DNA from: Streptomyces sp. NRRL F-5126
Lineage (GTDB): Bacteria > Actinomycetota > Actinomycetes > Streptomycetales > Streptomycetaceae
Direction: 5' to 3'
Assembly (NCBI RefSeq): GCF_000721265.1
Contig: NZ_JOFZ01000007.1
Coordinates: forward strand, 124,001-188,000
DNA: 64,000 nt
The translations under genes and the position numbers were made by a program. Shown one piece after another: positions 1-64,000 of the stretch. Below the pieces are notes generated by a model. It had not been told where the DNA came from, did no database searches, and saw only the letters and a program-made list of their open reading frames with translations. Position 1 is the first letter of the stretch. Each line of letters starts with the position of its first letter.

Positions 1-1
1 G

Positions 2-778
2 CCGGGCCCGCCAGGCAAGGTCCTGCCGCCTGCCAAGGTGCGCGACGGCGTGCCGAAGGCGGTGCAGCGCGCCGTCCTGCGCGCCATGGAGACGGACCGC
101 GAACGCCGCTGGCCGACCGCCGGGGCCTTCGCCGACGAACTCGACCGGCTGGCCGCCCAGGCTGCCGGGGGCCGCGTCCGCGGACGCCCCGCCGTCAGGG
201 TGCGCCGCCGCACGGTCATCCTCAGCGTGGCCGCCCTCGTCGTGGCGCTCGGCGGCGGTTCGGCCGCCGCGGCCCTGCTGCGTCAGGGCGGCGAACCGCG
301 TACCGAGCGCGTCGCCGACAAGACCGGGCAGGTCAGCGTCGAGGTGCCGCGGGCGTGGGCGAGCCAGGTCGTCGACTCGGGCTGGTCGCCCGCCGACCTC
401 GGCCTGAAGGGCGGCCACGAGCCCGGGCTCACGGTGGCCGAGGACGTGCACGACTGGCCCGACCTGGGCAGCGGCGTCAGCGGAGTCTTCGTCGGCGCCT
501 ACGCGGGGGCGGCGAAGGACCTCGCGGCCAAGGCGGCCGCCGCCCACCACGCCACGTGCACCTATGCGGGCAGCCGAGCTTTCTCCGACGCCTCCTGGCA
601 CGGCACCGTGCGCACCTGGCGCTCCTGCGGCGCGTCGGGCAACTCGCTCGACGAGGTCGCGCTCGCACCGGCGAACGGGCAGCCGCCCGAGGCGTACGTG
701 CAGGTCCGATACGGTTCGGACACCGGCGGCACGGCCACGACCGACCGCATCCTGCGCAGCCTCCACGTCACGGCTTGA
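2..778 (+). CDS. Serine/threonine protein kinase, C-terminal part (5' end outside window)
   Basis: The reading frame is open from the window edge, so the start is missing. The first 45 residues match the end of a kinase C-lobe (RAVLRAMETDRERRWPTAGAFADEL, the usual end of the PknB-type fold). A basic stretch and one transmembrane helix follow at about residues 70-92 (VILSVAALVVALGGGSAAAALL). The rest is an extracellular domain of about 150 residues with two cysteines (CTYAG and RSCGAS). This is the usual layout of actinobacterial membrane Ser/Thr kinases with an outer sensor domain. The catalytic loop and glycine-rich loop lie outside the window, so kinase activity cannot be judged here. No known ligand domain was recognised outside the membrane. 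Confidence 0.8.
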   Translation, partial: PGPPGKVLPPAKVRDGVPKAVQRAVLRAMETDRERRWPTAGAFADELDRLAAQAAGGRVRGRPAVRVRRRTVILSVAALVVALGGGSAAAALLRQGGEPRTERVADKTGQVSVEVPRAWASQVVDSGWSPADLGLKGGHEPGLTVAEDVHDWPDLGSGVSGVFVGAYAGAAKDLAAKAAAAHHATCTYAGSRAFSDASWHGTVRTWRSCGASGNSLDEVALAPANGQPPEAYVQVRYGSDTGGTATTDRILRSLHVTA

Positions 779-919
779 CACGGGTACGGCGCCCGCCGCC
801 GGGGCACCCGGCAGGGGGTGGCCGGGGCTCGTGGAAATCACCGTGAACTTTTCCGCCGGGCCCGCCATCGAACCTTGTGCAGGACAGACCGAGACATGGA
901 AGAGACGGGGTGGCACGGC

Positions 920-1705
920 ATGGCGAAGAACCGTATCCACGGGCACGCGGCGGCGGTACGGGGCGGGCGTGCCTCACGCACCCGCCTCGCGGCGAGCACG
1001 CTTGCGCTGGTGGCGGCCTCGGGCATCGCGCTGGCGGGCTGCGGCGGCGGCTCCCCGGCGACCCCGCAGAACGTCAGCGGCACGGCAGGCCCGGCGACGG
1101 ACGGCGCGAGCCCGGCGGACTCCGGCGGCGGCGACGCGAGCGCGTCGGCGCAGGACACGCCGGGCAGCGGTACATCGTCCACCGGCGGCCAGGACACCTC
1201 GAAGGCGACGTCCCCGCAGAAGACCAAGGCGTCCGGCGGCAGGTCGAGCGGCAGCACCACCGGTGCGAGCAGCACGCGCTGCCACACCTCGGAGCTCAAG
1301 GCGTCGGTGGGTTCGAACGACCCGGGCGCGGGCCAGGAGAACTACGCGCTGGTACTGACCAACACGTCGGGCAGTACCTGCACGGTCTACGGCTACCCGG
1401 GGTTCGCGTTCGTCGACGGATCGGGCAACCCGGTCGCGGCCGACCCGCAGCGCGAGGGCGGCACGAAGTCGGTCGTCCACCTCGCGCCCGGGCACAGTGC
1501 CTGGGCCGCCCTCAGCTTCCCGAACCCGGGCATGGTGGGCAGCGCGACGGCCACCCCGAAGGCCGTCGAGATCACCCCGCCCGACGAGAAGGCGTACCTG
1601 AAGGTGGCGTGGAAGGGCGGCCCCGTCACCAAGAAGCCGAACAGCGCCGCCGCGGCGCACGTCGGCCCGTTCCAGCCCGGCAACGGCCCCGGCTCGGCCG
1701 GCTGA
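920..1705 (+). CDS. DUF4232 domain lipoprotein
   Basis: A 261-aa exported lipoprotein. The signal peptide ends in the lipobox LAGC, with the acylated cysteine at residue 41. A long Ser/Thr/Gly/Asp-rich linker (about residues 45-120) is followed by a C-terminal domain starting CHTSELKASVG with the second cysteine in STCTVYGYPGF. This is the DUF4232 pattern common in Streptomyces and mycobacteria. The function of the family is unknown. An in-frame ATG at 896 is an alternative start. The ATG at 920 was chosen because it gives a compact signal peptide. It probably sits on the outer face of the membrane. A strong hairpin follows the stop codon. Confidence 0.8.
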   Translation: MAKNRIHGHAAAVRGGRASRTRLAASTLALVAASGIALAGCGGGSPATPQNVSGTAGPATDGASPADSGGGDASASAQDTPGSGTSSTGGQDTSKATSPQKTKASGGRSSGSTTGASSTRCHTSELKASVGSNDPGAGQENYALVLTNTSGSTCTVYGYPGFAFVDGSGNPVAADPQREGGTKSVVHLAPGHSAWAALSFPNPGMVGSATATPKAVEITPPDEKAYLKVAWKGGPVTKKPNSAAAAHVGPFQPGNGPGSAG

Positions 1706-1726
1706 CCACCGGCCGCGGCCGGACCC

Positions 1727-1762
1727 GGGGCCGTCCGCGGCCGTACGACCGCGGACGGCCCC
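1727..1762 (+). terminator. Perfect 14-bp stem hairpin after the DUF4232 gene
   Basis: The arms GGGGCCGTCCGCGG (1727-1740) and CCGCGGACGGCCCC (1749-1762) are exact reverse complements around an 8-nt loop. It lies 21 nt after the stop codon. There is no U-tract, as is usual for terminators in this group. Confidence 0.75.
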
Positions 1763-2337
1763 GATCTGCCGGCGTGGCTGCCGCGGCGGACGCGCGGCCC
1801 CTCCGGGCTTCGGGCAGGGCCCGGAAGGCCGGCGACCGCGTGGCCCGCGCCTCGGCCCGTTCGGGCCTGGGCGCGTGTGCGGCGGGCGCCCGGCACCGGG
1901 CGCCCGAGGCGTGCCGATGCGTGTTCCCGCCGCCCCGGGCGTCCGGACGCGCCTGCCTGTGCCAGGCCGGTGCGGCCGTCGCACGCTCGCGGCGGCGAGT
2001 CCCGCCTTCAGGCCAGGGCCCCGCATCCCAGGGCCGGCCGGCCGAGGCGGCGCGGCTGCTGAGCCCGGACGCCCCAGGGCGTGTGCGGCGGACAGCCGCG
2101 CCGTTCCGTGCCGGGGCGCCCGGGGCGTGCCTGCCTGCGCCGCCTGCAGCGGGGTGCCGCCGTGAACATCGGCAGCCCGAGGCCCGGGGCCCGGGGCGCG
2201 CCCCGGGCCGGCGCGGGCAGCAGCAGGCAGGCGCGCCCGGCCCACCCCGGCGATCGGCCCCGGGCGACTGCCGCACACGCCCGGGATGCCGGCTGCCCCG
2301 GCGGGCCCTGCCCGCGGCGGAGCCGCCGCGGCGCCCT
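1763..2337. other. Gene-free, palindrome-rich gap
   Basis: I see no credible gene in this stretch of about 575 nt. The long open frames crossing it come from extreme GC content: none has a Shine-Dalgarno sequence at a sensible start or a recognisable domain. It holds several strong inverted repeats: GGGCGCCCGG (1884-1893) against CCGGGCGCCC (1896-1905), a perfect 22-bp palindrome at 2188-2209, and CCGCGGCGG (2312-2320) against CCGCCGCGG (2323-2331). It could be a structured RNA, a chain of transcription barriers, or decayed sequence. Confidence 0.55.
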
Positions 2338-2361
2338 GCCGCGTGGCTCACGCCACGCGGC
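2338..2361 (-). terminator. Hairpin overlapping the end of the lactate monooxygenase-like gene
   Basis: GCCGCGTGG (2338-2346) pairs with CCACGCGGC (2353-2361) around a 6-nt loop that contains part of the stop codon. The stem covers the last codons of the minus-strand gene and is placed to end its transcript. Confidence 0.5.
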
Positions 2362-3514
2362 GCAGCGCCTCCGGGACCAGGTCCGCCAGGGTCGGATAGC
2401 CGTCGACGGCCATGATCAGGTCGGCCTCCGCGAGGAGCGTGCGCAGGACGTGCACGGCTCCGTCCGTGCCGCCGAGCGCCAGGCCGTACGCGTACGGCCT
2501 GCCGATCCCGACGGCGCTCGCGCCGAGTGCGAGTGCCTTCACGGCATCGGCGCCGCTGCGCACCCCGGAGTCGAACAGGACCGGCAGCCCGTCGGCCGCC
2601 TCCACCACGCCCGGCAGGGTGTCGAGCGCGGGCAGCCCGCCGTCGGCCTGCCGGCCGCCGTGGTTGGAGCAGTACACGCCGTCCACGCCGCCGTCCCGTG
2701 CGCGCCGCACGTCCTCCGGGTGGCCCAGCCCCTTCACGATCAGCGGCAGGTCCGTGAGCGAACGGAGCCACGGCAGGTCGTCCCAGGTCAGCGGGGCGCC
2801 GAAGACCTGGGTCCAGCGCAGGACCGCGGCGCCCGGATCCTCCTCCGGCGAGTGTTCGAGCCCCGCACGGAACACCGGGTCGCCGAAGTAGTTGGCCAGG
2901 CAGTGCCCGCGCAGCTGCGGGAAGTTCCCGGTGGACAGGTCGCGCGGGCGCCACCCCGTCACCCAGGTGTCCAGGGTGACGACGATGCCGCGGAAGCCCG
3001 CACGTTCCGCCCGCTGCACGAAGTGCGCCGCGAGATCCCGGTCGGTCGGCGTGTAGAGCTGGAAGAACCCCGGCGTGTCCCCGAGGGCGGCCGCCACGTC
3101 CTCCATCGGGTCGGCGGAGAGCGTCGAGGCGATCATCGGCACGCCCGTGCGTGCGGCGGCCCGCGCTGTCGCCAGATCGCCGTGGCCGTCCTGTGCGCAG
3201 AGACCGATCACCCCGATCGGCGCCATGAGCAGCGGCGAAGGCAGCCGCATGCCGAACAGCTCGACCGACAGGTCGCGCTCCTTCGCCCCGACGAACATGC
3301 GGGGCATGAGCCCCCACCGGCCGAAGGCGCTCACGTTGGCGCGCTGCGTCCGCTCGTCGCCCGCGCCTCCCGCCACGTACGACCACACGGACGGGGGGAG
3401 CGCTGCGCGCGCCCGCTCCTCCAGCTCCCCGTGCTCCATCGGGAACTGCGGAAGCACCCCGCCGAGCGCCCGCAGGTAGATCTCCTCCTGGTAGGAGCCG
3501 TACGACTGCGCCAT
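2348..3514 (-). CDS. FMN-dependent alpha-hydroxy acid oxidase, lactate 2-monooxygenase-like
   Basis: A 388-aa TIM-barrel flavoenzyme. Family marks are an N-terminal lid ([17 protein letters not shown]), the FMN-contact strand [11 protein letters not shown], and the active-site motif [13 protein letters not shown], whose His and Arg act in hydride abstraction and carboxylate binding. The loop [28 protein letters not shown] resembles the longer loop of lactate 2-monooxygenase rather than that of glycolate oxidase. Enzymes of this type convert L-lactate to acetate, CO2 and water, or oxidise related 2-hydroxy acids to 2-oxo acids. It lies 124 nt downstream of a CitB-type response regulator on the same strand and may be controlled with it. 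The exact substrate is inferred. Confidence 0.8.
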
Positions 3515-3638
3515 TTGCTGTCCGCCCGCCTTCCCCTGTCACCCGCGGCGCGTGAGCCGCCCCGCGCGGAGGACCAGCATGCGCCGCGGTCGCCGTCGCG
3601 CGTCGCCCGGGTCCGGCGCGAGGCAAGGGCCGGGGCGC

Positions 3639-4331
3639 TCAGCCGCGCACCGCCCAGCTGTAGCGGTGCTCGGGGCGGCCCGTGTCGCCGTATTTGAGGG
3701 TCAGCGCGACCCGGCCGGCCCTTTCCAGCACCTTCAGGTAGCGCTGCGCCGTCGAGCGGCTGACGCCCGCGCGCTCCGCGACCTCGTGGGCGGACAGCGG
3801 CGCCGACGCCTCGCCGAGCACCCGGCGCACCAGGTCGGCGGTCGGCGCGGAGTGGCCCTTCGGCAGCGTCCGCGCCGGTTCCCCCGCGGGGCGCAGCGCG
3901 CCGAAGATGCGGTCCACCTGCTCCTGGCCGGCCTCCCCGCGCCCGCCCACCGCGTTGACCGTCCGGCGCAGCGCCGCGTATCCCTCCAGCTTCGCGCGCA
4001 GCCCGGTGAAGCTGAACGGTTTGACCAGGTACTGCAGGGCGCCGTGCCGCATCGCGGAGCGCACCGTCGCCACGTCGCGCGCCGCCGTCACCATGATCAC
4101 GTCGGCGTGGTGGCCCGCCTGGCGCATCCGGCGGATCAGCGCGAGGCCCGGCTCGTCGGGCAGGTAGTGGTCGAGCAGGACCAGATCGATGCGGTGCTGC
4201 TCCAGGGTGGCCAGCGCCTGCGCCGCCGTGTGCGCGCGGGCGGCGACCCGGAAGCCGGGCACCCGCCCCACGTAGGCCGCGTTGATCTCCGCCACTCTGA
4301 AGTCGTCGTCCACGACCAGTACCTCGATCAC
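3639..4331 (-). CDS. CitB/DcuR-family response regulator
   Basis: A 230-aa regulator. The receiver domain (residues 1-120) has the acidic pocket DDD at 8-10, phosphoacceptor D54 in LVLLDHYLP and the conserved lysine K104 in YLVKPF. The C-terminal part (about 165-225) has a winged helix-turn-helix of the CitB type (APLSAHEVAERAGVSRSTAQRYLKVLERAGR). The start codon overlaps the end of the sensor kinase gene by 4 nt, so the two are translationally coupled. Relatives control uptake and use of di- and tricarboxylates. Here the likely targets are the divergent ABC transporter and perhaps the downstream 2-hydroxy acid oxidase. Confidence 0.88.
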   Translation of the reverse strand: MIEVLVVDDDFRVAEINAAYVGRVPGFRVAARAHTAAQALATLEQHRIDLVLLDHYLPDEPGLALIRRMRQAGHHADVIMVTAARDVATVRSAMRHGALQYLVKPFSFTGLRAKLEGYAALRRTVNAVGGRGEAGQEQVDRIFGALRPAGEPARTLPKGHSAPTADLVRRVLGEASAPLSAHEVAERAGVSRSTAQRYLKVLERAGRVALTLKYGDTGRPEHRYSWAVRG

Positions 4332-5953
4332 CGCGCGGCCCCCTCCCGTACCCCGCCAACGGCCTCCTGCCGCGCGCCGTCCGCCGCCGGTGCGAGTGCC
4401 TCGGGCAGGACGACGGTGAACACGGCGCCCCCGCCGGCCCGCGCCGTCACCCTGGCCTTGCCGCCGTACCGCTCGGCGAGCCTGCGCACCAGCGCGAGGC
4501 CGAGGCCGCGGCCACGGTGGGCGGGGGAGCGCTTCGTGGTCCAGCCCTCGGCGAAGATCAGCTCGCGCTGCTCAGGGGGAACGCCGGGGCCGTCGTCGCT
4601 CACCCGCACCACCGCCGTGGTGCCCTCGGCGCGCAGCTCCACACCGACGGTCCGCGCCACGTCGAGTGCGTTGTCGATCAGGTTGCCCAGCACCGTCACC
4701 AGGTCACGGGGGTCCACCACGCGCTCCTGGAGCAGCGTGGCGGGGGAGATGCGCAGGGCGGCGCCGCGCTCGGCCGCGATCGCGGACTTGCCGACCAGCA
4801 GCGCCGCGAGCAGCGGATCGTGCACCCGCTCCGCGACCTGCTCGGCCGACGCCCGGTGCTCCTGCGACACCTCGGCGACGAACTGCGCTGCCTCCTCGTA
4901 CAGCCCGAGCTCCAGCAGCCCGAGCAGCGTGTGCAGCCGGTTCGCGTGCTCGTGGTCCTGGGCCCGCAGCGCGTCGAGCAGACCGTGCGTACTGTCCAGC
5001 TCGCGCCCCAGCAGCTCCAGCTCGGTGCGGTCGCGCAGGGTCGCCACCGCGCCACCGTCGTCCGTCGGCATCCGGTTGGCGACCAGCACCCGGCCGCCGC
5101 TCACCGTCAGCAGGTCGGCGCCGGCGACCCGGCCCGTCAGCACGTCCGTGGTACGTCCGGGCGGCAGCAGTGCGTCGAGGGACTGCCCCGCCGCGTCCGG
5201 GCCGAGGCCGAGCAGGCGCTGCGCCTCGTCGTTGACCAGCCGGACGCGGCCGCAGGCGTCCAGCGCCACGACCCCCTCCCGTATGCCGTGCAGCATGGCC
5301 TCGCGCTCGTCGAGGAGCGCCGAGATGTCCGCGAACGCCAGGCCGTGCGTGCGCCGCTGGAGCCGCCGGGACATCCCGTAGGCGACGAGCGAACCGGCCG
5401 CGAGCGCCGCGCCCGCGTACAGCAGCAGGCCGCGCATGGTGGACATCAGCCGCGCCCGGACGCTGTCGTACGCGATGCCGACGGACACCGCGCCGACGAC
5501 ACGCCCCGCCGAGTCCCGCACCGGAACCTTGCCGCGGGCGGAGAGGCCGAGGGTGCCGCGATCGATGTCCATCACGTCCTTCCCCGACAGCGCACGGCTC
5601 GGGTCCGTCGACACGTGCTGGCCGATGCGCGCCGTGTCGGTGTGCGACCAGCGCACCCCCCGCCGGTTCATCACGACGATGTACAGCGCGCCGGTCGACC
5701 GCCTGATCCGGTCGGCCTCAGCCTGGATGGGACCCGACGGGCTCGGGTTCGTGGACGCCAGCTCGCGCGGGAGCCCCGGCTCCGCCGCAGTGGTCTGCGC
5801 GATGGCCAGCGCCTGCCGCATGGACTCGTGGTCGAGCTGAGAGCCGAGCGGCGCCATGAACAGGCCCGTCACCAGCATCAGCACCCCCGCGGTGGTGGCC
5901 ACCTGCACGAGCAGCACCTGCGCGAAGACCCGGCGGGGCCAGCGGATCCGCAT
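4328..5953 (-). CDS. CitA/DcuS-type sensor histidine kinase
   Basis: A 541-aa membrane sensor. Transmembrane helix 1 lies at about residues 10-33, followed by an extracellular PAS-like domain (about 35-165) with the pattern of the family (LYIVVMNRRGVRWSHTD and PVRDSAGRVVGAVSVGIAYD). A second helix (LLLYAGAALAAGSLVAYG) is followed by a cytoplasmic PAS domain, a SpoB-type phosphoacceptor region DHEHANRLHTLLGLLELG, and an ATPase with NLIDNALDVA, DDGPGVP and RGRGLGLALV. The frame is open for about 600 nt further upstream. The ATG at 5953 was chosen because GGAGGGG precedes it and the first membrane helix follows directly. The family usually senses carboxylates; the ligand here is unknown. Confidence 0.88.
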   Translation of the reverse strand: MRIRWPRRVFAQVLLVQVATTAGVLMLVTGLFMAPLGSQLDHESMRQALAIAQTTAAEPGLPRELASTNPSPSGPIQAEADRIRRSTGALYIVVMNRRGVRWSHTDTARIGQHVSTDPSRALSGKDVMDIDRGTLGLSARGKVPVRDSAGRVVGAVSVGIAYDSVRARLMSTMRGLLLYAGAALAAGSLVAYGMSRRLQRRTHGLAFADISALLDEREAMLHGIREGVVALDACGRVRLVNDEAQRLLGLGPDAAGQSLDALLPPGRTTDVLTGRVAGADLLTVSGGRVLVANRMPTDDGGAVATLRDRTELELLGRELDSTHGLLDALRAQDHEHANRLHTLLGLLELGLYEEAAQFVAEVSQEHRASAEQVAERVHDPLLAALLVGKSAIAAERGAALRISPATLLQERVVDPRDLVTVLGNLIDNALDVARTVGVELRAEGTTAVVRVSDDGPGVPPEQRELIFAEGWTTKRSPAHRGRGLGLALVRRLAERYGGKARVTARAGGGAVFTVVLPEALAPAADGARQEAVGGVREGAAR

Positions 5954-6090
5954 GCGATCCCCTCCGTTCTTGCTGCTCATCGGCGCTGTCGCCGCCGCGG
6001 CGGCCCTCCCGGCACCCGCGTCGCCGCACCGTAGACCGTGGACGGGCGTGCTGCCCAGCCCCAGCGGTGTTTTTCCCCCGCGAGCGGTGA

Positions 6091-6126
6091 GCAGAACGAG
6101 CAGAACGCCGCGTTGCGCGCAGAACG
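6091..6126. promoter_or_regulatory. Three direct repeats GCAGAACG in the divergent promoter region
   Basis: GCAGAACG occurs at 6091-6098, 6100-6107 and 6119-6126, between the divergently read sensor kinase and ABC transporter genes. The spacings are 9 and 19 nt. This is the sort of array a dimeric response regulator would bind. Binding by the neighbouring CitB-type regulator is inferred from position only. Confidence 0.5.
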
Positions 6127-6182
6127 CCGGTTGTGGGAACAAGGCTCCCGGCAAGCCCCCGGCGCGCCTAGCTTCACCGGTC

Positions 6183-6998
6183 ATGAACAGTCGGACGAGC
6201 CCCGCCATCGAGCTGCGGGGGGCGAGCAAGGTGTTCAGGACGCCCTCAGGGGCACCGCACACCGCCGTACGAGACCTGGATATGACCGTCGACAGGGGCG
6301 AGTTCGTCGCCGTCGTCGGTCCGACCGGATGCGGGAAGTCGACCACGCTGACCCTCGTCAGCGGCCTCGAGGAACCCACGGAGGGCGACGTCCTGGTGGG
6401 CGGGGAGCCGGTCAGCGGCATCGCGGAGGACGTCGGGTTCGTCTTCCAGCAGGACGCCGTCTTCCCTTGGCGCACGGTCCTGTCGAATGTGATGGCCGGG
6501 CCCCGCTTCCGTGGCGTGCCCAAGCAGGAGGCGAGGGAGCGCGCCAGGCAGTGGCTCACCAGGGTCGGCCTCGAAGCCTTCGAGGACCGCTACCCGCACC
6601 AGCTCTCCGGCGGGCAGCGCAAGCGCGTCTCACTCGCCGCGACCTTCGTCAACGACCCGAAGATCCTGCTGATGGACGAGCCGTTCTCCGCACTCGACGT
6701 GCAGACCAGGGCGCTGATGTCGGACGAGCTCCTCGACCTGTGGTCGGGCACGGGCGCGTCCGTCGTGTTCGTCACCCACGACCTGGAGGAGTCCATCGCA
6801 CTCGCCGACAAGGTCGTCGTCATGACGGCGGGGCCCGCCACCGTCAAGGAGGTCTTCGAGATCGACCTGCCGCGGCCCCGCAAGGTCGAACAGGTGCGGT
6901 TGCAGACGGAGTTCACCGACATCTACCGGGAGATCTGGTCGTCGCTCGGCGAAGAGGTCCGCATCACGAGGGAGAGGGGAGCGGGACATGCGGCCTGA
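6183..6998 (+). CDS. ABC transporter ATP-binding protein (nitrate/sulfonate/taurine type)
   Basis: A 271-aa ATPase with Walker A GPTGCGKST, Q-loop FVFQQDAVFPW, signature LSGGQRKRVSLA, Walker B ILLMDEP and switch histidine in FVTHDLEES. The QQDAVFPWRTVLSNV stretch is typical of the SsuB/TauB group. The start at 6183 gives the compact N-terminus usual for the group; a longer frame upstream is not needed. It overlaps the permease gene by 11 nt and works with that permease and the binding protein that follows. The transported compound cannot be told from sequence. The adjacent carboxylate-type two-component system suggests an organic acid or related small anion. Confidence 0.88.
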   Translation: MNSRTSPAIELRGASKVFRTPSGAPHTAVRDLDMTVDRGEFVAVVGPTGCGKSTTLTLVSGLEEPTEGDVLVGGEPVSGIAEDVGFVFQQDAVFPWRTVLSNVMAGPRFRGVPKQEARERARQWLTRVGLEAFEDRYPHQLSGGQRKRVSLAATFVNDPKILLMDEPFSALDVQTRALMSDELLDLWSGTGASVVFVTHDLEESIALADKVVVMTAGPATVKEVFEIDLPRPRKVEQVRLQTEFTDIYREIWSSLGEEVRITRERGAGHAA

Positions 6999-7869
6999 CA
7001 CGGCGGGGGCGGGAGCCGTCCTCGACAAGGCCCCGGCCGCGGCAGGCCGGCAGCGCACGCTCAGCAGGCAGCGCGCCGCGCGCCGCCGCAACTACCTGGT
7101 CCAGGGCGCCAGGGTGCTGGTGCTCGTCGGGGTGCTCGGCCTGTGGGAGTGGTTCTCACGCGCCGGGATCATCGACCCCTTCAACTTCTCCATGCCGTCG
7201 AAGATCTGGCACCAGATCTGGACCTGGGCATCGAACGGCACCGCCCAGGGGCCCCTGTGGGTCCAGGTCTGGGCAACGCTGTACGAGGCGCTGCTCGGCT
7301 GGGTCCTCGGTGTGTTCGCCGGTGTGATCCTCGGCATCGCGCTCGGCCGGGTACGCTTCCTCGCCGACGTGCTCGGCCCGTACATCAAGGTGCTGAACGC
7401 GCTGCCGCGCATCGTGCTCGCGCCGATCTTCCTGATCTGGTTCGGCCTCGGCCCCGCGTCCAAGGTGGCCTCCGCGGTCGTCCTGGTGTTCTTCCCCGTC
7501 TTCTTCAACGCGTTCCAGGGAGCGCGCGAGGTGGACAGGCGGCTCGTCGACGGGGCCAGGATCCTCGGCGCGAGCAACCGCCAGATCACCTACCAGGTCG
7601 TCATACCCTCAGCGACCTCGTGGATCTTCACCAGCCTGCACGTCAGCTTCGGCTTCGCCCTCATCGGCGCGATCGTCGGCGAGTACATCGGCGCCACCAA
7701 GGGCCTCGGCCTGCTGGTCTCGGCGTCACAGGGCAGTTTCAACGCCGCCGGCGTGTACGCGGCCATGGTGATCCTCGCGGTCGTCGCCCTGCTGGCGGAA
7801 GGGGTGCTGACCTTCCTCGAACGGCGCCTGTTCCGGTGGAAGCCCACCGACAGCGGTGACGGGCGCTGA
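6988..7869 (+). CDS. ABC transporter permease (SsuC/TauC type)
   Basis: A 293-aa inner-membrane protein with about six transmembrane helices and the BPD_transp_1 domain. The EAA loop, which contacts the ATPase, reads GARILGASNRQITYQVVIPSA. The SsuC-like segment LNALPRIVLAPIFLIWFGLGPASKV is present. The N-terminal 40 residues are basic and cytoplasmic. It is the second gene of a three-gene transporter set, translationally coupled to the ATPase gene before it. Confidence 0.88.
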   Translation: MRPDTAGAGAVLDKAPAAAGRQRTLSRQRAARRRNYLVQGARVLVLVGVLGLWEWFSRAGIIDPFNFSMPSKIWHQIWTWASNGTAQGPLWVQVWATLYEALLGWVLGVFAGVILGIALGRVRFLADVLGPYIKVLNALPRIVLAPIFLIWFGLGPASKVASAVVLVFFPVFFNAFQGAREVDRRLVDGARILGASNRQITYQVVIPSATSWIFTSLHVSFGFALIGAIVGEYIGATKGLGLLVSASQGSFNAAGVYAAMVILAVVALLAEGVLTFLERRLFRWKPTDSGDGR

Positions 7870-7940
7870 CGCCTCGCCCCGCCGCACCTTCCCCGCCCGT
7901 CCCCGCTTTCCGCGCGCCATTCCACAAGGACGTGACTTTC

Positions 7941-8993
7941 ATGCGCAGTTCCCTCCGCCCCACCCACCGTGCCGCCAAGGCCGCCGTCGCCCTCACCGGT
8001 GTGCTCGCCCTCTCCGCCCTCAGCGCCTGCGGCAACTCGCACGGCTCGTCGGGCGACGGCGGCTCGAAGGACGGCAAGGTCAAGATCATGGTCGGCGGCC
8101 TCGACAAGGTCATCTACCTGCCCGCGATGCTCACCCAGCAACTCGGCTACTTCAAGGACGAAGGCGTGAATGTCCAGTTGCTGACGGAGTCGGCCGGCGT
8201 CCAGGCCGAGACGGCCCTCGTCTCGGGCGACGTCCAGGGCACGGTCGGCTTCTACGACCACACCCTCGACCTCCAGGCGAAGGGCAAGCAGGTCGAGTCC
8301 GTCGTCCAGTTCGCCCAGGCGCCCGGCGAGGTGGAGGTCGTCTCGACGAAGGCCGCCGCGTCCCTCAAGGGACCCAAGGACTTCAAGGGCAAGAAACTGG
8401 GAGTGACGGGCCTGGGGTCGTCCACCGACTTCCTCACCAAGTACCTCGCGGTACACAACGGCGTGAAGACGAGCCAGTTCACCCCCGTGGCGGTGGGCGC
8501 CGGGCAGACCTTCATCTCCGCACTCCAGCAGGGCTCCATCCAGGGCGGGATGACCACCGAGCCGACGGTCTCCACCATGCTGGCCAAGAAGGCGGGCTCC
8601 GTCCTCGTCGACATGCGCACCCCGGACGGCTCGCGTGCCGCGCTCGGCGGCCTCTACCCGTCGTCCAGCCTCTACATGCAGACCTCCTGGGTCAACGCGC
8701 ACAAGGACACCGTGCGCAAGCTGTCCAAGGCGTTCGTCAAGACCCTGCACTGGATGGACTCGCACACCCCTGAGCAGATCGCCGCGAAGATGCCGTCCGA
8801 CTACCAGCAGGGCGGCGGCTCCGCCCTGTACGCGCAGGCCATCAAGAACACGCTGCCGATGTTCACCAAGGACGGCGTCATGCCGTCCGACGGGCCCGCC
8901 ACCGTCAAGCGCGTCCTGTCCACCTTCGACCCGAACCTGCAGAACTACGACGTCGACCTGAAGAAGACGTACACCGACGAGTTCGTGAAGTAG
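7941..8993 (+). CDS. ABC transporter substrate-binding lipoprotein, NMT1/ThiY-like
   Basis: A 350-aa exported lipoprotein with the acylated cysteine at residue 30 (LSALSAC). The mature part has the NMT1/SsuA fold, with IMVGGLDKVIYLPAMLTQQLGYFKDEGVNVQL at the N-terminal lobe and GKKLGVTGLGSSTDFLTKYL across the hinge. A GTG at 7932 is in frame, but AAGGA at 7926-7930 is placed for the ATG at 7941. It delivers substrate to the permease/ATPase pair upstream. The family binds aromatic or sulfonated anions, pyrimidine precursors or nitrate, so the ligand is open. A strong bidirectional terminator follows. Confidence 0.87.
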   Translation: MRSSLRPTHRAAKAAVALTGVLALSALSACGNSHGSSGDGGSKDGKVKIMVGGLDKVIYLPAMLTQQLGYFKDEGVNVQLLTESAGVQAETALVSGDVQGTVGFYDHTLDLQAKGKQVESVVQFAQAPGEVEVVSTKAAASLKGPKDFKGKKLGVTGLGSSTDFLTKYLAVHNGVKTSQFTPVAVGAGQTFISALQQGSIQGGMTTEPTVSTMLAKKAGSVLVDMRTPDGSRAALGGLYPSSSLYMQTSWVNAHKDTVRKLSKAFVKTLHWMDSHTPEQIAAKMPSDYQQGGGSALYAQAIKNTLPMFTKDGVMPSDGPATVKRVLSTFDPNLQNYDVDLKKTYTDEFVK

Positions 8994-8999
8994 GCGGGA

Positions 9000-9053
9000 A
9001 GAGTCGACCGGGCCCGGCGGCGCCACGCGGCACCGCCGGGCCCGGTCGACTCT
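9000..9053. terminator. Perfect 21-bp stem bidirectional terminator
   Basis: The arms 9000-9020 and 9033-9053 are exact reverse complements around a 12-nt loop. It fills the gap between two convergent genes, ending 7 nt before the stop codon of the minus-strand gene. Confidence 0.85.
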
Positions 9054-9060
9054 GCGCGTG

Positions 9061-9927
9061 TCAGGTCGCCGTGCCGCGCCTGCGGCGCAGCAGCCACGCG
9101 CCGCCGCAGGCGAGGGCAGCAGCCGCAAGCCCCCCGCCGGCGGCGAGTTCGGCCGGTGTGCCGGCCCTGGAGTGCTGCCCGGCGGGAGCGGTACCGGTCC
9201 CCGTCGGGAAGCCGCCCAGCTTGCCCGCCTTCTGGTACGCGGAGCCCGCCATCTTGTCGGCGTAGCGGCCGTGCACGAGCTTCTGGTAGCCGGCGAGCGA
9301 GACACCCCGCGTACCCACCTCGTGGCGCGCCGAGCCGTTCAGCGGAAGGACCCGGTCTGCGTGCACGCGGTACCACGCGTCGGTCTGCGGTTCGGAGAAC
9401 ACCAGGTCACCATTGCCCTGCCGTGGGTAGGAGACCTCGTCGGAGCCGGAGATCCTGTTGATGACCGACCAGCGCCCGGTGTGCTGGTCCTTGCCCAGCC
9501 AGACGCTCGCGGCCCTGCCCCTTGCGGAGGTCGCCCCGACGGCCGCGAAGGCGAACCGCGCGACCGGAGCGGACGCCGAACCGCCCTTCACGAAAGCCGG
9601 GTTGAGTACGTACACGGCTTGCGCGGATCCGTCGACACGAGGATGTTCAGCGGCCGCGGCCGGCGCCTTCTCCGCGTGCGCCACCAGGCCGGTGTGCCCG
9701 GCGGCACGGGCGTCGAGGTGTGCGAAGAACGTCGACAGGCCGCTGACCGCCTGCCCGGTGGAGGCGGCCTGCGCGGCGCTCACCAGGTCGGCCTTGGAGG
9801 GCCCGTGGACGGTGGCGGGGCCCGAGGCGAAGGCGGTGGACGAACACAGCGCCAGGGCCGCCGTCGTGAACGAGGCGGCGAGCAGTGCGCGGGTGCGGAC
9901 GCGTGTGCGGGTTTCCTTGCGGTTCAT
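9061..9927 (-). CDS. Secreted protein with C-terminal membrane anchor, function unknown
   Basis: A 288-aa protein. The signal peptide (about residues 1-32, basic RKETRTRVRTR then ALLAASFTTAALALCSSTAFASG) is followed by a long extracellular domain. A Gly/Ala hydrophobic segment (GGGLAAAALACGGAWLL) and a basic tail RRRRGTAT form a C-terminal anchor. No LPXTG or LAXTG sortase motif is visible. Its start is 8 nt after the end of the papain-like protease gene, so the two form an operon. It may be a partner, substrate or inhibitor of the protease. No known domain was recognised. Confidence 0.75.
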   Translation of the reverse strand: MNRKETRTRVRTRALLAASFTTAALALCSSTAFASGPATVHGPSKADLVSAAQAASTGQAVSGLSTFFAHLDARAAGHTGLVAHAEKAPAAAAEHPRVDGSAQAVYVLNPAFVKGGSASAPVARFAFAAVGATSARGRAASVWLGKDQHTGRWSVINRISGSDEVSYPRQGNGDLVFSEPQTDAWYRVHADRVLPLNGSARHEVGTRGVSLAGYQKLVHGRYADKMAGSAYQKAGKLGGFPTGTGTAPAGQHSRAGTPAELAAGGGLAAAALACGGAWLLRRRRGTAT

Positions 9928-9935
9928 CGCGCGCC

Positions 9936-10610
9936 TCAGCTCTCCCCGTAGAGGGACTGGCCCCACCGGAACTGGTAGTTGCTGACGTAGGAGTTGTAGT
10001 TCATCTCGCCGTAGCGCGGGTTGCTCGGCCACGGGTCCGCATACATCAGCGTCTGGCTGTTCGCGTCGTACCCGTACAGCACGTTGGCGTGCCCGCCACC
10101 CGACGTCCAGTAGATGCCGACCTCGACGGGGGAGCCCGCGTCGATCGACTGCGTGACGGTGCTGAACGACACGGGTCCTGTCACCTGCCCGACGTCGCGC
10201 ATGCCGGTACCCTGCCAGCCCCGCTGCGCGTCGCTGAGCTGGCCTGCCTGGTCGGGGCACGGGTAGCCGGCCGGCAGGCCGCGGGCGTAGTCGCAGAACG
10301 TGTTCTGGTTGACGCCCGCGCCGTAGCCGAGGAACTGGGCGATGGACAGGGCCGTGGCGTCCCAGCACCACTCGTCCTGCGTCTGGACCTGCTCGGTGAA
10401 GTTGAGTTGACCGGCGGTCGCCGCGTGGGACGAGCCGTGTCCGGCCGCCGTGGCGGTCGCGGCGCACGGTATGAGCAGCCCGACGGCCGCGACGGCCGCA
10501 AGCAGCAGCTTCCCGCCGCGGCGGGCGGGGACAGGGGCCGCGGGAGCAGGGGCCGCGGAGCCGGCGGCGGCGGCCGGGTCGGGCGGGTTGCCGCGTTTGC
10601 GCAGAGCCAT
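9936..10610 (-). CDS. Secreted papain-like cysteine protease (C70/AvrRpt2-like)
   Basis: A 224-aa protein with a Pro/Ala-rich N-terminus, one hydrophobic export segment (LLLAAVAAVGLLIPCAATATA) and a compact papain-fold domain. Visible catalytic elements are QTQDEWCWDATAL (nucleophile C82 with its oxyanion Gln), the histidine H174 in GGGHANVLYGYD, and the following DPWP. This matches the small papain-like families with a QxxxWCW start. A GTG two codons upstream is in frame, but AAAGGA abuts it, so the ATG at 10610 was chosen. It is the first gene of a pair with the anchored protein downstream. Targets are unknown. Confidence 0.8.
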   Translation of the reverse strand: MALRKRGNPPDPAAAAGSAAPAPAAPVPARRGGKLLLAAVAAVGLLIPCAATATAAGHGSSHAATAGQLNFTEQVQTQDEWCWDATALSIAQFLGYGAGVNQNTFCDYARGLPAGYPCPDQAGQLSDAQRGWQGTGMRDVGQVTGPVSFSTVTQSIDAGSPVEVGIYWTSGGGHANVLYGYDANSQTLMYADPWPSNPRYGEMNYNSYVSNYQFRWGQSLYGES

Positions 10611-10758
10611 CGTCACTCCTTTGTGGGGGTGGAGGTGGGAGGTGAGCGAGACGCCAGGACCATAGGAGCGCCGCGCCCCGCACCGGACCCCTCACGGCGG
10701 AGAACAAGGGGTTACCCGCCGGCCGCGAGGCGGCGTCCGCCCCGCCGGGCCGCACCTC

Positions 10759-10787
10759 TTGACTGCCGGTGGCACCCGGGACACGAT
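10759..10787 (+). promoter_or_regulatory. Probable sigma-70-type promoter for the LuxR regulator
   Basis: TTGACT (10759-10764), a 17-nt spacer and CACGAT (10782-10787) fit a housekeeping promoter. The predicted start of transcription is about 40 nt before the ATG. An inverted repeat ACCCCT (10687-10692) / AGGGGT (10707-10712) lies upstream and could be a regulator site. Confidence 0.45.
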
Positions 10788-10834
10788 GCACCACGCCCGG
10801 CAGGGACCGCCCCCGCCGGGGCCGGGGGTCGCGC

Positions 10835-13672
10835 ATGCTCAACGCCGTGCGGGGAGAGCGCCGCGAGACGCTGGAGCGGCTCGACGGCGAACTGGTGGAG
10901 CACGGCGGCGTCCTGCTGCACGGCCCCGCCGGCATCGGCAAGACCTTCGTCGCCCGCGCGTTGGCCGGCCGGCGCGGCGACCGCGGCGATCTGGTGCTGT
11001 CCGCCGAGCCGGGGGAAGCCGAGCGGGACCTCGACCACTCCGCACTCGCCGACCTCTTCCGCACGGTCACCGGCGACCGGCTGCACATGCTGCCGGACCC
11101 CCAGCGCTCGGCCCTGCGCCAGGCGCTGCGCCGGGAGCCTCCACCACCGGGCGGGCCGGAACCGGTGGCCCTTCGCCTCGCGGTGCTCTCCCTGCTGGCC
11201 GCCCTCGGCCGGGACCGCCCCGTGCTGCTGGTCATCGACGCGGCGCAGCACGTGGACCGGGCGAGCGCCCAGCTCCTGGCATTCGCCGCCCGGCGGCTCG
11301 ACACGGCGCGCGTGCGGACACTCGTGACCGAGACCACCACCCCGGGTGCCGCACCCGCCGCAGGACCCGCCCTCTGCCCGGCGGCCGCACCCGAAGTCGT
11401 CCTGCCGCCTCTCTCGTTCCCCGAGGTGTCGGCGCTGCCGGGGCATCCGGAACTGCCGCACTGGCTGCTGCGCAAGGTGTACGAGACCAGCGCGGGCAAC
11501 CCGCTGTTCGCCCTGGAGCTCACCCGTGCGGTGGCCACGCTCCCCGAGCCCCCGGCCAGGGACGACCCGCTGCCGCTGACCGCTCGGCTGCGCGCCCTCG
11601 TGGCGGGGCCGCTCCGCGACCTCGACCCGGCCGTCCGGCGGGTGCTGCTGCTGATCGCCCTCGACTCCCGGCCCACCCCGCGGCACCTGAGTCTGGCCGC
11701 CGTCGCCGCCTGCCCCGCCGGGCAGGGACACGGCAGCGTGGCCGGGACGGACACCGACGGCGCCGTCGCCACGGCCTGCCGGGCGGGACTGCTCACCGTC
11801 ACGGGCGAATCGCTGCGCCTGACTCACCCGATGCTCGCGGCCGCCCTCACGGACTGCCCCGCTGACGACCGCCGCGCGGCGCACGCCCTGCTCGCCCGGG
11901 CGGCCGACGACCCGGTGGAGCGCATCCGCCATCTGGCGCTGGCCGCCACAGGAGCGGAAGAGCCGCTCGCGGCGGCGCTCGCGTCGGGCGCGGAGCAGGC
12001 ACGCCGCCGCGGCGCGACCAAAACGGCCGCGCGTCTTGGCAGGCTGGCTCTCGAACGCACCCCCGCCGACCGCGGGGCACTGGTCGCCGAGCGCGCCCTG
12101 ACCGGCGCGCAACTGGCCTACGACGCGGCCGACTACGAACTGACCCGGGAGCTGGCGCACCGGGTGATCTCCGGCAGCGCGACCCCCACCCAGCGCGTCC
12201 AGGCGTGCATCCTCGTGATCCACGCCTCCAACCAGGCGCTGGGCGACACCTCGGAGGTCTTCGCCGAGATGCTCGTGAGCGTCGGCGACGACCTGGGGCT
12301 GCACGCGCAGCTGCACTACGCACGCGCGCTGCGCGCCCACATCACCGACGGCAGGACCGCGCTGGCCCGCCTGGAAGCGGCACGCGCGGCGGAGCTCGCG
12401 GCGCGCTCACGCGACCGTACGACCGAGCTGATGGCGCTGTCGCTGCAGGCGTTCACCGCCGCCGTCCTGGGGCGGGCCGACGCCGGGCAGCCGCTGGCCC
12501 GCGCGCTGTCGCGACCGCAGGACAGCGGACTGCCGGGCGGCCACAACGGCCCGCGCGCCATCAAGGCCAGGCTCGACCTGTTCGCGGACCGGCACGAGGC
12601 GGCCGCGGCGGAGCTCGCGTCCCTGATCCAGCGGGCCAGGGACAGCGGGACCGTGGAGGACGTGATCTTCCTGCTCTGCGCGTCGATCGACGTGGACGTG
12701 CGTGCAGGACGCGGCGCGCAGGCCCTGGCGTCGGCTGACGAGGTCACGCGGCTCAGCCGGGAGATCGGCGTGTGCCACGGCCCGGTGCTGCACAGCGTCG
12801 CACTCGCCGAGGCGGCCGGCGGCGACCTGGCGCGGGCCGCCGCGCTGGCACGCGAAGGGGTCCAGACCTCGCTGTCGAGGCACGACCAGATCTTCCTTCC
12901 CCTGGCACTGTGCACCCTGGGCCACGTCCAGCTCCGCTCGCGGGACACGGCGGCCGCCGTCGCGAGCCTGGAGCGTGCACGCGGCATCGCCGAACGGCGC
13001 GGCATCGTCGACCCGCTGGCGGTCCCGTGGGCCGTCGACCTGGCCGAGGCGCTGGTCGCCGCCGGAGAGCACGCCAGGGCCGCGGCCCTCACGGCAGCCG
13101 CGCTCGGCACCGCCGAACGCCTCGACCGCGCCGGGGTGGCCGCCTCCCTGCACCGCGCCCAGGCCCTGCGGGCGGCCGCCGGCACGGACAAGAACGGCAT
13201 CGGGCAGGCGGTCGCCTCGCTGCACCGGGCCGCCGACTGCCACCAGGAGCACGGCCTGCGCCTGGAACACGGGCGTGATCTGCTCGCCCTGGGCAGCGTC
13301 GAGTGGCGCCGTCGCCACCCGACGGCGGCCGGCGCCGCATGGCAGCGGGCCGCCGCGGTGTTCCGGGAGTGCGGGGCAAGGACCTGGCTGCATCAGGCGA
13401 CGGCCGAGCTCGCCCGGCTGGAACGCGGCGAGGACGGCGGGAGCACGGAAGGCTCCCTGGTGCACGCGCTCAGCGGCACGGAGTACCAGGTGGCCACCAT
13501 GGCCACGGCCGGCGCGACCAACCGGGAGATCGCCACGAGCCTGTTCCTCGCGGTCAAGACCGTGGAGGCGCACCTGACCCGGATCTACCGCAAGGCCGGG
13601 GTCCGCTCCCGCACCGAACTGGGCGTGCTGCTCCGCCGGTCCGCCGCGCGTCCCGGCGCCCGGCGGGCCTGA
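10835..13672 (+). CDS. LAL-type LuxR family transcriptional regulator with AAA/NB-ARC-like ATPase
   Basis: A 945-aa regulator. The N-terminal ATPase has Walker A HGPAGIGKTFVARAL at about residues 30-45 and a Walker B-like VLLVIDAAQHV. A long alpha-helical TPR-like middle (about 330-860) is followed by a C-terminal LuxR helix-turn-helix (ATNREIATSLFLAVKTVEAHLTRIYRKAGVRSR). The start at 10835 removes an unlikely Arg/Pro-rich extension of the open frame. Such large ATP-binding LuxR proteins often activate secondary metabolism or sugar use in Streptomyces. It is divergent from the protease pair, its most obvious candidate target, but no direct evidence links them. Confidence 0.85.
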   Translation: MLNAVRGERRETLERLDGELVEHGGVLLHGPAGIGKTFVARALAGRRGDRGDLVLSAEPGEAERDLDHSALADLFRTVTGDRLHMLPDPQRSALRQALRREPPPPGGPEPVALRLAVLSLLAALGRDRPVLLVIDAAQHVDRASAQLLAFAARRLDTARVRTLVTETTTPGAAPAAGPALCPAAAPEVVLPPLSFPEVSALPGHPELPHWLLRKVYETSAGNPLFALELTRAVATLPEPPARDDPLPLTARLRALVAGPLRDLDPAVRRVLLLIALDSRPTPRHLSLAAVAACPAGQGHGSVAGTDTDGAVATACRAGLLTVTGESLRLTHPMLAAALTDCPADDRRAAHALLARAADDPVERIRHLALAATGAEEPLAAALASGAEQARRRGATKTAARLGRLALERTPADRGALVAERALTGAQLAYDAADYELTRELAHRVISGSATPTQRVQACILVIHASNQALGDTSEVFAEMLVSVGDDLGLHAQLHYARALRAHITDGRTALARLEAARAAELAARSRDRTTELMALSLQAFTAAVLGRADAGQPLARALSRPQDSGLPGGHNGPRAIKARLDLFADRHEAAAAELASLIQRARDSGTVEDVIFLLCASIDVDVRAGRGAQALASADEVTRLSREIGVCHGPVLHSVALAEAAGGDLARAAALAREGVQTSLSRHDQIFLPLALCTLGHVQLRSRDTAAAVASLERARGIAERRGIVDPLAVPWAVDLAEALVAAGEHARAAALTAAALGTAERLDRAGVAASLHRAQALRAAAGTDKNGIGQAVASLHRAADCHQEHGLRLEHGRDLLALGSVEWRRRHPTAAGAAWQRAAAVFRECGARTWLHQATAELARLERGEDGGSTEGSLVHALSGTEYQVATMATAGATNREIATSLFLAVKTVEAHLTRIYRKAGVRSRTELGVLLRRSAARPGARRA

Positions 13673-13779
13673 GCGGCGCGCGGGGGTGGCATCGAGTGCC
13701 GCGCTGGGGGCCTATCGTTGTCGTAGCGCCTTCCGCCCGCGCCCGCGGGCCGCCGCCGTCCGTCCTCAGGAGTGACACC

Positions 13780-14163
13780 ATGCCGGAGCTCCCCAGCGCA
13801 AGCGACGCGGGGCCGCGCGCCCGCGTCCCGGCCGGGACCGTGTTCGTCCCGGTCAGGCCGGAGGGCGAGGGCCACCGCGTACGCCTCTTCCGCACGCCGC
13901 TCGGGGCGCGCACCGCGGTCGCGTTCACGTCCGTCCGCCTGCTCACCGCCACACTCGGCGCCGGCCAGCCCTACCTCAGGCTCGCCGAGCCCGCGCTGCG
14001 GGCGCTCACCGTGCCGATCGGCGTCACCGCGCTGACCGTCGACCCGCAACTCGTGGCTCCGCGCCCGGCGCCCGCCGACGTCCGTGTTCCCTCTCCGCTC
14101 GGCGCGCGCGAGTGCCGTACAGCCGGGAGAATCCAGCTGGTCGGGCCTCGCCGCTCGCTGTGA
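13780..14163 (+). CDS. Small cytoplasmic protein, SAV_915-like
   Basis: A 127-aa soluble protein preceded by CAGGAG at a good distance. The central part (VRLFRTPLGARTAVAFTSVRLLTATLG, then YLRLAEPALRALTVPIGVTALTVDPQLVAP) looks like the SAV_915-type domain seen in many Streptomyces and is loosely related to SseB-like enhancer proteins. Function is unknown. It is monocistronic, between the LuxR gene and the PfpI gene. The family call is from memory of the motif pattern. Confidence 0.6.
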   Translation: MPELPSASDAGPRARVPAGTVFVPVRPEGEGHRVRLFRTPLGARTAVAFTSVRLLTATLGAGQPYLRLAEPALRALTVPIGVTALTVDPQLVAPRPAPADVRVPSPLGARECRTAGRIQLVGPRRSL

Positions 14164-14263
14164 GCCGGTCCGCCGCTCCCGTGTGAGCGGAGCACCGCTG
14201 GGCACACGGGAGGGTCGGGGCTGCACGACCACACCCCGTGCGAGCGGAAAGGACGTGAATCAC

Positions 14264-14797
14264 ATGCGAGTCGCTTTTCTCGTGGCTCCCGAAGGCGTGG
14301 AACAGGTAGAGCTGACCGAACCGTGGAAGGCCGTCGGTGACGCGGGCGGTGAACGCCACCTGATCTCGACCACCCCCGGCCGGATCCAGGCGTTCGACCA
14401 CCTGGACAAGGCGGACACGTTCCCCGTGGACCGCACGGTCGGCGAGGCGTCCGTCGGCGACTACGACGGGCTCGTACTGCCCGGCGGCGTGGCCAACCCG
14501 GACCAGCTGCGCACCGACAAGGCGGCCGTCGCGTTCGTGAGCTCCTTCTTCGACGCCGGCAAGCCCGTCGCGGCGATCTGCCACGCGCCGTGGACGCTGG
14601 TCGAGGCCGACCAGGTGCGCGGCAGGACGCTCACCTCGTGGCCCAGCCTGCGGACCGACATCCGCAACGCGGGCGGAACCTGGGTGGACGAGCAGGTCAA
14701 GGTCTGCACGAGCGCGCCGAGCCCGCTGATCACGAGTCGCAAACCGGACGACCTGAAGGCGTTCTGCGAGGCCTTCATCACGCAGTTCGGCGGCTGA
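14264..14797 (+). CDS. DJ-1/PfpI family protein (class I glutamine amidotransferase-like)
   Basis: A 177-aa single-domain protein with the PfpI fold. The nucleophile-elbow motif is AAICHAPW with C106 and H107, and the conserved acidic residue is in VAPEGVEQVEL (E10 region). LVLPGGVANPDQLR is the usual strand before the nucleophile. Bacterial relatives act as stress-response deglycase/chaperone or glyoxalase III-like enzymes, and some as proteases; which applies here cannot be told. AAAGGA at 14248-14253 fits the ATG at 14264 better than an adjacent in-frame GTG. It seems to be a single-gene unit. Confidence 0.88.
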   Translation: MRVAFLVAPEGVEQVELTEPWKAVGDAGGERHLISTTPGRIQAFDHLDKADTFPVDRTVGEASVGDYDGLVLPGGVANPDQLRTDKAAVAFVSSFFDAGKPVAAICHAPWTLVEADQVRGRTLTSWPSLRTDIRNAGGTWVDEQVKVCTSAPSPLITSRKPDDLKAFCEAFITQFGG

Positions 14798-14841
14798 AAG
14801 ACCCTCACCGAGCCCCCTCCCGCGGCACGGCGGGCCACGCA

Positions 14842-15222
14842 TCACATGCGGACGGCCGGTGTGAAGGAGTGGCCCGCCGGGTCCGAGTGGATGCGGGTGT
14901 CCCGAGGGCCCCCGTTGTCCCTCGTGTCCAGCGGCCGCGCGCCCAACCCGATGAGCTCGCGCTCCGCCGCGTCCATCTCGCCGCGCTCCATCAGGATGCG
15001 CAGATGGGCCTGTTGCGAGGTCTCGGGCCTGGGCCGGCTCGGCGGCGCGTAGCTGCGGTCTCGGCGTATCGCCAGGCGCACACCCGCGTCACCGACGATC
15101 TCCAGGAAGTCGGGATCGTCGCCCTGCCGCGTTTCGGCGTCGAGGAGAGCGGCGTAGAAGTCGGCCGGTTCCGCGGGCTCCGCGGCGTCCAGTACGAGCA
15201 CGGTGGTCTTCGCGACGGTCAT
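14842..15222 (-). CDS. VOC/glyoxalase-like domain protein
   Basis: A 126-aa protein with one glyoxalase/bleomycin-resistance-like domain (VLVLDAAEPAEPADFYAALLDAE at the start; HLRILMERGEMDAAERELIGLGARPLD and the ending DPAGHSFTP). Actinobacterial relatives are dimeric cytoplasmic proteins, mostly of unknown substrate. It is convergent with the PfpI gene, 44 nt apart. The start chosen gives the usual MTVAKT N-terminus, but no strong Shine-Dalgarno sequence precedes it. Confidence 0.75.
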   Translation of the reverse strand: MTVAKTTVLVLDAAEPAEPADFYAALLDAETRQGDDPDFLEIVGDAGVRLAIRRDRSYAPPSRPRPETSQQAHLRILMERGEMDAAERELIGLGARPLDTRDNGGPRDTRIHSDPAGHSFTPAVRM

Positions 15223-15333
15223 GCGGCGCGTGTGCCCCCGTGGGTAGCTCGCACACGGTTGCCGCCGGGGGCCACGGGTACCCGCCGGGGAACCGGGGAG
15301 CCGCCCCGGGCACCGGACGATGAGGAGACAGTC

Positions 15334-15714
15334 ATGACCAGTGCGGAGCAGTCCGCGCACGCGGCGGCGACGGTGGTGGTGGAACTGACGGGCTCCGCGC
15401 CGGCGGACGCCCACGCCGTCTTCGGTGTCCTGCACACGGCCTACGCGTCCGACCGCGCACCCGACGACGTGCCGCAGGAACCGGACAGCGGAGGCAGGAC
15501 GACGGTGTGGACGGCGGCTTTCGACACCACGGATGTCCGCGAGCAGCCGCACCCCGTGCCGCTCGGCGCGCCCGTCACGGCGGTGCTGCAGGGGGGTTAC
15601 CAGGCCGTCGAGGGGCTGCGCGTGACGCTGTCGTCGGCGTTCGCGGTGAACGTCGTGGGCACCTCGTCGGGCGACCAGGAGAAAGAGGTGCAGTTGCGGC
15701 TCGCGAGCAGGTGA
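15334..15714 (+). CDS. Hypothetical protein
   Basis: A 126-aa soluble protein with a good ribosome site (GAGGAGA) before the ATG at 15334. It starts MTSAEQSAHAAATVVVELTG and has a central TVWTAAFDTTDV stretch. Repeated beta-strand-like segments (VVVELTG, VTAVLQGGYQAVEGLRVTLS, EVQLRLASR) suggest a small beta-rich fold. It matches no family I can name. It is divergent from the VOC gene. Confidence 0.6.
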   Translation: MTSAEQSAHAAATVVVELTGSAPADAHAVFGVLHTAYASDRAPDDVPQEPDSGGRTTVWTAAFDTTDVREQPHPVPLGAPVTAVLQGGYQAVEGLRVTLSSAFAVNVVGTSSGDQEKEVQLRLASR

Positions 15715-15830
15715 CGTGGTCCCAGGTCACGCACGGTGCGCGGGTGATCGTGTTGCGCGTTCGGCCCAGTCGGGTGAGGCTTTGGGTGACCCAGAAGTGG
15801 CTGTTGCTCACGCTTCGTGCTCGGGGGTCG

Positions 15831-15845
15831 TTCACGCGATGTGAA
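15831..15845. promoter_or_regulatory. Inverted repeat TTCAC-N5-GTGAA upstream of the HATPase gene
   Basis: TTCACGCGATGTGAA is a 5-bp perfect inverted repeat with a 5-nt spacer, 33 nt before the start codon of the next gene. Further GTGA/TCAC half-sites occur at about 15723-15812. It is a candidate operator for an unknown repressor. Confidence 0.4.
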
Positions 15846-15877
15846 GCATGTGGGCCTCTCTGTGAGGAGCCTGAATC

Positions 15878-16405
15878 ATGACAGTTCCACTCGACCGTCA
15901 CTACGAGCTGGAATTGCACGCCTCCGAGGAGCGCGTACCGCAGATCCGGCGCATCGTCGCCGCCCACCTCCGGCACTGGAAACTCGACCTGCACGTGCGG
16001 GCCGTCTGCAGGGGTATCGACGAACTGCTGACCAACGTCCACCGCCACGTAGGCGACGAGAGCCGCTGCCTGCTCGAGATCCGCTGGTCCGGACGGCGCC
16101 TGACGGCGTCCGTCGAGGACGACGGGCCGCGCATGCCGCGCATGCTGACCGCCGGGGGCGGGCTCGCCCGTATCGCCGCGCTCAGCGACAGCTGGGGCAC
16201 CTGCGCCACGACAGGCGGCAAAGTGGTCTGGTTCACGCGCAGCGTCGAGGCCCCGCTGTCGGTGCCGCGCGTGCCGTTCGTCCCGCTCACCCTCGTCGAC
16301 GCGGAACTGCGCCACCCTGAGCCGGCCGGGCCGGTCCCGGTGGCCGTCGCCGGCACGGCCGCGGCGGACGCGATGTCGCAGCCGCGGATCCCCACACCTG
16401 CCTGA
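15878..16405 (+). CDS. ATP-binding protein, HATPase_c_2 (anti-sigma/serine kinase-like)
   Basis: A 175-aa cytoplasmic protein with a GHKL ATPase fold. The N-box-like segment is GIDELLTNVHRHVGDES, followed by the G1 region VEDDGPRMPRML and a glycine-rich GGGLARIAALSD. These small proteins are abundant in Streptomyces and related to anti-sigma factors such as SpoIIAB/RsbW; many sit beside XRE/DUF397 genes of the WhiJ type. No such partner is next to it here. The C-terminal 50 residues (Pro/Val/Ala-rich) appear disordered. The kinase target is unknown. Confidence 0.75.
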   Translation: MTVPLDRHYELELHASEERVPQIRRIVAAHLRHWKLDLHVRAVCRGIDELLTNVHRHVGDESRCLLEIRWSGRRLTASVEDDGPRMPRMLTAGGGLARIAALSDSWGTCATTGGKVVWFTRSVEAPLSVPRVPFVPLTLVDAELRHPEPAGPVPVAVAGTAAADAMSQPRIPTPA

Positions 16406-16482
16406 TCGGCCGGCGCGCCGCACGGCGCCCGCCGAGCACGACGACTGCCCCGCACCCGCCACACGGGCCGCGGGGCAGTCCG

Positions 16483-16935
16483 TCAGGGCGTGTACTCGTC
16501 TTCGTCGACGGTGTGCACCGCGGCCTCCTCGGCCGACGCCGCCGCGCCGTCGATACCCACGTCCTCCGCGACCATGTCCTTCTCCGCGTCCGCGTGGGCG
16601 CCCTCGTCCGGCGCCACGAGACGGCCCGACCTCATGCCACCGACCTCGTCGTCGCGGACCTCGCCGTCGCCCTGCGGCAGGTCGCCGATGCCGTCGCCCG
16701 CCACAACGGGCGGGTCGGGGACCTCCTCGGCCAGCCGTTCGTCCAGAGTCTCGCCCTCGTACTGCTCCTCGGCCGTGATGCCCTCGCCCTCGACGCCGAG
16801 CGGGCGCTCCGGCGGCGACCAGCCCTCGTCGTACGGGTCCGCCACGCGGTCGCTGAGGCTGTCCTCCGGGTCGAGGATGCCCTCGTCCTCCCGCACCTCG
16901 GCGTCCGCGTCGGGCTGGTAGACGTCGTCGGCCAT
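16483..16935 (-). CDS. DUF5709 family protein
   Basis: A 150-aa, very acidic soluble protein. The family blocks are easy to see: MADDVYQPD at the start, EDEGILDPEDSLSDRVADPYDEGWSPPERPLG, then RSGRLVAPDEGAHADAEKDMVAEDVGIDGAAASAEEAAVH near the end. Function is unknown; members are common and probably stress-related in Streptomyces. In-frame GTG codons lie upstream (for example at 16959), but the ATG at 16935 gives the usual N-terminus. It is divergent from the NADH dehydrogenase gene, and the 240-nt gap between them must hold both promoters. Confidence 0.8.
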   Translation of the reverse strand: MADDVYQPDADAEVREDEGILDPEDSLSDRVADPYDEGWSPPERPLGVEGEGITAEEQYEGETLDERLAEEVPDPPVVAGDGIGDLPQGDGEVRDDEVGGMRSGRLVAPDEGAHADAEKDMVAEDVGIDGAAASAEEAAVHTVDEDEYTP

Positions 16936-17175
16936 GGGATCGGTGTTCTCTCCGCTCACGTGGATCACCTCGTCGAGTCCGATTGCGTTCGACCCCGGCT
17001 ACCCGGCGCGGACCGCGCTATCCGCGCCGCCCTCGGACGGTCCACATCCCACGCTGCCACCAAACCCGGCGCCGCTCAAACCCCAGGTGGCGGGCGCCGC
17101 GTGTTTGCCACGGCCGACCAGGGGCACGCGGTGCTTTCGTCCGCAGACGCGAAAAGCCATCGACCGGAGTCGAGC

Positions 17176-18498
17176 GTGAGCCAGATGCGCATCGTCATCG
17201 TCGGAGCGGGATTCGCCGGATACGAGACCGCCCGCGTCCTGTCCCAGCGGTTGCGGGGGCGGGCGGAGATCGTCCTGCTGAACCCGACCGACTACTTCCT
17301 CTACCTGCCCCTGCTGCCCCAGGTGGCGGCGGGCGCCCTGGAGGCCAGACGGGTCGCCGTGTCGCTGCCGGACACCCTGCCGCACGTGCGGCTCGTGCTC
17401 GGGGAGGCCGACGAGGTCGACCTGGACGCCGGACGGGTCGGTTACATCGGCCCGGAGGGCAACCGCGGCCGGATCCCCTACGACCGGCTGGTCCTCAGCG
17501 TGGGCAGCGTCAACAAACTGCTGCCCGTGCCCGGAGTCGCCGAGCACGCACATGGGTTCAGGGGCCTGCCCGAGGCGCTCTACCTGCGCGATCACGTGAC
17601 CCGGCAGATCGAACTCGCCGCGGCGGCCGACGACCCGGCCGAGTGCGCCGCCAGGTCCACCTTCGTGGTCGTGGGCGCCGGGTACACCGGCACCGAGGTC
17701 GCCGCGCAGGGCAAGGTGTTCGCCGACGGGATCGTGCGCAGGCAGGGCCACTGGCGCCGTTGCGGCCCCTCGCGCTGGCTGCTGCTCGACGTGGCCCCCC
17801 GGGTACTGCCTGAGCTCGACCGGCGCCTGTCGGACACCGCCGACCGGGTGCTGAGGCAGCGGGGCGTCGAGGTCATGCCCGGTACGTCCGTCAGCGAGGC
17901 GACGGCGCGCGGCGTCACGCTCGACAACGGTGAGCACGTCGACACGCACACCCTCGTGTGGTGCGTGGGGGTGCGGCCCGACCCGCTCGTCTCGGCCGTC
18001 GGCCTGCCCGTGGAACGCGGCAGGCTCGTGGTCGACGCGATGCTGAACGTACCGGGCAGGCCGGAGGTGTTCGCGTGCGGCGACGCCGCGGCCGTGCCCG
18101 ACCTGACCAGGCCGGGTGAGTACACCCCGATGACCGCCCAGCACGCCTCGCGCCAGGGCAAGGCGGCGGCCCGCAACGTCGCCGCGTCCCTCGGGTACGG
18201 GCAGTGGCGGCACTACCGCCACGGCGACCTCGGGTTCGTCGTGGATCTCGGCGGCGCCCAGGCCGCCGCGAATCCGCTCGGCGTACCGCTCGCCGGGCCA
18301 CTCGCGGGGGCCGTCACCCGCGGATACCACTTGGCCGCGATGCCCGCCAACCGTGTCCGCGTGGCCGCGGACTGGCTCTTCGACGCCGCGATGCCGCGTC
18401 AGACCGTCCAGCTCGGCCTGGTGCGTTCGGGCGCGGTGCCGCTGGAGTCGTCGGCGCCCGAACTCGGCAGGGCCGTCGCAGCGAAAGCGAAGGAGTGA
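17176..18498 (+). CDS. ndh: NAD(P)/FAD-dependent oxidoreductase, type II NADH dehydrogenase-like
   Basis: A 440-aa flavoprotein with two Rossmann motifs: GAGFAG at residues 10-15 for FAD and GAGYTG at 167-172 for NAD(P)H. Other marks are YLPLLPQVAAGALEARRVA, the FAD-binding end CGDAAAVPD and MTAQHASRQGKAAARN. This is the NDH-2 layout: oxidation of NADH with quinone reduction at the inner face of the membrane without proton pumping. GGAG at 17165 precedes the GTG at 17176; an in-frame ATG three codons later is the alternative. The transketolase gene follows after 1 nt, so they are co-transcribed. Confidence 0.83.
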   Translation: MSQMRIVIVGAGFAGYETARVLSQRLRGRAEIVLLNPTDYFLYLPLLPQVAAGALEARRVAVSLPDTLPHVRLVLGEADEVDLDAGRVGYIGPEGNRGRIPYDRLVLSVGSVNKLLPVPGVAEHAHGFRGLPEALYLRDHVTRQIELAAAADDPAECAARSTFVVVGAGYTGTEVAAQGKVFADGIVRRQGHWRRCGPSRWLLLDVAPRVLPELDRRLSDTADRVLRQRGVEVMPGTSVSEATARGVTLDNGEHVDTHTLVWCVGVRPDPLVSAVGLPVERGRLVVDAMLNVPGRPEVFACGDAAAVPDLTRPGEYTPMTAQHASRQGKAAARNVAASLGYGQWRHYRHGDLGFVVDLGGAQAAANPLGVPLAGPLAGAVTRGYHLAAMPANRVRVAADWLFDAAMPRQTVQLGLVRSGAVPLESSAPELGRAVAAKAKE

Positions 18499-18499
18499 C

Positions 18500-20344
18500 A
18501 TGGACACCCGTGAAATGGCAGAACTCGCACAGCAGCTGAGGGTCGACTCGGTACGCGTCGCCGACCGCGCGGGCTCCGGCCACCCGACATCCTCCATGTC
18601 GGCGGCCGACTTGATGGCCGTACTGCTCGCGGGCCACCTCCGCTACGACTTCGGCAACCCCGGACACCCGGGCAACGACCGGCTGATCTTCTCCAAGGGG
18701 CACGCGTCGCCCCTGCTGTACTCGATGTACCTGGCCGCGGGCGCCATCGACGAGCAGGAATTCCTCACCTACCGCACCCTCGGCAGCCGCCTGGAGGGCC
18801 ACCCCACGCCCCGCCTGCCCTGGGTGGACGTGGCCACCGGATCCCTCGGGCAGGGCCTGCCGGTCGGCGTCGGCATGGCGCTCGCCAACCAGCGCCTCGA
18901 ACACACGCCGCACCGGGTGTGGGTCCTGTCCGGCGACAGCGAGATGGCCGAGGGGTCGGTCTGGGAGGCCGCCGAACACGCCGGGGACCAGCACCTGGAC
19001 GCGCTCACCCTGATCATCGACGTCAACCGGCTCGGCCAGCGCGGCCCCACGCGTCACCAGCGCGACCTGTCCGCCTACGGCAGGCGCCTGCGCGCCTTCG
19101 ACTGGCACACCATCGAGATCGACGGCCACGACATCGAGGCCGTCGAGCGGGCCTTGGGCGAGGCCGAGTCGACCGCCGGGCGGCCCACCGCGATCATCGC
19201 CGGCACCCGCAAGGGCCGCGGCGTACGCGCCGTGGAGGACCGCGAGGGCATGCACGGCAAGCCCGTCAAGGACGCCGAGGCCGCCGTGGAGGAACTCGGC
19301 GGCAGGCGCTCGATCAGGGTGGACGTGCACCGGCCCGGCGAGCCCGCGCAGGAGACCGGGCCACGCCACCGCGAACTGCGGCTGCCGCGGTACGAGCTCG
19401 GCGAAACGGTGCCCACACGCGACGCGTTCGGCGAGGCGCTGACCGCGCTCGGCCACGCCTACGAGGACGTCGTCGTGCTCGACGGCGAGGTCGGCGACTC
19501 CACGCGCGCGGAGTACTTCGCCAAGGAGCACCCCGACCGGTACTTCGAGTGCTACATCGCGGAGCAGCAGATGGTGGCCGCGGCGGTGGGCATGCAGGCG
19601 GTCGGGCGGGTCCCGTACGCGGCCACCTTCGCGGCCTTCCTGACGCGCGCCCACGACTTCCTGCGCATGGCCGCTGTCAGCCGCGCCTCGCTGAACGTCG
19701 TCGGTTCCCACGCGGGCGTGTCCATCGGCGAGGACGGCCCCTCCCAGATGGGCGTCGAGGACATCGCGATGTTCCGCGCGATCCACGGCTCGACCGTGCT
19801 CCAGCCGTGCGACGCGAACCAGGCCGCCTGCCTGGTCGCCGCCATGCACGAGCTGGACGGCGTGCGCTACCTGCGCACGATGCGCAGCGGCACCCCGGTG
19901 ATCTACGGGCCCGGCGAGGAGTTCCCCGTCGGCGGCAGCAAGGTGCTGCGCCGGTCGGACGCGGACCGCGTCACCCTGCTCGGCACCGGCGTCACCGTGC
20001 ACGAGTGCCTGGCCGCTGCCGACGCGCTGGCGAAGGACGGCATCCCCGTCCGCGTCATCGACATGTACAGCCTCAAGCCCGTCGACGAGCACGTGCTGAT
20101 GGCGGCGGCCGAGGACACGGAGTGCCTGATCACGGTCGAGGACCACCACCCGCAGGGCGGCCTCGGCGATGCGGTGGCCGAGGCGTTCGCCGACGCCAGG
20201 CCCGCGCCGCGCCGCCTGGTCAGGCTGGCCGTCACCGACATGCCCGGCTCCGGCACCGGCGAGGAGCAGCGCCGCGCCGCCGGCATCGACGCCGAGTCGA
20301 TCGCGGCCGGCGTGCGGCTGCTCACCGAAAAGATCATCCGCTGA
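18500..20344 (+). CDS. tkt: Transketolase
   Basis: A 614-aa single-chain transketolase, shorter than the usual bacterial enzyme of about 670-700 aa and closer to the short form. The thiamine diphosphate motif starts GDSEMAEGS at residues 145-153 and runs to LIIDVN. The pyrimidine-binding domain has RYFECYIAEQQMVAAAVGMQ, and the C-terminal domain LLGTGVTVHECLAAADAL. It moves two-carbon ketol units between sugar phosphates in the pentose phosphate pathway. AGGAG lies just before the ATG. With the phosphoketolase 1.7 kb downstream it would supply or use xylulose 5-phosphate, suggesting one carbon pathway. Whether this is the main or a second transketolase cannot be seen here. Confidence 0.88.
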   Translation: MDTREMAELAQQLRVDSVRVADRAGSGHPTSSMSAADLMAVLLAGHLRYDFGNPGHPGNDRLIFSKGHASPLLYSMYLAAGAIDEQEFLTYRTLGSRLEGHPTPRLPWVDVATGSLGQGLPVGVGMALANQRLEHTPHRVWVLSGDSEMAEGSVWEAAEHAGDQHLDALTLIIDVNRLGQRGPTRHQRDLSAYGRRLRAFDWHTIEIDGHDIEAVERALGEAESTAGRPTAIIAGTRKGRGVRAVEDREGMHGKPVKDAEAAVEELGGRRSIRVDVHRPGEPAQETGPRHRELRLPRYELGETVPTRDAFGEALTALGHAYEDVVVLDGEVGDSTRAEYFAKEHPDRYFECYIAEQQMVAAAVGMQAVGRVPYAATFAAFLTRAHDFLRMAAVSRASLNVVGSHAGVSIGEDGPSQMGVEDIAMFRAIHGSTVLQPCDANQAACLVAAMHELDGVRYLRTMRSGTPVIYGPGEEFPVGGSKVLRRSDADRVTLLGTGVTVHECLAAADALAKDGIPVRVIDMYSLKPVDEHVLMAAAEDTECLITVEDHHPQGGLGDAVAEAFADARPAPRRLVRLAVTDMPGSGTGEEQRRAAGIDAESIAAGVRLLTEKIIR

Positions 20345-20370
20345 CCGTGGCGGCGCCGTGGACCGTGCAT

Positions 20371-20434
20371 GAACCCTCCCGATTGGTTACCCGTCCCCTG
20401 CGGGTGCGTCGGCCAGCCCCTCCCGGGAGGGTTC
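20371..20434 (+). terminator. Inverted repeat between transketolase and aldehyde dehydrogenase genes
   Basis: GAACCCTCCCG (20371-20381) is the exact reverse complement of CGGGAGGGTTC (20424-20434), with 42 nt between them. It could be a partial terminator or an operator. The long loop makes the terminator reading uncertain. Confidence 0.4.
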
Positions 20435-20550
20435 GGCAGTGAGCCCCCGCTCCGCCGCCCCCGGCACCGCCGGTGGGCGGCGGAGTCCGTGTTGCGCCGT
20501 CCAAGAGGCCACCTCAAGGTCGTAACCAACCACTCCAGGAGGAACCGGTC

Positions 20551-21948
20551 ATGCCGATCGCGACGGTGAACCCCGCCACGGGGGAGACGCTCAAGACGTT
20601 CGACCCGCTGGGGCCCGAGGACGTCGAGCGCATGCTCGCCACGGCGTACGACACGTCCAGGGCCTACCGCACCACGTCGTTCCAGGAGCGCGCCCGCCTG
20701 CTCGGCCGCGCCGCCGACCTCCTCGAACAGGACGCCCCGGACATCGGCCGCACCATCACCACCGAGATGGGCAAGCCGGTCGCACAGGCACGCGCCGAGG
20801 CCGCCAAGTGCGCCAAGGCGATGCGCTGGTACGCGGCGCACGCCGAGGAGCTGCTCGCCGACGAGCACCCCTCGGACGCGGACGTGAAGGACTCCGGCGC
20901 CTTTGCCGCGCGCGTCGTGTTCCGGCCGCTCGGCGTGGTGCTCGCCGTGATGCCGTGGAACTTCCCCCTGTGGCAGGTGGTGCGGTTCGCGGCCCCGGCC
21001 CTGATGGCCGGGAACGTCGGGCTGCTCAAGCACGCGTCCAACGTGCCGCAGACGGCCCTCTACCTGGAGGACCTCTTCCGCAGGGCCGGCTTCCCCGAGG
21101 GCTGCTTCCAGACCCTGCTGATCGGTTCCGACGCCATCGAGTCCGTCCTGCGCGACCCGCGCGTCGCCGCCGCCACGCTCACCGGCAGTGAACCCGCCGG
21201 CCGCTCCGTCGCGTCCATCGCCGGCGACGAGGTCAAGAAGACGGTGCTGGAACTCGGCGGCAGCGACCCGTTCGTCGTGATGGACTCCGCCGACATCGTG
21301 AAGGCCGCGAAGACCGCCGTCACCGCGCGGGTGCAGAACACCGGGCAGTCGTGCATCGCGGCCAAGCGGTTCGTCGTGCACACCGACGTGTACGACGCCT
21401 TCGCGGAGCGGTTCACCTCCGCCATGCGCGAGTTGACCGTCGGCGACCCGATGGACGAGGACACCGACGTCGGCCCGCTCTCCGGCGAGCAGGGCCGCGC
21501 CGACCTCGAGGAGCTCGTCGCAGACGCCGTCAGCCGTGGCGCGCAGGTCCTCTGCGGGGGCGGGCGGCCCGACGGCGCCGGCGCGGGCTGGTTCTACGAG
21601 CCGACGGTGCTCGCCGGCGTCACCCCCGAGATGCGCGTCCACCGGGAGGAGACGTTCGGACCCGTCGCCACCCTCTACCGGGTCGCGAACCTCGACGAGG
21701 CGGTGGCCGTCGCCAACGACACACCGTTCGGACTCAGCTCCAACGTGTGGACGCGCGACGAGCAGGACATCGAGCGGTTCGTCCGCGACCTGGAAGCCGG
21801 CGGCGTGTACGTCAACGGCATGACCGCCTCGCACCCCGCGTTCCCGTTCGGTGGCGTCAAACGCTCCGGCTACGGGCGCGAGCTCGCGGGCCACGGCATC
21901 AGGGAGTTCTGCAACATCACCACCGTGTGGCGCGGCGCCCAGGACTGA
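20551..21948 (+). CDS. gabD: Aldehyde dehydrogenase, succinate-semialdehyde dehydrogenase-like
   Basis: A 465-aa NAD(P)-dependent aldehyde dehydrogenase. The catalytic cysteine is C268 in [12 protein letters not shown] and the general base is E234 in [12 protein letters not shown]. The cofactor-binding strand is [22 protein letters not shown], and it ends in [23 protein letters not shown]. Length and the [13 protein letters not shown] start match the shorter succinate-semialdehyde dehydrogenase group. It would oxidise an aldehyde to the acid while making NAD(P)H. AGGAGGAA gives a strong ribosome site. It stands between transketolase and phosphoketolase; an inverted repeat in the 206-nt upstream gap suggests partly separate control. 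Confidence 0.83.
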
Positions 21949-22030
21949 CCGCCCCGCTGCCCGCCGCCACGCCGACGCGCCGCCCCGGCACGGGGTGCCA
22001 CCGCCCAGGGAAACGAGCAGGGAGAAGAAC

Positions 22031-24412
22031 ATGCACCAGGCGAAGACCCCCGCTGAGCGGCTCACCGACGCCGACCTGGCGGCGCTCGACGCGCACTGGC
22101 GCGCCGCGAACTACCTCGCCGTGGGCCAGATCTACCTGATGGCCAACCCCCTGCTGCGCGAGCCGCTGGCACCCGAGCACATCAAGCCGAGGCTGCTCGG
22201 GCACTGGGGGACGTCACCGGGGCTCAACCTCGTCCACACCCACCTGAACCGGGTGATCAAGGACCGCGGCCTCGACGCGCTGTGCGTGTGGGGGCCAGGA
22301 CACGGCGGTCCCGCCGTCCTCGCCAACTCCTGGATCGAGGGCACCTACGGGGAGACCTATCCGGACGTCGGCCGAGACCGTGCGGGCATGGAGCGGCTGT
22401 TCGAACAGTTCTCCTTCCCCGGTGGGGTGCCCAGCCACGTCGCGCCCGAGACACCCGGCTCCATCCACGAGGGCGGCGAGCTGGGCTACTCGCTCGCCCA
22501 CGCCTACGGCGCGGCCCTCGACAACCCGGAACTCCTGGTCGCGTGTGTGATCGGGGACGGCGAGGCGGAGACGGGCCCCCTGGCCGCCTCCTGGCATGCG
22601 AACAAGTTCCTCGACCCTGTCCACGACGGCGCCGTGCTGCCGATCCTCCACCTCAACGGGTACAAGATCGCCAATCCCGCGGTACTCGCCCGGCTGCCCG
22701 AGGACGAACTCGACGAGCTGCTGCGCGGATACGGCCACGAGCCGATCCACGTCACCGGCGACGAGCCGCTCGCCGTGCACCGAGCCATGGCGGTGGCGAT
22801 GGACGGGGCGCTCGACACCATCGGCGGCATCCAGCGCGCCGCCCGCGAGGGCAGCGACGCCGAGCGCCCCCGGTGGCCCGTGATCGTGCTGCGCACGCCG
22901 AAGGGGTGGACGGGACCGCGCGAGGTGGACGGGCAGCCCGTCGAGGGGACCTGGCGGGCACACCAGGTCCCGCTGAGCGGGGTGCGCACCAACCCCGGTC
23001 ACCTGCGCCAACTCGAGGCCTGGCTGCGCTCGTACCGTCCCGACGACCTGTTCGACGAGAGCGGCGCACCGCTGCCCGAGCTGCTGCGCTTCGTGCCCGA
23101 GGGGACCCGCAGGCTGGGCGCCACACCGTACGCGAACGGCGGGCTGATGCTGCGCGAACTTCCGCTGCCGCCGCTGACGGAGCACGCCGTGCCCGTCGAA
23201 CGTCCCGGCACCGTGCTGCACGAGCCGACCAAGATCCTCGGCGCGCTGCTCGAGGACGTGATGGCGGCGACCGCCGGGCGCCGCGACTTCCGTGTCGTCG
23301 GGCCCGACGAGACCGCGTCCAACCGCCTCGGCGCCCTCTACGAGGCCACGGACAAGGCGTGGGACGCGCTCACGCTCCCCACCGACGAGCACCTGGCGCG
23401 CGGCGGCCGCGTGATGGAGATCCTCTCCGAGCACGTCTGCCAGGGCTGGCTCGAGGGCTACCTCCTGACGGGCCGCCACGGCCTGTTCTCCAGCTACGAG
23501 GCGTTCGCGCACATCGTGGACTCGATGGTCAACCAGCACATCAAGTGGCTGCGCACCTCGCGCAGGCTGACGTGGCGCCGCCCCATCGCCTCCCTCAACT
23601 ACCTGCTCACGTCGCACGTGTGGCGCCAGGACCACAACGGCTTCTCGCACCAGGACCCGGGCTTCGTCGACCACGTGCTCAACAAGAGCCCCGAAGTGGT
23701 GCGCGTCTACCTGCCGCCGGACACCAACACGCTGCTTTCGGTGGCCGACCACGCGCTGCGCAGCCGCGACTACGTCAACGTGATCGTCGCGGGCAAGCAG
23801 CCCACATTCGACTGGCTCACGATGGACGAGGCGATCGCTCACTGCACCAGGGGCCTCGGCGTGTGGGCCTGGGCCGGCACGGAGGACGGCACGCGGGAGC
23901 CCGACGCCGTACTCGCCTGCGCCGGCGACGTGCCGACGCAGGAGACGCTCGCGGCGGCCGACCTGCTGCGGCGCCACCTGCCCGAGCTCGTCCTGCGCGT
24001 GGTCAACGTCGTCGACATGGCGCGCCTGCTGCCGCACGAGGAACACCCGCACGGTATGCGGGAGTCCGAGTACGACGCGCTGTTCACCCGGGACAAGCCG
24101 GTGATCTTCGCCTACCACGGCTACCCCTGGCTGATCCACCGGCTCGCGTACCGGCGCGCGGGCCACACGAACCTCCACGTGCGCGGGTACAAGGAGGAGG
24201 GCACGACCACCACGCCCTTCGACATGGTGGTCAAGAACGACCTGGACAGGTACCGGCTCGTCATGGACGTGATCGACCGCGTGCCCGGGCTCGGCGTGCG
24301 GGCGGTCGCGGTGCGCCAGGCCATGGCCGACGCGCGGGCACGCCACCACGCGTGGATCCGCGAGCACGGCACGGACCTGCCCGAGGTCGCGGAGTGGACG
24401 TGGCAGGGCTGA
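22031..24412 (+). CDS. xfp: Phosphoketolase (xylulose 5-phosphate/fructose 6-phosphate)
   Basis: A 793-aa thiamine diphosphate enzyme of full family length. It splits xylulose 5-phosphate (or fructose 6-phosphate) with phosphate into acetyl phosphate plus glyceraldehyde 3-phosphate (or erythrose 4-phosphate). Visible motifs are [31 protein letters not shown], the cofactor motif [11 protein letters not shown] at residues 175-185 with [11 protein letters not shown], and [43 protein letters not shown] precedes the start. It follows the aldehyde dehydrogenase by 82 nt. Together with the transketolase it forms a phosphoketolase shunt that yields acetyl phosphate without losing carbon as CO2. Confidence 0.93.
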
Positions 24413-24482
24413 CGGCCGGCGCCGGCGGGACGGCACGGGAAGGGACGCTGACGATGACGGCGGCAGACAGGTGCGCGCGGCG

Positions 24483-25403
24483 ATGAGCGGCGGCGCGAAA
24501 GGCGGCCCGCGGACGGTACGGGCGGGACGCAGGATGATCGAGGTGCACCGGCCGGACAAGGTCCTCTTCCCCGGCCGCGAGCTGACCAAGGCCGACCTGG
24601 TCACGCACTACCACGACCTGGCCCCGTACATCGTGCCCGAGCTGAGGGGCAGGCCGCTCATGCTGGAGCGCCACCCCGACGGCCTGGCGGGGCCGCGGTT
24701 CATGCAGAAGAACATCCCGGAGTCGTACCCCGGGTGGATCCGCCGCGCCGAGCTGGAGAAGCAGGGCGGCACGGTCACCCACGCCGTGTGCGACGACACG
24801 GCCACCCTGCTCTACCTGGCTGACCAGGCGTGCCTCACCTTCCACCGCTGGCAGGCGCGCGCGGACCGTCCTGACAACCCGGACCGCCTCGTCTTCGACC
24901 TCGACCCGGCGGGCGACGACTTCGAGCAGGTGCGCTCGGCCGCCGGGCTGCTGGGCGAGCTGCTGGGCGATCTCGAACTGCCCGGCGCCCTGATGACCAC
25001 GGGATCGCGCGGCCTGCACGTGATCGTCAAGCTGGACCGCCGTGCGGGGTTCGACGAGGTACGGGAGTTCGCCGGAGAGGTGGCCGAGGCGCTGGCCGCC
25101 CGTGACCCTGACCACCTCACGACCGAGGTGCGCACGCAGGCGCGTGGCGGCCGCCTCTACCTGGACATCCAGCGCAACGCGTACGCCCAGACGTCGGTCG
25201 CGCCGTACTCGGTGCGCGCCAAGGAGGGCGCGCCCGTCGCGACGCCCATCAGCTGGGACCAGCTCGGCGACCCCGGTCTGCACGCCAGGCGCTGGAGCGT
25301 CGGCACGGTCCTGGAGCAGGCAAGGAAAGACCCCTGGTCGGACGTGCCGGCCAGGGGCAGGGGACTCGGTCGGGCGAGGCGCCGCCTCAGGTCACTGCGG
25401 TGA
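24483..25403 (+). CDS. Stand-alone LigD polymerase-domain protein (NHEJ primase-polymerase)
   Basis: A 306-aa archaeo-eukaryotic primase-fold protein equal to the polymerase domain of LigD, without ligase or nuclease domains. Marks: EVHRPDKVLFPGRELTKADLVTHY, the metal-binding DLDP in LVFDLDPAGDDFEQV, and TTGSRGLHVIV. It fills or extends DNA ends, often with ribonucleotides, during non-homologous end joining. A ku gene lies about 8 kb downstream. Its ATG overlaps the stop of a 10-codon open frame at 24454-24486 (ATGA), which has its own AAGGGA. The true start could be coupled to this leader. The last 12 nt overlap the convergent TPR gene. Confidence 0.87.
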   Translation: MSGGAKGGPRTVRAGRRMIEVHRPDKVLFPGRELTKADLVTHYHDLAPYIVPELRGRPLMLERHPDGLAGPRFMQKNIPESYPGWIRRAELEKQGGTVTHAVCDDTATLLYLADQACLTFHRWQARADRPDNPDRLVFDLDPAGDDFEQVRSAAGLLGELLGDLELPGALMTTGSRGLHVIVKLDRRAGFDEVREFAGEVAEALAARDPDHLTTEVRTQARGGRLYLDIQRNAYAQTSVAPYSVRAKEGAPVATPISWDQLGDPGLHARRWSVGTVLEQARKDPWSDVPARGRGLGRARRRLRSLR

Positions 25404-25787
25404 GACGGTCACACGGCTGCCCTGGCCGCTCTCCGCGTACGGCTCGCCGCTGAACGCGGCGGCGATCCGCAGCTGGGTGGCCGCCTCGTCGGCCTTGCCC
25501 TGGCGCTCGAGCGTCCTGCCGAGCATCAGGCGGGCGTACGACTCGACGGGGTCGAGCTCCAGCACGGCGCGCAGCTCGTCCTCGGCCTTGCGCAGGCGCG
25601 CGGAGTGGTAGTAGGCGCGGGCCAGCAGCAGGCGCGGGGCGACCTGAGCGGGCTCCTCGGCGACGAGCCCGCCGAGGATGCGCGCGGCGCTCACGTACTC
25701 CTTGGCGTCGAAGAACATCCGCGCGCGCTCCCACCGCTCGGCCGGCGTGCCGTACTCGTAGTACGCCGAAACATTGTGCTCTCCCAC
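25392..25787 (-). CDS. Tetratricopeptide repeat protein
   Basis: A 131-aa soluble protein, nearly all helical, with about two to three TPR units: PAERWERARMFFDAKEYVSAARILGGLVAEEP, APRLLLARAYYHSARLRKAEDELRAVLELDP and SYARLMLGRTLERQGKADEAATQLRIAAA. The GTG start at 25787 is preceded by GAGGAGGG at a good distance. TPRs make protein-protein contacts; the partner is unknown. It is convergent with and slightly overlaps the LigD polymerase gene. AT-rich sequence at about 25845-25870 upstream is its likely promoter. Confidence 0.8.
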   Translation of the reverse strand: MGEHNVSAYYEYGTPAERWERARMFFDAKEYVSAARILGGLVAEEPAQVAPRLLLARAYYHSARLRKAEDELRAVLELDPVESYARLMLGRTLERQGKADEAATQLRIAAAFSGEPYAESGQGSRVTVSPQ

Positions 25788-25886
25788 AGGACCCTCCTCA
25801 CGGGCCGGCTGCTGACTGACAGCCCTGACAACCGGAGCGGGTAGTTGAATATTCCACAGCTATGTGTGGGGGAGTCCCTCGCGGTC

Positions 25887-26249
25887 TCAGCCGGTCGGGC
25901 CGGCGGCCGCGTGCCCGGAGAGCGCGAGCGCCGGGTCCTGGCCCGCCCAGTGCGCGAGCGGCGCCACGGGCAGCGTGGAGCCGATCTCCCGCTCCGCTGC
26001 GCCGAGCCACGCGGCCAGCCGGGCGTCGCTCGCCGCGGGAGGCGGAGCCAGGTCGCACAGGACCGGGTGCTGGCGCAGCAGTTCGGGAGCGCACTCGTCG
26101 ACGGCGCGCTGGCGCTGCCAGGGTTCGAGACGGGCGCCGGTCATCCAGTGGAGCAGGGCGGTGCGGCCGTCCTTCCGCCTCCGGGGCAGCCGGCCGGGCG
26201 CCGTGACGCCGAGGATGTCCGCCAGGGGCACGCTGCGCGTTTCACTCAT
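25887..26249 (-). CDS. Hypothetical protein, third gene of the RiPP locus
   Basis: A 120-aa protein with a basic N-terminal part (PGRLPRRRKDGRTALLHWMTGARLEPWQRQRAVDECAP) and an Ala/Pro-rich C-terminus ending HAAAGPTG. No signal peptide, membrane helix or known domain is visible. An in-frame GTG at 26264 is an alternative start. It begins about 36 nt after the P450 gene on the same strand, so co-transcription with precursor and P450 is likely. It could be an accessory factor for processing or regulation, or a bystander. Confidence 0.6.
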   Translation of the reverse strand: MSETRSVPLADILGVTAPGRLPRRRKDGRTALLHWMTGARLEPWQRQRAVDECAPELLRQHPVLCDLAPPPAASDARLAAWLGAAEREIGSTLPVAPLAHWAGQDPALALSGHAAAGPTG

Positions 26250-26285
26250 GGCGCCATCCTGCACCGTCCGCGGTGCCCTGTGGGG

Positions 26286-27335
26286 TCAGCCGCGTACCAC
26301 GCGGACCTCGGCCACCTCCATCAGGCCGTCGAGTTCGACCCTGCCCACCGTCTGGCCCCGGCCCACCGTCAGGCCGTCGCGCCGCACCAGGTCGAGCAGC
26401 CGTTCCGCCAGTGGCATCACCATGTGGCGGCCCCAGCAGCGCTCGTTGGCGTGGCCGAACGGCAGGTAGCCCGGGTGCGTGTCCGGGTCGAGCCCGTCCC
26501 ACCGCTCGGGCAGGAACGCGCCGGGCTCGTCCCAGAGCTTCGGGTCGCGGTGGCTCAGCAGCGGGAGCAGCAGCACGTCGTCGGACGGGCCTATCCGCCG
26601 GTCCACCGCGGTGAACTCGGGCGACGCCACCCGCAGGATGTTCCACGACACGGGCAGCAGGCGCAGGGCCTCGTGGATGATGTGCCGGTTCGGCGTGGCG
26701 TCGTCGAACGGCGCGCCGAGCCACAGCGCGTTGGTGACGAGGGCCGCGACAGTGAAGCACACGGGCGCCGCGACCCGCCGATACAGGTACATCGCGTAAC
26801 GGCGGTCCTGGTAGGTCGCGGAGTCGAGGACGAGTGACGCGAGCTTCGACAGCGGTGCCTCGCGCCCGGGCGCACGCAGCAGCGCGGCACCCGAGGTGAC
26901 GGCCGACCAGGTGAGCTTCGGGGTGAGCTCCAGCCTGCGGTCGACGAGCACGCGAAAGCGCAGGCGCTCCCGGCCGAAGACCAGGTCGCGCAGGTAGGCG
27001 TGCGGTACCTGGGGCCACGGGCCCGTCAGGTCGACGGTGTCCTCCAGGGGACGCTGCAGCGCCTTGCGCACGTCCGACGACACGGCCTGCATGTACGTGG
27101 AGGCGTCGGTACGGCTGACCGACCTCGCCCGAACCGGCTTGAACGTCGGCCGCTCCTCGGCGTTCGCGGGCCTGCTGCGCAGCAGCGCGTCCATCAGGTC
27201 CGGGCCGGCGACGCCGATCGTGTCGGGTTCCAGGCGGAAGAGGTCGGCGCCGGTGTGGCGTGCGAGCAGCGCGTCGATCCGCGGTGCGAAGCGCACGGGC
27301 CGTCCTGCGCGTACGGTGGCCGGTCGTTCTGGCAT
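26286..27335 (-). CDS. Cytochrome P450, likely RiPP-crosslinking (atropopeptide TrpB-like)
   Basis: A 349-aa P450, about 50 residues shorter than a typical bacterial P450. The heme-binding loop reads YLPFGHANERCWGRH with the cysteine ligand C300. The ExxR pair is E222-R225 in HEALRLLPVSW, and the meander FLPERWDGLDPDTHPGY is clear. The I-helix region (VCFTVAALVTNALW) lacks the usual A/G-G-x-D/E-T motif, as if the proton-relay acid were missing. GGAGG 7 nt before the ATG makes the start firm. It follows a 25-codon precursor peptide gene by 79 nt. By analogy with tryptorubin biosynthesis, it probably forms the C-C and C-N crosslinks between aromatic side chains of the core peptide. No other tailoring enzyme is near. 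Confidence 0.85.
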   Translation of the reverse strand: MPERPATVRAGRPVRFAPRIDALLARHTGADLFRLEPDTIGVAGPDLMDALLRSRPANAEERPTFKPVRARSVSRTDASTYMQAVSSDVRKALQRPLEDTVDLTGPWPQVPHAYLRDLVFGRERLRFRVLVDRRLELTPKLTWSAVTSGAALLRAPGREAPLSKLASLVLDSATYQDRRYAMYLYRRVAAPVCFTVAALVTNALWLGAPFDDATPNRHIIHEALRLLPVSWNILRVASPEFTAVDRRIGPSDDVLLLPLLSHRDPKLWDEPGAFLPERWDGLDPDTHPGYLPFGHANERCWGRHMVMPLAERLLDLVRRDGLTVGRGQTVGRVELDGLMEVAEVRVVRG

Positions 27336-27356
27336 GGAGCAACCTCCGGGGCGAAC

Positions 27357-27395
27357 GGCGGGTGACGGGACGCGCCCGGCGCCCCGCCACCCGCC
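27357..27395 (-). terminator. Hairpin between precursor and P450 genes (possible attenuator)
   Basis: GGCGGGTG (27357-27364) pairs with CACCCGCC (27388-27395), and the inner bases extend the stem imperfectly. Placed between the precursor peptide and the P450, it could lower P450 transcript relative to precursor, a common need in RiPP operons. The function is inferred. Confidence 0.45.
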
Positions 27396-27414
27396 CTCTG
27401 CGTGAACGGGCCGA

Positions 27415-27492
27415 TCAGATCCAGCCGTACCACGCGTAGGCCTTGAGGCTCTTCTCGCTCCTGACCTTCTTCATGAGGCGAACGAACTTCAT
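27415..27492 (-). CDS. Atropopeptide-like RiPP precursor peptide, core AWYGWI
   Basis: A 25-aa peptide. The ATG at 27492 is preceded by GGAGG with 5 nt spacing, and the stop is TGA at 27417-27415. The leader (about 19 residues) begins MKFVRLMKK and is strongly basic. The peptide ends SLKAYAWYGWI. Four of the last seven residues are aromatic (Y19, W21, Y22, W24). This is the layout of atropopeptide precursors, whose best-known member tryptorubin A is AWYIWY. Here the fourth core residue is Gly instead of Ile and the last is Ile instead of Tyr. The P450 gene follows directly on the same strand. The leader would be removed by a host protease, since none is encoded nearby. The family link rests on motif, size and P450 context. 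Confidence 0.85.
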   Translation of the reverse strand: MKFVRLMKKVRSEKSLKAYAWYGWI

Positions 27493-27564
27493 GACTACCT
27501 CCAAGTGACGGGAAGTGCTGAGCGCCGGGCGGCGGCCCCTCGCGAGGTCGTCAGCCGTCGCAGA

Positions 27565-27593
27565 AGTGAATGACGGGTCGTCAAGGCAGTCAA
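27565..27593 (-). promoter_or_regulatory. Candidate promoter for the RiPP operon
   Basis: On the minus strand, TTGACT (27593-27588), a 17-nt spacer and TTCACT (27570-27565) resemble a weak housekeeping promoter about 70 nt before the precursor start. A second TTGAC lies 9 nt downstream of the first. The -10 box is poor, so this is tentative. Confidence 0.35.
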
Positions 27594-27784
27594 GTGGCCC
27601 GCATCACTTCCAAATCCGCGCACGGGGTGTTTCGGAGGCGTTGACATTCGCCAACCGGGAAGAATCCGGCCCGAGATGGGAGCTTGCGCCTGATGCAGCA
27701 GCCGGCGCGCTGTGGACGGTGCATAACCGACCGCCTCACGAGAGGTCCGGGACCGGGCCGGAGATTTTACGTCGGCGGCGCCGG

Positions 27785-28168
27785 TCACCGAGTCCCGTCG
27801 AACACACCGCCGCCGGTCGCGGCGGTTCCGCGCGGCGGGTCGGGCAGCCGTCTCGTGCCGCCGGCGCCCGTGCCGCCGGCGCCGGTCTCGTCGTCGTGCG
27901 TGCCTGCCGACGGGTGCTCGCCGGCCTGGCACTCGGCGTCGAAGATGTTGCAGCCGGCCGTGGTTGAAGGCGTGGGTGCGGGCGTGGGAGCAGCGGGGGG
28001 CGGTGAGACGGCCCCCGCCTGGGAGACGTGCGGGCGGGGTGGCTTCGAGTCGGTGGTGCCGTTGCCGCTGCCGAAGGCCGTGAAGACGGCGAACAGGGCG
28101 CCGGCGAGCGCGATGGCGACGGCGAGAGTGAGGGTGGCGGATCGGGAGGTACGGGACGAAGCAGGCAT
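27785..28168 (-). CDS. Hypothetical secreted or membrane-anchored protein
   Basis: A 127-aa protein. An N-terminal hydrophobic segment (SATLTLAVAIALAGALFAVFTAFG) serves as an uncleaved anchor or signal. A Pro/Thr/Ala-rich stalk (PPPAAPTPAPTPSTTAG) follows, then a short motif with two cysteines (GCNIFDAECQAGEHPSAGTHDDET). No known domain is seen. It is on the same strand as the RiPP operon, about 290 nt upstream of the precursor; the gap probably holds its end and the RiPP promoter. A link to the RiPP is possible but unsupported. Confidence 0.6.
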   Translation of the reverse strand: MPASSRTSRSATLTLAVAIALAGALFAVFTAFGSGNGTTDSKPPRPHVSQAGAVSPPPAAPTPAPTPSTTAGCNIFDAECQAGEHPSAGTHDDETGAGGTGAGGTRRLPDPPRGTAATGGGVFDGTR

Positions 28169-28324
28169 GCCCGGATCTTCCCGCAGCGAGAGGCGGTGGG
28201 GGTGCCGACACCTCGGGACCGCGTTGACCGGGTCACCCGCGCGCCGGAGCGCGCGAAGGGCCCCCGCGGGTGGCGCATCCGCGAGAGCCCTCCGTCTGTC
28301 CGTCTGCCGGTGTCCGGCTGCCCG

Positions 28325-28747
28325 TCAGCCGGACTGGCCGCTGTCCTTGAGGGGGCCCCAGCCGTGCCAGCGCTCGACGTCGATCCACGCGCTGACCCTG
28401 CTGCGTTCCCGGTTCGGGTAGTCGTTGCCCCCGTAGTGGCGCGACAGCCGGTCGATGTCGGTCAGGCCGGCGTCGTCGCGCATCTCGCCGACGCGCCCGA
28501 TGAGGCTGACGTGCGTGTACCAGTTGCCCTCGTCCAGCACCGTGAGGGTGACCCGCGGATCGTTGCGCAGGTGGCGCAGGCGCACGCGGCCCTCGTCCAT
28601 GTTGAGCAGGACCCGGCCGTCGTCCTCCCACAGGTACCAGGTGGCGGTCGACACGGGTTGGCCGTCGGACCTGAGCGTGGTGACGACGGCCGGGTTCGCC
28701 TTGCGCAGCATGGCGACTGCGTCCTCGGGGAGCGGTGGATTCGACAC
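28325..28747 (-). CDS. PPOX-class F420/FMN-dependent oxidoreductase (pyridoxamine 5'-phosphate oxidase fold)
   Basis: A 140-aa split-barrel flavin protein. Family marks: PAVVTTLRSDGQPVSTATWYLWEDDGRVLLNMDEGRVRLRHLRNDPRVTLTVLD and the C-terminal SAWIDVERWHGWG. Actinobacterial members of this size often use coenzyme F420 and reduce small compounds; others use FMN. The start is a GTG with AAGGAGA before it. The longer open frame upstream is Arg/Pro-rich and not credible. It appears to be a single-gene unit. Confidence 0.83.
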   Translation of the reverse strand: MSNPPLPEDAVAMLRKANPAVVTTLRSDGQPVSTATWYLWEDDGRVLLNMDEGRVRLRHLRNDPRVTLTVLDEGNWYTHVSLIGRVGEMRDDAGLTDIDRLSRHYGGNDYPNRERSRVSAWIDVERWHGWGPLKDSGQSG

Positions 28748-28932
28748 GGTCTTCTCCTTGTCTCGTGTTCCCGGCCCCGCCACCGTGGCCCGTGCCCGCG
28801 GAGGGGACGGGCGCGGCGGGGCCCACCCGGGATCGTACGAACGGGCGGCGCCCCGCCGTGCGCGACGCACGGCACGGGGGCCGGAGCCTCGATCTCGGGT
28901 GCCGGCCCCCTGCGCGATGCGTGGTCGGCGGG

Positions 28933-29007
28933 TCAGTGCCGACCGTCCTCGTAGGAGCGCCGCACCGCATCCGACGCCTTGTTCGCCATGTCACCCAGCT
29001 TGCTCAT
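28933..29007 (-). CDS. Small peptide of 24 aa, function unknown
   Basis: The ATG at 29007 has a near-ideal ribosome site (GGGAGGT, 4 nt spacing). The 24-codon frame begins MSKLGDMANKAS and ends RRSYEDGRH. It is helix-prone, charged and amphipathic, with no signal peptide. The sequence resembles the start of small stress or antitoxin-like actinobacterial proteins, but it stops early. It could be a real small protein or a truncated relic. Confidence 0.45.
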   Translation of the reverse strand: MSKLGDMANKASDAVRRSYEDGRH

Positions 29008-29247
29008 GTCTACCTCCCGGCAGTGGTGCATGTGCTGCCTTGCACCCCGTCGTCCGACCGTCCCTTCCCGCACGCAAACGCCCCGGCCCCGGACCGTCCT
29101 CGGGGTTCGCGCGCACGGGCCCCTACGGGAGGGCCCCAGGGCACCCCGCACGGCGGGAGTCGCCGTTCTCGTCCGCGGGGCCGAGGTCTCGGCGCCACGC
29201 CGCCGGGACGATGGAACGGAGCCGAGCATCCAGAGGGAAGGACCGTC

Positions 29248-29688
29248 ATGGACACCGGGAGTCCGGACATCCGCACGAGCGCCGGCGGCGGATCTCCGCG
29301 CGCCGCGGCCGCGTTCCGCCGCGCGAAGCTGCTGACGGGGTGCTACCTCGCCGTGAGTGTCGCCACTCTCGCGGCCATCGTCCTGCTCCGCGACGACGCC
29401 GGCGCGGTGAACGACGCCGTGTGGGTCAGGGGCTGCATCGTGGTCGCCAGCGCCGTGGTGACCTTCCTGTGCGCCGTGCGCGCGGCACGCGGCGACCGGG
29501 GCGCCTACCGCAGACTGCGGGCCGTCTCGGCGGTCATGGTCGTGGCGATCGCCGTGATCATCGCCCTTCCCGGGACCTTCCCGGTGTGGATGAAGATCGA
29601 CCAGGGAGTCTGCGGGGCGCTGCTGCTCGCGGTGGTGCTGCTCGTCAACAGCAGGCACGCGCGCACGGCCTTCGCCGCCGCGCGGTGA
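29248..29688 (+). CDS. Small integral membrane protein, function unknown
   Basis: A 146-aa protein with four predicted membrane helices (LLTGCYLAVSVATLAAIVLL; VWVRGCIVVASAVVTFLCAV; VSAVMVVAIAVIIALPG; VCGALLLAVVLLV) joined by short basic loops. GAGGGAAGGA precedes the ATG. This kind of four-helix protein is common in Streptomyces and has no known role. It is convergent with the chitosanase gene and shares a bidirectional terminator with it. Confidence 0.75.
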   Translation: MDTGSPDIRTSAGGGSPRAAAAFRRAKLLTGCYLAVSVATLAAIVLLRDDAGAVNDAVWVRGCIVVASAVVTFLCAVRAARGDRGAYRRLRAVSAVMVVAIAVIIALPGTFPVWMKIDQGVCGALLLAVVLLVNSRHARTAFAAAR

Positions 29689-29714
29689 GACCGCGGCCGG
29701 GCGGCCTCACCGCG
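29681..29714. terminator. Bidirectional terminator between membrane protein and chitosanase genes
   Basis: CGCGGTGAG (29681-29689) pairs with CTCACCGCG (29706-29714), and CCGC/GCGG inside extends the stem past one mismatch. The stem includes the plus-strand stop codon and lies just before the minus-strand stop. Confidence 0.65.
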
Positions 29715-29722
29715 GGCACCGG

Positions 29723-30583
29723 TCAGCCGCCGATGTGGTAGCTGTCGCCGTAGACCTTCCAGTCGAGCGGCGGGTCGAGATCGAGGTTGCCCTGCTGGAG
29801 GAACACGCGCTGCTCGGTGTCCACCCGGCTGGTGTCCTCGTGGGCCGCCTCCTGCTTCATGGCCCAGACGCGCGCGTCCAGGAACGCGTTCAGGTAGGCG
29901 GTCTCGTCGCCGCCCCCGGAGGGCGGCTCGGCATGCGAAAGCGCACGCGCGCGGATGCCGCCGAAGCTGGTGGCGTCGTCGCCCGGGCCGTGCATCACGA
30001 TCGCGTCGTAGTAGATGAACTGGCCGAGCGTGCCGAGGCCGTCCTTCTTCGCCTGGGCGACCGCGGGGTCGAAGTACACCCGGTCACGTTCGTCGTCCTG
30101 CGCCGACTGGAACACCGGGTCGGACGCGGCCTGCTGCCAGGCGGAGGTGAACGCCGTGCCGAGGCCGTCGTGCGAGTCGGTGCCGTTGACCGCCTCGAGC
30201 GCCGGCAGGAAACGGGCGAGCGGGTTGTCCGGCTCCCGGTCGGTGTAGAGGCGCACGACCTGCAGCATGTCGCCGGTGCCCGAGCAGAATCCGATGATGC
30301 CGGCGGTGTAGCCGCGACCGTCGCCGATGTCCTCGATGTACTTGTACTGAGCCTTCCAGTCCAGCGAGGAGTTCTCCGCGCTGGAGACGAGCTCCATCGC
30401 GATCTCCTTCTTGGCGGGGTCGTCGAGTCCGGTCGCCGCAGCGGGCCTCGCGCTCGCGGCCGCGCCGGCCGCGTGTGCGGCGGCCGGGACGGTCTGGGCG
30501 CCGGCGGCCGTCGGCACGGCGGCGAGCGCCAGGCCGAGAAGCGCGGCCGGGACGAGGCGGAGCGTGCTCTTGTGGGGGTGCAC
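29723..30583 (-). CDS. csn: Secreted chitosanase, glycoside hydrolase family 46
   Basis: A 286-aa secreted enzyme that cuts beta-1,4 bonds in chitosan. A signal peptide (HPHKSTLRLVPAALLGLALAAVPTAAGA) and Ala-rich propeptide precede the GH46 domain, which starts GLDDPAKKEIAMELVSSAENSS. The catalytic pair is visible: E70 in SSAENSS and D88 in EDIGDGRGYTAG, 18 residues apart as in the N174 enzyme (E22, D40). The GTG at 30583 with GGAGG upstream is preferred to an ATG at 30610, which would add a Pro-rich tail. A TAGGAA-type operator lies upstream, so substrate induction through a CsnR-like repressor is likely. Confidence 0.92.
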   Translation of the reverse strand: MHPHKSTLRLVPAALLGLALAAVPTAAGAQTVPAAAHAAGAAASARPAAATGLDDPAKKEIAMELVSSAENSSLDWKAQYKYIEDIGDGRGYTAGIIGFCSGTGDMLQVVRLYTDREPDNPLARFLPALEAVNGTDSHDGLGTAFTSAWQQAASDPVFQSAQDDERDRVYFDPAVAQAKKDGLGTLGQFIYYDAIVMHGPGDDATSFGGIRARALSHAEPPSGGGDETAYLNAFLDARVWAMKQEAAHEDTSRVDTEQRVFLQQGNLDLDPPLDWKVYGDSYHIGG

Positions 30584-30614
30584 TGTGGCCTCCGTGGGGG
30601 GTGGGGGCATCTGT

Positions 30615-30629
30615 TAGGAAGCTTTCCTA
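30615..30629. promoter_or_regulatory. Chitosanase operator TAGGAAGCTTTCCTA (CsnR-like site)
   Basis: TAGGAA-GCT-TTCCTA is a 15-bp inverted repeat 32 nt upstream of the chitosanase start. A TAGGAAAGCTTTCCTA-type palindrome is, from memory, the operator of the ROK-family repressor CsnR in other Streptomyces. Its matching place here supports conserved control. The csnR gene itself is not in the window. Confidence 0.65.
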
Positions 30630-30851
30630 TCAGAGTTGGCATGGGCACGTACACCCCTGTGGAGCACGCGAGTTGGGAATCGCTTGTCCTCGTCGCCCGC
30701 GCCCGGGCCGAGGGCGCGACGATGTGGTCCGGCCCGGGCAGCCATTTCCCCTGCTGCCGGGCCCTGCTCCATCCCTTGGCCCATTCGGGCGAATAATGGC
30801 TGTGGCGGGGACGCGTCACACGGCCCCGGGGAGTTGCGGCACACCTGCCGA

Positions 30852-30865
30852 CTACAGCAATGTAG
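30852..30865. promoter_or_regulatory. BlaI-type operator CTACAGCAATGTAG
   Basis: CTACA and TGTAG are inverted around GCAA, 23 nt before the start of the BlaI-family gene. The TACA/TGTA core matches BlaI/MecI operators, which indicates autoregulation. Confidence 0.6.
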
Positions 30866-30888
30866 ACGTCAGAGCGAAGGGGGACCCC

Positions 30889-31275
30889 TTGTCAGGAACG
30901 AGTGCGGAGCGGCGGCCGACGGGCGAGCTGGAGACGGCCGTCCTCACCGTGCTCTGGGCCGCGGGCACACCGCTCGTCGCCCGGCAGGTGCAGGCCGACC
31001 TGCCGATGCCGCTCGCGCGGACCACGGTCGCCACGCTGCTCGCCCGCCTGCACGAGAAGGGCGCGGTCGTCAGGGAGCGCGCCGGCCGCGGGTACGCCTA
31101 CTCCGCCGCGCAGGACCGGCAGGGCCTCGCCGCCCGCCGCATGCACCGCGAGCTGGACAAGGACGCCGACCGCGGGGCCGTACTCGCCCGCTTCGTCTCC
31201 CAGCTGGAGCCCGAGGACGAGAAGGTGCTGAGGGAACTGCTCGAGTCGGACCTGCCCGGCGGGAGGGACGAGTGA
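30889..31275 (+). CDS. BlaI/MecI family transcriptional repressor
   Basis: A 128-aa winged-helix repressor: RPTGELETAVLTVLWAAGTPLVARQVQADLP, the recognition helix region LARTTVATLLARLHEKGAVVRERAGRGYAYS, and a C-terminal dimer helix (LARFVSQLEPEDEKVLRELLESD). The start is a TTG with AAGGGGGA before it; no in-frame ATG or GTG fits the domain. Its stop overlaps the GTG of the M56 peptidase gene by 4 nt. BlaI proteins repress their own operon and are inactivated when the partner membrane metalloprotease senses a signal, often a cell-wall antibiotic. In actinobacteria such pairs also affect respiration genes. Confidence 0.88.
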   Translation: MSGTSAERRPTGELETAVLTVLWAAGTPLVARQVQADLPMPLARTTVATLLARLHEKGAVVRERAGRGYAYSAAQDRQGLAARRMHRELDKDADRGAVLARFVSQLEPEDEKVLRELLESDLPGGRDE

Positions 31276-32228
31276 TCCTCCTGCTGCTCATCGTCCCCCT
31301 CGTGCTGCCCTTCGCGGCGCCGCCGCTCGCCCGCGGGCTCGCCGCCCGCGTCGAGCCGGGCGCCGCGCTGTGGGCGCTGACGGCGGCGACCGTCGGCCTC
31401 GCGGCGAGCGCCGTCGCCTCGCTGTGCGGCCTCGTCATCGCCGGCGCGTTGCGCCTGCCCGCCGTGGCCCGCCTCGGCGAGCTGATCCGGCCGATGGCCA
31501 CAGGACCGGCCGAGGCGCTCATCCCGCTCGCCGCGGCCGCCGCGGCCGTCCTCGCGCTGTGCGCCCGCACGGCCCTTGGCTCCGCCGTGCGGCAGAGCCG
31601 CTCGGTGCGGGCCGCGCACGCCGAGGCCCGCGGCGCGAGGACGTCGGACGGTATGACCGTCGTGGCCGACGAGCGGATCGACGCGTACGCCCTCCCGGGC
31701 GGGCGCGGCGGCTTCGGCCGAGTCGTGGTCACCGAGGGGATGCTCGGGTGCCTGGACGCCGACGAGCGCGCCGCACTCGTCGCACACGAACGCGCCCACC
31801 TCACCGGACGCCACCACCTCTTCCTCGCGGCGGCCGAGCTGTCCGCGCACTGCCACCCCGGGCTGCGTCCCCTGCGCGGCGACATCTCGCTCGCCGTCGA
31901 ACGCGCCGCCGACGAGACCGCGGCGCGGGCCACGGGCGACCGGCGGCTGATCGCGCGCGCCATCGGGCGCGCCGCGCTTGCCGCGCATGCCGCCCCGGCC
32001 CGCCGGCAGGCCGTCCTCCCGTCCGCCGCCGCCGGGCCCGTGCCCCAGCGGGTCGCCGCACTCCTGCACCGCACGGGCGGCGGGCCGCGGCGCCTGATGA
32101 CGACGTTCGCCCTGCTGCTGCTCGTGTGCGCGGGCACCTCCTCCACGGCGGTACTCGCCGGCGCTGTCGGCCTGCACAGCGGCGTGGAGGTCGCGCAGGG
32201 CGAGACGGCGGCACCCACCGACCACTGA
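31272..32228 (+). CDS. M56 family membrane metallopeptidase (BlaR1-like without sensor domain)
   Basis: A 318-aa membrane protease with N-terminal helices (LLLLIVPLVLPFAAPPLA; ALWALTAATVGLAASAVASLCGLVIAGAL; ALIPLAAAAAAVLALCA) and a zinc motif HERAH at H172, E173 and H176. Another helix lies near the end (LMTTFALLLLVCAGTSSTAVLAG). Unlike BlaR1 there is no penicillin-binding sensor domain after it. It is coupled to the BlaI repressor gene by a GTGA overlap and would cleave that repressor or a related protein on an unknown signal. Confidence 0.87.
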   Translation: MILLLLIVPLVLPFAAPPLARGLAARVEPGAALWALTAATVGLAASAVASLCGLVIAGALRLPAVARLGELIRPMATGPAEALIPLAAAAAAVLALCARTALGSAVRQSRSVRAAHAEARGARTSDGMTVVADERIDAYALPGGRGGFGRVVVTEGMLGCLDADERAALVAHERAHLTGRHHLFLAAAELSAHCHPGLRPLRGDISLAVERAADETAARATGDRRLIARAIGRAALAAHAAPARRQAVLPSAAAGPVPQRVAALLHRTGGGPRRLMTTFALLLLVCAGTSSTAVLAGAVGLHSGVEVAQGETAAPTDH

Positions 32229-32247
32229 CCGGGCGGGTTGCGCCCGG
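32229..32247. terminator. Hairpin between the M56 peptidase and LLM oxidoreductase genes
   Basis: CCGGGCG (32229-32235) pairs with CGCCCGG (32241-32247) around a 5-nt loop, directly after the M56 stop codon. It lies between convergent genes. Confidence 0.5.
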
Positions 32248-32289
32248 CCGCGTGGGACGGGCGCCCAGCGGGGCGCGAGCGCGCCGACG

Positions 32290-33159
32290 TCAGCCGAGGG
32301 AGGGCGGCCCCTGCTCGACGCGGCGCAGCACCAGGTCCATCCGGTCCACCCCGTCATCGTGCGGGCGCCGCTCGTCCCACCAGGTGGCGCCCGCGTCGGC
32401 GAGCGGGCCGACCACGTCGCGCGCGCGAGTGGGATCCGCCGGGCTCGCACCGCCCACGACGAACTCGAAAGGACCGTCGCCCGCGCCCTGCTCGCGACGC
32501 TGCTCCCGCACGTAGCCGACCATGTCGCGCACCTCGTCGACGGGCGGGCAGTGGCCGTGCGGCGCCGAGCGGAACAGCGGCACCGCGCCGTCCCAGCGCG
32601 CCGCTCTGCGCATCGGCCTGCGCCTGGGCCAGTACCCGGCGATCCAGACGGGCGGGCGCGGGCGCTGCAGCGTGGCGGGCAGCAGCGCCACGTCGTCGGC
32701 GTGGAAGTGCCGGCCGTGGTGCGTCACCGGCTCGCCCGTCCAGTACCGCGCCAGCAGGCCGAGGCCCTCGTCGAGGCGCTCGGCCAGCACCACGGGGTCC
32801 GTGGGCCCGCCGAAGCTGCCGTACTCGTCGTCGATCGGGCCGCCGAGCCCCGCCCCGAAGACAACCCGCCCCCCGCTCAGCCGGTCCAGCGTCGCCACCT
32901 GGCGCGCGAGCTGCTCGGGGCGGCGCCGCGGCACGGGGGTGACGAGCGTGCCGAGAGCGATCCGGCTGGTCGCCAGGGCGGCCGCCGTGAGCAGCATCCA
33001 CGGATCGCCGAACACCCGGCGCTCCTTCTTGGTATGGACGACGTGGTCCCAGACGAACAGTCCGTCCCAGCCCGCCTCTTCCGCGGTGGCGGCAAGGGAA
33101 GCGACGGCTCGCGGGTCGGCGAAGTCGCCGAAGTTGGGAATGTTGATGGAATAGCGCAC
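32290..33159 (-). CDS. LLM-class F420-dependent oxidoreductase
   Basis: A 289-aa luciferase-like TIM barrel. Marks: INIPNFGDFADPRAVASLAATAEEAGWDGLFVWDHV, SRIALGTLVTPVPRRRPEQLARQVATLDRLSGGRVVFGAGLG and the substrate-side RPRPPVWIAGYWPRRRPMRRAARWDGAVPLF. Most actinobacterial members use coenzyme F420. The substrate is unknown. The GTG at 33159 was chosen because the beta-1 strand starts right after it. It is divergent from ku (121 nt between the starts), so the two promoters share that gap. Confidence 0.85.
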   Translation of the reverse strand: MRYSINIPNFGDFADPRAVASLAATAEEAGWDGLFVWDHVVHTKKERRVFGDPWMLLTAAALATSRIALGTLVTPVPRRRPEQLARQVATLDRLSGGRVVFGAGLGGPIDDEYGSFGGPTDPVVLAERLDEGLGLLARYWTGEPVTHHGRHFHADDVALLPATLQRPRPPVWIAGYWPRRRPMRRAARWDGAVPLFRSAPHGHCPPVDEVRDMVGYVREQRREQGAGDGPFEFVVGGASPADPTRARDVVGPLADAGATWWDERRPHDDGVDRMDLVLRRVEQGPPSLG

Positions 33160-33279
33160 GCAGGCATCGTGCGCCACGGCACCCCTGCGGGCAACGGGGT
33201 TTCGGGTGCTCCGGGATGCCGGTCCCGCGGGCGGGCCATACGCTGGCCGCCACAGGGGGGCCGAGCTGGAGGTGCCCGC

Positions 33280-34323
33280 ATGCCCCGCCCCATCTGGACA
33301 GGCGCCGTCTCGTTCGGGCTCGTGACGATCCCGGTCCGCGTCACCGGCGCCTCCGAGAACCGGGGCGTGCGCTTCCACCGCATCCATCTGGAGGACGGCG
33401 GGCGCGTACGCAACCAGAAGCGGTGCGAGCTGGACGACGAGATCGTCACCGAGGACGACATCGGCAAGGGGTACGAGCTCTCCAAGGACCACATCGTCCC
33501 GGTCTCCGACGACGAGCTCGACGCCATACCGCTGCCCTCCGCCAAGACCGTCGAGATCATCGCCTTCATGGACCGCGACGCGATCGACCCCGTACGGCTC
33601 GGCCAGAGCTTCTACCTGGAGGCCTCGGGCCAGGCCGCCGCCAAGCCGTACGTGCTGCTGCGGCGGGCCCTGGAGCGCAGCGGCAGGGTCGCCGTCACCA
33701 AGCTCGCCCTGCGCGGACGGGAGCGCCTGGCGATCCTCGACATCCGCGACGACGCGCTGACCCTGCACACCATGCACTGGCCCGACGAGGTCCGCTCGCC
33801 CGGCGAGCTCGCCCCCCGGCCCGTCGACCTCTCGGAGGACGAGGTCGCTCAGGCGATGTCGCTGATCGACGGCATGACAACCGACGACCTGTCCCAGTTC
33901 CACGACGAGTACCGCCACGCCGTCGAGGAGTTGCTCGCCGCGCGGGCCGAGGGCCGCGAGCCGCCGAAGGCCGAGCAGGGGACGGAGCCGGGCAAGGTGG
34001 TCGACATGATGACCGCACTCGAGCAGAGCGTCGAGAGGGCCAGGCAGTCGCGCGGCGGGGGAGGCGGGAAGGCGACGGTGCACGAGATGACCGGCAGGAA
34101 GGACACGGCCGGGAGGACCGCCGGGAAAGGGCCGGCGAAGAAGAAGGCCGCGGCCAAGGCGCCGGCCGGGAAGGCGGCAGCCGGTAAGGGGGCGGCCGCG
34201 AAAACGGCGGGCAAGAAGACCACCGCGAAGAAGACCACCGACGGAAAGGCAGCGGCCAAGAAGGCGGCGGGGAAGAAGACGGCCGCGAAGAAGGCCCCAC
34301 CCCGGCACCGCAAGGCCTCCTGA
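33280..34323 (+). CDS. ku: Ku protein (non-homologous end joining)
   Basis: A 347-aa bacterial Ku. The core domain (about residues 1-255) has WTGAVSFGLVTIPVRV, HRIHLEDGGRVRNQKRCELDDEIV and PYVLLRRALERSGRVAVTKLALRGRERLAIL. It forms the homodimeric ring that binds double-strand ends and recruits LigD. A C-terminal tail of about 75 residues is almost only Lys/Ala/Gly/Thr in repeats such as AAAKAPAGKAAAGKG, like histone H1 tails; such tails help Ku slide inward on DNA and bind ends. The partner polymerase domain is encoded at 24.5 kb, but no ATP-dependent ligase is in the window. Confidence 0.93.
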   Translation: MPRPIWTGAVSFGLVTIPVRVTGASENRGVRFHRIHLEDGGRVRNQKRCELDDEIVTEDDIGKGYELSKDHIVPVSDDELDAIPLPSAKTVEIIAFMDRDAIDPVRLGQSFYLEASGQAAAKPYVLLRRALERSGRVAVTKLALRGRERLAILDIRDDALTLHTMHWPDEVRSPGELAPRPVDLSEDEVAQAMSLIDGMTTDDLSQFHDEYRHAVEELLAARAEGREPPKAEQGTEPGKVVDMMTALEQSVERARQSRGGGGGKATVHEMTGRKDTAGRTAGKGPAKKKAAAKAPAGKAAAGKGAAAKTAGKKTTAKKTTDGKAAAKKAAGKKTAAKKAPPRHRKAS

Positions 34324-34347
34324 GCCCCGCCGGTCGGCGAGCAGGTC

Positions 34348-34371
34348 GCCGGGTACGACCGCGCACCCGGC
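34348..34371 (+). terminator. Probable terminator after ku
   Basis: GCCGGGT (34348-34354) pairs with ACCCGGC (34365-34371) around a 10-nt loop, 24 nt after the ku stop codon. No U-tract follows. Confidence 0.45.
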
Positions 34372-34475
34372 GGCACGGTGCGCCGCCGGCGACTGTCGGC
34401 TCGCCCGGCCGGGGCACATCGCGACGGGACACATCCCAGGCCGCGCGGCCCGGGGCCGATGTCAGTGGCCGCCGG

Positions 34476-34481
34476 TAGATT
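34476..34481 (+). promoter_or_regulatory. -10 box TAGATT placed for a leaderless transcript
   Basis: TAGATT ends 8 nt before the ATG of the alpha/beta hydrolase, and no Shine-Dalgarno sequence is visible. Transcription would start at or next to the A of the ATG. A clear -35 box is not seen. Confidence 0.4.
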
Positions 34482-34489
34482 GCACCGGC

Positions 34490-35326
34490 ATGAGGGAGAC
34501 CGATGTGCCCCTGCCCGACGGGGGCGTCCTGCATGTCTACGACACGGGCGAAGGCGATCGCCTCGCCGTCCTCTGGCACCACGGCACGCCCAACACGGGC
34601 GCCCCGCCCCGCCCCCTGTTCCCCGCCTCCGAGCGGCTCGGCATCCGCTGGATCTCCTACGACCGCCCCGGCTACGGCGGCTCGACGCCCAGGCCCGGCC
34701 GCGACGTGGCCTCGGCCGCCGGGTACGCGGCGCTGGCCGCCGACGCGCTCGGCGTCGGCCGGTTCGCCGTCATGGGCCACTCGGGCGGCGGCCCGCACGC
34801 GCTCGCCTGCGCCGCGCTGCTGGGGGAGCGGGTCGTCGCGGCGGTCGCGGGGGCGTCGCTCGCGCCCTACGGCGCGCCCGGTCTCGACTACTTCGCGGGC
34901 ATGGCGGCGTCCGGCGTGTTGTCGCTGTCCACCGCGGCGCGCGGGCGCGCCGAGAAGGAGCGCCTCCAGGAATCGGGGATTCCGTATGACCCCGAGTTCA
35001 CCGCTGCCGACCTCGCCGCGCTGCACGGCCCGTGGTCCTGGTTCGACGAGGTGGTCGGCGCGGGGGTGGCATCGGGCCATGCCCCGGTGGTCGACGACGA
35101 CCTGGCCTACGTCGCGCCGTGGGGGTTCGAGCCGGCGCAGGTGCGTGTCCCGGTCCTGCTGCTGCACGGCGGCCTCGACCGGATCGCCCCCGTCGCCCAC
35201 GCGCGCTGGCTCGCCGTGCATCTTCCGGCGGCCGAGTTGCGGGTCGGCGAGGAGGACGGCCACATCTCGGTGCTCACCGCGGGCGACGAGGCGCTCGGCT
35301 GGATCCGCGAGCGCGCCGGCGGGTGA
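34490..35326 (+). CDS. Alpha/beta hydrolase
   Basis: A 278-aa cytoplasmic hydrolase. The oxyanion loop is WHHGTPNTGA, the nucleophile elbow is VMGHSGGGPHAL with S98, the acid is in LLLHGGLDRIAPV, and the catalytic His is in EEDGHISVL. These features fit esterases, epoxide hydrolases or lactonases; the substrate is not evident. It is a single gene, convergent with the thioesterase gene with only 7 nt between their stops. Confidence 0.85.
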   Translation: MRETDVPLPDGGVLHVYDTGEGDRLAVLWHHGTPNTGAPPRPLFPASERLGIRWISYDRPGYGGSTPRPGRDVASAAGYAALAADALGVGRFAVMGHSGGGPHALACAALLGERVVAAVAGASLAPYGAPGLDYFAGMAASGVLSLSTAARGRAEKERLQESGIPYDPEFTAADLAALHGPWSWFDEVVGAGVASGHAPVVDDDLAYVAPWGFEPAQVRVPVLLLHGGLDRIAPVAHARWLAVHLPAAELRVGEEDGHISVLTAGDEALGWIRERAGG

Positions 35327-35333
35327 GGATCCG

Positions 35334-35828
35334 TCAGGCGCCGCCCTGCCCACGGCTCGCCGCACGGCTCGCGGCACGCTCGGCGCGGCGTTTGGCCGCA
35401 TGCTCGTGCAGAGCCCGCTCCTCGGGCGTCACCGGGACGAGCGCGGGCACGGCGTGCGGGGTGCCGTCGGCGTCCACCGCGACGAACGTGAGGTGCGCGG
35501 TGACCACCTCGGTCGCGGGGCCAGGCGCGTTCCACCGCTCGGCGGTGACACGCACGCCGACGTCCATCGAGGTCCGGCCCGCGTACTCCACCTGGGCGTT
35601 CACGGTGAGCAGGTCACCCACCCTGGCGGGCGCGATGAAGCTCATCCGGTCCACGGACGCCGTGACGGCCGGGCAGCCCGCGTGACGGGCCGCGGCGGCA
35701 CCCGCCGCGTCGTCCACGAGCTTCATGACGACACCGCCGTGCACGGTCCCGTACAGGTTGGTGTCGTGGGCGGACATGATGTGTGCGAGCGTGACCGTCG
35801 AGTCCGCCGGTGATTTCTTGTCTTCCAT
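35334..35828 (-). CDS. Acyl-CoA thioesterase, hotdog fold
   Basis: A 164-aa hotdog protein with an HDTNLYGTVHGGVVMKLVDDAAGAAAARHAG active-site stretch and VDRMSFIAPARVGDLLTVNAQVEYAGRTSMDVGVRV. This is the pattern of YciA/BACH-like acyl-CoA thioesterases that release CoA from fatty acyl-CoA. The last 25 residues are Arg/Ala-rich and probably disordered. The ATG at 35828 removes a long spurious extension of the open frame. It is downstream of the TetR gene on the same strand with a gap of 113 nt. Confidence 0.87.
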   Translation of the reverse strand: MEDKKSPADSTVTLAHIMSAHDTNLYGTVHGGVVMKLVDDAAGAAAARHAGCPAVTASVDRMSFIAPARVGDLLTVNAQVEYAGRTSMDVGVRVTAERWNAPGPATEVVTAHLTFVAVDADGTPHAVPALVPVTPEERALHEHAAKRRAERAASRAASRGQGGA

Positions 35829-35941
35829 GGTCTTTCTCGTGCCGGAGCCGTCCGCCGCGCAGGGGGCGCGACCTGCCCAGTCTCCCAGCGCCCGTGGCGG
35901 CGGGCACCCCGGGGGCCCGGCCGCGGCCGGGCGCGCGGGGG

Positions 35942-36568
35942 TCAGCCGGCGGTCGCCGAGGGCGCGCTGACGGACCGGCTGTGCCGGTCCACGATTCCCT
36001 CGACGATCCGCATCAGCCGGTCCCCTGCCTCGGCGATGCTTGCGTTCTGCGTGCTGACCTGCGCCCCTTCGAGTACGAAGGTGATCTCGGCCGTGGCCTG
36101 CACCGGATCGGACATCCCGGCAGCCTCGCACATGGCGGCGAGCCTGCGGGCCTGGAGGGCCTTGTGCTCCTCGACCACCTGCCGTGCCGGATGGCCGCGG
36201 TCGGGCAGTTCGGCAAGCGAGTTGATGAACGGGCAGCCCCGGTGCGAGATCGCCGGAAGTCCCTCGGCGATGAAGCGGGCCAGGCCGAGGATCTGCTCCC
36301 TCGGCAGGCCCGGATGCTCGGCCTCGACGCGGTCGAAGGCGGCCTGGTACTGGGCCGCGACGATCCGCAGCCACTCCGCGACCAGCGCGTCCTTGGTCTC
36401 GAAGTGCCGGTAGATGGCCATCTTGGTCGTCCCGGCCCGCTCCGCGATCGCCTGGACGCCCACCCTCCTGATCCCCTCGCGCTGGAAGAGCTCTTCGGCG
36501 GCGTCGAGGATGCGTTCGCGCGGCGGCAGTGTCGCCACCCTGCTCGGCCTTGCCGCCGTCGATGCCAT
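35942..36568 (-). CDS. TetR family transcriptional regulator
   Basis: A 208-aa repressor. The N-terminal helix-turn-helix (RERILDAAEELFQREGIRRVGVQAIAERAGTTKMAIYRHFETKDALVAEWLR) occupies about residues 17-68. The C-terminal helical ligand domain contains CPFINSLAELPDRGHPARQVVEEHK, a segment common to many short-chain or aromatic-responsive TetR proteins. It is divergent from the amidase gene. A CGATACC-type palindrome in the shared 130-nt promoter region is its likely operator, so it probably represses itself and the amidase. Confidence 0.88.
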   Translation of the reverse strand: MASTAARPSRVATLPPRERILDAAEELFQREGIRRVGVQAIAERAGTTKMAIYRHFETKDALVAEWLRIVAAQYQAAFDRVEAEHPGLPREQILGLARFIAEGLPAISHRGCPFINSLAELPDRGHPARQVVEEHKALQARRLAAMCEAAGMSDPVQATAEITFVLEGAQVSTQNASIAEAGDRLMRIVEGIVDRHSRSVSAPSATAG

Positions 36569-36638
36569 GGCTGCTCCGTGTCGTCGGGTTCGTCGTCGGG
36601 CCTCTCACCCTGCTGCTACGGTACCAGTCCGTTCCATG

Positions 36639-36656
36639 CGATACCGTTGGGTATCG
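36639..36656. promoter_or_regulatory. TetR operator palindrome CGATACC-GTTG-GGTATCG
   Basis: An 18-bp perfect inverted repeat with a 4-nt centre lies between the divergent TetR and amidase genes. Another GGTATC half-site lies just downstream (about 36670-36675). Position and symmetry fit TetR autoregulation. Confidence 0.65.
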
Positions 36657-36698
36657 TAAAGGACCGGTCGGTATCATCTTGATGTACTGGGAGCGGCA

Positions 36699-38150
36699 GT
36701 GAAACTTTCCGAATACGTGCGGTTCGACGCGGTCGGGCTGGCGGGGCTCGTGGCCGACGGCGAGGTGAGCACGGGGGAACTGGAAGCGGCGGCACGCGAG
36801 GCCGCGCGGACGGTCAACCCGTGGATCAACGCCGTCGTGGAGACCTGGCCGGCGGACGACGAGCCCGCCCCCGGCAGTGCCCCATTGGCCGGGGTCCCGT
36901 TCCTGATCAAGGACATCGGAGTGTCGATGGCCGGACGGCGGGCGGAGCTCGGCAGCCGGCTCGCGGCGGGCCATGTCGCGGCCGCCGACTCCTTCCTGAT
37001 GCGACGCTTCCGCCGCGCCGGCCTCGTGACGTTCGGGCGCACCGCGACCCCTGAGCTGGCCTACAGCATCACGACGGAGCCCGTGCTGTACGGCGCGACC
37101 CGCAACCCGTGGGACCCGCGGCGCAGCGCGGGAGGATCAAGCGGCGGCGCGGGCGCGGCGGTCGCCGCGGGGGTGGTACCCCTCGCGCACGCCACCGACG
37201 CCGCCGGCTCGATACGCATCCCGGCCGCGTGCAACGGCCTGTTCGGCATGAAACCCACCCGCGGCAGGGTCTCGGCGGGTCCCGACTTCGACGAGGTGTT
37301 CAGCGGGCTGGCCGTGCAGGGAAGCGTCAGCCGTACCGTGCGCGACAGTGCCGTGCTGCTCGACCGGGTCCGCGGCCCGGAACCGGGCGACCCCTACTTC
37401 GCCCAGGAGCCGTCCCGGCCTTACGCGCAGGAGGTCACCCGTACCCCGGGTGCCCTGCGGATCGGCGTCCTCACCCACGCGTGGGGCGGACGCCGCACCG
37501 CCGCACCCGTGTCGGACGCCCTCACGCGCACGGTGCGCCTGCTCGAATCCCTCGGCCACCACGTGGAGGAGGCCGATGTCCGGCTCGGGGCCGGCTGGGA
37601 CGAATTCACCGAGGCCACCGCCCGGCTGATGGCGGCGAACCTCACGGCAACGATCGACGAGCTGGCCGCCGCCTTCGACCGGCCCGTCGACCCGTCCACC
37701 CTGGAGCGCGCGACGCTGGCAGGCCACCACTACGGGCAGCAGGTCAGCGGCGCCCGGATCGTCGCCGCTCTCGCGACCCGAAACCGGGTCGCCCGAACCC
37801 TGGCCGAGTACTTCGCCACCTACGACGTGCTCCTCACCCCGACCCTGCCCGATCTCCCCATGCCCCTCGGTGCCCACGCCGAGGGCGCGGAGGGGCTGGA
37901 CGGCCTCGGCCTGTTGCGCCGGCTCTTCGACACCTCGCCGTTCAGTGCCGTGTTCAACATGACCGGCACGCCCGCCATGTCGGTTCCCCTGGCGGCCGAC
38001 GCCGGGACGAAGCTCCCCATCGGCATGCAGTTCGCGGCGGGCTACGGGCTCGAAGGCCTGCTCTTCCGCCTCGCGGGGCAGCTCGAACAGGCGAGTCCGT
38101 GGTCGGGCCGTGTCCCCGAGGTGTGGGCCGGCGCCCCCGCGGGGAGCTGA
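36699..38150 (+). CDS. Amidase (amidase signature family)
   Basis: A 483-aa amidase. The Ser-cisSer-Lys triad is visible as K71 ([11 protein letters not shown]), S147 ([16 protein letters not shown]) and S171 ([13 protein letters not shown]). Members hydrolyse amides such as 6-aminohexanoate oligomers, indole acetamide, aryl-acylamides or peptide amides. The start is GTG at 36699 with GGGAG upstream. Control by the divergent TetR repressor is likely, so it may act on a xenobiotic or plant-derived amide that is also the inducer. The downstream minus-strand gene converges on it. Confidence 0.88.
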
Positions 38151-38192
38151 GCCCTGTTCCGGACGGCCGATGCTCCGGGAGTTGTGGCCCCG

Positions 38193-39101
38193 TCAGGCCG
38201 CGGTCCGGCCCGCGCGCTCCGCGAGCGCCAGGACGCGCCGCGCGGACGCGACCACCGCAGGGTCCACGAACCTGCCGTCCGGCAGGGCCAGCGCGCCGGG
38301 TTCGGCCGCGGCCGCCTCGACCGTCTCGCGCGCAGCCGCGACCTCCCGGGCGTCCGGCAGGAACGCCCGCTCGATGACGGGCAGCTGGCGCGGGTGGATC
38401 GCGGCCCTGCCGAGGAACCCGAGGGCGCGGGCGCGCCGGCAGGACGCCTCAAGGCCCGCCAGGTCGCGCACGTCCGGGTAGACGGACTGCGCGGGCGGGG
38501 CGAGGCCCGCGGCACGGGCCGCGACGACCGCGCGCACCCGCGGCCAGGTCAGCGCGTCCTCGCCGGCCAGGCCGAGGTCCGCGCGCAGGTCCGCCTCGCC
38601 GAGCGCGATGCCGCGCACCGCGGGGTGGGACGAGGCGACGGCGAACGCGTTCTCCACGCCGAGCGCCGACTCGAGCAGCGGGTACAGCGCGGGCACGGCC
38701 GCATCGGTGCCGGCCGCCTGCCGCACAGCGTCGACGACGCCCGCCACGTCCGCCGCCGAGGCCACCTTCGGCAGCCGCAGCCCGCCGAGGCCCGGCAGCC
38801 CGGCCAGGGCCGCGAGGTCGGCGGCGGCCCGCGACCCCCCGAGCGCGTTGACCCTGACGTGCACGGCGCACGGGCCGGGGACGGGGTCGGCCAGCAGTTC
38901 GGCCGTGGCGTCGCGCGCGTACTCCTTGCGGCCGGCCGCGACGGCGTCCTCCAGGTCGACGACGACGACGTCGGCCCCGGATCGCAGCGCCTTCGCCACC
39001 ACATCGGGCCGGTCGCCCGGCGCGTAGAGCCAGGTCAGGAAGGCCGGTGCGGAGCCCTCGCACACGGAGGGCGCGGTATCGGCCCGGGCGGTCGTGTTCA
39101 C
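38193..39101 (-). CDS. CoA-ester lyase, HpcH/HpaI (CitE-like) family
   Basis: A 302-aa TIM-barrel lyase: TWLYAPGDRPDVVAKALRSGADVVVVDLEDAV, CAVHVRVNAL, GLRLPKVASAADV, YPLLESALGVENAF and the metal-binding GIALGEADLRADLG. Such enzymes cleave malyl-, citramalyl- or citryl-CoA-type thioesters to acetyl-CoA plus an oxo acid. The GTG start overlaps the stop of the CoA transferase gene by 4 nt, so it is the second gene of a transferase/lyase pair: activate a dicarboxylic acid with CoA, then split it. The acid itself is not shown by the sequence. Confidence 0.85.
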   Translation of the reverse strand: MNTTARADTAPSVCEGSAPAFLTWLYAPGDRPDVVAKALRSGADVVVVDLEDAVAAGRKEYARDATAELLADPVPGPCAVHVRVNALGGSRAAADLAALAGLPGLGGLRLPKVASAADVAGVVDAVRQAAGTDAAVPALYPLLESALGVENAFAVASSHPAVRGIALGEADLRADLGLAGEDALTWPRVRAVVAARAAGLAPPAQSVYPDVRDLAGLEASCRRARALGFLGRAAIHPRQLPVIERAFLPDAREVAAARETVEAAAAEPGALALPDGRFVDPAVVASARRVLALAERAGRTAA

Positions 39102-40363
39102 AGAGTTCCCTTCTCGCGCAGCGCGCTGATCTCCGACTCGCTCATGCCGAGTTCGGCGAGAATCCCGCTGGTGTCGGCGCCGTGCGGGCGGCCCGTCCAG
39201 CGGATGGCGCCCGGCGTGCCGGACAGGCGGAAGAGGACGTTCTGCATCCGCACCCGCCCCAGCTCGCCGTCCTCGACGTCGGCGACGGTGCCGAGCGCCC
39301 GGTACTGCGGGTCCTCCATCACGTCCCGCACGTCGTAGACGGGCGCGACGGCGGCCTGGGCCTCCTCGAAGGCGGCCACCACCTCGTCACGGTCGTGGCG
39401 GGCTATCCAGGCGCTGACCACCGCGTCGATCTCGTCCGCGTGCTCGGCCCGGCCCGTGCCGGTGGCGAACCAGGGTTCTTCCGTGAATTCCGGGTGACCC
39501 ACGAGGCGCAGTACCCGTTCCGCGACGGACTGGGCGGACGACGACACCGCGAGCCATCTGCCGTCCGCCGTGCGGTACGTGTTGCGCGGCGCGTTGTTGA
39601 CGGACCTGTTCCCGGTCCTCGGCTGCACGTAGCCGAGCTGGTCGTACCAGAGCAGCTGCGGGCCGAGCACCGCGAGCATCGGCTCGATGATCGCCAGGTC
39701 GACGACCTGCCCCGCGCCGGTGCGCTCACGCCCCGCGAGCGCCGTCATCACCGCGTACGCCGTGGCGAGCCCGGCGACCGAGTCGGCGAGGCCGAACGGC
39801 GGCAGCGTCGGCGGCCCGTCGGGCTCGCCCGTGGTCGCGGCGAAACCGCTCATCGCCTCGGCGAGCGTGCCGAACCCGGGGCGCCGCGCGTACGGTCCGA
39901 ACTGCCCGAACCCGGTGACCCGGGCCAGCACGAGCCGCGGGTTGACGGCCGAGAGCTCGTCCCAGCCGAGCCCCCACCTCTCCAGCGTTCCGGGGCGGAA
40001 GTTCTCGATGACCACGTCCGCGGTCGCCGCGAGCCGCAGCAGCACATCGCGTCCGTCGGGCGTGGAGAGGTCCAGCGTCAGGTTGCGCTTGTTGCGGCCG
40101 AGGTGGATCCACCACAGGCCCACGCCGTCCTTGGCGGGGCCGTGGCCGCGGGACGGATCGGGCTTGCGCGGGTGCTCGACCTTGATGACCTCGGCGCCGA
40201 AGTCGCCGAGCATCGTCGCGGCGATCGGCCCGGCGAACAGCGTCGCCAGGTCGAGGACGCGCAGCCCGGCCAGGGGGCCGGGGCCCGGCCCTCCCGGAGC
40301 GCTGGTGGCGGCGGGCTCCGGCGGGCAGCCGCCCGGCCGGTCGCCGGGGCGTGGGTCGTGCAT
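39098..40363 (-). CDS. CaiB/BaiF (class III) CoA transferase
   Basis: A 421-aa type III CoA transferase. Family marks: LAGLRVLDLATLFAGPIAATMLGDFGAEVIKVEHP, GLWWIHLGRNKRNLTLDLSTPDGRDVLLRLAATADVVIENFRPGTLERWGLGW, and RPGFGTLAEAMSGFAATTGEPDGPPTLPPFGLADSVAGL with the usual catalytic Asp in the last block. It moves CoA between carboxylic acids. It is coupled to the CitE-like lyase gene downstream. It starts 88 nt after the ribokinase gene on the same strand, so read-through from the large sugar operon is possible, although the GAGG before its ATG allows independent expression. Confidence 0.87.
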   Translation of the reverse strand: MHDPRPGDRPGGCPPEPAATSAPGGPGPGPLAGLRVLDLATLFAGPIAATMLGDFGAEVIKVEHPRKPDPSRGHGPAKDGVGLWWIHLGRNKRNLTLDLSTPDGRDVLLRLAATADVVIENFRPGTLERWGLGWDELSAVNPRLVLARVTGFGQFGPYARRPGFGTLAEAMSGFAATTGEPDGPPTLPPFGLADSVAGLATAYAVMTALAGRERTGAGQVVDLAIIEPMLAVLGPQLLWYDQLGYVQPRTGNRSVNNAPRNTYRTADGRWLAVSSSAQSVAERVLRLVGHPEFTEEPWFATGTGRAEHADEIDAVVSAWIARHDRDEVVAAFEEAQAAVAPVYDVRDVMEDPQYRALGTVADVEDGELGRVRMQNVLFRLSGTPGAIRWTGRPHGADTSGILAELGMSESEISALREKGTL

Positions 40364-40451
40364 GGCGGTACCTCGGTTCTCCGCTGCCTGCCCGGCACGG
40401 GAGGCGCGGTGTTGTGCGGTGGGTGCCGTGTGTGCGGTTCGTGAGGCGGTG

Positions 40452-41366
40452 TCAGGGCGCGGTCGCCGCCAGCCGGTCGACGGCCGACCGGCCGGGCATC
40501 GAGGACGACGCGCCGTGGTGCTGGACGGACAGCGCGGAGGCCGCCGTCGCCCAGCGCAGGGCTTCCTCGGGCCGCCGCCCCTCGCCGAGCGCGACGGCGA
40601 GCGCGCCCACGAAGGTGTCGCCCGCCGCGGTGGTGTCGACGGCCGTGACCCGGCGCGCAGGCACGGCCAGCGTTTCGCCGTCCCTGCTGCTGTACAGGCA
40701 TCCGTCGGAGCCCAGCGTCACCACCACCTCGGGGACCCGTTCGAGCAGCGCGCGTGCCGCCTCGCGGGGGTCGCGCAGCCCGGTGAGCGCCGCGGCCTCG
40801 TGCTCGTTGGGCACCAGCAGGTCCACGAGGGACAGCAGTTCGTCGGGCAGCGGCTGGGCGGGCGCGGGCGTGAGGAGCGTGCGCACCCCGTGCGCCCTCG
40901 CGGCCCGCAGCCCCGCGAGCACGCCGTCGACGGGGGATTCGAGCTGCAGCAGCAGCGCGTCACTGCCGGCCACCACCCGCTCGTCCTCCTCGGTCAGTGA
41001 CGTCACGGTGGCGTTGGCCCCCGGCACCACGACGATGGAGTTGTGCCCGGCGCCGTCCACCACGATGTGCGCGGTGCCGCTGGCGCCCGGCACGGTGCGC
41101 AGCGTCCGCGTGTCCACGCCGGCTTCGTCCAGCACGGCCCGCAGCCGTGGCCCGAGGCAGTCGTCGCCGACTGCGCCGATCATGGCCACGTCGCCGCCGG
41201 CGCGGGCCGCGGCCACGGCCTGGTTGGCGCCCTTGCCGCCCGCGACCGTGCGGAACGACTCGCCGGTGACGGTCTCGCCCCGGCCCGGCGCCACCGGCGC
41301 GTACGCGACGAAGTCCATGTTGGTGGAGCCGAGGACCGCGATCCTCGCCCGTGGTGTGCTCGTCAT
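40452..41366 (-). CDS. rbsK: Ribokinase (PfkB family)
   Basis: A 304-aa PfkB sugar kinase: IAVLGSTNMDFVAYAPVAPGRGETVTGESFRTVAGGKGANQAVAAARAGG at the substrate site, VPNEHEAAALTGL, and the C-terminal PfkB signature DTTAAGDTFVGALAVAL with the catalytic Asp in GDTF. It phosphorylates ribose to ribose 5-phosphate. It is the last gene of a nine-gene operon and overlaps the upstream ADP-ribosylglycohydrolase gene by 4 nt. Placed after four glycohydrolases, it would capture ribose freed from a ribosyl compound. Sugar specificity within PfkB is inferred from context. Confidence 0.85.
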   Translation of the reverse strand: MTSTPRARIAVLGSTNMDFVAYAPVAPGRGETVTGESFRTVAGGKGANQAVAAARAGGDVAMIGAVGDDCLGPRLRAVLDEAGVDTRTLRTVPGASGTAHIVVDGAGHNSIVVVPGANATVTSLTEEDERVVAGSDALLLQLESPVDGVLAGLRAARAHGVRTLLTPAPAQPLPDELLSLVDLLVPNEHEAAALTGLRDPREAARALLERVPEVVVTLGSDGCLYSSRDGETLAVPARRVTAVDTTAAGDTFVGALAVALGEGRRPEEALRWATAASALSVQHHGASSSMPGRSAVDRLAATAP

Positions 41367-42799
41367 GGTGTGTCCCTGGGGGTGTGGGTCGCGCGCTCGC
41401 GCGTTCCGGGGCTCGGCGGCAGCACCGCGAGGGCGGCGGTGCGGCGCGCGAGCACGTCGAATCCGATGCCGTCGAATCCGGCGACCGACGTGGCAAGACG
41501 GTTGTCCAGCGGGCGTGTCCACCGTCCGGGCAGCGCGCCGGGCGATCCGGCGAGCAGCCCGGCCACCGAGCCGGCCGTCGCGCCGTTGGAGTCGGTGTCC
41601 CAGCCGCCGGAGACGACCCGGCACACCGAGCCGGTGAAGTCGCCGTCCGCGTGGGTGAGCGCCGCCGCGAGGAGCGCCGCGTTCGGCACGACGTGCACCC
41701 AGTGGTGGTGGCCGTAGGCCGCGTGCAGGGCGTCGACGACGCTCGCGAACCCCTCCGCCGTGCCCGTCGGTTCGTCGCGGGCCGCCTCGATGCCGTGGCG
41801 CACGGCCGAGGCCAGCCGCGACCGTGCCGGCACCACGGCGAGCCCAGCGGCCAGGCAGGCGTGCACGTCTGCGCCGCCGCCCGCGGCCCGCGCGACGGCG
41901 GCGGCCGCGAACATCGCCCCGTACACGCCGTTCGCGGTGTGCGTGAGCACGGCGTCGCGCCAGGCCTCGTCCGCCGCGGCGGACGGGTCGCCCGGCCGGG
42001 TCCAGCCGAAGACGTCGGCGCGGATCAGGGCGCCGATCCACTCGCGGAACGGGTTGCGCCGCACTGCTGTCCCCGGCGGCTCGACGCCGTCGAGCAGGTT
42101 GCGGTACGCGACGCGCTCCGCGGTGAACGTCCGTCCCGCGGGCAACTCGTCGAGCCACAGCCCGGCCACGTCGTCCGTGGTGAAGGAGTGCCCGTGCCGC
42201 TCCAGCGTGAGCAGGCCGAGCAGCGGGTAGTTGAGGTCGTCGTCCTCGGGCATTCCGTCGATGTTCTCGGCCAGCGAGGTGGGCCGGCTGCGCCGGTTCC
42301 ACGGGTAGCGCGCGGCCACGCCGGGGTCGAGGCCGACCTCGCTGAACCACGACGACAGCGGCCAGTTGCCCGTCGATGCCGCGAGCGCCCTGATGCCGTC
42401 GAGCGGCAGCTTCTCCACCGGCTTGCCCAGCAGGCAGCCGGCGGCCCTGCCGAGCCAGCCGGCCTCGATACGGGCGGGCAGTGCCTCGGCGGGCACGGTG
42501 AGCGCGGGCGCCGGCGGCGCGCCCGCGGCCTCGTGGATCGCGGCCAGGCCGGTCGGCTCGTCCGCGGCCGCCGGGCTCGTGAGCGCGGCCAGCTCGTCGA
42601 GCAGCCCTGCGGCGGTCTCCCGCAGCGCCGGGTCCGCGGGCCCTGGCGACGCGCCGGCCCGTTCGGGCGCGAGATGACCGCCCGCCGCGAGCCACCGCCG
42701 GCGCACGGCGTCCGCGTCGCGGCCGTCCTCTGCCGCCTGCCGCAGCTCGTGGCCGACCAGGTCCTCGGGCTGCACCCAGGTCACACGCAGCGCGCTCAC
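41363..42799 (-). CDS. ADP-ribosylglycohydrolase family protein, paralogue 4
   Basis: A 478-aa ADP-ribosyl-hydrolase (DraG fold) with an extra N-terminal region of about 105 residues. The fold begins RIEAGWLGRAAGCLLGKPVEK. The metal-site motifs are MPEDDDLNYPLLGLL and the C-terminal GWDTDSNGATAGSVAGLL; both acidic pairs are intact. Enzymes of this fold release ADP-ribose or ribose from ribosylated proteins or small molecules using two Mg ions. GKPVE and GWDTDSN place it in a different subgroup from its neighbours. Overlaps of 4 nt on both sides show tight translational coupling. Confidence 0.83.
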   Translation of the reverse strand: MSALRVTWVQPEDLVGHELRQAAEDGRDADAVRRRWLAAGGHLAPERAGASPGPADPALRETAAGLLDELAALTSPAAADEPTGLAAIHEAAGAPPAPALTVPAEALPARIEAGWLGRAAGCLLGKPVEKLPLDGIRALAASTGNWPLSSWFSEVGLDPGVAARYPWNRRSRPTSLAENIDGMPEDDDLNYPLLGLLTLERHGHSFTTDDVAGLWLDELPAGRTFTAERVAYRNLLDGVEPPGTAVRRNPFREWIGALIRADVFGWTRPGDPSAAADEAWRDAVLTHTANGVYGAMFAAAAVARAAGGGADVHACLAAGLAVVPARSRLASAVRHGIEAARDEPTGTAEGFASVVDALHAAYGHHHWVHVVPNAALLAAALTHADGDFTGSVCRVVSGGWDTDSNGATAGSVAGLLAGSPGALPGRWTRPLDNRLATSVAGFDGIGFDVLARRTAALAVLPPSPGTRERATHTPRDTP

Positions 42800-43944
42800 C
42801 GCACCCCCGCCAGCTCGGCGAACGCCGCCTCGTGTGCGCGGCGCCGATCCGTGTCCCTGGCGAACACCTCCCGTGTCACCGCGGCGAGTTCCGCGGCGGG
42901 GCCGTGCAGGTCGAGCCTGCTCGCCCGGGCCACCTCGTCACCCCACGCGGCGGGCACGGCGCCGCTGCCACCGAGCGCGCCGGCGATCGACCCGCTCATC
43001 GTGGCGATCGAGTCGCAGTCACGGCCGTAGTTGACGGAGCCGAGCACCGTGCTCTCGAAGTCGCCGCCGCCGATCAGCAGCATCGCGAGCGCTACGGGCA
43101 GTTCCTCGATGCTGTGCAGCCGGGACGGGCGTCGCGCGCCGAGCGAGGGCTCGCGGTAGCGGGGGCCCACGGTGTCGAACGGGGCGACGGCCTCGCGCAG
43201 CGGGACCAGCGCCTCCTCCCAGTCGCCGAACGCGCGTGCCCGCTCGCACACCGCCTCGATCGCCGCGCGGGTGCCGTCCTTCGCGAGCCGCAGCGCCTCC
43301 TCGACGACGCTCGAAGGGGTGGCGCCCGGCGTGAACGCGGCGGCCACGGCGGCGGCGAAGACGCCGGCCGCCTCCCGCCCGTACGACGACTGGTGCGGCG
43401 CGGCCACCTCGAGCGCCTCGGCGTAGGCGCCGGCCGGGTTGCCCGCGTTGACGACGCCGACGGGCGCCATGTACATCGCGGCACCGCAGTTGACGATGTT
43501 CCCGACGCCGGCCTCGCGCGGGTCGACATGGCCGTAGTGCAGGCGCGCCACGATCCACTTCTCGGCCAGGAAGATGCGCTGCAGCGGCAGCGCCTCGGCC
43601 TCCAGCTCCGGGATCCAGCGGGGGTTGCCGATCAGGTCGGGCACCAGGTGGTCGGCGACGCTGTACGCGTCGAGGTGGTCGCGGACCTTCGCGTACACGC
43701 GCACCAGCGCCTGCGTCATCAGGGTGTCGTCGGTGACGTGCCCGTCACCCTTGTGGTACGGCGCGATCGGCCGGGCCGTGCGCCAGGCGTCTCCGTGGAA
43801 CGGGCCGACGATGCCGCGCACCCGGCCGCCGTGGCGCTCCGTGATCTGCTCCGGCGTCCAGCCCTCCACCGGGCCGCCGAGCGCATCGCCGACGGCGGCG
43901 CCGAGCAGGCATCCGGTCACGCGGTCCTCAAGGTTCGGTTTCAT
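42796..43944 (-). CDS. ADP-ribosylglycohydrolase family protein, paralogue 3
   Basis: A 382-aa DraG-fold hydrolase. It begins MKPNLEDRVTGCLLGAAVGDALGGPVEGW. Metal ligands are in GHVTDDTLMTQAL and VNYGRDCDSIATMSGSIAGALGG, so the binuclear site looks complete. GNIVNCGAAMYMAPVGVVNAGNPAGAYAEALEVA is a further family block. The ATG at 43944 overlaps the stop of the preceding gene by 4 nt; the open frame runs further upstream, but the extension is Arg-rich and not credible. It is one of four tandem paralogues and probably acts on a ribosylated nutrient brought in by the operon's transporter. Confidence 0.85.
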   Translation of the reverse strand: MKPNLEDRVTGCLLGAAVGDALGGPVEGWTPEQITERHGGRVRGIVGPFHGDAWRTARPIAPYHKGDGHVTDDTLMTQALVRVYAKVRDHLDAYSVADHLVPDLIGNPRWIPELEAEALPLQRIFLAEKWIVARLHYGHVDPREAGVGNIVNCGAAMYMAPVGVVNAGNPAGAYAEALEVAAPHQSSYGREAAGVFAAAVAAAFTPGATPSSVVEEALRLAKDGTRAAIEAVCERARAFGDWEEALVPLREAVAPFDTVGPRYREPSLGARRPSRLHSIEELPVALAMLLIGGGDFESTVLGSVNYGRDCDSIATMSGSIAGALGGSGAVPAAWGDEVARASRLDLHGPAAELAAVTREVFARDTDRRRAHEAAFAELAGVR

Positions 43945-45242
43945 GGGTTCGAAGGTCCTTCCGTGGCGGTGAACGCGGGTTCTGCGGCGGTGAGCCGGGC
44001 GGCGAGACGCACGAGGTCCACCCCGGCAAGGCGCGGCAGCGCGCAGCCCGGGAGGACGGAGCACGCGTCTCGCCACGACACGGGCAGCGTGCCCGCGCCG
44101 CCCACGGCGCCCGCCAGCGCACCGGCGAGCGCGGGCGCCGAGTCGGCGACGCGCGACATGCAGGCGGCGGCGGGCACCGCCTCGGTCACGTCGCCTCCCG
44201 AGGCGAGGACCAGCGCGAGCGCGGCCGGCACCGTCTCGGCCGCGGCGATGCCGTAGCTGTAGACGTGGTCGATGATCTGGTGTTCGAGCAGCGGCACGAG
44301 GCCGAAGGCGCGGCCCCGTGTGCCGGGTTCGTCCGTGCGGGCCAGGGACACGGCGTGTGCGGCGTTGCGGCCGATCTCCGAGCCGGCCGGCAGCTGGTCG
44401 AGCGCGCCGTGCACGCAGGCCTCGGCGGGCGCCCCGGCGAGCGCCAGCGCGACGGCGGCAGCCATCGCGCGGGCACCGTGCACCCCGTCGCCGTCCTGCG
44501 TGTAGCGGGCGTCGAACTCGGCGAGGTCGGCCGCCGCCGCCGGATCACCGGGGTGGACGACGGCCAGCACGCAGGCGCGCACGCACGCCGCGTCGTCGAA
44601 GAAGTGCGGGTTGTCGTGGCCCGTCGCGGGCGGCCTGAGACCCGTGGCGAGGTTGCCGAGGCCCGCGCGAACGGAGATCCGCGCGCGCAGCGGGATGACC
44701 GCCGACTCGACCTCCGGGGCGCGTGCGGCGGCCGAGGAGATCTCCGCCGCCAGCGCCATCCACGCCAGGTCGACCGCCGAACGCACCCTGCGGTCCCTGC
44801 TGAGGTCGCTGAGCGCCGTGCCGTGCGAGGCGAGCACCGCCTCGGCCGTGAACGCCGCCCATTCCGCGTCGTCCGAGGGACCGAGCCGCAGCGGCTCGGG
44901 CGGCTGGTTGAGCGCGATGGGCACGGGCAACGTCGTGGTCTCGTTCTGCTCGGCGAACGTGTCGAGCTCGCGCGTGAGCCGGCGCGTCCACTCCGGCATG
45001 CGCGCGGCACGGTGGCGCGCGGCGGGCCAGCCCGCCGCGTCGCCTGCGGCGAGGCCGAGGAGCATGCCCTCGACGCGGCCGTCCGCGTGCTCGCCGGGTG
45101 GCTCGGCGCCGGGGGCCCGGCCTGCCGCGGCGGGGCCGTCAGCGCGACCGCCGCGGCTCTTGGTGGCGGGGACGCCCGCCCGGCCGGTGGACCGGGATCC
45201 GGCGGCCGCGGGGTGCCCGGCCGTGCGCGTGTCCGCGTTCAC
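43941..45242 (-). CDS. ADP-ribosylglycohydrolase family protein, paralogue 2 (degenerate metal site)
   Basis: A 433-aa DraG-fold protein with a disordered Ala/Gly/Arg-rich N-terminus (about 55 residues). The core starts GMLLGLAAGDAAGWPAARHR. The first metal motif is recognisable only as GPSDDAEWAAF. The C-terminal motif, normally GRDxDTxA, reads SRVADSAPALAGALAGAVGG, so the first Asp is Val and Thr is Ser. Metal binding may be weakened, and it could be a non-catalytic or regulatory subunit, or have a different specificity. The GTG start overlaps the previous gene by 4 nt, so it is kept in strict register with its active paralogues. Confidence 0.75.
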   Translation of the reverse strand: MNADTRTAGHPAAAGSRSTGRAGVPATKSRGGRADGPAAAGRAPGAEPPGEHADGRVEGMLLGLAAGDAAGWPAARHRAARMPEWTRRLTRELDTFAEQNETTTLPVPIALNQPPEPLRLGPSDDAEWAAFTAEAVLASHGTALSDLSRDRRVRSAVDLAWMALAAEISSAAARAPEVESAVIPLRARISVRAGLGNLATGLRPPATGHDNPHFFDDAACVRACVLAVVHPGDPAAAADLAEFDARYTQDGDGVHGARAMAAAVALALAGAPAEACVHGALDQLPAGSEIGRNAAHAVSLARTDEPGTRGRAFGLVPLLEHQIIDHVYSYGIAAAETVPAALALVLASGGDVTEAVPAAACMSRVADSAPALAGALAGAVGGAGTLPVSWRDACSVLPGCALPRLAGVDLVRLAARLTAAEPAFTATEGPSNP

Positions 45243-46372
45243 GAACCGGCCCTCCCTGCCCGCGCCGTGTCCTGCGCGGGTGAGAGCAGATCGGCGATGT
45301 CCCGCACGTGATGGCCCGCCATGGACGGCAGGCAGCTGCCGCGCACCGGCCGCACCGCCGACGACCAGCGCTCGGGGATGGCGCCGAAACCGCCGAGTGC
45401 GCCCGCGAGCGCGCCGGCGACGGCGGCCGTGGTGTCCGCGTCCCTGCCCATGTTGACGGCGCCCAGCACGGACCCGGCGAACTCACCGCCCACCAGGGCG
45501 AACGCGCCGAACGCCAGGCCGACGGCCTCGGGCGCCAGGTCCGTCCACGGGTAGCCGCCGATCACCACCGAGGCCCTCAGCGCTCGCTCCCGGTCGAGCC
45601 GGGTCAGCGATCCGTCCAGCCTGAGGCGGCCCGCCGCCGTCACCGCGCGCCGCAGCGAGCGCGCGGTCCACGAGTCGTCCGGCACCACCGAGAGGGCGGC
45701 GGCGAGCACGGCCGGTACGCCGTCGCCGCTCATCGCCGCGGCGACACCGGCGGCGACGGCCTGCCCGCCGTAGATGCCCTCGCCCTCGTGGCTCACGGTG
45801 CCGTCGATGGCGACGAGGCGCGCCGCCTCGACGGGACGCCCGGCGGCGAACACGCCGAAGGGGGCCGCCCGCATCGCCAGGCCGTCGCTCCACGCGTGCC
45901 GGTGCTGTGCGGTGATCGGCGCGGCGAGGCCCCTGCGCAGGTTCTCCAGTGTGCCGCGCTCGCTGAACCCGGCGCCGCGGAACGGGCCTTCGTTGCGGTC
46001 GGCGATCCAGGAGTGCCAGGCCGCCTCCACATCGCCGACGGTGAGCGCGGAGCCGTGGCGGGCGAGCAGCAGACCGGAAAGAATCGCGTACTCGGTGTCG
46101 TCCGTGCCCGCCGGGTCGTCCGAGACGAAGTCCTCGATGCGGCCCCAGCGCTCCCTGATCTGCGAGGGCTTCATGTTCTCGGCCGGCGCACCGAGCGCGT
46201 CGCCCACCGCGAGACCGACGAGCGCGCCGCGTGCGCGGTCGCGCGGGCTGCCGGACGCGGGCGGGGGCGCGGGCGCCTTGCGTGTGGGCGGCGTCAGGGG
46301 CGGTGGGGAGCCGGGTGGTGGGGTCGGACGATGCGGGGTGGTGAGGGTGGGAGAGGCTGATGGAGCGCTCAT
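45239..46372 (-). CDS. ADP-ribosylglycohydrolase family protein, paralogue 1
   Basis: A 377-aa DraG-fold hydrolase with a Pro-rich disordered N-terminus of about 45 residues. Core: RDRARGALVGLAVGDALGAPAENMKPSQI; metal motifs PAGTDDTEYAIL and VNMGRDADTTAAVAGALAGALGG, both complete. WSDGLAMRAAPFGVFAAGRP is a further family block. It is the first of four tandem paralogues, after the ABC binding-protein gene. The 89-nt gap before it holds four copies of a 7-nt repeat, unlike the overlapping junctions elsewhere in this operon. Confidence 0.85.
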   Translation of the reverse strand: MSAPSASPTLTTPHRPTPPPGSPPPLTPPTRKAPAPPPASGSPRDRARGALVGLAVGDALGAPAENMKPSQIRERWGRIEDFVSDDPAGTDDTEYAILSGLLLARHGSALTVGDVEAAWHSWIADRNEGPFRGAGFSERGTLENLRRGLAAPITAQHRHAWSDGLAMRAAPFGVFAAGRPVEAARLVAIDGTVSHEGEGIYGGQAVAAGVAAAMSGDGVPAVLAAALSVVPDDSWTARSLRRAVTAAGRLRLDGSLTRLDRERALRASVVIGGYPWTDLAPEAVGLAFGAFALVGGEFAGSVLGAVNMGRDADTTAAVAGALAGALGGFGAIPERWSSAVRPVRGSCLPSMAGHHVRDIADLLSPAQDTARAGRAGS

Positions 46373-46386
46373 ACCGTGCCGTTCCT

Positions 46387-46414
46387 GGTGCGTGGTGCGT
46401 GGTGCGTGGTGCGT
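46387..46414. repeat. Four tandem copies of GGTGCGT
   Basis: The heptamer GGTGCGT repeats exactly four times between the binding-protein gene and the first glycohydrolase gene, close to the latter's ribosome site. In the mRNA it reads ACGCACC repeats. Copy-number change could alter spacing or translation. Confidence 0.7.
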
Positions 46415-46461
46415 GTGTGGTGGTGCGCCGGGCGGCTCCGGGCCGCCCGGCCACCGGCGGG

Positions 46462-47781
46462 TCAGTTCCGGTAGCGCTCGAATATGCGGTTCCCGTCCCG
46501 GACGAGCTGCCCCCGCAGCCCGTCCAGGTCGGTGCCGCCGCTGTAGTACCGCTGCAGCGCCGGCGTGGCGATCTTGTCCTTCCACTCGGGGTAGCCCCTC
46601 ATCCCGAGCACCGGCGAGGCCGTCAGGTGTTGCGCCACGGCCACCCCCGTCGACCAGCCGTCCTTCGCCGTGTTGAGCGACGGGTCGCGCAGCGCGGCGT
46701 CGCCCGTGGGCACCAGCCAGTCGCCGCGTGCCAGCTGGACCAGGTGCGCCGTCTGCGTCATGAAGGCGATGAACGCCGCGGCCTCCTTCGGATGCGGGCA
46801 CGACTTCGCCACCGACAGGGTCTGCGGGCTGACGCCCTGCGCGCGGCCCCCGTCCGGCGCGTGCGTCCCCACGGGCAGGGGCAGCGTCACCCAGTCGAAG
46901 CCGTCGGGGGCCTGCTGCTGCACCTGCTGGCGGTAGGAGAAGCCCAGCGGCAGCATCGCGTACCGGCCGGCGAAGAAGGCGGGCAGCGTGTCGCCGCCGC
47001 CCATGCCCAGCGCGGTCGGGGACGCCGTGCGGTCCGTACGGACCTGCCGGCGGATCAGCTCGGGAAACGCCGAGTCCGCCGGGCCGAGCCGCACCTCGGG
47101 GGTGCCGTCCTCACGCCGGTACAGTATCCGGCCGCCCATGGACATCGACAGGTTGACCGTGGCGTTGACCGGCGACTTCATCGCCCAGGCCGTGCCGAAC
47201 CGCTGAGCCCCGGACCCGTGGTGCGTGAGCTCCCTGGCGACGTCCTCGAACTCGGCCCAGCTCCACGGGCGCCGCTGCGTGGGCAGGGCGATGCCGGCCC
47301 GGTCGAGGAGCGTCCTGTCGGCGATCAGCACCCACGGCTCCTGCAGGAACGGCACGCCGTACAGGCCGCCGCCGAAGCGCGAGGTGGCCCACGCCGAATC
47401 GGGGATCCGCCGCCGCAGGTCGGCCGGGATCAGGTCCGTCAGGTCGGCGAGGTAGCCGCCGTACCCGAAGTCGGTGAGATCGATGGCCTCGTCGTGGATG
47501 ATGTCCGGCGCCGCGCCGCCCTCGAAGGAGGTGAGGAGCTGATCGTGGACGTTGTCCCAACTGCCCTGCACGTAGCGCACATGGACCTCGGGATGGTTCT
47601 TGTTCCACTGCGCCACCAGCGCCTTGTTCGCGGCCAGTGACTCCTTCTGCCAGGCCAGCGACAGGAAGTCGAGCGTCGGAACGCCCGACCCGTCACCGGA
47701 CGCGCCGCAGCCGGTCAGCAGGGAGGAGGAGGCGGCAGCGGCGGCCGCGGCAGCGCCGCCCAGGAGCGTGCGACGGCGCAT
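46462..47781 (-). CDS. Sugar ABC transporter substrate-binding lipoprotein (family 1 extracellular solute-binding)
   Basis: A 439-aa exported binding protein. The N-terminus MRRRTLLGG is twin-arginine-like, and the lipobox LTGC puts the acylated cysteine at residue 25. The mature part has a family-1 sugar-binding fold: LDFLSLAWQKESLAANKALVAQWNKNHPEVHVRYVQGSWDNVHDQLLTSFEGGAAPDIIHDEA. Its ATG overlaps the stop of the upstream permease gene by 1 nt. With the two permeases it forms an importer with no dedicated ATPase; in Streptomyces the shared ATPase MsiK usually serves such systems. The downstream glycohydrolases suggest a ribose-containing ligand. Confidence 0.87.
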   Translation of the reverse strand: MRRRTLLGGAAAAAAAASSSLLTGCGASGDGSGVPTLDFLSLAWQKESLAANKALVAQWNKNHPEVHVRYVQGSWDNVHDQLLTSFEGGAAPDIIHDEAIDLTDFGYGGYLADLTDLIPADLRRRIPDSAWATSRFGGGLYGVPFLQEPWVLIADRTLLDRAGIALPTQRRPWSWAEFEDVARELTHHGSGAQRFGTAWAMKSPVNATVNLSMSMGGRILYRREDGTPEVRLGPADSAFPELIRRQVRTDRTASPTALGMGGGDTLPAFFAGRYAMLPLGFSYRQQVQQQAPDGFDWVTLPLPVGTHAPDGGRAQGVSPQTLSVAKSCPHPKEAAAFIAFMTQTAHLVQLARGDWLVPTGDAALRDPSLNTAKDGWSTGVAVAQHLTASPVLGMRGYPEWKDKIATPALQRYYSGGTDLDGLRGQLVRDGNRIFERYRN

Positions 47782-48695
47782 CAGCCCTTCACCGCCCCGG
47801 TCATCGCGCCGCTCACCAGGCGCTTTTGCAGGAACGCGAAGAACAGCAGGCTCGGCAGTGTCGCCAGCACGGAGGCGGCGGCGAGCGGGCCGAGGTCGGC
47901 GGCGCCCTCGGCGCCGAGGAAGTGCGTGAGGATGACGGACATCGTCTGCTTCTCCGGGGACTTGAGCAGGACCAGGGCGAAGAAGAACTCGTTCCATGCG
48001 GTGACGAACGAGAACATCAGCGTCGCCACGAGCCCCGGCACCAGCAGCGGCAGAACCACACTGCGCAGTGTGCGCAGCCGGCCGCAGCCGTCGATCGACG
48101 CGGCCTCCTCCAGCGACATCGGCACCGACTTGACGTACCCCTGGAGCATCCACAGTGCGAACGGAAGGTTCCACACCACGTAGACGATGATCAGGCCGGG
48201 CAGCGAGTCGACCAGGTGGAGGTTCTTCAGCACGAGGAACAGCGGGATGATGACCAGCACGAACGGGAACATCTGGCTGACGAGCACCCAGCCCGTGCCG
48301 AGCCGGCTGACGGCCGACTTGAACCGCACCATCACATAGGCGGCCGGCACCGCGATCGCCACCGACACCACCGCGGTGACGACGGACACCAGCAGGCTGT
48401 TCAGCGCGGAACGCAGCAGCGGCTGCTCGTCGATCGCCGTGCGGAAGTTGGCGAGCGTCGGATGGCGGGGCAGCCACGTCGGGTCGACCGACCCCAGCTC
48501 CTGCGGCGACTTGAACGCGGTGGACACCAGCCACAGCAGGGGGAAGGCGAGGAAGACCACGTAGCACAGCAGGGCCAGGTACTGGCCCGTCCTGCCGGCG
48601 AAGCGCCCGGCGGTGCGCCGCCGCGGCCGCTTCCGGCCGGGGCGTGCAGGGGGTGCGGCGGAGGTGTCCCGCGCGGGCGTGGTGGTGCTGCTCAC
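47781..48695 (-). CDS. Carbohydrate ABC transporter permease (MalG type)
   Basis: A 304-aa membrane protein with about six helices. After a basic N-terminal tail (PGRKRPRRRTAG) come YLALLCYVVFLAFPLLWLVSTAFKSPQELG, a typical MalG start, and the EAA loop LEEAASIDGCGRLRTLRSVVLPLLVPG that contacts the ATPase. Its GTG start overlaps the stop of the other permease by 4 nt. Together they form the membrane channel of the sugar importer. Confidence 0.88.
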   Translation of the reverse strand: MSSTTTPARDTSAAPPARPGRKRPRRRTAGRFAGRTGQYLALLCYVVFLAFPLLWLVSTAFKSPQELGSVDPTWLPRHPTLANFRTAIDEQPLLRSALNSLLVSVVTAVVSVAIAVPAAYVMVRFKSAVSRLGTGWVLVSQMFPFVLVIIPLFLVLKNLHLVDSLPGLIIVYVVWNLPFALWMLQGYVKSVPMSLEEAASIDGCGRLRTLRSVVLPLLVPGLVATLMFSFVTAWNEFFFALVLLKSPEKQTMSVILTHFLGAEGAADLGPLAAASVLATLPSLLFFAFLQKRLVSGAMTGAVKG

Positions 48696-49645
48696 TGGTC
48701 GGCCTCCTTGAGACGGTTGCGCAGGAACACGGTCAGCAGGACGGCGATCACGGCGATCATCACCAGGCCCATCGCCGCCGCGTACCCGAACTGCCCGTAC
48801 TGGAAAGCCTCCTGGTAGGCGAACAGGGTGGGCAGCCGGGTCTTGCCGCCGGGGCCGCCATTGGTGAGCACGTACACCAGGCCGAACGAGTTGAAGTTCC
48901 AGATGAAGTCGAGTGCTGTGATGGACAGCACCACCGGCTTCATCGCGGGCCAGGTCACCGCGGTGAAGCGGCGCCACAGGCCCGCGCCGTCGAGAGCAGC
49001 CGCCTCGTGCAGGTCGGCCGGGACATTCTGCAGGCCGGCCAGCAGCACCACCGTGGTCTGCGGCATCTTGGCCCACACGCCCACCACGATCACCGCGGGC
49101 AGCGCGAGGGTGAGGCTGGAGAGCCAGTCGGTGTGCCCGGACGTCAGGTGCAGGCTGCGCAGGGTGCTGTTGAGGATGCCCGCGTCCGGGTTGTAGACGA
49201 GTCGCCACATGATGCCGACGACGACCTCGGGCATCGCCCACGGCACCAGCGCCAGGGTGCGGGTCAGCCACCGGAAGCGCAGGTTCTGGTTGAGCAGCAT
49301 CGCGAGGCCGAGCGAGAGCACGAACTGGATGGCCGTCACGCAGACCGCCCAGATGATGCCGATCTTGAACGAGTCCCAGAACAGCGAGTCGAGCCTGAGG
49401 TTCGCGAGGTTGGTCAGGCCGGTGAAGGACGTCGAGCGGGTGACGCCGGACTGCGCGTCGGTGAACGCCAGCGCGAGCCCGTAGAGCAGCGGGCCGACGC
49501 TGAGGACGAGGACCGGGATCAGCGCGGGCAGCAGCAGGAACCAGGCGTCGCGTTCGAGGCCGAGCATCCTGCGCCGGCCGGCGGCGTCGCGCGGCTTCTG
49601 CAGCCGTGTGCCGTTCGGCGGGCGGGTGGCGAGGCCGGCGCTCAT
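48692..49645 (-). CDS. Carbohydrate ABC transporter permease (MalF type)
   Basis: A 317-aa membrane protein with about six helices: AWFLLLPALIPVLVLSVGPLLYGLALAFTD at the start, and the EAA loop LHEAAALDGAGLWRRFTAVTWPAMKPV. GGGGAG lies 6 nt before the ATG at 49645; a GTG slightly upstream is less likely. The ATG overlaps the LacI stop codon by 4 nt, so the regulator is the first gene of the same operon. Confidence 0.88.
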   Translation of the reverse strand: MSAGLATRPPNGTRLQKPRDAAGRRRMLGLERDAWFLLLPALIPVLVLSVGPLLYGLALAFTDAQSGVTRSTSFTGLTNLANLRLDSLFWDSFKIGIIWAVCVTAIQFVLSLGLAMLLNQNLRFRWLTRTLALVPWAMPEVVVGIMWRLVYNPDAGILNSTLRSLHLTSGHTDWLSSLTLALPAVIVVGVWAKMPQTTVVLLAGLQNVPADLHEAAALDGAGLWRRFTAVTWPAMKPVVLSITALDFIWNFNSFGLVYVLTNGGPGGKTRLPTLFAYQEAFQYGQFGYAAAMGLVMIAVIAVLLTVFLRNRLKEADQ

Positions 49646-50802
49646 GTGGCGCTCCCCGCACACACGGCCGACGTGTCCACGCCAGGCGGCGCCACCCGTT
49701 CGGGCGGGGGCGCGTGGCGCGCCGCCTCCTGGCGCACGGTGGCGGCCCCGGGGCCTGCCGTGGAGGCGCGGACGACCAGCCGCGGCGCGACGGTCACCCG
49801 CCCGACGGAGCCACCGGAGGCGGAACCACCTGACGCGGGGCCGCCGGGCGCAGGCGCGGCCGGTTCGAGGCGCGCGACCAGCATCTCGGCTGCGAGCCGG
49901 CCGCGTTCACCAGATCCGAGGTCCACGCTGGTCAGCGCCGGGTGGCTGGCGCGGGCCAGCTCACTGTCGTCCATACCGACGACCGCCAGGTCCTCGGGTA
50001 TGCGCAGACCCCGATCGTGCGCCGCGTGCGCGGCGCCCAGCGCGAGCTGGTCGTTGGCGCAGAACACGCTGTCGATGCCGAGCCCGGCGTCGAGCAGCCG
50101 CCCCGCCGCGGCCGCGCCCGCCTCGACGGAGAAGTCGGTGGCCACGGTCAGCTCGGGCTCCGGGGCGAGCCCCGCCTCCGCGAGCGCCGAGCGGTAGCCG
50201 GTCGCGCGGTGGGAACCCGGCACCGTGTCGGCCGGGCCGTTGACGAACCCGATCCTCCGCCGCCCCAGCGCCACCAGGTGGCGCACCGCCAGCATCGCGC
50301 CCGAGACCGAGTCGGCGCGCACGCTGTCGACGCCCGCGCCTTCCGGCAGCGAGCCGATCACGACCACGGGTCCCGAGGCCGTGGCGAGCGCGGCCAGATG
50401 CGCGTCGGTCACCCGGATGGGGCAGATGATGAGCCCGTCGCTCGTACGGTCGGCGAGGCTGCGCACGACGTCCAGCTCGTCCTCGGCGACGGCGTCGGTG
50501 GAATGCAGCAGCAACCGGTAGCCCAGCGGTTTGGTCACCGTCTGTATCTGCCGCACCATCGAGACATAGGCCGGGTTGCCGATGTCGGGCATGGCGAAGG
50601 TGAGTTGGCGGGTCCTGCCGCCCTTGAGCGACCTGGCGACCCTGTTCGGCACGTAGCCGAGCTCGGCCGCGGCCCGCTCCACGCGCCGCACGGTGTCGGG
50701 GCGACCCCCGTGACCATTGAGAACGCGGGAGACGGAGGCGATGGAGACCCCCGCCGCCTCGGCGATGGTCTCCACGGTCGGCGGCCCGCCCGAACTCGTC
50801 AT
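49642..50802 (-). CDS. LacI family transcriptional regulator
   Basis: A 386-aa repressor. The helix-turn-helix and hinge occupy about residues 7-60 (TVETIAEAAGVSIASVSRVLNGHGGRPDTVRRVERAAAELGYVPNRVARSLKGGRT). The rest is a periplasmic-binding-like sugar domain (AMPDIGNPAYVSMVRQIQTVTKPLGYRLLLHSTD; DSVFCANDQLALGAAHAAHDRGLRIPEDLAVVGMDDSELARASHPALTSVD). A C-terminal tail of about 70 residues is Gly/Ser/Pro-rich. AAGGGG sits 6 nt before the ATG. It heads the nine-gene operon and probably represses it through the CTGGAAAC operator just upstream. The inducer is expected to be the imported ribosyl compound or a breakdown product. Confidence 0.9.
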   Translation of the reverse strand: MTSSGGPPTVETIAEAAGVSIASVSRVLNGHGGRPDTVRRVERAAAELGYVPNRVARSLKGGRTRQLTFAMPDIGNPAYVSMVRQIQTVTKPLGYRLLLHSTDAVAEDELDVVRSLADRTSDGLIICPIRVTDAHLAALATASGPVVVIGSLPEGAGVDSVRADSVSGAMLAVRHLVALGRRRIGFVNGPADTVPGSHRATGYRSALAEAGLAPEPELTVATDFSVEAGAAAAGRLLDAGLGIDSVFCANDQLALGAAHAAHDRGLRIPEDLAVVGMDDSELARASHPALTSVDLGSGERGRLAAEMLVARLEPAAPAPGGPASGGSASGGSVGRVTVAPRLVVRASTAGPGAATVRQEAARHAPPPERVAPPGVDTSAVCAGSAT

Positions 50803-50842
50803 TGATCGCCCCTTCGCGAATCGGCACGTCGTCTCCCGCGAA

Positions 50843-50858
50843 CTGGAAACGTTTACAG
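50843..50858. promoter_or_regulatory. LacI-type operator CTGGAAACGTTTACAG
   Basis: A 16-bp inverted repeat with one mismatch and a central CG, as in LacI/GalR operators, 41 nt before the lacI start codon. It fits autoregulation of the whole operon. Confidence 0.7.
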
Positions 50859-51018
50859 TTTCGGCGTTCGTCCACGTCCGCGAGCGAGATGGTTTCCCCA
50901 ATGTTGCGCGGGTGTTTCACTGTCCGTCAATGGAATGTGAGGTCCGTCCCACCATGCCGCAGGGTACTTGACGGGAGAGAGGGCGAAGTGCAGTGGCGTA
51001 CGCGACGGAGCGGGCCTC

Positions 51019-52305
51019 TCACGGCGTCGCGATCGAGCGCAGGGTGTGGTGCACATGCCCCTCGACGACGACGTGGCCGGGAGGATCCGGGTGGCCGCTC
51101 CCGCCGTCCGGCACGATGACCGCCGGGCGCTCGCTCCACCGGGTCTCCTGGTGGGTCGCGGACTGCCGCGGCGCCTCGGAGCCCGTCCCGTGCGGTCCTG
51201 CGTGCAGGTCGAACGTGATCAGGCGCCCGGTGCCGGGGCCGTAGGCCGGTGTGAACGTCGCGAACCGCTCGCCGCACAGGGCTCCTTCGTCGGTGGTCGT
51301 GGCGTAGCTCCACAACTTCCGCGGCCTGCCCAGGTCGTACGCCTCCCACGTACCGGCGCCGGGATCCTCCGCGCTGGTCTCGAAGAGCATCAGCACGCCG
51401 TCCGGCGACACCATGCCGCGCCGCGGCATCATGCTCGGTTCCGGCACGGTGGACAGCGGTTGGAGCGAAGCGGGATCGAGCCGTCTGACGGGCGGGAAGA
51501 TGTCCGACGCCGAGTACGGGCTGCCGGTGCACACGAGGTAGTGCCCTCCGCTCACCAGTGCGGGGCACTCGGCGCCGCGGGGACTCGTCGCGAGCACCGC
51601 CCCCGTTCGATTGTCGCGTGCGGTGACCCGGGCGCCGTCGGTGGTGTAGACACGGCCACCGAACGCGGTGGGCGCCGTATCCGCCGCCGCGGCCACGGTC
51701 TTGTGCCACAGCGGTGTGCCATCGGATCCGCGGAACGCCGCGAGAACCGTCGGCGGGGAGCCCGCCCGGCCGGCAGGGCCGCCACCGCTCTCGTAGGCGA
51801 ACACGGTCGTGCCGTCGGAGCCGGCGCCCGTGTACGTGTGCCCGGCCGGCAGCCGGTGCGACCAGGCCTGCCTGCCCGTCCTCAGGTCTGCGGCCCGCAG
51901 CGTCCGGCCACTGCTGGTGACCGCGCGTGCGGCCCCGGCCGCGATGACCAGTCCGCCGTTCTTCCCCGTGCCGGAACCCGGGACCCGCCACGTCACGGCG
52001 CCGGTCGCACGGGAGCGCCCCACCAGGCCGTCGGGCGCCGCGCTGCACACCACCTGGTGGGCCGTCGCCAGGCAGGTGCCCGGCGCCTCGGCGGAGGACA
52101 GGCGCACGGACCACGACCGCCACGGGCCCTCCACGGGGCTCGCGGAAGTCCCCGCGGCCGGGGGAGCGGGCGGCCGTCCTGACCCCGACGGGCGTCCTGA
52201 CCCACCGGCCGAACAGCCCACGAGCACGGCAGCGAGGGCCGCCGCACCCCAGAGGTGCCTGAGACGCCAGGGGTGCGCCTGCCGAACCGATCGATCCTGC
52301 GCCAT
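51019..52305 (-). CDS. PQQ-like beta-propeller lipoprotein
   Basis: A 428-aa exported lipoprotein with the lipobox cysteine at residue 31 (AAVLVGC). After a Gly/Pro/Ser linker come repeated beta-propeller blades of the PQQ-repeat kind (PDGLVGRSRATGAVTWRVPG; AADLRTGRQAWSHRLPAG; AAFRGSDGTPLWHKTV; ARDNRTGAVLATSP). These blades do not by themselves show PQQ binding; many such proteins are structural or sensory. It lies between the LacI gene and an NMT1-type transporter on the same strand, with no clear role in either. Confidence 0.75.
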   Translation of the reverse strand: MAQDRSVRQAHPWRLRHLWGAAALAAVLVGCSAGGSGRPSGSGRPPAPPAAGTSASPVEGPWRSWSVRLSSAEAPGTCLATAHQVVCSAAPDGLVGRSRATGAVTWRVPGSGTGKNGGLVIAAGAARAVTSSGRTLRAADLRTGRQAWSHRLPAGHTYTGAGSDGTTVFAYESGGGPAGRAGSPPTVLAAFRGSDGTPLWHKTVAAAADTAPTAFGGRVYTTDGARVTARDNRTGAVLATSPRGAECPALVSGGHYLVCTGSPYSASDIFPPVRRLDPASLQPLSTVPEPSMMPRRGMVSPDGVLMLFETSAEDPGAGTWEAYDLGRPRKLWSYATTTDEGALCGERFATFTPAYGPGTGRLITFDLHAGPHGTGSEAPRQSATHQETRWSERPAVIVPDGGSGHPDPPGHVVVEGHVHHTLRSIATP

Positions 52306-52413
52306 GCCCGCTCCACCCTCCGCGCTCCGGCGCGCGACCCCCCGTCATGGTCGCAGAAGTCCACGACCGGCGGTGGGTCTTCCGGCGCGGCGCCCGGCCG
52401 GGCGCCGCGGGAG

Positions 52414-53418
52414 TCAGTGCCCGGGCGGGAAGTACGTGTCGTCCACGATCTTCGACAGGTCGAGTCCTGAGACGCCGGGCGTCTTCGCCAACGCGTCCTT
52501 GGACGTCTGGAGTTGAGCGACGGTCGGTGTCGGCCTGCTCGGCAGGACCTCCTTGGCGAAGTACTCCCACGTCTGCTTGAGCGCCTTCGGATCGCTGGTC
52601 TTCAAATGCTTCGCCAGCTCGCTCTCGGAGTACTTCTCGTCCGACTTCTCGCGGTTGATGGCCTGCTGGAGCGCCGTCATGAACTTCTTGATCTCCTTCT
52701 TGTGGCCGCTCGCGTAGGCGGTGGTCGTCGCGAGGCCGACGTTGGAGGTCGGGATCTTCTGCTTGGCCAGGTCGAGGATGCTGTGGTAGCCGGCGGCCTC
52801 GATGCGAGTCGAGGCGGGCGGGTGCGAGAGCGCCGCGTCCACGCTGCCCGCGACCAGGGCGTTGTTGACGTTCGTCACGGAGCCGAGCGAGACCAGGTGC
52901 ACGTCCTTGGGGCTGAGACCCAGCTGTTTCAGCGCCGCCAGGGTCGCCACGTAGATGGAGCCGCTGCTGCTCGTCACGCCGATGCGCTTGCCCTTGAGCT
53001 GGGAGGCGCTCTTCACCTTGGAGAAGAACTGGTAGGGGAACACCGGTGTCAGGGTCGCGAGGTAGCTGACCTTGGCGCCCGACGCGGCGCCCGAGACCAT
53101 CTCCGAGGCGCCGATCGACGCCATCTGGGTCTGCCCGGAGATCAGTGCGGGGAAGCCGTCCGAGCCGCTGAGGCTCGTCAGGGTGACGTCGAGCCCCTGC
53201 TTCTTGAACAGGCCGGAGTCGGCGGCGATCCACAACGGCAGCTCGTCGGCGACGACCTGGCTGTAGCTCACCGTCATCTTCGTCGCGCCGCCCTTCCCGG
53301 ACGCGGAACCGCCGCTGTGCGCACTCGCACCCGGCGCGCACGCGGTGGCCGCGAGTGCCACGGCCACCGCGGCCGCCACGAGGCCGAGTGTTCCTGTGTG
53401 CTGCGTTCTGTGGGGCAT
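52414..53418 (-). CDS. ABC transporter substrate-binding lipoprotein, NMT1/SsuA-like
   Basis: A 334-aa exported lipoprotein with the acylated cysteine at residue 27 (LAATAC). The mature part has the NMT1 fold: MTVSYSQVVADELPLWIAADSGLFKKQGLDVTLTSLSGSDGFPALISGQTQMASIGASEMV, then LKGKRIGVTSSSGSIYVATLAALKQLGL. It is the third gene of an ATPase-permease-binding protein operon. The divergent neighbour encodes a UbiD decarboxylase, so the ligand is probably an aromatic or heteroaromatic carboxylic acid. This is inferred from context. Confidence 0.87.
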   Translation of the reverse strand: MPHRTQHTGTLGLVAAAVAVALAATACAPGASAHSGGSASGKGGATKMTVSYSQVVADELPLWIAADSGLFKKQGLDVTLTSLSGSDGFPALISGQTQMASIGASEMVSGAASGAKVSYLATLTPVFPYQFFSKVKSASQLKGKRIGVTSSSGSIYVATLAALKQLGLSPKDVHLVSLGSVTNVNNALVAGSVDAALSHPPASTRIEAAGYHSILDLAKQKIPTSNVGLATTTAYASGHKKEIKKFMTALQQAINREKSDEKYSESELAKHLKTSDPKALKQTWEYFAKEVLPSRPTPTVAQLQTSKDALAKTPGVSGLDLSKIVDDTYFPPGH

Positions 53419-53446
53419 GGTGCCTCTTTCGCTGGGAAGTACCGGG

Positions 53447-54271
53447 TCAGTCGGATGTGTTGCGCCAGGAATCGAAGTGCCGCTCCACCCGCTGGAGGAG
53501 GGCGTTGAGGGTCACACCGGTGAGAGCGAAGATGAACAGGCCGGCGAACACGACGGACGTCTGGAACTGCTGGCCGGCGTTGTTCATCAGCATGCCGACG
53601 CCCGCCTGGGCGCCACTGAGCTCCGCGACGAACACACCGATCAGCGCCTGACCCACCGCGAGCCTGAGGCCGCTGATGATGAACGGCACGGTCCCGGGCA
53701 GGGCGATGGTGCGGAATATCTGCGGGTCGGTGCCGCCGAAGCACTTCGCCACGCGCAGCACGGCCGGGTCCAGGTTGCGCACCCCGCTCGCCGCGTTGAT
53801 CAGGATGGGGAACACCGCCATCAGGAACACGATCATGATCTTGGACGAGTCGCCGATGCCGAGCCAGATGATCAGCAGCGGTGTGAGTGCGATGCGCGGC
53901 GTCGCGTAGAGGAAACTGACGAACGGGCTGAGCACGTAGGAGAGCCTGCGGTACCAGCCGATCAGCATGCCGATCGGCAGGCCCACCAGCGTGGCGAACA
54001 CCAGGCCGAGCAGCAGCTCGCGGCCGCTGGTGAGGAGGTCCGTCCAGATCGCGCTCGTGCTGAACAGGTTGCGGAACGCGGTGATGACGTCGCCAGGACC
54101 CGGCAGCACGATCGCGGGCCGCAGCCGCAGCAGCGCGACGACCTCCCACAGTGCGAGGGCCACGATGACTGCCGTGGTGCCGTAGACGTACTTCTGGCCG
54201 AAGCGCCGCCCTCTTCGGGCGGTGTGGGCCGCAGTGGCTCTGGGCGGCTCGACGCGCGTGGTGGCGGCCAT
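53447..54271 (-). CDS. ABC transporter permease (SsuC/TauC type)
   Basis: A 274-aa membrane protein with six helices: TTAVIVALALWEVVALL at the start, the family segment FLYATPRIALTPLLIIWLGIGDSSKIMIVF, and the EAA loop VAKCFGGTDPQIFRTIALPGTVPFIISG. The ATG at 54271 follows the ATPase stop after 1 nt. It forms the channel of the presumed aromatic acid importer. Confidence 0.88.
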   Translation of the reverse strand: MAATTRVEPPRATAAHTARRGRRFGQKYVYGTTAVIVALALWEVVALLRLRPAIVLPGPGDVITAFRNLFSTSAIWTDLLTSGRELLLGLVFATLVGLPIGMLIGWYRRLSYVLSPFVSFLYATPRIALTPLLIIWLGIGDSSKIMIVFLMAVFPILINAASGVRNLDPAVLRVAKCFGGTDPQIFRTIALPGTVPFIISGLRLAVGQALIGVFVAELSGAQAGVGMLMNNAGQQFQTSVVFAGLFIFALTGVTLNALLQRVERHFDSWRNTSD

Positions 54272-54272
54272 C

Positions 54273-55175
54273 TCAGACACTCCCTCCGTTCGCGCCGGCA
54301 GGCTCCCCCGCCGCCGCACCGTGCAGGACGTCCGACACGGTCTCCACCAGTTCCTGGAACGCGGGGCGCTTGCGCAGGCGTGTCTCCCGCGGGCGCGGCA
54401 GCGCCACGTCGACCTCGCGGACGATGCGGCCGGGCCGCGGACTGAAGACGCACACCCGGTCGCCGAGGAACACCGCCTCGGTGATGTCGTGGGTGACGAA
54501 CAGCGCGGTGACGTCCCGCTCGGTGCAGATGCGTGCCAGCTCCACCTGCATGACCTCGCGGGTCTGCGCGTCGATGGACGCGAACGGCTCGTCGAGCAGC
54601 AGTACTTCGGGGTCGACCGCGAGGGCCCGTGCCAGGTTCACCCGCTGCTGCATGCCGCCGGAGAGCTGTCCCGGATGCCGGTCCGCCGCCGCCGACAGGC
54701 CCACCAGGTCCAGGAGTTCGCCGGCCCGTTCGCGCGCCTCCGCACGCCCCACGCGCTTGCCCAGTTCGAGGCCGTACGTCACGTTGTCGAGCACGCTGCG
54801 CCAGGGCAGCAGGCTGGCGTGCTGGAACACCATGGCCCGGTCGGGCCCCGGCCCCGGTATGTCGCGGCCGTCCAGCTCCAGCGTGCCGCCGGCGATGGGG
54901 AGGAATCCGGCGACGGCGTTGAGGAAGGTCGTCTTGCCGCACCCCGAAGGGCCGACGATGCACACGAAGTCGCCCTTGTGCAGCGTGAGATCGACGTGGT
55001 CGACCACCGTGCCGGCCCCGGGGCGTGCGGAGCCGGGTTCGCGGTAGTCGATGGTGACCCCGGCCGCCCTGAGATGGGCCGTCCGAACCCCCTTCGCGAC
55101 GCCGGGCTCCGGGCCTTGCGGTGGCTCTGACCGTGCGGACGGGTCCTGCGGGGACCGCTGGGTGCTGGGAGACAT
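54273..55175 (-). CDS. ABC transporter ATP-binding protein (SsuB/TauB type)
   Basis: A 300-aa ATPase with a disordered N-terminal tail of about 35 residues, Walker A GPSGCGKTT, Q-loop MVFQHASLLPWRSV, signature LSGGMQQRVNLA, Walker B VLLLDEP and switch His in FVTHDITEA. It is the first gene of the minus-strand transporter operon. The promoter region is shared with the divergent ubiD gene and carries two strong inverted repeats. Confidence 0.88.
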   Translation of the reverse strand: MSPSTQRSPQDPSARSEPPQGPEPGVAKGVRTAHLRAAGVTIDYREPGSARPGAGTVVDHVDLTLHKGDFVCIVGPSGCGKTTFLNAVAGFLPIAGGTLELDGRDIPGPGPDRAMVFQHASLLPWRSVLDNVTYGLELGKRVGRAEARERAGELLDLVGLSAAADRHPGQLSGGMQQRVNLARALAVDPEVLLLDEPFASIDAQTREVMQVELARICTERDVTALFVTHDITEAVFLGDRVCVFSPRPGRIVREVDVALPRPRETRLRKRPAFQELVETVSDVLHGAAAGEPAGANGGSV

Positions 55176-55190
55176 GGCCGTGGAGTCTAG

Positions 55191-55205
55191 GTCTGAACAT
55201 CAGAC
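55191..55205. promoter_or_regulatory. Palindrome GTCTGA-ACA-TCAGAC
   Basis: A perfect 15-bp inverted repeat starts 16 nt before the ATPase start codon, in the region between the transporter operon and ubiD. It looks like a GntR- or TetR-type operator. No regulator gene is adjacent. Confidence 0.6.
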
Positions 55206-55269
55206 CATGCAATGGATCCACACTCTTGAAAGGTAAGACGGTTAGCCCCATTATCGAACCCATTGCATG
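55206..55269. promoter_or_regulatory. Spaced inverted repeat CATGCAATGG / CCATTGCATG
   Basis: CATGCAATGG (55206-55215) and CCATTGCATG (55260-55269) are exact reverse complements 44 nt apart in the transporter/ubiD gap. The AT-rich middle probably holds promoter elements. Two sites on one face of DNA could let a regulator loop or act cooperatively on both operons. Confidence 0.55.
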
Positions 55270-55371
55270 CCCGGTGCGCCCCGAGTCCGTCGGCCCACCG
55301 CATGTGCCGACGAGCACGCGCCCAACGAGCCGGCCAGCACGTGGCCGAGGCGATCAGGAGGCCCCACCGCC

Positions 55372-56832
55372 ATGCCGAACCAACCCCGTGACGTCATCCA
55401 GAGCGATCTGCGCAGCTTCATCGAGGCCGTCGACGCGGGCGGCGAACTGGAGGTCGTCTCGGGTGCCCACTGGGACAAGGAGATGGGCGCCGTGACCGAG
55501 GTCCTCTACCGGCAGAAGGTCGAGAAGTCACCGATGCTGGTGTTCGACCGGGTGCCGGGCTACCCCGAGCAGAACCGCTGCCTCTACGGCATGTTCGGCT
55601 CGCCCCTGCGGCTGGCCCTCGCGCTCGGCATGGAGCCCGGCGTGTCGCAGAACCGGGCCGACATGCTCCGCGCCTTCCGCGGCGTCATCAAGAAGGGTTT
55701 CGACGGCGTCCCGCCGAAGACCGTCACACAGGGCCCGGTACTTCAGAACGTGGTCAGTGGCGACGACATCGACCTGCTCTCGCTCTTCCCGGTCCCCGTC
55801 CACCACGAGCTGGACGGCGGCCGCTACATCGGGACGGCCTGCGGCGTGGTCACACGCGACCCGGACACGGGACGCGTCAACCTCGGCACGTACCGGGTCC
55901 AGGTCACCGGAAAGAACACCTGCGCCTCGTACATCTCCAACGGCAAGCAGGGCCGCATCCACCGCGACAAGTACCTGAGCGCGGGCAAACCGTGCCCCGT
56001 GGTCATCATCGTCGGCATGGACCCGGTGACCTACCTCGCGTCCGGGTACACGCTCGCCGACCAGGTGCCCGAACTCGATTGGTGCGGCGGACTGATGGGC
56101 CGACCGCACGAGGTCATCGAGGGCGAGCTCACCGGCCTCCCCTTCCCGGCTCGCTCCGAGATCGTCCTGGAGGGCGAGATCCTGCCCGGCGAGACCGTCG
56201 AGGAGGGGCCGTTCGGCGAGTGGCACGGCTACTACGCGGGCGAGGCAAAGGACGAGCCCGTCATCCGCATCAAGCGCGTCCACTACCGCGACAACCCCAT
56301 CCTGACGTGCGCGGCCAGCCAGAAGCCGCCGCACGCGCACCTCTTCGAGCGGTGCTTCCTGCGCTCGGCCGCGCTCCTGGACTCGCTGGAAGGGGCGGGA
56401 GTGCCCGACGTCGTCAGCGCCTGGACCCATCAGGCCGGCTCCGGACGCACCTTCGTCGCGGTGTCGGTCAAGCAGCGCTACTTCGGCCACTCCACCCAGG
56501 TCGGGCTCGTCGCCTCCCAGGTCAACCCGGTCGGCTACGTGGGCCGCTGGATCGTCGTCGTCGACGACGACATCGATCCGAGCGACATCCACGACGTCAT
56601 CTGGGCGATGGGCACCCGCTGCGACCCGAAGACCATGACCACGACCCTGGACAGAACATGGTCGTCCAGGCTCGACACACTGGTCACCGACTACGACCGG
56701 CTCTACAACTCGCGCATGGTCATCGACGCCTGCATCCCCTACGAGCGGCGCGACACCTTCCCCACCGTCGCACAGACGTCCCCGGGGCTGGCCGCTGAGG
56801 TGCGTGGCAAGTACCCGCACCTGTACCGGTGA
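55372..56832 (+). CDS. ubiD: UbiD family prenylated-FMN-dependent decarboxylase
   Basis: A 486-aa reversible (hetero)aromatic or alpha,beta-unsaturated acid decarboxylase that uses prenylated FMN. Family stretches: TQGPVLQNVVSGDDIDLLSLFPVPVHHELDGGRYIGTACGVVTRDPDTGRVNLGTYRVQV, then EGEILPGETVEEGPFGEWHGYYAG, which contains catalytic-site acids; the conserved Arg is in GTYRVQV. AGGAGG precedes the ATG at 55372. ubiX follows after 12 nt and supplies the cofactor. The divergent NMT1-type transporter probably imports the acid. There is no small third subunit gene as in vdcBCD-type vanillate decarboxylase sets. Confidence 0.9.
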   Translation: MPNQPRDVIQSDLRSFIEAVDAGGELEVVSGAHWDKEMGAVTEVLYRQKVEKSPMLVFDRVPGYPEQNRCLYGMFGSPLRLALALGMEPGVSQNRADMLRAFRGVIKKGFDGVPPKTVTQGPVLQNVVSGDDIDLLSLFPVPVHHELDGGRYIGTACGVVTRDPDTGRVNLGTYRVQVTGKNTCASYISNGKQGRIHRDKYLSAGKPCPVVIIVGMDPVTYLASGYTLADQVPELDWCGGLMGRPHEVIEGELTGLPFPARSEIVLEGEILPGETVEEGPFGEWHGYYAGEAKDEPVIRIKRVHYRDNPILTCAASQKPPHAHLFERCFLRSAALLDSLEGAGVPDVVSAWTHQAGSGRTFVAVSVKQRYFGHSTQVGLVASQVNPVGYVGRWIVVVDDDIDPSDIHDVIWAMGTRCDPKTMTTTLDRTWSSRLDTLVTDYDRLYNSRMVIDACIPYERRDTFPTVAQTSPGLAAEVRGKYPHLYR

Positions 56833-56844
56833 GAGGAGACGGCA

Positions 56845-57420
56845 GTGCCGGCAACACCGAAAAGACGGCTGGTCGTGGGTGTCTCCGGGTCGAGTGCCCC
56901 GCAACTCGCGGTGGCCTTCCTCGAACTCACCCGTGAACTGGGCACCATCGAGACGCACCTGGTGATGTCCGCGGGCGCGAGGCTCAGCATCGAACTCGAA
57001 CTGCGCAGGGACCCGGGGGAGGTGGAGAAGCTCGCCGACGTCGTCCACGACGCGCGCAACCTGGGCGCCGCCATCTCGTCCGGTTCCTTCCGTACGATCG
57101 GCATGGTCGTCGTGCCCTGCTCGATGCGCACCCTCGCGGCGGTGGCCACCGGCAACTCCGACAACCTGCTGGCGCGGGCGGCCGACGTCACCCTGAAGGA
57201 ACGCAGGCCCCTCGTGCTCGTCGCGCGCGAGACACCCCTCAACTACATCCACATCGAGAACATGCGGACGGTGACGCTCGCCGGCGGCACCATCCTCCCG
57301 CCCGTGCTGTCCTTCTACCACCAGCCCCGGTCCGTCGACGACCTGCTGCGGCAGACCTGCGGCAAGGTGCTCGACCAGTTCGGCATCGAGAACGAGGCGT
57401 TCCCGCGCTGGACGGGCTGA
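56845..57420 (+). CDS. ubiX: UbiX family flavin prenyltransferase
   Basis: A 191-aa flavoprotein that joins dimethylallyl phosphate to FMN to make prenylated FMN for UbiD. Motifs: VVGVSGSSAPQLAVAFLE (phosphate and FMN site), VVPCSMRTLAAVATGNSDNLLARAADV, and RRPLVLVARETPLNYIHIENM. The GTG start has GAGAGGAGA upstream. Encoded next to ubiD, it probably serves that enzyme specifically. Confidence 0.92.
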   Translation: MPATPKRRLVVGVSGSSAPQLAVAFLELTRELGTIETHLVMSAGARLSIELELRRDPGEVEKLADVVHDARNLGAAISSGSFRTIGMVVVPCSMRTLAAVATGNSDNLLARAADVTLKERRPLVLVARETPLNYIHIENMRTVTLAGGTILPPVLSFYHQPRSVDDLLRQTCGKVLDQFGIENEAFPRWTG

Positions 57421-57475
57421 CCGGCACCGCACGGCCGCGCGCCGCGCGCCCCGCGGCCGTGCGATGATGCCGGGC

Positions 57476-57925
57476 GTGACCGATGACACCTCGCCACTCG
57501 TCCATCAACTCGGCCTCGAACCGCACGTGGAGGGCGGCTGGTTCAAGGAGACCTGGCGCACCGCGGCCACGGCGAGCCCCGACGGCTACCAGGGGACGCG
57601 GGCGTACGCGACCGGCATCCACTACCTGCTCCACCCGGGCGAGCGCTCGCGCTGGCACCGGGTGCGCTCCGACGAGCTGTGGCTCTGGCACAGCGGCGGC
57701 CCGCTCCTGCTCCGCCTCGGCGGCACGGGCGGTGCCGCCGCCCAGCGCACCACCGCGCTGCTCGGCATGGACGTCGAGGCGGGCCAGCGCCCCCAGGTCC
57801 TCATCCCGGCGGGGGAGTGGCAGGCCGCGGAGCCCGCGGGCGACGAGCCGGTGCTCGTGTCGTGCGTGGTCGCGCCCGGCTTCGACTTCCAGGACTACGA
57901 GGACGAGAGCCACCCCGCGAACTGA
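57476..57925 (+). CDS. Cupin domain protein (DUF985)
   Basis: A 149-aa small cupin: LVHQLGLEPHVEGGWFKETWRT, ATGIHYLLHPGERSRWHRVRSDELWLWHSGGPLLLRLGG, and the C-terminal SCVVAPGFDFQDYE. This is the DUF985/YML079-like cupin family with an unknown ligand. A GTG at 57476 was preferred to an ATG 12 nt upstream because it gives the usual N-terminus. No Shine-Dalgarno sequence is evident for either, so a leaderless message is possible. Confidence 0.8.
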   Translation: MTDDTSPLVHQLGLEPHVEGGWFKETWRTAATASPDGYQGTRAYATGIHYLLHPGERSRWHRVRSDELWLWHSGGPLLLRLGGTGGAAAQRTTALLGMDVEAGQRPQVLIPAGEWQAAEPAGDEPVLVSCVVAPGFDFQDYEDESHPAN

Positions 57926-57997
57926 CAGGTCGCCGCGGGCCACTCGGACGGCCCACCGCGGCGCGCGCACCGGACGGGCCGCCGCTGGAATGGAAGG

Positions 57998-58678
57998 ATG
58001 ACGGCCGCCCCGCACGACTGCCTCGCGCGCAACGAGTGGATCTGCGGCACGTACCTGTCCACCCGCCGGCACATCCTGGCGGACGCCGTGGTCCAGCACC
58101 TCCAGCTCACCGCGGTCTCGGTCGGCATCGCCGTCGTCATCGCCGTGCCGCTCGCGCTCGCCGCACGTCACCGGCGGTGGGCCGCGGGGCCGGTGCTCGG
58201 CGTCACGACGGTCCTCTACACCATCCCGTCACTCGCCATGTTCTCGCTGCTGCTGCCGGTCTACGGCCTCTCGGCGTCCCTCGTGGTGGCGGGGCTCGTG
58301 CTCTACTCCCTGACCCTGCTCGTGCGCAACATCCTCGCCGGGCTGCGCGCCGTGCCCGAGGAGACACGCCAGGCCGCACGCGGCATGGGCTACGGGCCGC
58401 TGCGCCTGCTGCTGGCCGTGGAGCTGCCCCTCGCACTGCCCGCCGCCATGGCCGGGCTGCGCATCGCGACGGTCTCCGCCGTCTCGCTCGTCACCATCGG
58501 CGCGATCGTCGGCCACGGCGGGCTCGGCAACCTCATCTACGCGGGCATGAACACCTTCTTCAAGGCGCAGGTGCTCACCGCGTCCGTCCTGTGCGTGGTC
58601 ATCGCCGTCCTCGCCGACCTGCTGCTGCTCGGCGTGCAGTGGCTGATCACCCCGTGGAGGAGGAGGCAGCGCCCGTGA
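57998..58678 (+). CDS. Osmolyte ABC transporter permease (OpuBB/ProW type) 1
   Basis: A 226-aa membrane permease of the glycine betaine/carnitine/choline type: HLQLTAVSVGIAVVIAVPLALAARH, TTVLYTIPSLAMFSLLLPVYGLS, and the EAA loop TRQAARGMGYGPLRLLLAVELPLALPAAMAGLRI. It starts the operon permease-permease-binding protein. Its stop overlaps the GTG of the next gene by 4 nt. Confidence 0.87.
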   Translation: MTAAPHDCLARNEWICGTYLSTRRHILADAVVQHLQLTAVSVGIAVVIAVPLALAARHRRWAAGPVLGVTTVLYTIPSLAMFSLLLPVYGLSASLVVAGLVLYSLTLLVRNILAGLRAVPEETRQAARGMGYGPLRLLLAVELPLALPAAMAGLRIATVSAVSLVTIGAIVGHGGLGNLIYAGMNTFFKAQVLTASVLCVVIAVLADLLLLGVQWLITPWRRRQRP

Positions 58679-59349
58679 GCGTCCTCACCGGCTCCTGGTC
58701 GTGGCTGACCAGCGCCGCACACTGGGCGGGCCCCGACGGCATCACGCACCGGCTCGTGCAGCACCTGTTCCTCACCGTGGTCTGCCTCGCCCTCGGCTGC
58801 GCGGTCGCCCTGCCGGTCGCGCTGGTACTCGGACACCTCGGCAAGGGCGGCGCGCTCGCCGTCAACATCTCCAACGCCGGCAGGGCCGTGCCCACCTTCG
58901 CCGTCCTGGTGCTGCTGCTCCTCACCCCGATCGGCTCCTACGGGCAGTGGCCGACGATCATCGCGCTCGTCCTGTTCGCGATCCCGCCACTGCTCACCAA
59001 CGCCTACGTCGGCATGCGCGGCGTCGACCCCGAGGTGGTGCGGGCCGCGCGCGGCATGGGGATGACGGGCGCCCAGCAACTGCGCGGTGTGGAACTGCCG
59101 CTCGCCCTGCCCATGGTCCTCACGGGCGTGCGGATCGCGGCCGTGCAACTCGTGGCGACCGCCACCCTGGCCGCGCTGGTGGGCGGTGGCGGGCTCGGCA
59201 GGATCATCACCGCCGGGTTCAGCCTGGCCTCCACCCCGGAGGTCGTGGCGGGCGCCGTCCTCGTCGCCGTCCTCGCCCTGCTGGTCGAGGGCGCCTTCGC
59301 GCTCGTCCAGCGGCTGTCGCAGAACCGGGCGGGGGACGCGGCGCCGTGA
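58675..59349 (+). CDS. Osmolyte ABC transporter permease (OpuBD/ProW type) 2
   Basis: A 224-aa paralogue of the preceding permease: HLFLTVVCLALGCAVALPVALVLGH, NISNAGRAVPTFAVLVLLLLTPIG and the EAA loop VVRAARGMGMTGAQQLRGVELPLALPMVLTGVRI. The GTG start is coupled to the first permease, and its own stop overlaps the next GTG by 4 nt. The two permeases form a heterodimeric channel. Confidence 0.87.
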   Translation: MSVLTGSWSWLTSAAHWAGPDGITHRLVQHLFLTVVCLALGCAVALPVALVLGHLGKGGALAVNISNAGRAVPTFAVLVLLLLTPIGSYGQWPTIIALVLFAIPPLLTNAYVGMRGVDPEVVRAARGMGMTGAQQLRGVELPLALPMVLTGVRIAAVQLVATATLAALVGGGGLGRIITAGFSLASTPEVVAGAVLVAVLALLVEGAFALVQRLSQNRAGDAAP

Positions 59350-60314
59350 GGGCCACCCGCACCCTCGCGCTCGCCGCCACCGCGCCCCTCACCGCCCTCG
59401 CGCTGCTCCTCGCCGGGTGCGGCACCGGACCTTCGCTGGAGAACCGGGGCAGCGTGACGGCACCGCCCGGAGACGCCCGCCATCTGACGATCGGCTCCGC
59501 CGGCTTCACCGAGAGCGACCTGCTCGCCCGGATGTACGCCCTGCTGCTCGACAACGCCGGCTACCGCACTCGCGTCCTGTCCGTCACCAACCGGGAGATC
59601 TACGAACCGGCGCTGGAGAGCGGCCAGATCGACGTCGTACCCGAGTACGCGGCGACCTTTGCCGACTGGCTGAACGCCAAGGTCCACGGCTCCGGCGCCG
59701 CACCCGTTGGCTCGCCCGGCCTCGCCGGCACCATGAACGCCCTGCGCCGCCTCGCCGCCGGCCGCGGCCTCGGGGTCCTCGCGCCCGGCCGGGCCGTGGA
59801 CCAGAACGCGTACGCGGTCACCGGGGCGTACGCGAGGAAGCACCGGCTGAAGAACCTCAGCGACGTCGGCAGGGCGGGGCTGCACGTCAGACTCGCGGCG
59901 GGCGACGAATGCGTGTCACGCCCCTACTGCGCGCCCGGTCTGCGCAAGACGTACGGCATCAGCGTCACCGGTATCGACCCCAAGGGGATCGGCACCACCC
60001 CGTCCAAGCGTGCCGTCCAGCGCGGCAAGGACCAGATGCTGGTCACCACGACCACCGACGCGACCCTCGACGACTTCGGACTCGTCCTCCTCGGCGACGA
60101 CAAGCACCTGCAGAACGCCGACCACGTCGTGCCGGTCGTCAACCGTGCCCGGGCGGGCAGCCACCGGATCGCCGCCGCACTCGACCGCCTCGGGCGCGTC
60201 CTGACCACCCGAGACCTGGCGTCGATGGACGAGCAGGTCGACAGCTGGCGCCGGCTGCCTGAGGACGTGGCACGCACCTACTTGCGCGCGAAAGGCCTGA
60301 TCCCGGGCGACTGA
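59346..60314 (+). CDS. Osmolyte ABC transporter substrate-binding lipoprotein (OpuBC type)
   Basis: A 322-aa lipoprotein with the acylated cysteine at residue 25 (LLLAGC). The fold is OpuAC: LTIGSAGFTESDLLARMYALLLDNAGYRTRVLSVTNREIYEPALESGQIDVVPEYAATFADWL, then DQNAYAVTGAYARKHRLKNLSDV. It should bind a quaternary amine such as betaine, carnitine or choline. It is coupled to the permeases. The ATPase is not in this operon; the minus-strand gene at the window end is the likely one. Confidence 0.87.
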   Translation: MRATRTLALAATAPLTALALLLAGCGTGPSLENRGSVTAPPGDARHLTIGSAGFTESDLLARMYALLLDNAGYRTRVLSVTNREIYEPALESGQIDVVPEYAATFADWLNAKVHGSGAAPVGSPGLAGTMNALRRLAAGRGLGVLAPGRAVDQNAYAVTGAYARKHRLKNLSDVGRAGLHVRLAAGDECVSRPYCAPGLRKTYGISVTGIDPKGIGTTPSKRAVQRGKDQMLVTTTTDATLDDFGLVLLGDDKHLQNADHVVPVVNRARAGSHRIAAALDRLGRVLTTRDLASMDEQVDSWRRLPEDVARTYLRAKGLIPGD

Positions 60315-60328
60315 CCCGGAATCAGGCC
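60294..60328. terminator. Terminator overlapping the OpuBC stop codon
   Basis: Arms 60294-60307 and 60315-60328 pair over 14 bp with one mismatch; the 7-nt loop contains the stop codon. On the minus strand the stem is followed by TTT. It serves two convergent genes. Confidence 0.65.
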
Positions 60329-60353
60329 GCGCACCCGGCAACCGGCCTTGGCG

Positions 60354-61325
60354 TCAGGCTGCCAGCCGCCCCGGCAGCCACTTCAAAAGCACCGCCTCGT
60401 GGAAGGGGCCGCCGCCCTCGTGGTCGTTGAAGTCGTACACCTCGATCGACTTCTCCCGGCCGGCGTACGCGTTGAACGCGGCGAACACCGTCGACGGCGG
60501 GCACGTCTGGTCCTCGAGCGCGGTCGAGAACAGGGCGGGAGCCCGCCCGCGCGCCGCGAAGTGCACGGCGTCGACGTAGGCGAGCGTCGAGCGGACCTGC
60601 CGCGTGCGGCCGCGGTAGGTGTTGAGGTACTTGCCGATCTCGCGGTACGGGTCCCGGTCCGTGAGGGTCGTGGCGCGCGGGAAGTCGCACAGGAACGGCA
60701 CGTTGGGCGCGACTGCCGCCAGGTCGTCCACCAGACCGCTCACGGCGAGTGTGATGCCGCCGCCCTGGCTCGTCCCCGTGACCGCGGTGCGCCCCGCGTC
60801 CACCAGCGGATGCGCGCGTGCTGCCTCGACCGCCCGCACCGCGTCGGCGAACAACCGCCGGTAGTAGTAGTCGTCGGGATTCTCGATCCCCTTCGTCATG
60901 AAGCCCGGGAACGAGGAGGCGCTGCCCACGGGATCCGGCGTGTCGCCGCCGTCCCAGCCTGCGCCCTGCCCCCGTGTGTCCATCACGAAGTGCGCGAAAC
61001 CCGCGGCCGCCCACAGCAGATGGCGGTGCGGCAGGCCGCGCCCGCCGCCGTACCCGAGGAACTCCACGATCACCGGCAGTGGCTCCCGCGTCCCCGCCGG
61101 CAGCAGGAACCAGCCCTTGACCGGATGGCCGCCGAACCCCGAGAACGTCACGTCGAAGACGTCCACTGCCGCGAGGCCCGCCGCCACCGGCTCGAACCGC
61201 GCATCCAAGTCGTGCGTCCGTGTCTCGCGCAGCGTCCGCGCCCAGAACGCGTCGAAGTCCGCGGGCTCGGCGGACTCGCTGCGGTAGGCGCGCATCGCGT
61301 CGAGTTCCATGTCGAACAGGGCCAT
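60354..61325 (-). CDS. Acetyl xylan esterase / cephalosporin-C deacetylase (CE7)
   Basis: A 323-aa alpha/beta hydrolase of CE7. Marks: the RGQG motif in FVMDTRGQGAGWDGGDT, the nucleophile elbow GTSQGGG with S186, the acid in ALEDQTCPPSTVFAAFNAY and the histidine in FNDHEGGG. CE7 enzymes remove acetyl groups from acetylated xylo-oligosaccharides and from cephalosporin C. There is no signal peptide, so it acts on imported oligosaccharides. It is a single gene, converging with the OpuB operon. Confidence 0.9.
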   Translation of the reverse strand: MALFDMELDAMRAYRSESAEPADFDAFWARTLRETRTHDLDARFEPVAAGLAAVDVFDVTFSGFGGHPVKGWFLLPAGTREPLPVIVEFLGYGGGRGLPHRHLLWAAAGFAHFVMDTRGQGAGWDGGDTPDPVGSASSFPGFMTKGIENPDDYYYRRLFADAVRAVEAARAHPLVDAGRTAVTGTSQGGGITLAVSGLVDDLAAVAPNVPFLCDFPRATTLTDRDPYREIGKYLNTYRGRTRQVRSTLAYVDAVHFAARGRAPALFSTALEDQTCPPSTVFAAFNAYAGREKSIEVYDFNDHEGGGPFHEAVLLKWLPGRLAA

Positions 61326-61516
61326 CGTGGCACCACCTTGATCGTCAGAAGAGGGCGGTCACACCGTACGTGCCCGACGTGCGCGGGGGTACGGCCCGCG
61401 TCCGTGGCGTACGCACCCTGTTCACCCGGCGCGCGCCGTCCTAGGCTCTGCCTCCGGCCGGGGCGGGACGCCCCCGGACCCCGCCGTGCGCGGCGGGCCG
61501 GAGAGAAAGGGGCGCG

Positions 61517-62980
61517 ATGACGGGCATTCCGGCAGACCCCCCGCGTGCGGGACGAGGAGAGCCGGCCCCCGGCTGCGCGGGGCCCGAGGACATCGGCAAG
61601 TACGGCTACGAACAGCAGTTGCGCCGCTCGCTCTCCTTCCGCGACCTGCTGGTCTACGGCCTCGTCTTCATGGTGCCCATCGCGCCCATGGGCATCTTCG
61701 GCAGCGTCTTTGAGGCGAGCGGCGGCATGGTCGCCCTCGCGTACGCGGTCGGCATGGTCGCCATGATGTTCACCGCACTCTCGTACGCGCAGATGTCGCG
61801 CGCCTTCCCCATGGCCGGCTCCGTCTACTCGTACGCGGGCCGGGGGATCGCGGCGCCCGTCGGCTTCCTGTCCGGCTGGATGCTGCTGCTGGACTACGTC
61901 CTGATCCCCAGCCTGCTCTACCTGACCTCGGGCGTCGCGATGAACTCGCTTCTCCCGGCGGTGCCCGTGTGGGCCTGGGTGGTCTTCTTCGTCGTCCTCA
62001 ACACCGTGGCGAACTACCGCGGCATCGAGATGACGGCGCGGCTCAACAAGATCATGCTGCTCTTCGAGGCGGTCGTGCTCGCGGTCTTCCTCGTGGTCGC
62101 CGTCGTCGCGCTCGCGCAGGGCAAGGGGCACGGGTTCAGCTGGTCACCGGTCTACGACGCGCACACCTTCTCGTGGTCGCTCGTCTTCGGCGCCGTGTCG
62201 GTCGCCGCGCTGAGCTTCCTCGGCTTCGACGGCATCTCGATGATGGCCGAGGAGAGCCGGGAGTCCTCCCGCGCGATCGGGCGCGCCATGATCGGGGCGC
62301 TGCTGCTGGCAGGAACGCTGTTCATCGTGCAGACGTTCGTGGCCTCGCTGCTCGTCCCGGACCCGGGTCACCTCGTGAGCCGGGGAGATCCCGGCGGCAC
62401 GGCCTTCTACGACGCGGCCCGGGTCGCCGCGGGCGGCTGGCTCGCCGACCTCACGGCGCTCGCCACCGCGATCGCCTGGGGGTTCGCCAACTCGCTGGTC
62501 GCCCAGGCTGCCACCTCACGGCTGCTGTACGCGATGGCGCGCGACCGCCAGCTGCCCGCGTTCCTCGCGAAGATCCACCCCACCCGCAAGGTACCGGTCA
62601 ACGCGACGCTGCTGGTGGCCGCGGTGTCCCTGCTGCTCGGCCTCTGGATGGCCTCGCGCGACGACGGGATCACCCTGCTCTCCACCCTCGTCAACTTCGG
62701 CGCGCTGACCGGTTTCCTGGTGCTGCACGTCGCGGTCGTGTGGCACTACGTCGTGCGCGGCCGCAGCCGCCGGTACTTCAGCCATCTCATCGCGCCGGCC
62801 ATCGGCTTCGCCATCCTCGCCTACGTCGTGGTCAACGCCCAGGTCGCCGCCCAGCGCCTCGGGTTCGTCTGGCTGGGCGTCGGCGTCGTCCTGCTGCTCG
62901 GCCTGCTCCTCGCGGGACGCAAGCCGGACCTGTCGGCCATGGGGCAGCCGGCGCCGGACGGGGACCGCGACCGGACGTGA
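61517..62980 (+). CDS. APC superfamily amino acid/amine permease
   Basis: A 487-aa transporter with about 12 helices. Marks: RSLSFRDLLVYGLVFMVPIAPMGIFGSVFEASGGMVALAYAVGMVAMMFTALSYAQMSRAFPMAGSVYSYAGRGI in helices 1-3, and FLGFDGISMMAEESRESSRAIGRAM in the middle. This resembles putrescine/amino-acid importers (PuuP-like). GGAGAGAAAGG gives a strong ribosome site. The putative osmolyte ATPase gene converges on it from the right with no gap. The substrate is open. Confidence 0.87.
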   Translation: MTGIPADPPRAGRGEPAPGCAGPEDIGKYGYEQQLRRSLSFRDLLVYGLVFMVPIAPMGIFGSVFEASGGMVALAYAVGMVAMMFTALSYAQMSRAFPMAGSVYSYAGRGIAAPVGFLSGWMLLLDYVLIPSLLYLTSGVAMNSLLPAVPVWAWVVFFVVLNTVANYRGIEMTARLNKIMLLFEAVVLAVFLVVAVVALAQGKGHGFSWSPVYDAHTFSWSLVFGAVSVAALSFLGFDGISMMAEESRESSRAIGRAMIGALLLAGTLFIVQTFVASLLVPDPGHLVSRGDPGGTAFYDAARVAAGGWLADLTALATAIAWGFANSLVAQAATSRLLYAMARDRQLPAFLAKIHPTRKVPVNATLLVAAVSLLLGLWMASRDDGITLLSTLVNFGALTGFLVLHVAVVWHYVVRGRSRRYFSHLIAPAIGFAILAYVVVNAQVAAQRLGFVWLGVGVVLLLGLLLAGRKPDLSAMGQPAPDGDRDRT

Positions 62981-64000
62981 CTAGGCGTCCGACACCGAGG
63001 AGAAGTCGACGTCGCCGCGCGTGACACCCCGGGCGTCGGCGCCGACCGACCTGCGCAGGGCCTCGTGCAGGCCTGCCGGTGTCAGGACGCCCGCGAACCG
63101 CTCCCCGTCCAGCACGGCCACCCACCCCGCGTCGTGCTGGAGCATCTCGCCGAACGCCCGCTTCAGCGGCGCACCGAGCGCCACCCACGCCTCCATGCGC
63201 CGCGCCAGGCCGCCCATGCGGTCCGCGTCACGCGCACCGGACAGCTCACGGGCCGAGACCCAGCCGTGCAGCTCACCGCCGCCGCCGAGCACCACAGCCC
63301 AGCGCGCGCCCGCCGCGTCGAGGCGTGCCGCCACGTCGCGTGCCGTCTCGTCCACCCACGCCACCGGCGGCTGCTCCAGGTCGCCGGCCATGACGGCCGT
63401 GACCGACAGCCGCTTGAGACCCCGGTCGGCGCCTACGAACCGTGCCACGTACTCCGAGGCGGGAGCGCCGAGCACCGCCGCCGGTGTGTCGTACTGCTCG
63501 ATGCGGCCCTCCCCGTACACGGCGATCCGGTCGCCCATCCTGACCGCCTCCTCGATGTCGTGCGTCACGAAAAGCACGGTCTTGCGCACGGTCGCCTGCA
63601 GGGCGAGGAACTCGCTCTGCAGCCGCTCCCTCACCACCGGGTCGACCGCGCCGAACGGCTCGTCCATCAGCAGGACCGGAGGGTCGGCCGCGAGGGCGCG
63701 CGCCACGCCCACGCGCTGGCGCTGACCGCCGGAGAGCTGCGCAGGGTAGCGGTGGCCGTACATCCCGGGGTCGAGCCCCACCAGGTCCAGCAGCTCCGCG
63801 GCCCTGGCCCGCGCCTTCGTCCTCTTCCACCCCGCGAGCACCGGTACCGTCGCCGCGTTGTCGAGGACGGTGCGGTGCGGGAACAGCCCGCCCTGCTGGA
63901 TGACGTAGCCGATACCGCGCCGCAGCCGCACCGGGTCGGCGCCGGAGATGTCCTCGCCGGAGACGAGGATCCGCCCGGACGTCGGCTCGACCAGCCGGTT
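62981..64000 (-). CDS. Osmolyte ABC transporter ATP-binding protein with CBS domains (5' end outside window)
   Basis: The last 339 residues of an OpuA/ProV-type ATPase; its start lies beyond the window. Visible: Q-loop YVIQQGGLFPHRTV, signature LSGGQRQRVGVA, Walker B VLLMDEPFGAVDP and switch His FVTHDIEEAVRMGD. Two CBS-type repeats follow (LKRLSVTAVMAGDLEQPPVAWVDETARDVAARL; LKRAFGEMLQHDAGWVAVLDGERFAGVLTPAGLHEAL). CBS pairs in this group sense ionic strength to gate osmolyte uptake. It probably powers the OpuB-like permeases at 58-60 kb, although it is separated from them by two genes and read in the opposite direction. Confidence 0.87.
   Translation of the reverse strand, partial: NRLVEPTSGRILVSGEDISGADPVRLRRGIGYVIQQGGLFPHRTVLDNAATVPVLAGWKRTKARARAAELLDLVGLDPGMYGHRYPAQLSGGQRQRVGVARALAADPPVLLMDEPFGAVDPVVRERLQSEFLALQATVRKTVLFVTHDIEEAVRMGDRIAVYGEGRIEQYDTPAAVLGAPASEYVARFVGADRGLKRLSVTAVMAGDLEQPPVAWVDETARDVAARLDAAGARWAVVLGGGGELHGWVSARELSGARDADRMGGLARRMEAWVALGAPLKRAFGEMLQHDAGWVAVLDGERFAGVLTPAGLHEALRRSVGADARGVTRGDVDFSSVSDA

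Follow-up and report, generated by a model that had tools for sequence, protein, structure and literature searches.

Atropopeptides are defined by a KSLK motif (or a close variant) in the leader of the precursor, a tryptophan at position 2 of the core, and a P450 of the family (PMC11450843). Their cores are mostly hexapeptides, and 683 putative loci have been reported; the bitryptides form the xWxxWx subfamily, with a KSLK leader and tryptophans at core positions 2 and 5 (PMC11450843). The closest characterized system that we could compare is the sva locus of Streptomyces varsoviensis, for which the same paper names contig NZ_JOBF01000044.1 and describes the varsorubins. Varsorubin B1 (WYQWL) is crosslinked by one C-C bond, Trp to Trp, and two C-N bonds, and has thereby lost four hydrogens relative to the linear form. 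Varsorubin B2a has one bond, so that one P450 can give rise to different bond patterns on a single core (PMC11450843). In the AlphaFold model presented there, the leader is helical and lies on the P450, with KSLK guiding the core into the active site; the authors believe that ubiquitous proteases free the product (PMC11450843).

A precursor gene and a P450 gene of the atropopeptide family

We analysed a stretch of 64,000 nucleotides from Streptomyces sp. NRRL F-5126 (the window, to which all positions refer). The best explanation of the evidence as a whole is that it harbors a minimal atropopeptide biosynthetic locus of two genes, to which we assign a probability of about 95%. Judged by its sequence, the locus is an ordinary member of the known atropopeptide (tryptorubin) family and, with its core AWYGWI, of the bitryptide type (xWxxWx).

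The precursor gene (27415..27492, minus strand) consists of 25 codons and a stop codon at 27415-27417, as read directly from the open reading frame, and encodes the peptide MKFVRLMKKVRSEKSLKAYAWYGWI. Its start reads GGAGG-TAGTC-ATG, placing the Shine-Dalgarno sequence (27498..27502, minus strand) 5 nt before the ATG; the sequence-only reading had given coordinates, letters, and spacing of this frame correctly. An alternative in-frame TTG start (27504, 29 codons) was rejected, since it is the ATG that has the Shine-Dalgarno sequence and the match to the precursor family model starts at model position 1. The KSLK motif, as defined in PMC11450843, is encoded at 27442..27453 (minus strand) and occupies residues 14-17, compared to 17-20 in the precursors described in that paper. 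The predicted core AWYGWI (residues 20-25; 27418..27435, minus strand) has its length and boundary set by homology, with a putative processing site, and contains Trp2 and Trp5.

The NCBIfam model NF038372 (“tryptorubin family RiPP precursor”) matched the 25-mer end to end with 50.9 bits (E 1.3e-13), above its curated cut-off of 33. Over the 7.18 Mb genome it gave exactly one match, and none in 14 control genomes. It was positive in 44 of 392 genomes of the same genus (42 of them above the cut-off) and in 20 of 197 genomes drawn from the order, and the precursors of five related loci, SvaA included, all scored above the cut-off (39.2 to 62.2 bits). Among the 16 loci with a WYGW core (window included), the mean pairwise mismatch at the first, second, and third codon positions was 0.196, 0.121, and 0.304, a pattern as expected for coding sequence. 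Codon differences between the window and the other 15 WYGW loci were more often amino-acid-changing (84) than synonymous (61). Since the leader varies across these loci, it is the codon-position pattern, together with the near-constant C-terminus, that speaks for coding. Over the 45 nt 3' of the stop codon, the mismatch was 0.626, an upper bound from an unaligned comparison.

The P450 gene (26286..27335, minus strand; 349 amino acids) begins 79 nt downstream of the precursor stop and has its own Shine-Dalgarno sequence GGAGG (27343..27347, minus strand), located 7 nt before the ATG. The presence of this second gene, also noticed from the letters alone, was confirmed by direct reading and by a match to PF00067 (1.5e-12, residues 219-305), together with its homologues and an AlphaFold model. 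The latter has a pLDDT of 85.3 and matches P450 structures with modest TM-scores of about 0.5-0.6 among the 50 matches listed. The protein contains the motifs E222-x-x-R (26661..26672, minus strand) and F293-GHANER-C300-WG, the haem-binding stretch of residues 293-302 with the ligand Cys300 (26430..26459, minus strand). Of 79 relatives, at least 97% share Glu222, Arg225, Cys300, and Gly302, with FGHxxERCWG as the usual form. The median length of these relatives is 345 residues, indicating that the shortness of the P450 is a family trait. It is 95% identical to the P450 of Streptomyces montanisoli and 70% identical to SvaB of S. varsoviensis. The latter value and the nesting with SvaB in the P450 tree (see below) identify it as the class-defining P450 beside the precursor. 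The assignment to the tryptorubin A family made in the sequence-only reading is thus supported both by the definition in PMC11450843 and by NF038372.

The best NCBIfam match of the P450 is ApyO (NF050147, aminopyruvatide P450), with 62.8 bits. This could point to another P450-RiPP family, be it biarylitide, cittilin-type, aminopyruvatide, or another cyptide. But the score is far below the ApyO cut-off of 525, and precursor length, KSLK motif, and core all fit NF038372. Moreover, biarylitide precursors are five residues long (PMC13417212), and SvaB is the closest characterized relative among the P450s compared. We consider membership in one of these families extremely improbable. A locus that is degenerate or silent, its genes being present but non-functional, would agree with a simple scan of positions 26000-28300, in which no promoter of the sigma-70-like type was found. 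Both reading frames are nevertheless intact, as are both Shine-Dalgarno sequences, the haem cysteine, and the ExxR motif, and the identical precursor occurs together with the 95% identical P450 in S. montanisoli. A silent locus is therefore very unlikely.

Conservation of the precursor-P450 pair and relation of core to enzyme

For comparison, we took the best 80 of 114 confirmed loci with relatives of the P450. All 80 have a precursor just upstream of the P450, 77 recognized by our first pattern and three by eye, the latter with the variant motifs KNLK, TSLK, and RSFK; the pattern was broadened later, once these three exceptions were known. A genus sample of 384 genomes contained 45 P450 places at E <= 1e-60, again all with a precursor upstream. 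At 43 of these, the model NF038372 gave a match on the same strand 65-380 nt upstream (two of these matches score under the cut-off); at the other two places, a divergent precursor was recognized by pattern and by eye. The two samples overlap, and both were selected by likeness to the window P450, so that they are uninformative on more distant P450s. A lack of conservation of the small frame beside related P450 genes, and a P450 outside the RiPP-modifying clade, had been named as observations that would speak against the initial assignment. All 80 loci retain the frame, and in a tree confined to P450s of these loci and the window, with no biarylitide or cittilin enzyme, the window P450 is nested with SvaB.

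A tblastn search with the precursor was negative at four of the more distant loci in the flanking-gene comparison described below (L016, L020, L026, L052), at all of which the precursor pattern was positive. Two genomes (G388, G390) have a precursor place and no P450 row, the P450 search having covered fewer genomes than the precursor search. Eleven loci (L061, L069, L070, L073, L075, L077, L081, L166-L169) form a group with EPSLK or QPSLK precursors; in the genus sample, two precursors of this type scored under the NCBIfam cut-off, and the model failed to detect two more.

We also compared nine genes flanking the pair in the window, one of which (up3) is mis-framed and says little, with 20 loci. 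S. montanisoli has all nine, and one further locus (L003) has two. A 34% identical aldehyde dehydrogenase, a member of a very common protein family, lies near three Amycolatopsis loci, and none of the nine was found at the remaining 15. These comparisons suggest that, in distant genomes, mostly only the precursor-P450 pair is retained. Eight neighboring open reading frames were scanned, encoding an aldehyde dehydrogenase, a phosphoketolase, a protein with a LigD-type polymerase domain, a TPR protein, a DUF7736 protein, a protein without match, a pyridoxamine-oxidase-like protein, and a family-46 glycosyl hydrolase. None of these resembles a tailoring gene, a dedicated protease, or an exporter. 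The genes for the phosphoketolase (21851-24412) and the LigD-type primase-polymerase domain (24471-25403) look ordinary.

The closest locus is that of S. montanisoli MMS17-BM035, which shares the flanking genes, the 95% identical P450, and an identical 25-mer and is distinguished by sequence differences only. The locus had been read as a new member of the family. This holds for the strain, but not for the peptide, which S. montanisoli already encodes. The precursor, which was expected to be missed because of its shortness, is within reach of annotation, since NCBIfam has a model for it and antiSMASH 8 a rule (PMC12230676). In a full-text literature search for AWYGW, WYGWI, and the 12-mer, the only match was a paper on insect antimicrobial peptides.

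The C-terminal six residues of the 81 precursors (window included) are AWYIWY in 23 cases, AWYLWY in 16, AWYGWI in 14, AWYFWY in nine, and AWYHWY in six, with thirteen others. We take AWYIWY to be the core of tryptorubin A. Loci of this type, such as L052 of Streptomyces sp. SPB074, share the precursor family (62.2 bits) and the P450 family (60% identical) with the window, but differ in their aromatic C-terminal residue, in the isoleucine at core position 4, and in residue 183 of the P450, which is Gly there and Tyr in the window. The varsorubin locus resembles the window in its two-gene layout, its KSLK leader, a P450 of the same clade, a core without C-terminal aromatic residue, and a predicted hairpin in the gap, and it differs in its core, SWYQWL instead of AWYGWI. 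The S. clavuligerus megaplasmid encodes a KSLK precursor (47.7 bits), in this case with the core AWYIWW, and directly downstream of it a P450 of 62% identity; going by the species name, this is possibly the clavorubin/amyxirubin locus. For two plasmids of S. clavuligerus (L164, the above locus, and L165), the incomplete gene tables of PLSDB list the P450 and two other genes, but no precursor. Streptomyces sp. A 4/2 has two atropopeptide loci, with the cores AWYGWI (L004) and AWYIWY (L018, with a KNLK leader), and one genome of the genus sample (G358) has two precursor and two P450 places. The locus of Kutzneria sp. 744 (L065) combines a TSLK motif with the core AWALWY, in which position 3 is not a tyrosine; a Trp2-Tyr3 bond is therefore impossible there.

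A P450 tree without outgroup was calculated from 37 of the 81 sequences, comprising every one of the 17 whose core end is aliphatic, plus 20 hand-picked from the other 64 to cover the core types. A single branch (support 100/100) sets apart all 17 loci with a core ending in Ile, Val, or Leu. SvaB is sister to L008 (100/97) within the clade that contains the window (96/88), and a grouping of the 16 WYGW sequences to the exclusion of SvaB was disfavored (p-AU 0.0245). SvaB thus nests inside the clade with aliphatic core ends, and the nearest characterized enzyme lies among the WYGW-core kin of the window. Two rootings with other P450s of the genome that contains the window were discarded: in the first, most outgroup sequences were devoid of the haem motif and are probably wrong-frame translations; in the second, only five outgroup P450s had this motif, and the branches were very long.

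The two core types are accompanied by a difference at residue 183 of the P450, a clade-diagnostic position (Tyr183 in the window; codon 26787..26789, minus strand). All 17 loci with a core ending in I, V, or L have Tyr (16) or Phe (1) there, and the 62 with an aromatic core end invariably have Gly; these counts cover 79 of the 81 sequences, two P450 rows of less than 300 amino acids (L064, L071) having been left out. The residue lies in a long helix predicted for positions 175-207, which we take as the I helix on the basis of the model. The two groups are told apart about equally well by fifteen positions, including 183, and the contrast falls on a single branch of the tree and concerns one clade only. 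We therefore regard this covariation as a lead, and not as proof of contact between residue 183 and the core end.

A predicted hairpin between precursor and P450 genes

Between the precursor stop and the Shine-Dalgarno sequence of the P450 gene, we predicted an RNA hairpin with a 17-bp stem and a 5-nt loop (27357..27395, minus strand). In the 79-nt gap it has an MFE of -48.8 kcal/mol and a z of -2.15, and three of 200 shuffles were as good. Taken alone, in G+C-rich DNA, this is weak. The hairpin could be a plain terminator between two genes with promoters of their own, or simply reflect the high G+C content, with no role in the ratio of precursor to enzyme. Its recurrence was scored over the first 120 nt of 81 precursor-P450 gaps, the criterion being a stem of 11 bp or more without interruption.

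Such a stem was predicted in 58 of 81 gaps, compared to 3.3 expected from shuffles, and a z <= -2 was obtained in 53. Within the same loci, the corresponding numbers were 7/81 upstream of the precursor, 15/79 after the P450 gene, and 2/81 inside it. Since related loci are not independent, the fairest count is that of 20 non-redundant loci (<75% P450 identity), 12 of which have the stem, versus one, two, and one of 20 in the controls. It was found in 54 of 71 gaps from Actinomycetota (window included) and in four of ten from Pseudomonadota, where each of the within-locus controls gave 0/10. In two aligned groups of eight and four loci, the paired columns are paired to 100%. All these observations argue against a mere by-product or a plain terminator.

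Several other results favor that explanation. Stems of at least 11 bp also occur in nine of 23 convergent gaps and in 21 of 88 other co-directional gaps of the 80 loci (genes called by our own G+C rule, with uncertain starts), the latter still a clearly smaller share than the 58/81 of the precursor-P450 gaps (Fisher p 4e-10). The z value of the window is modest, and that of its sister locus in S. montanisoli is only -0.8. The stem is absent in 23 of the 81 loci (L020 and L025 among them) and in six of the ten from Pseudomonadota; in the 17-member clade of the window, 14 have it, and three (L004, L005, L007) fall short of the criterion. Double-sided covariation is likewise modest, with two of 14 pairs in the group of eight and two of 17 in the group of four. 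The covariation scores of both groups beat all slid versions, but 78 of 500 shuffles equaled that of the group of four, and the structures tested were derived from the same sequences. Among pairs anywhere in the gap in thirteen groups, 35 of 374 had changed on both sides, and 34 had a broken member. Finally, a terminator scan gave no terminator-like match at 27357-27395, and direct reading revealed no U-rich tail. Rfam likewise found nothing at the hairpin, its lone match (E 0.96) lying inside the P450 gene and being taken as chance. A short terminator-like stem with a T-rich tail was seen upstream of the precursor (27746-27762, plus strand), the only one in 26000-28300, where 0.5 were expected. 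On balance, a hairpin without a role in the precursor:enzyme ratio is a real possibility, to which we give somewhat less than even odds.

According to mapped 3' ends in S. clavuligerus, 353 of 1,427 are structured without a U-rich tract (PMC8269248). In our interpretation, the hairpin would probably serve as a 3' end or partial terminator that leaves more precursor message than enzyme message. A hairpin-set ratio of precursor to enzyme is not a new idea for RiPPs: according to a review on lasso peptides, strategies for expression include removing a hairpin and replacing the gap between precursor and enzyme genes (PMC7549694). The main texts of two papers (PMC11450843, PMC12352619) use none of the words hairpin, stem-loop, terminator, or intergenic. 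We tentatively propose, at just short of even odds, that the hairpin is a third recurrent part of the cluster, which would cap the precursor message and throttle read-through into the P450 gene, and that a change at residue 183 (Gly against Tyr/Phe) accompanies the loss of the C-terminal aromatic residue, a ring of the enzyme perhaps replacing that of the substrate.

Proposed product and significance

Taken together, we propose the following pathway. The ribosome would make the 25-residue precursor, probably from a message that the hairpin keeps more abundant than that of the P450. The basic leader helix and the KSLK motif would dock the precursor on the neighboring P450, which may then oxidatively link Trp2, Tyr3, and Trp5 of the C-terminal hexapeptide, before host proteases free a hexa- or pentapeptide, putatively AWYGWI or WYGWI. 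These three correspond to the residues that are crosslinked in varsorubin B1, and a product lighter by four hydrogens, possibly also one lighter by two, is to be expected. By analogy with varsorubin B1, the likely product would contain a Trp-Trp C-C, a Trp-Tyr C-N, and a Trp-to-backbone C-N bond, and a monocyclic form lacking two hydrogens may occur as well. Since the core differs from that of varsorubin at positions 1, 4, and 6, the bond pattern may also differ. The calculated [M+H]+ values of the linear form and of the forms lacking two and four hydrogens are 795.3824, 793.3668, and 791.3511 for AWYGWI and 724.3453, 722.3297, and 720.3140 for WYGWI. The rule of 2 Da per crosslink assumed in the sequence-only reading is inexact, as varsorubin B1 loses four hydrogens for three new bonds (PMC11450843). 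AWYGWI and WYQWL have the same calculated mass, and MS1 can therefore not separate the hexapeptide from a pentapeptide of the varsorubin B type.

The locus adds one strain to a large and already mined family. Its interest lies in the WYGW loci surrounding SvaB, with a core that has Gly at position 4 and no C-terminal aromatic residue. The structure of the varsorubin product is known (PMC11450843); its comparison with the predicted product of the window locus would reveal the effect of core positions 4 and 6 on the bond pattern. Addition of a ribosome-binding site before svaB increased the yield 100-fold (PMC11450843). If the hairpin limits expression of the P450, this would fit that increase, and the hairpin would offer a simple handle on yield.
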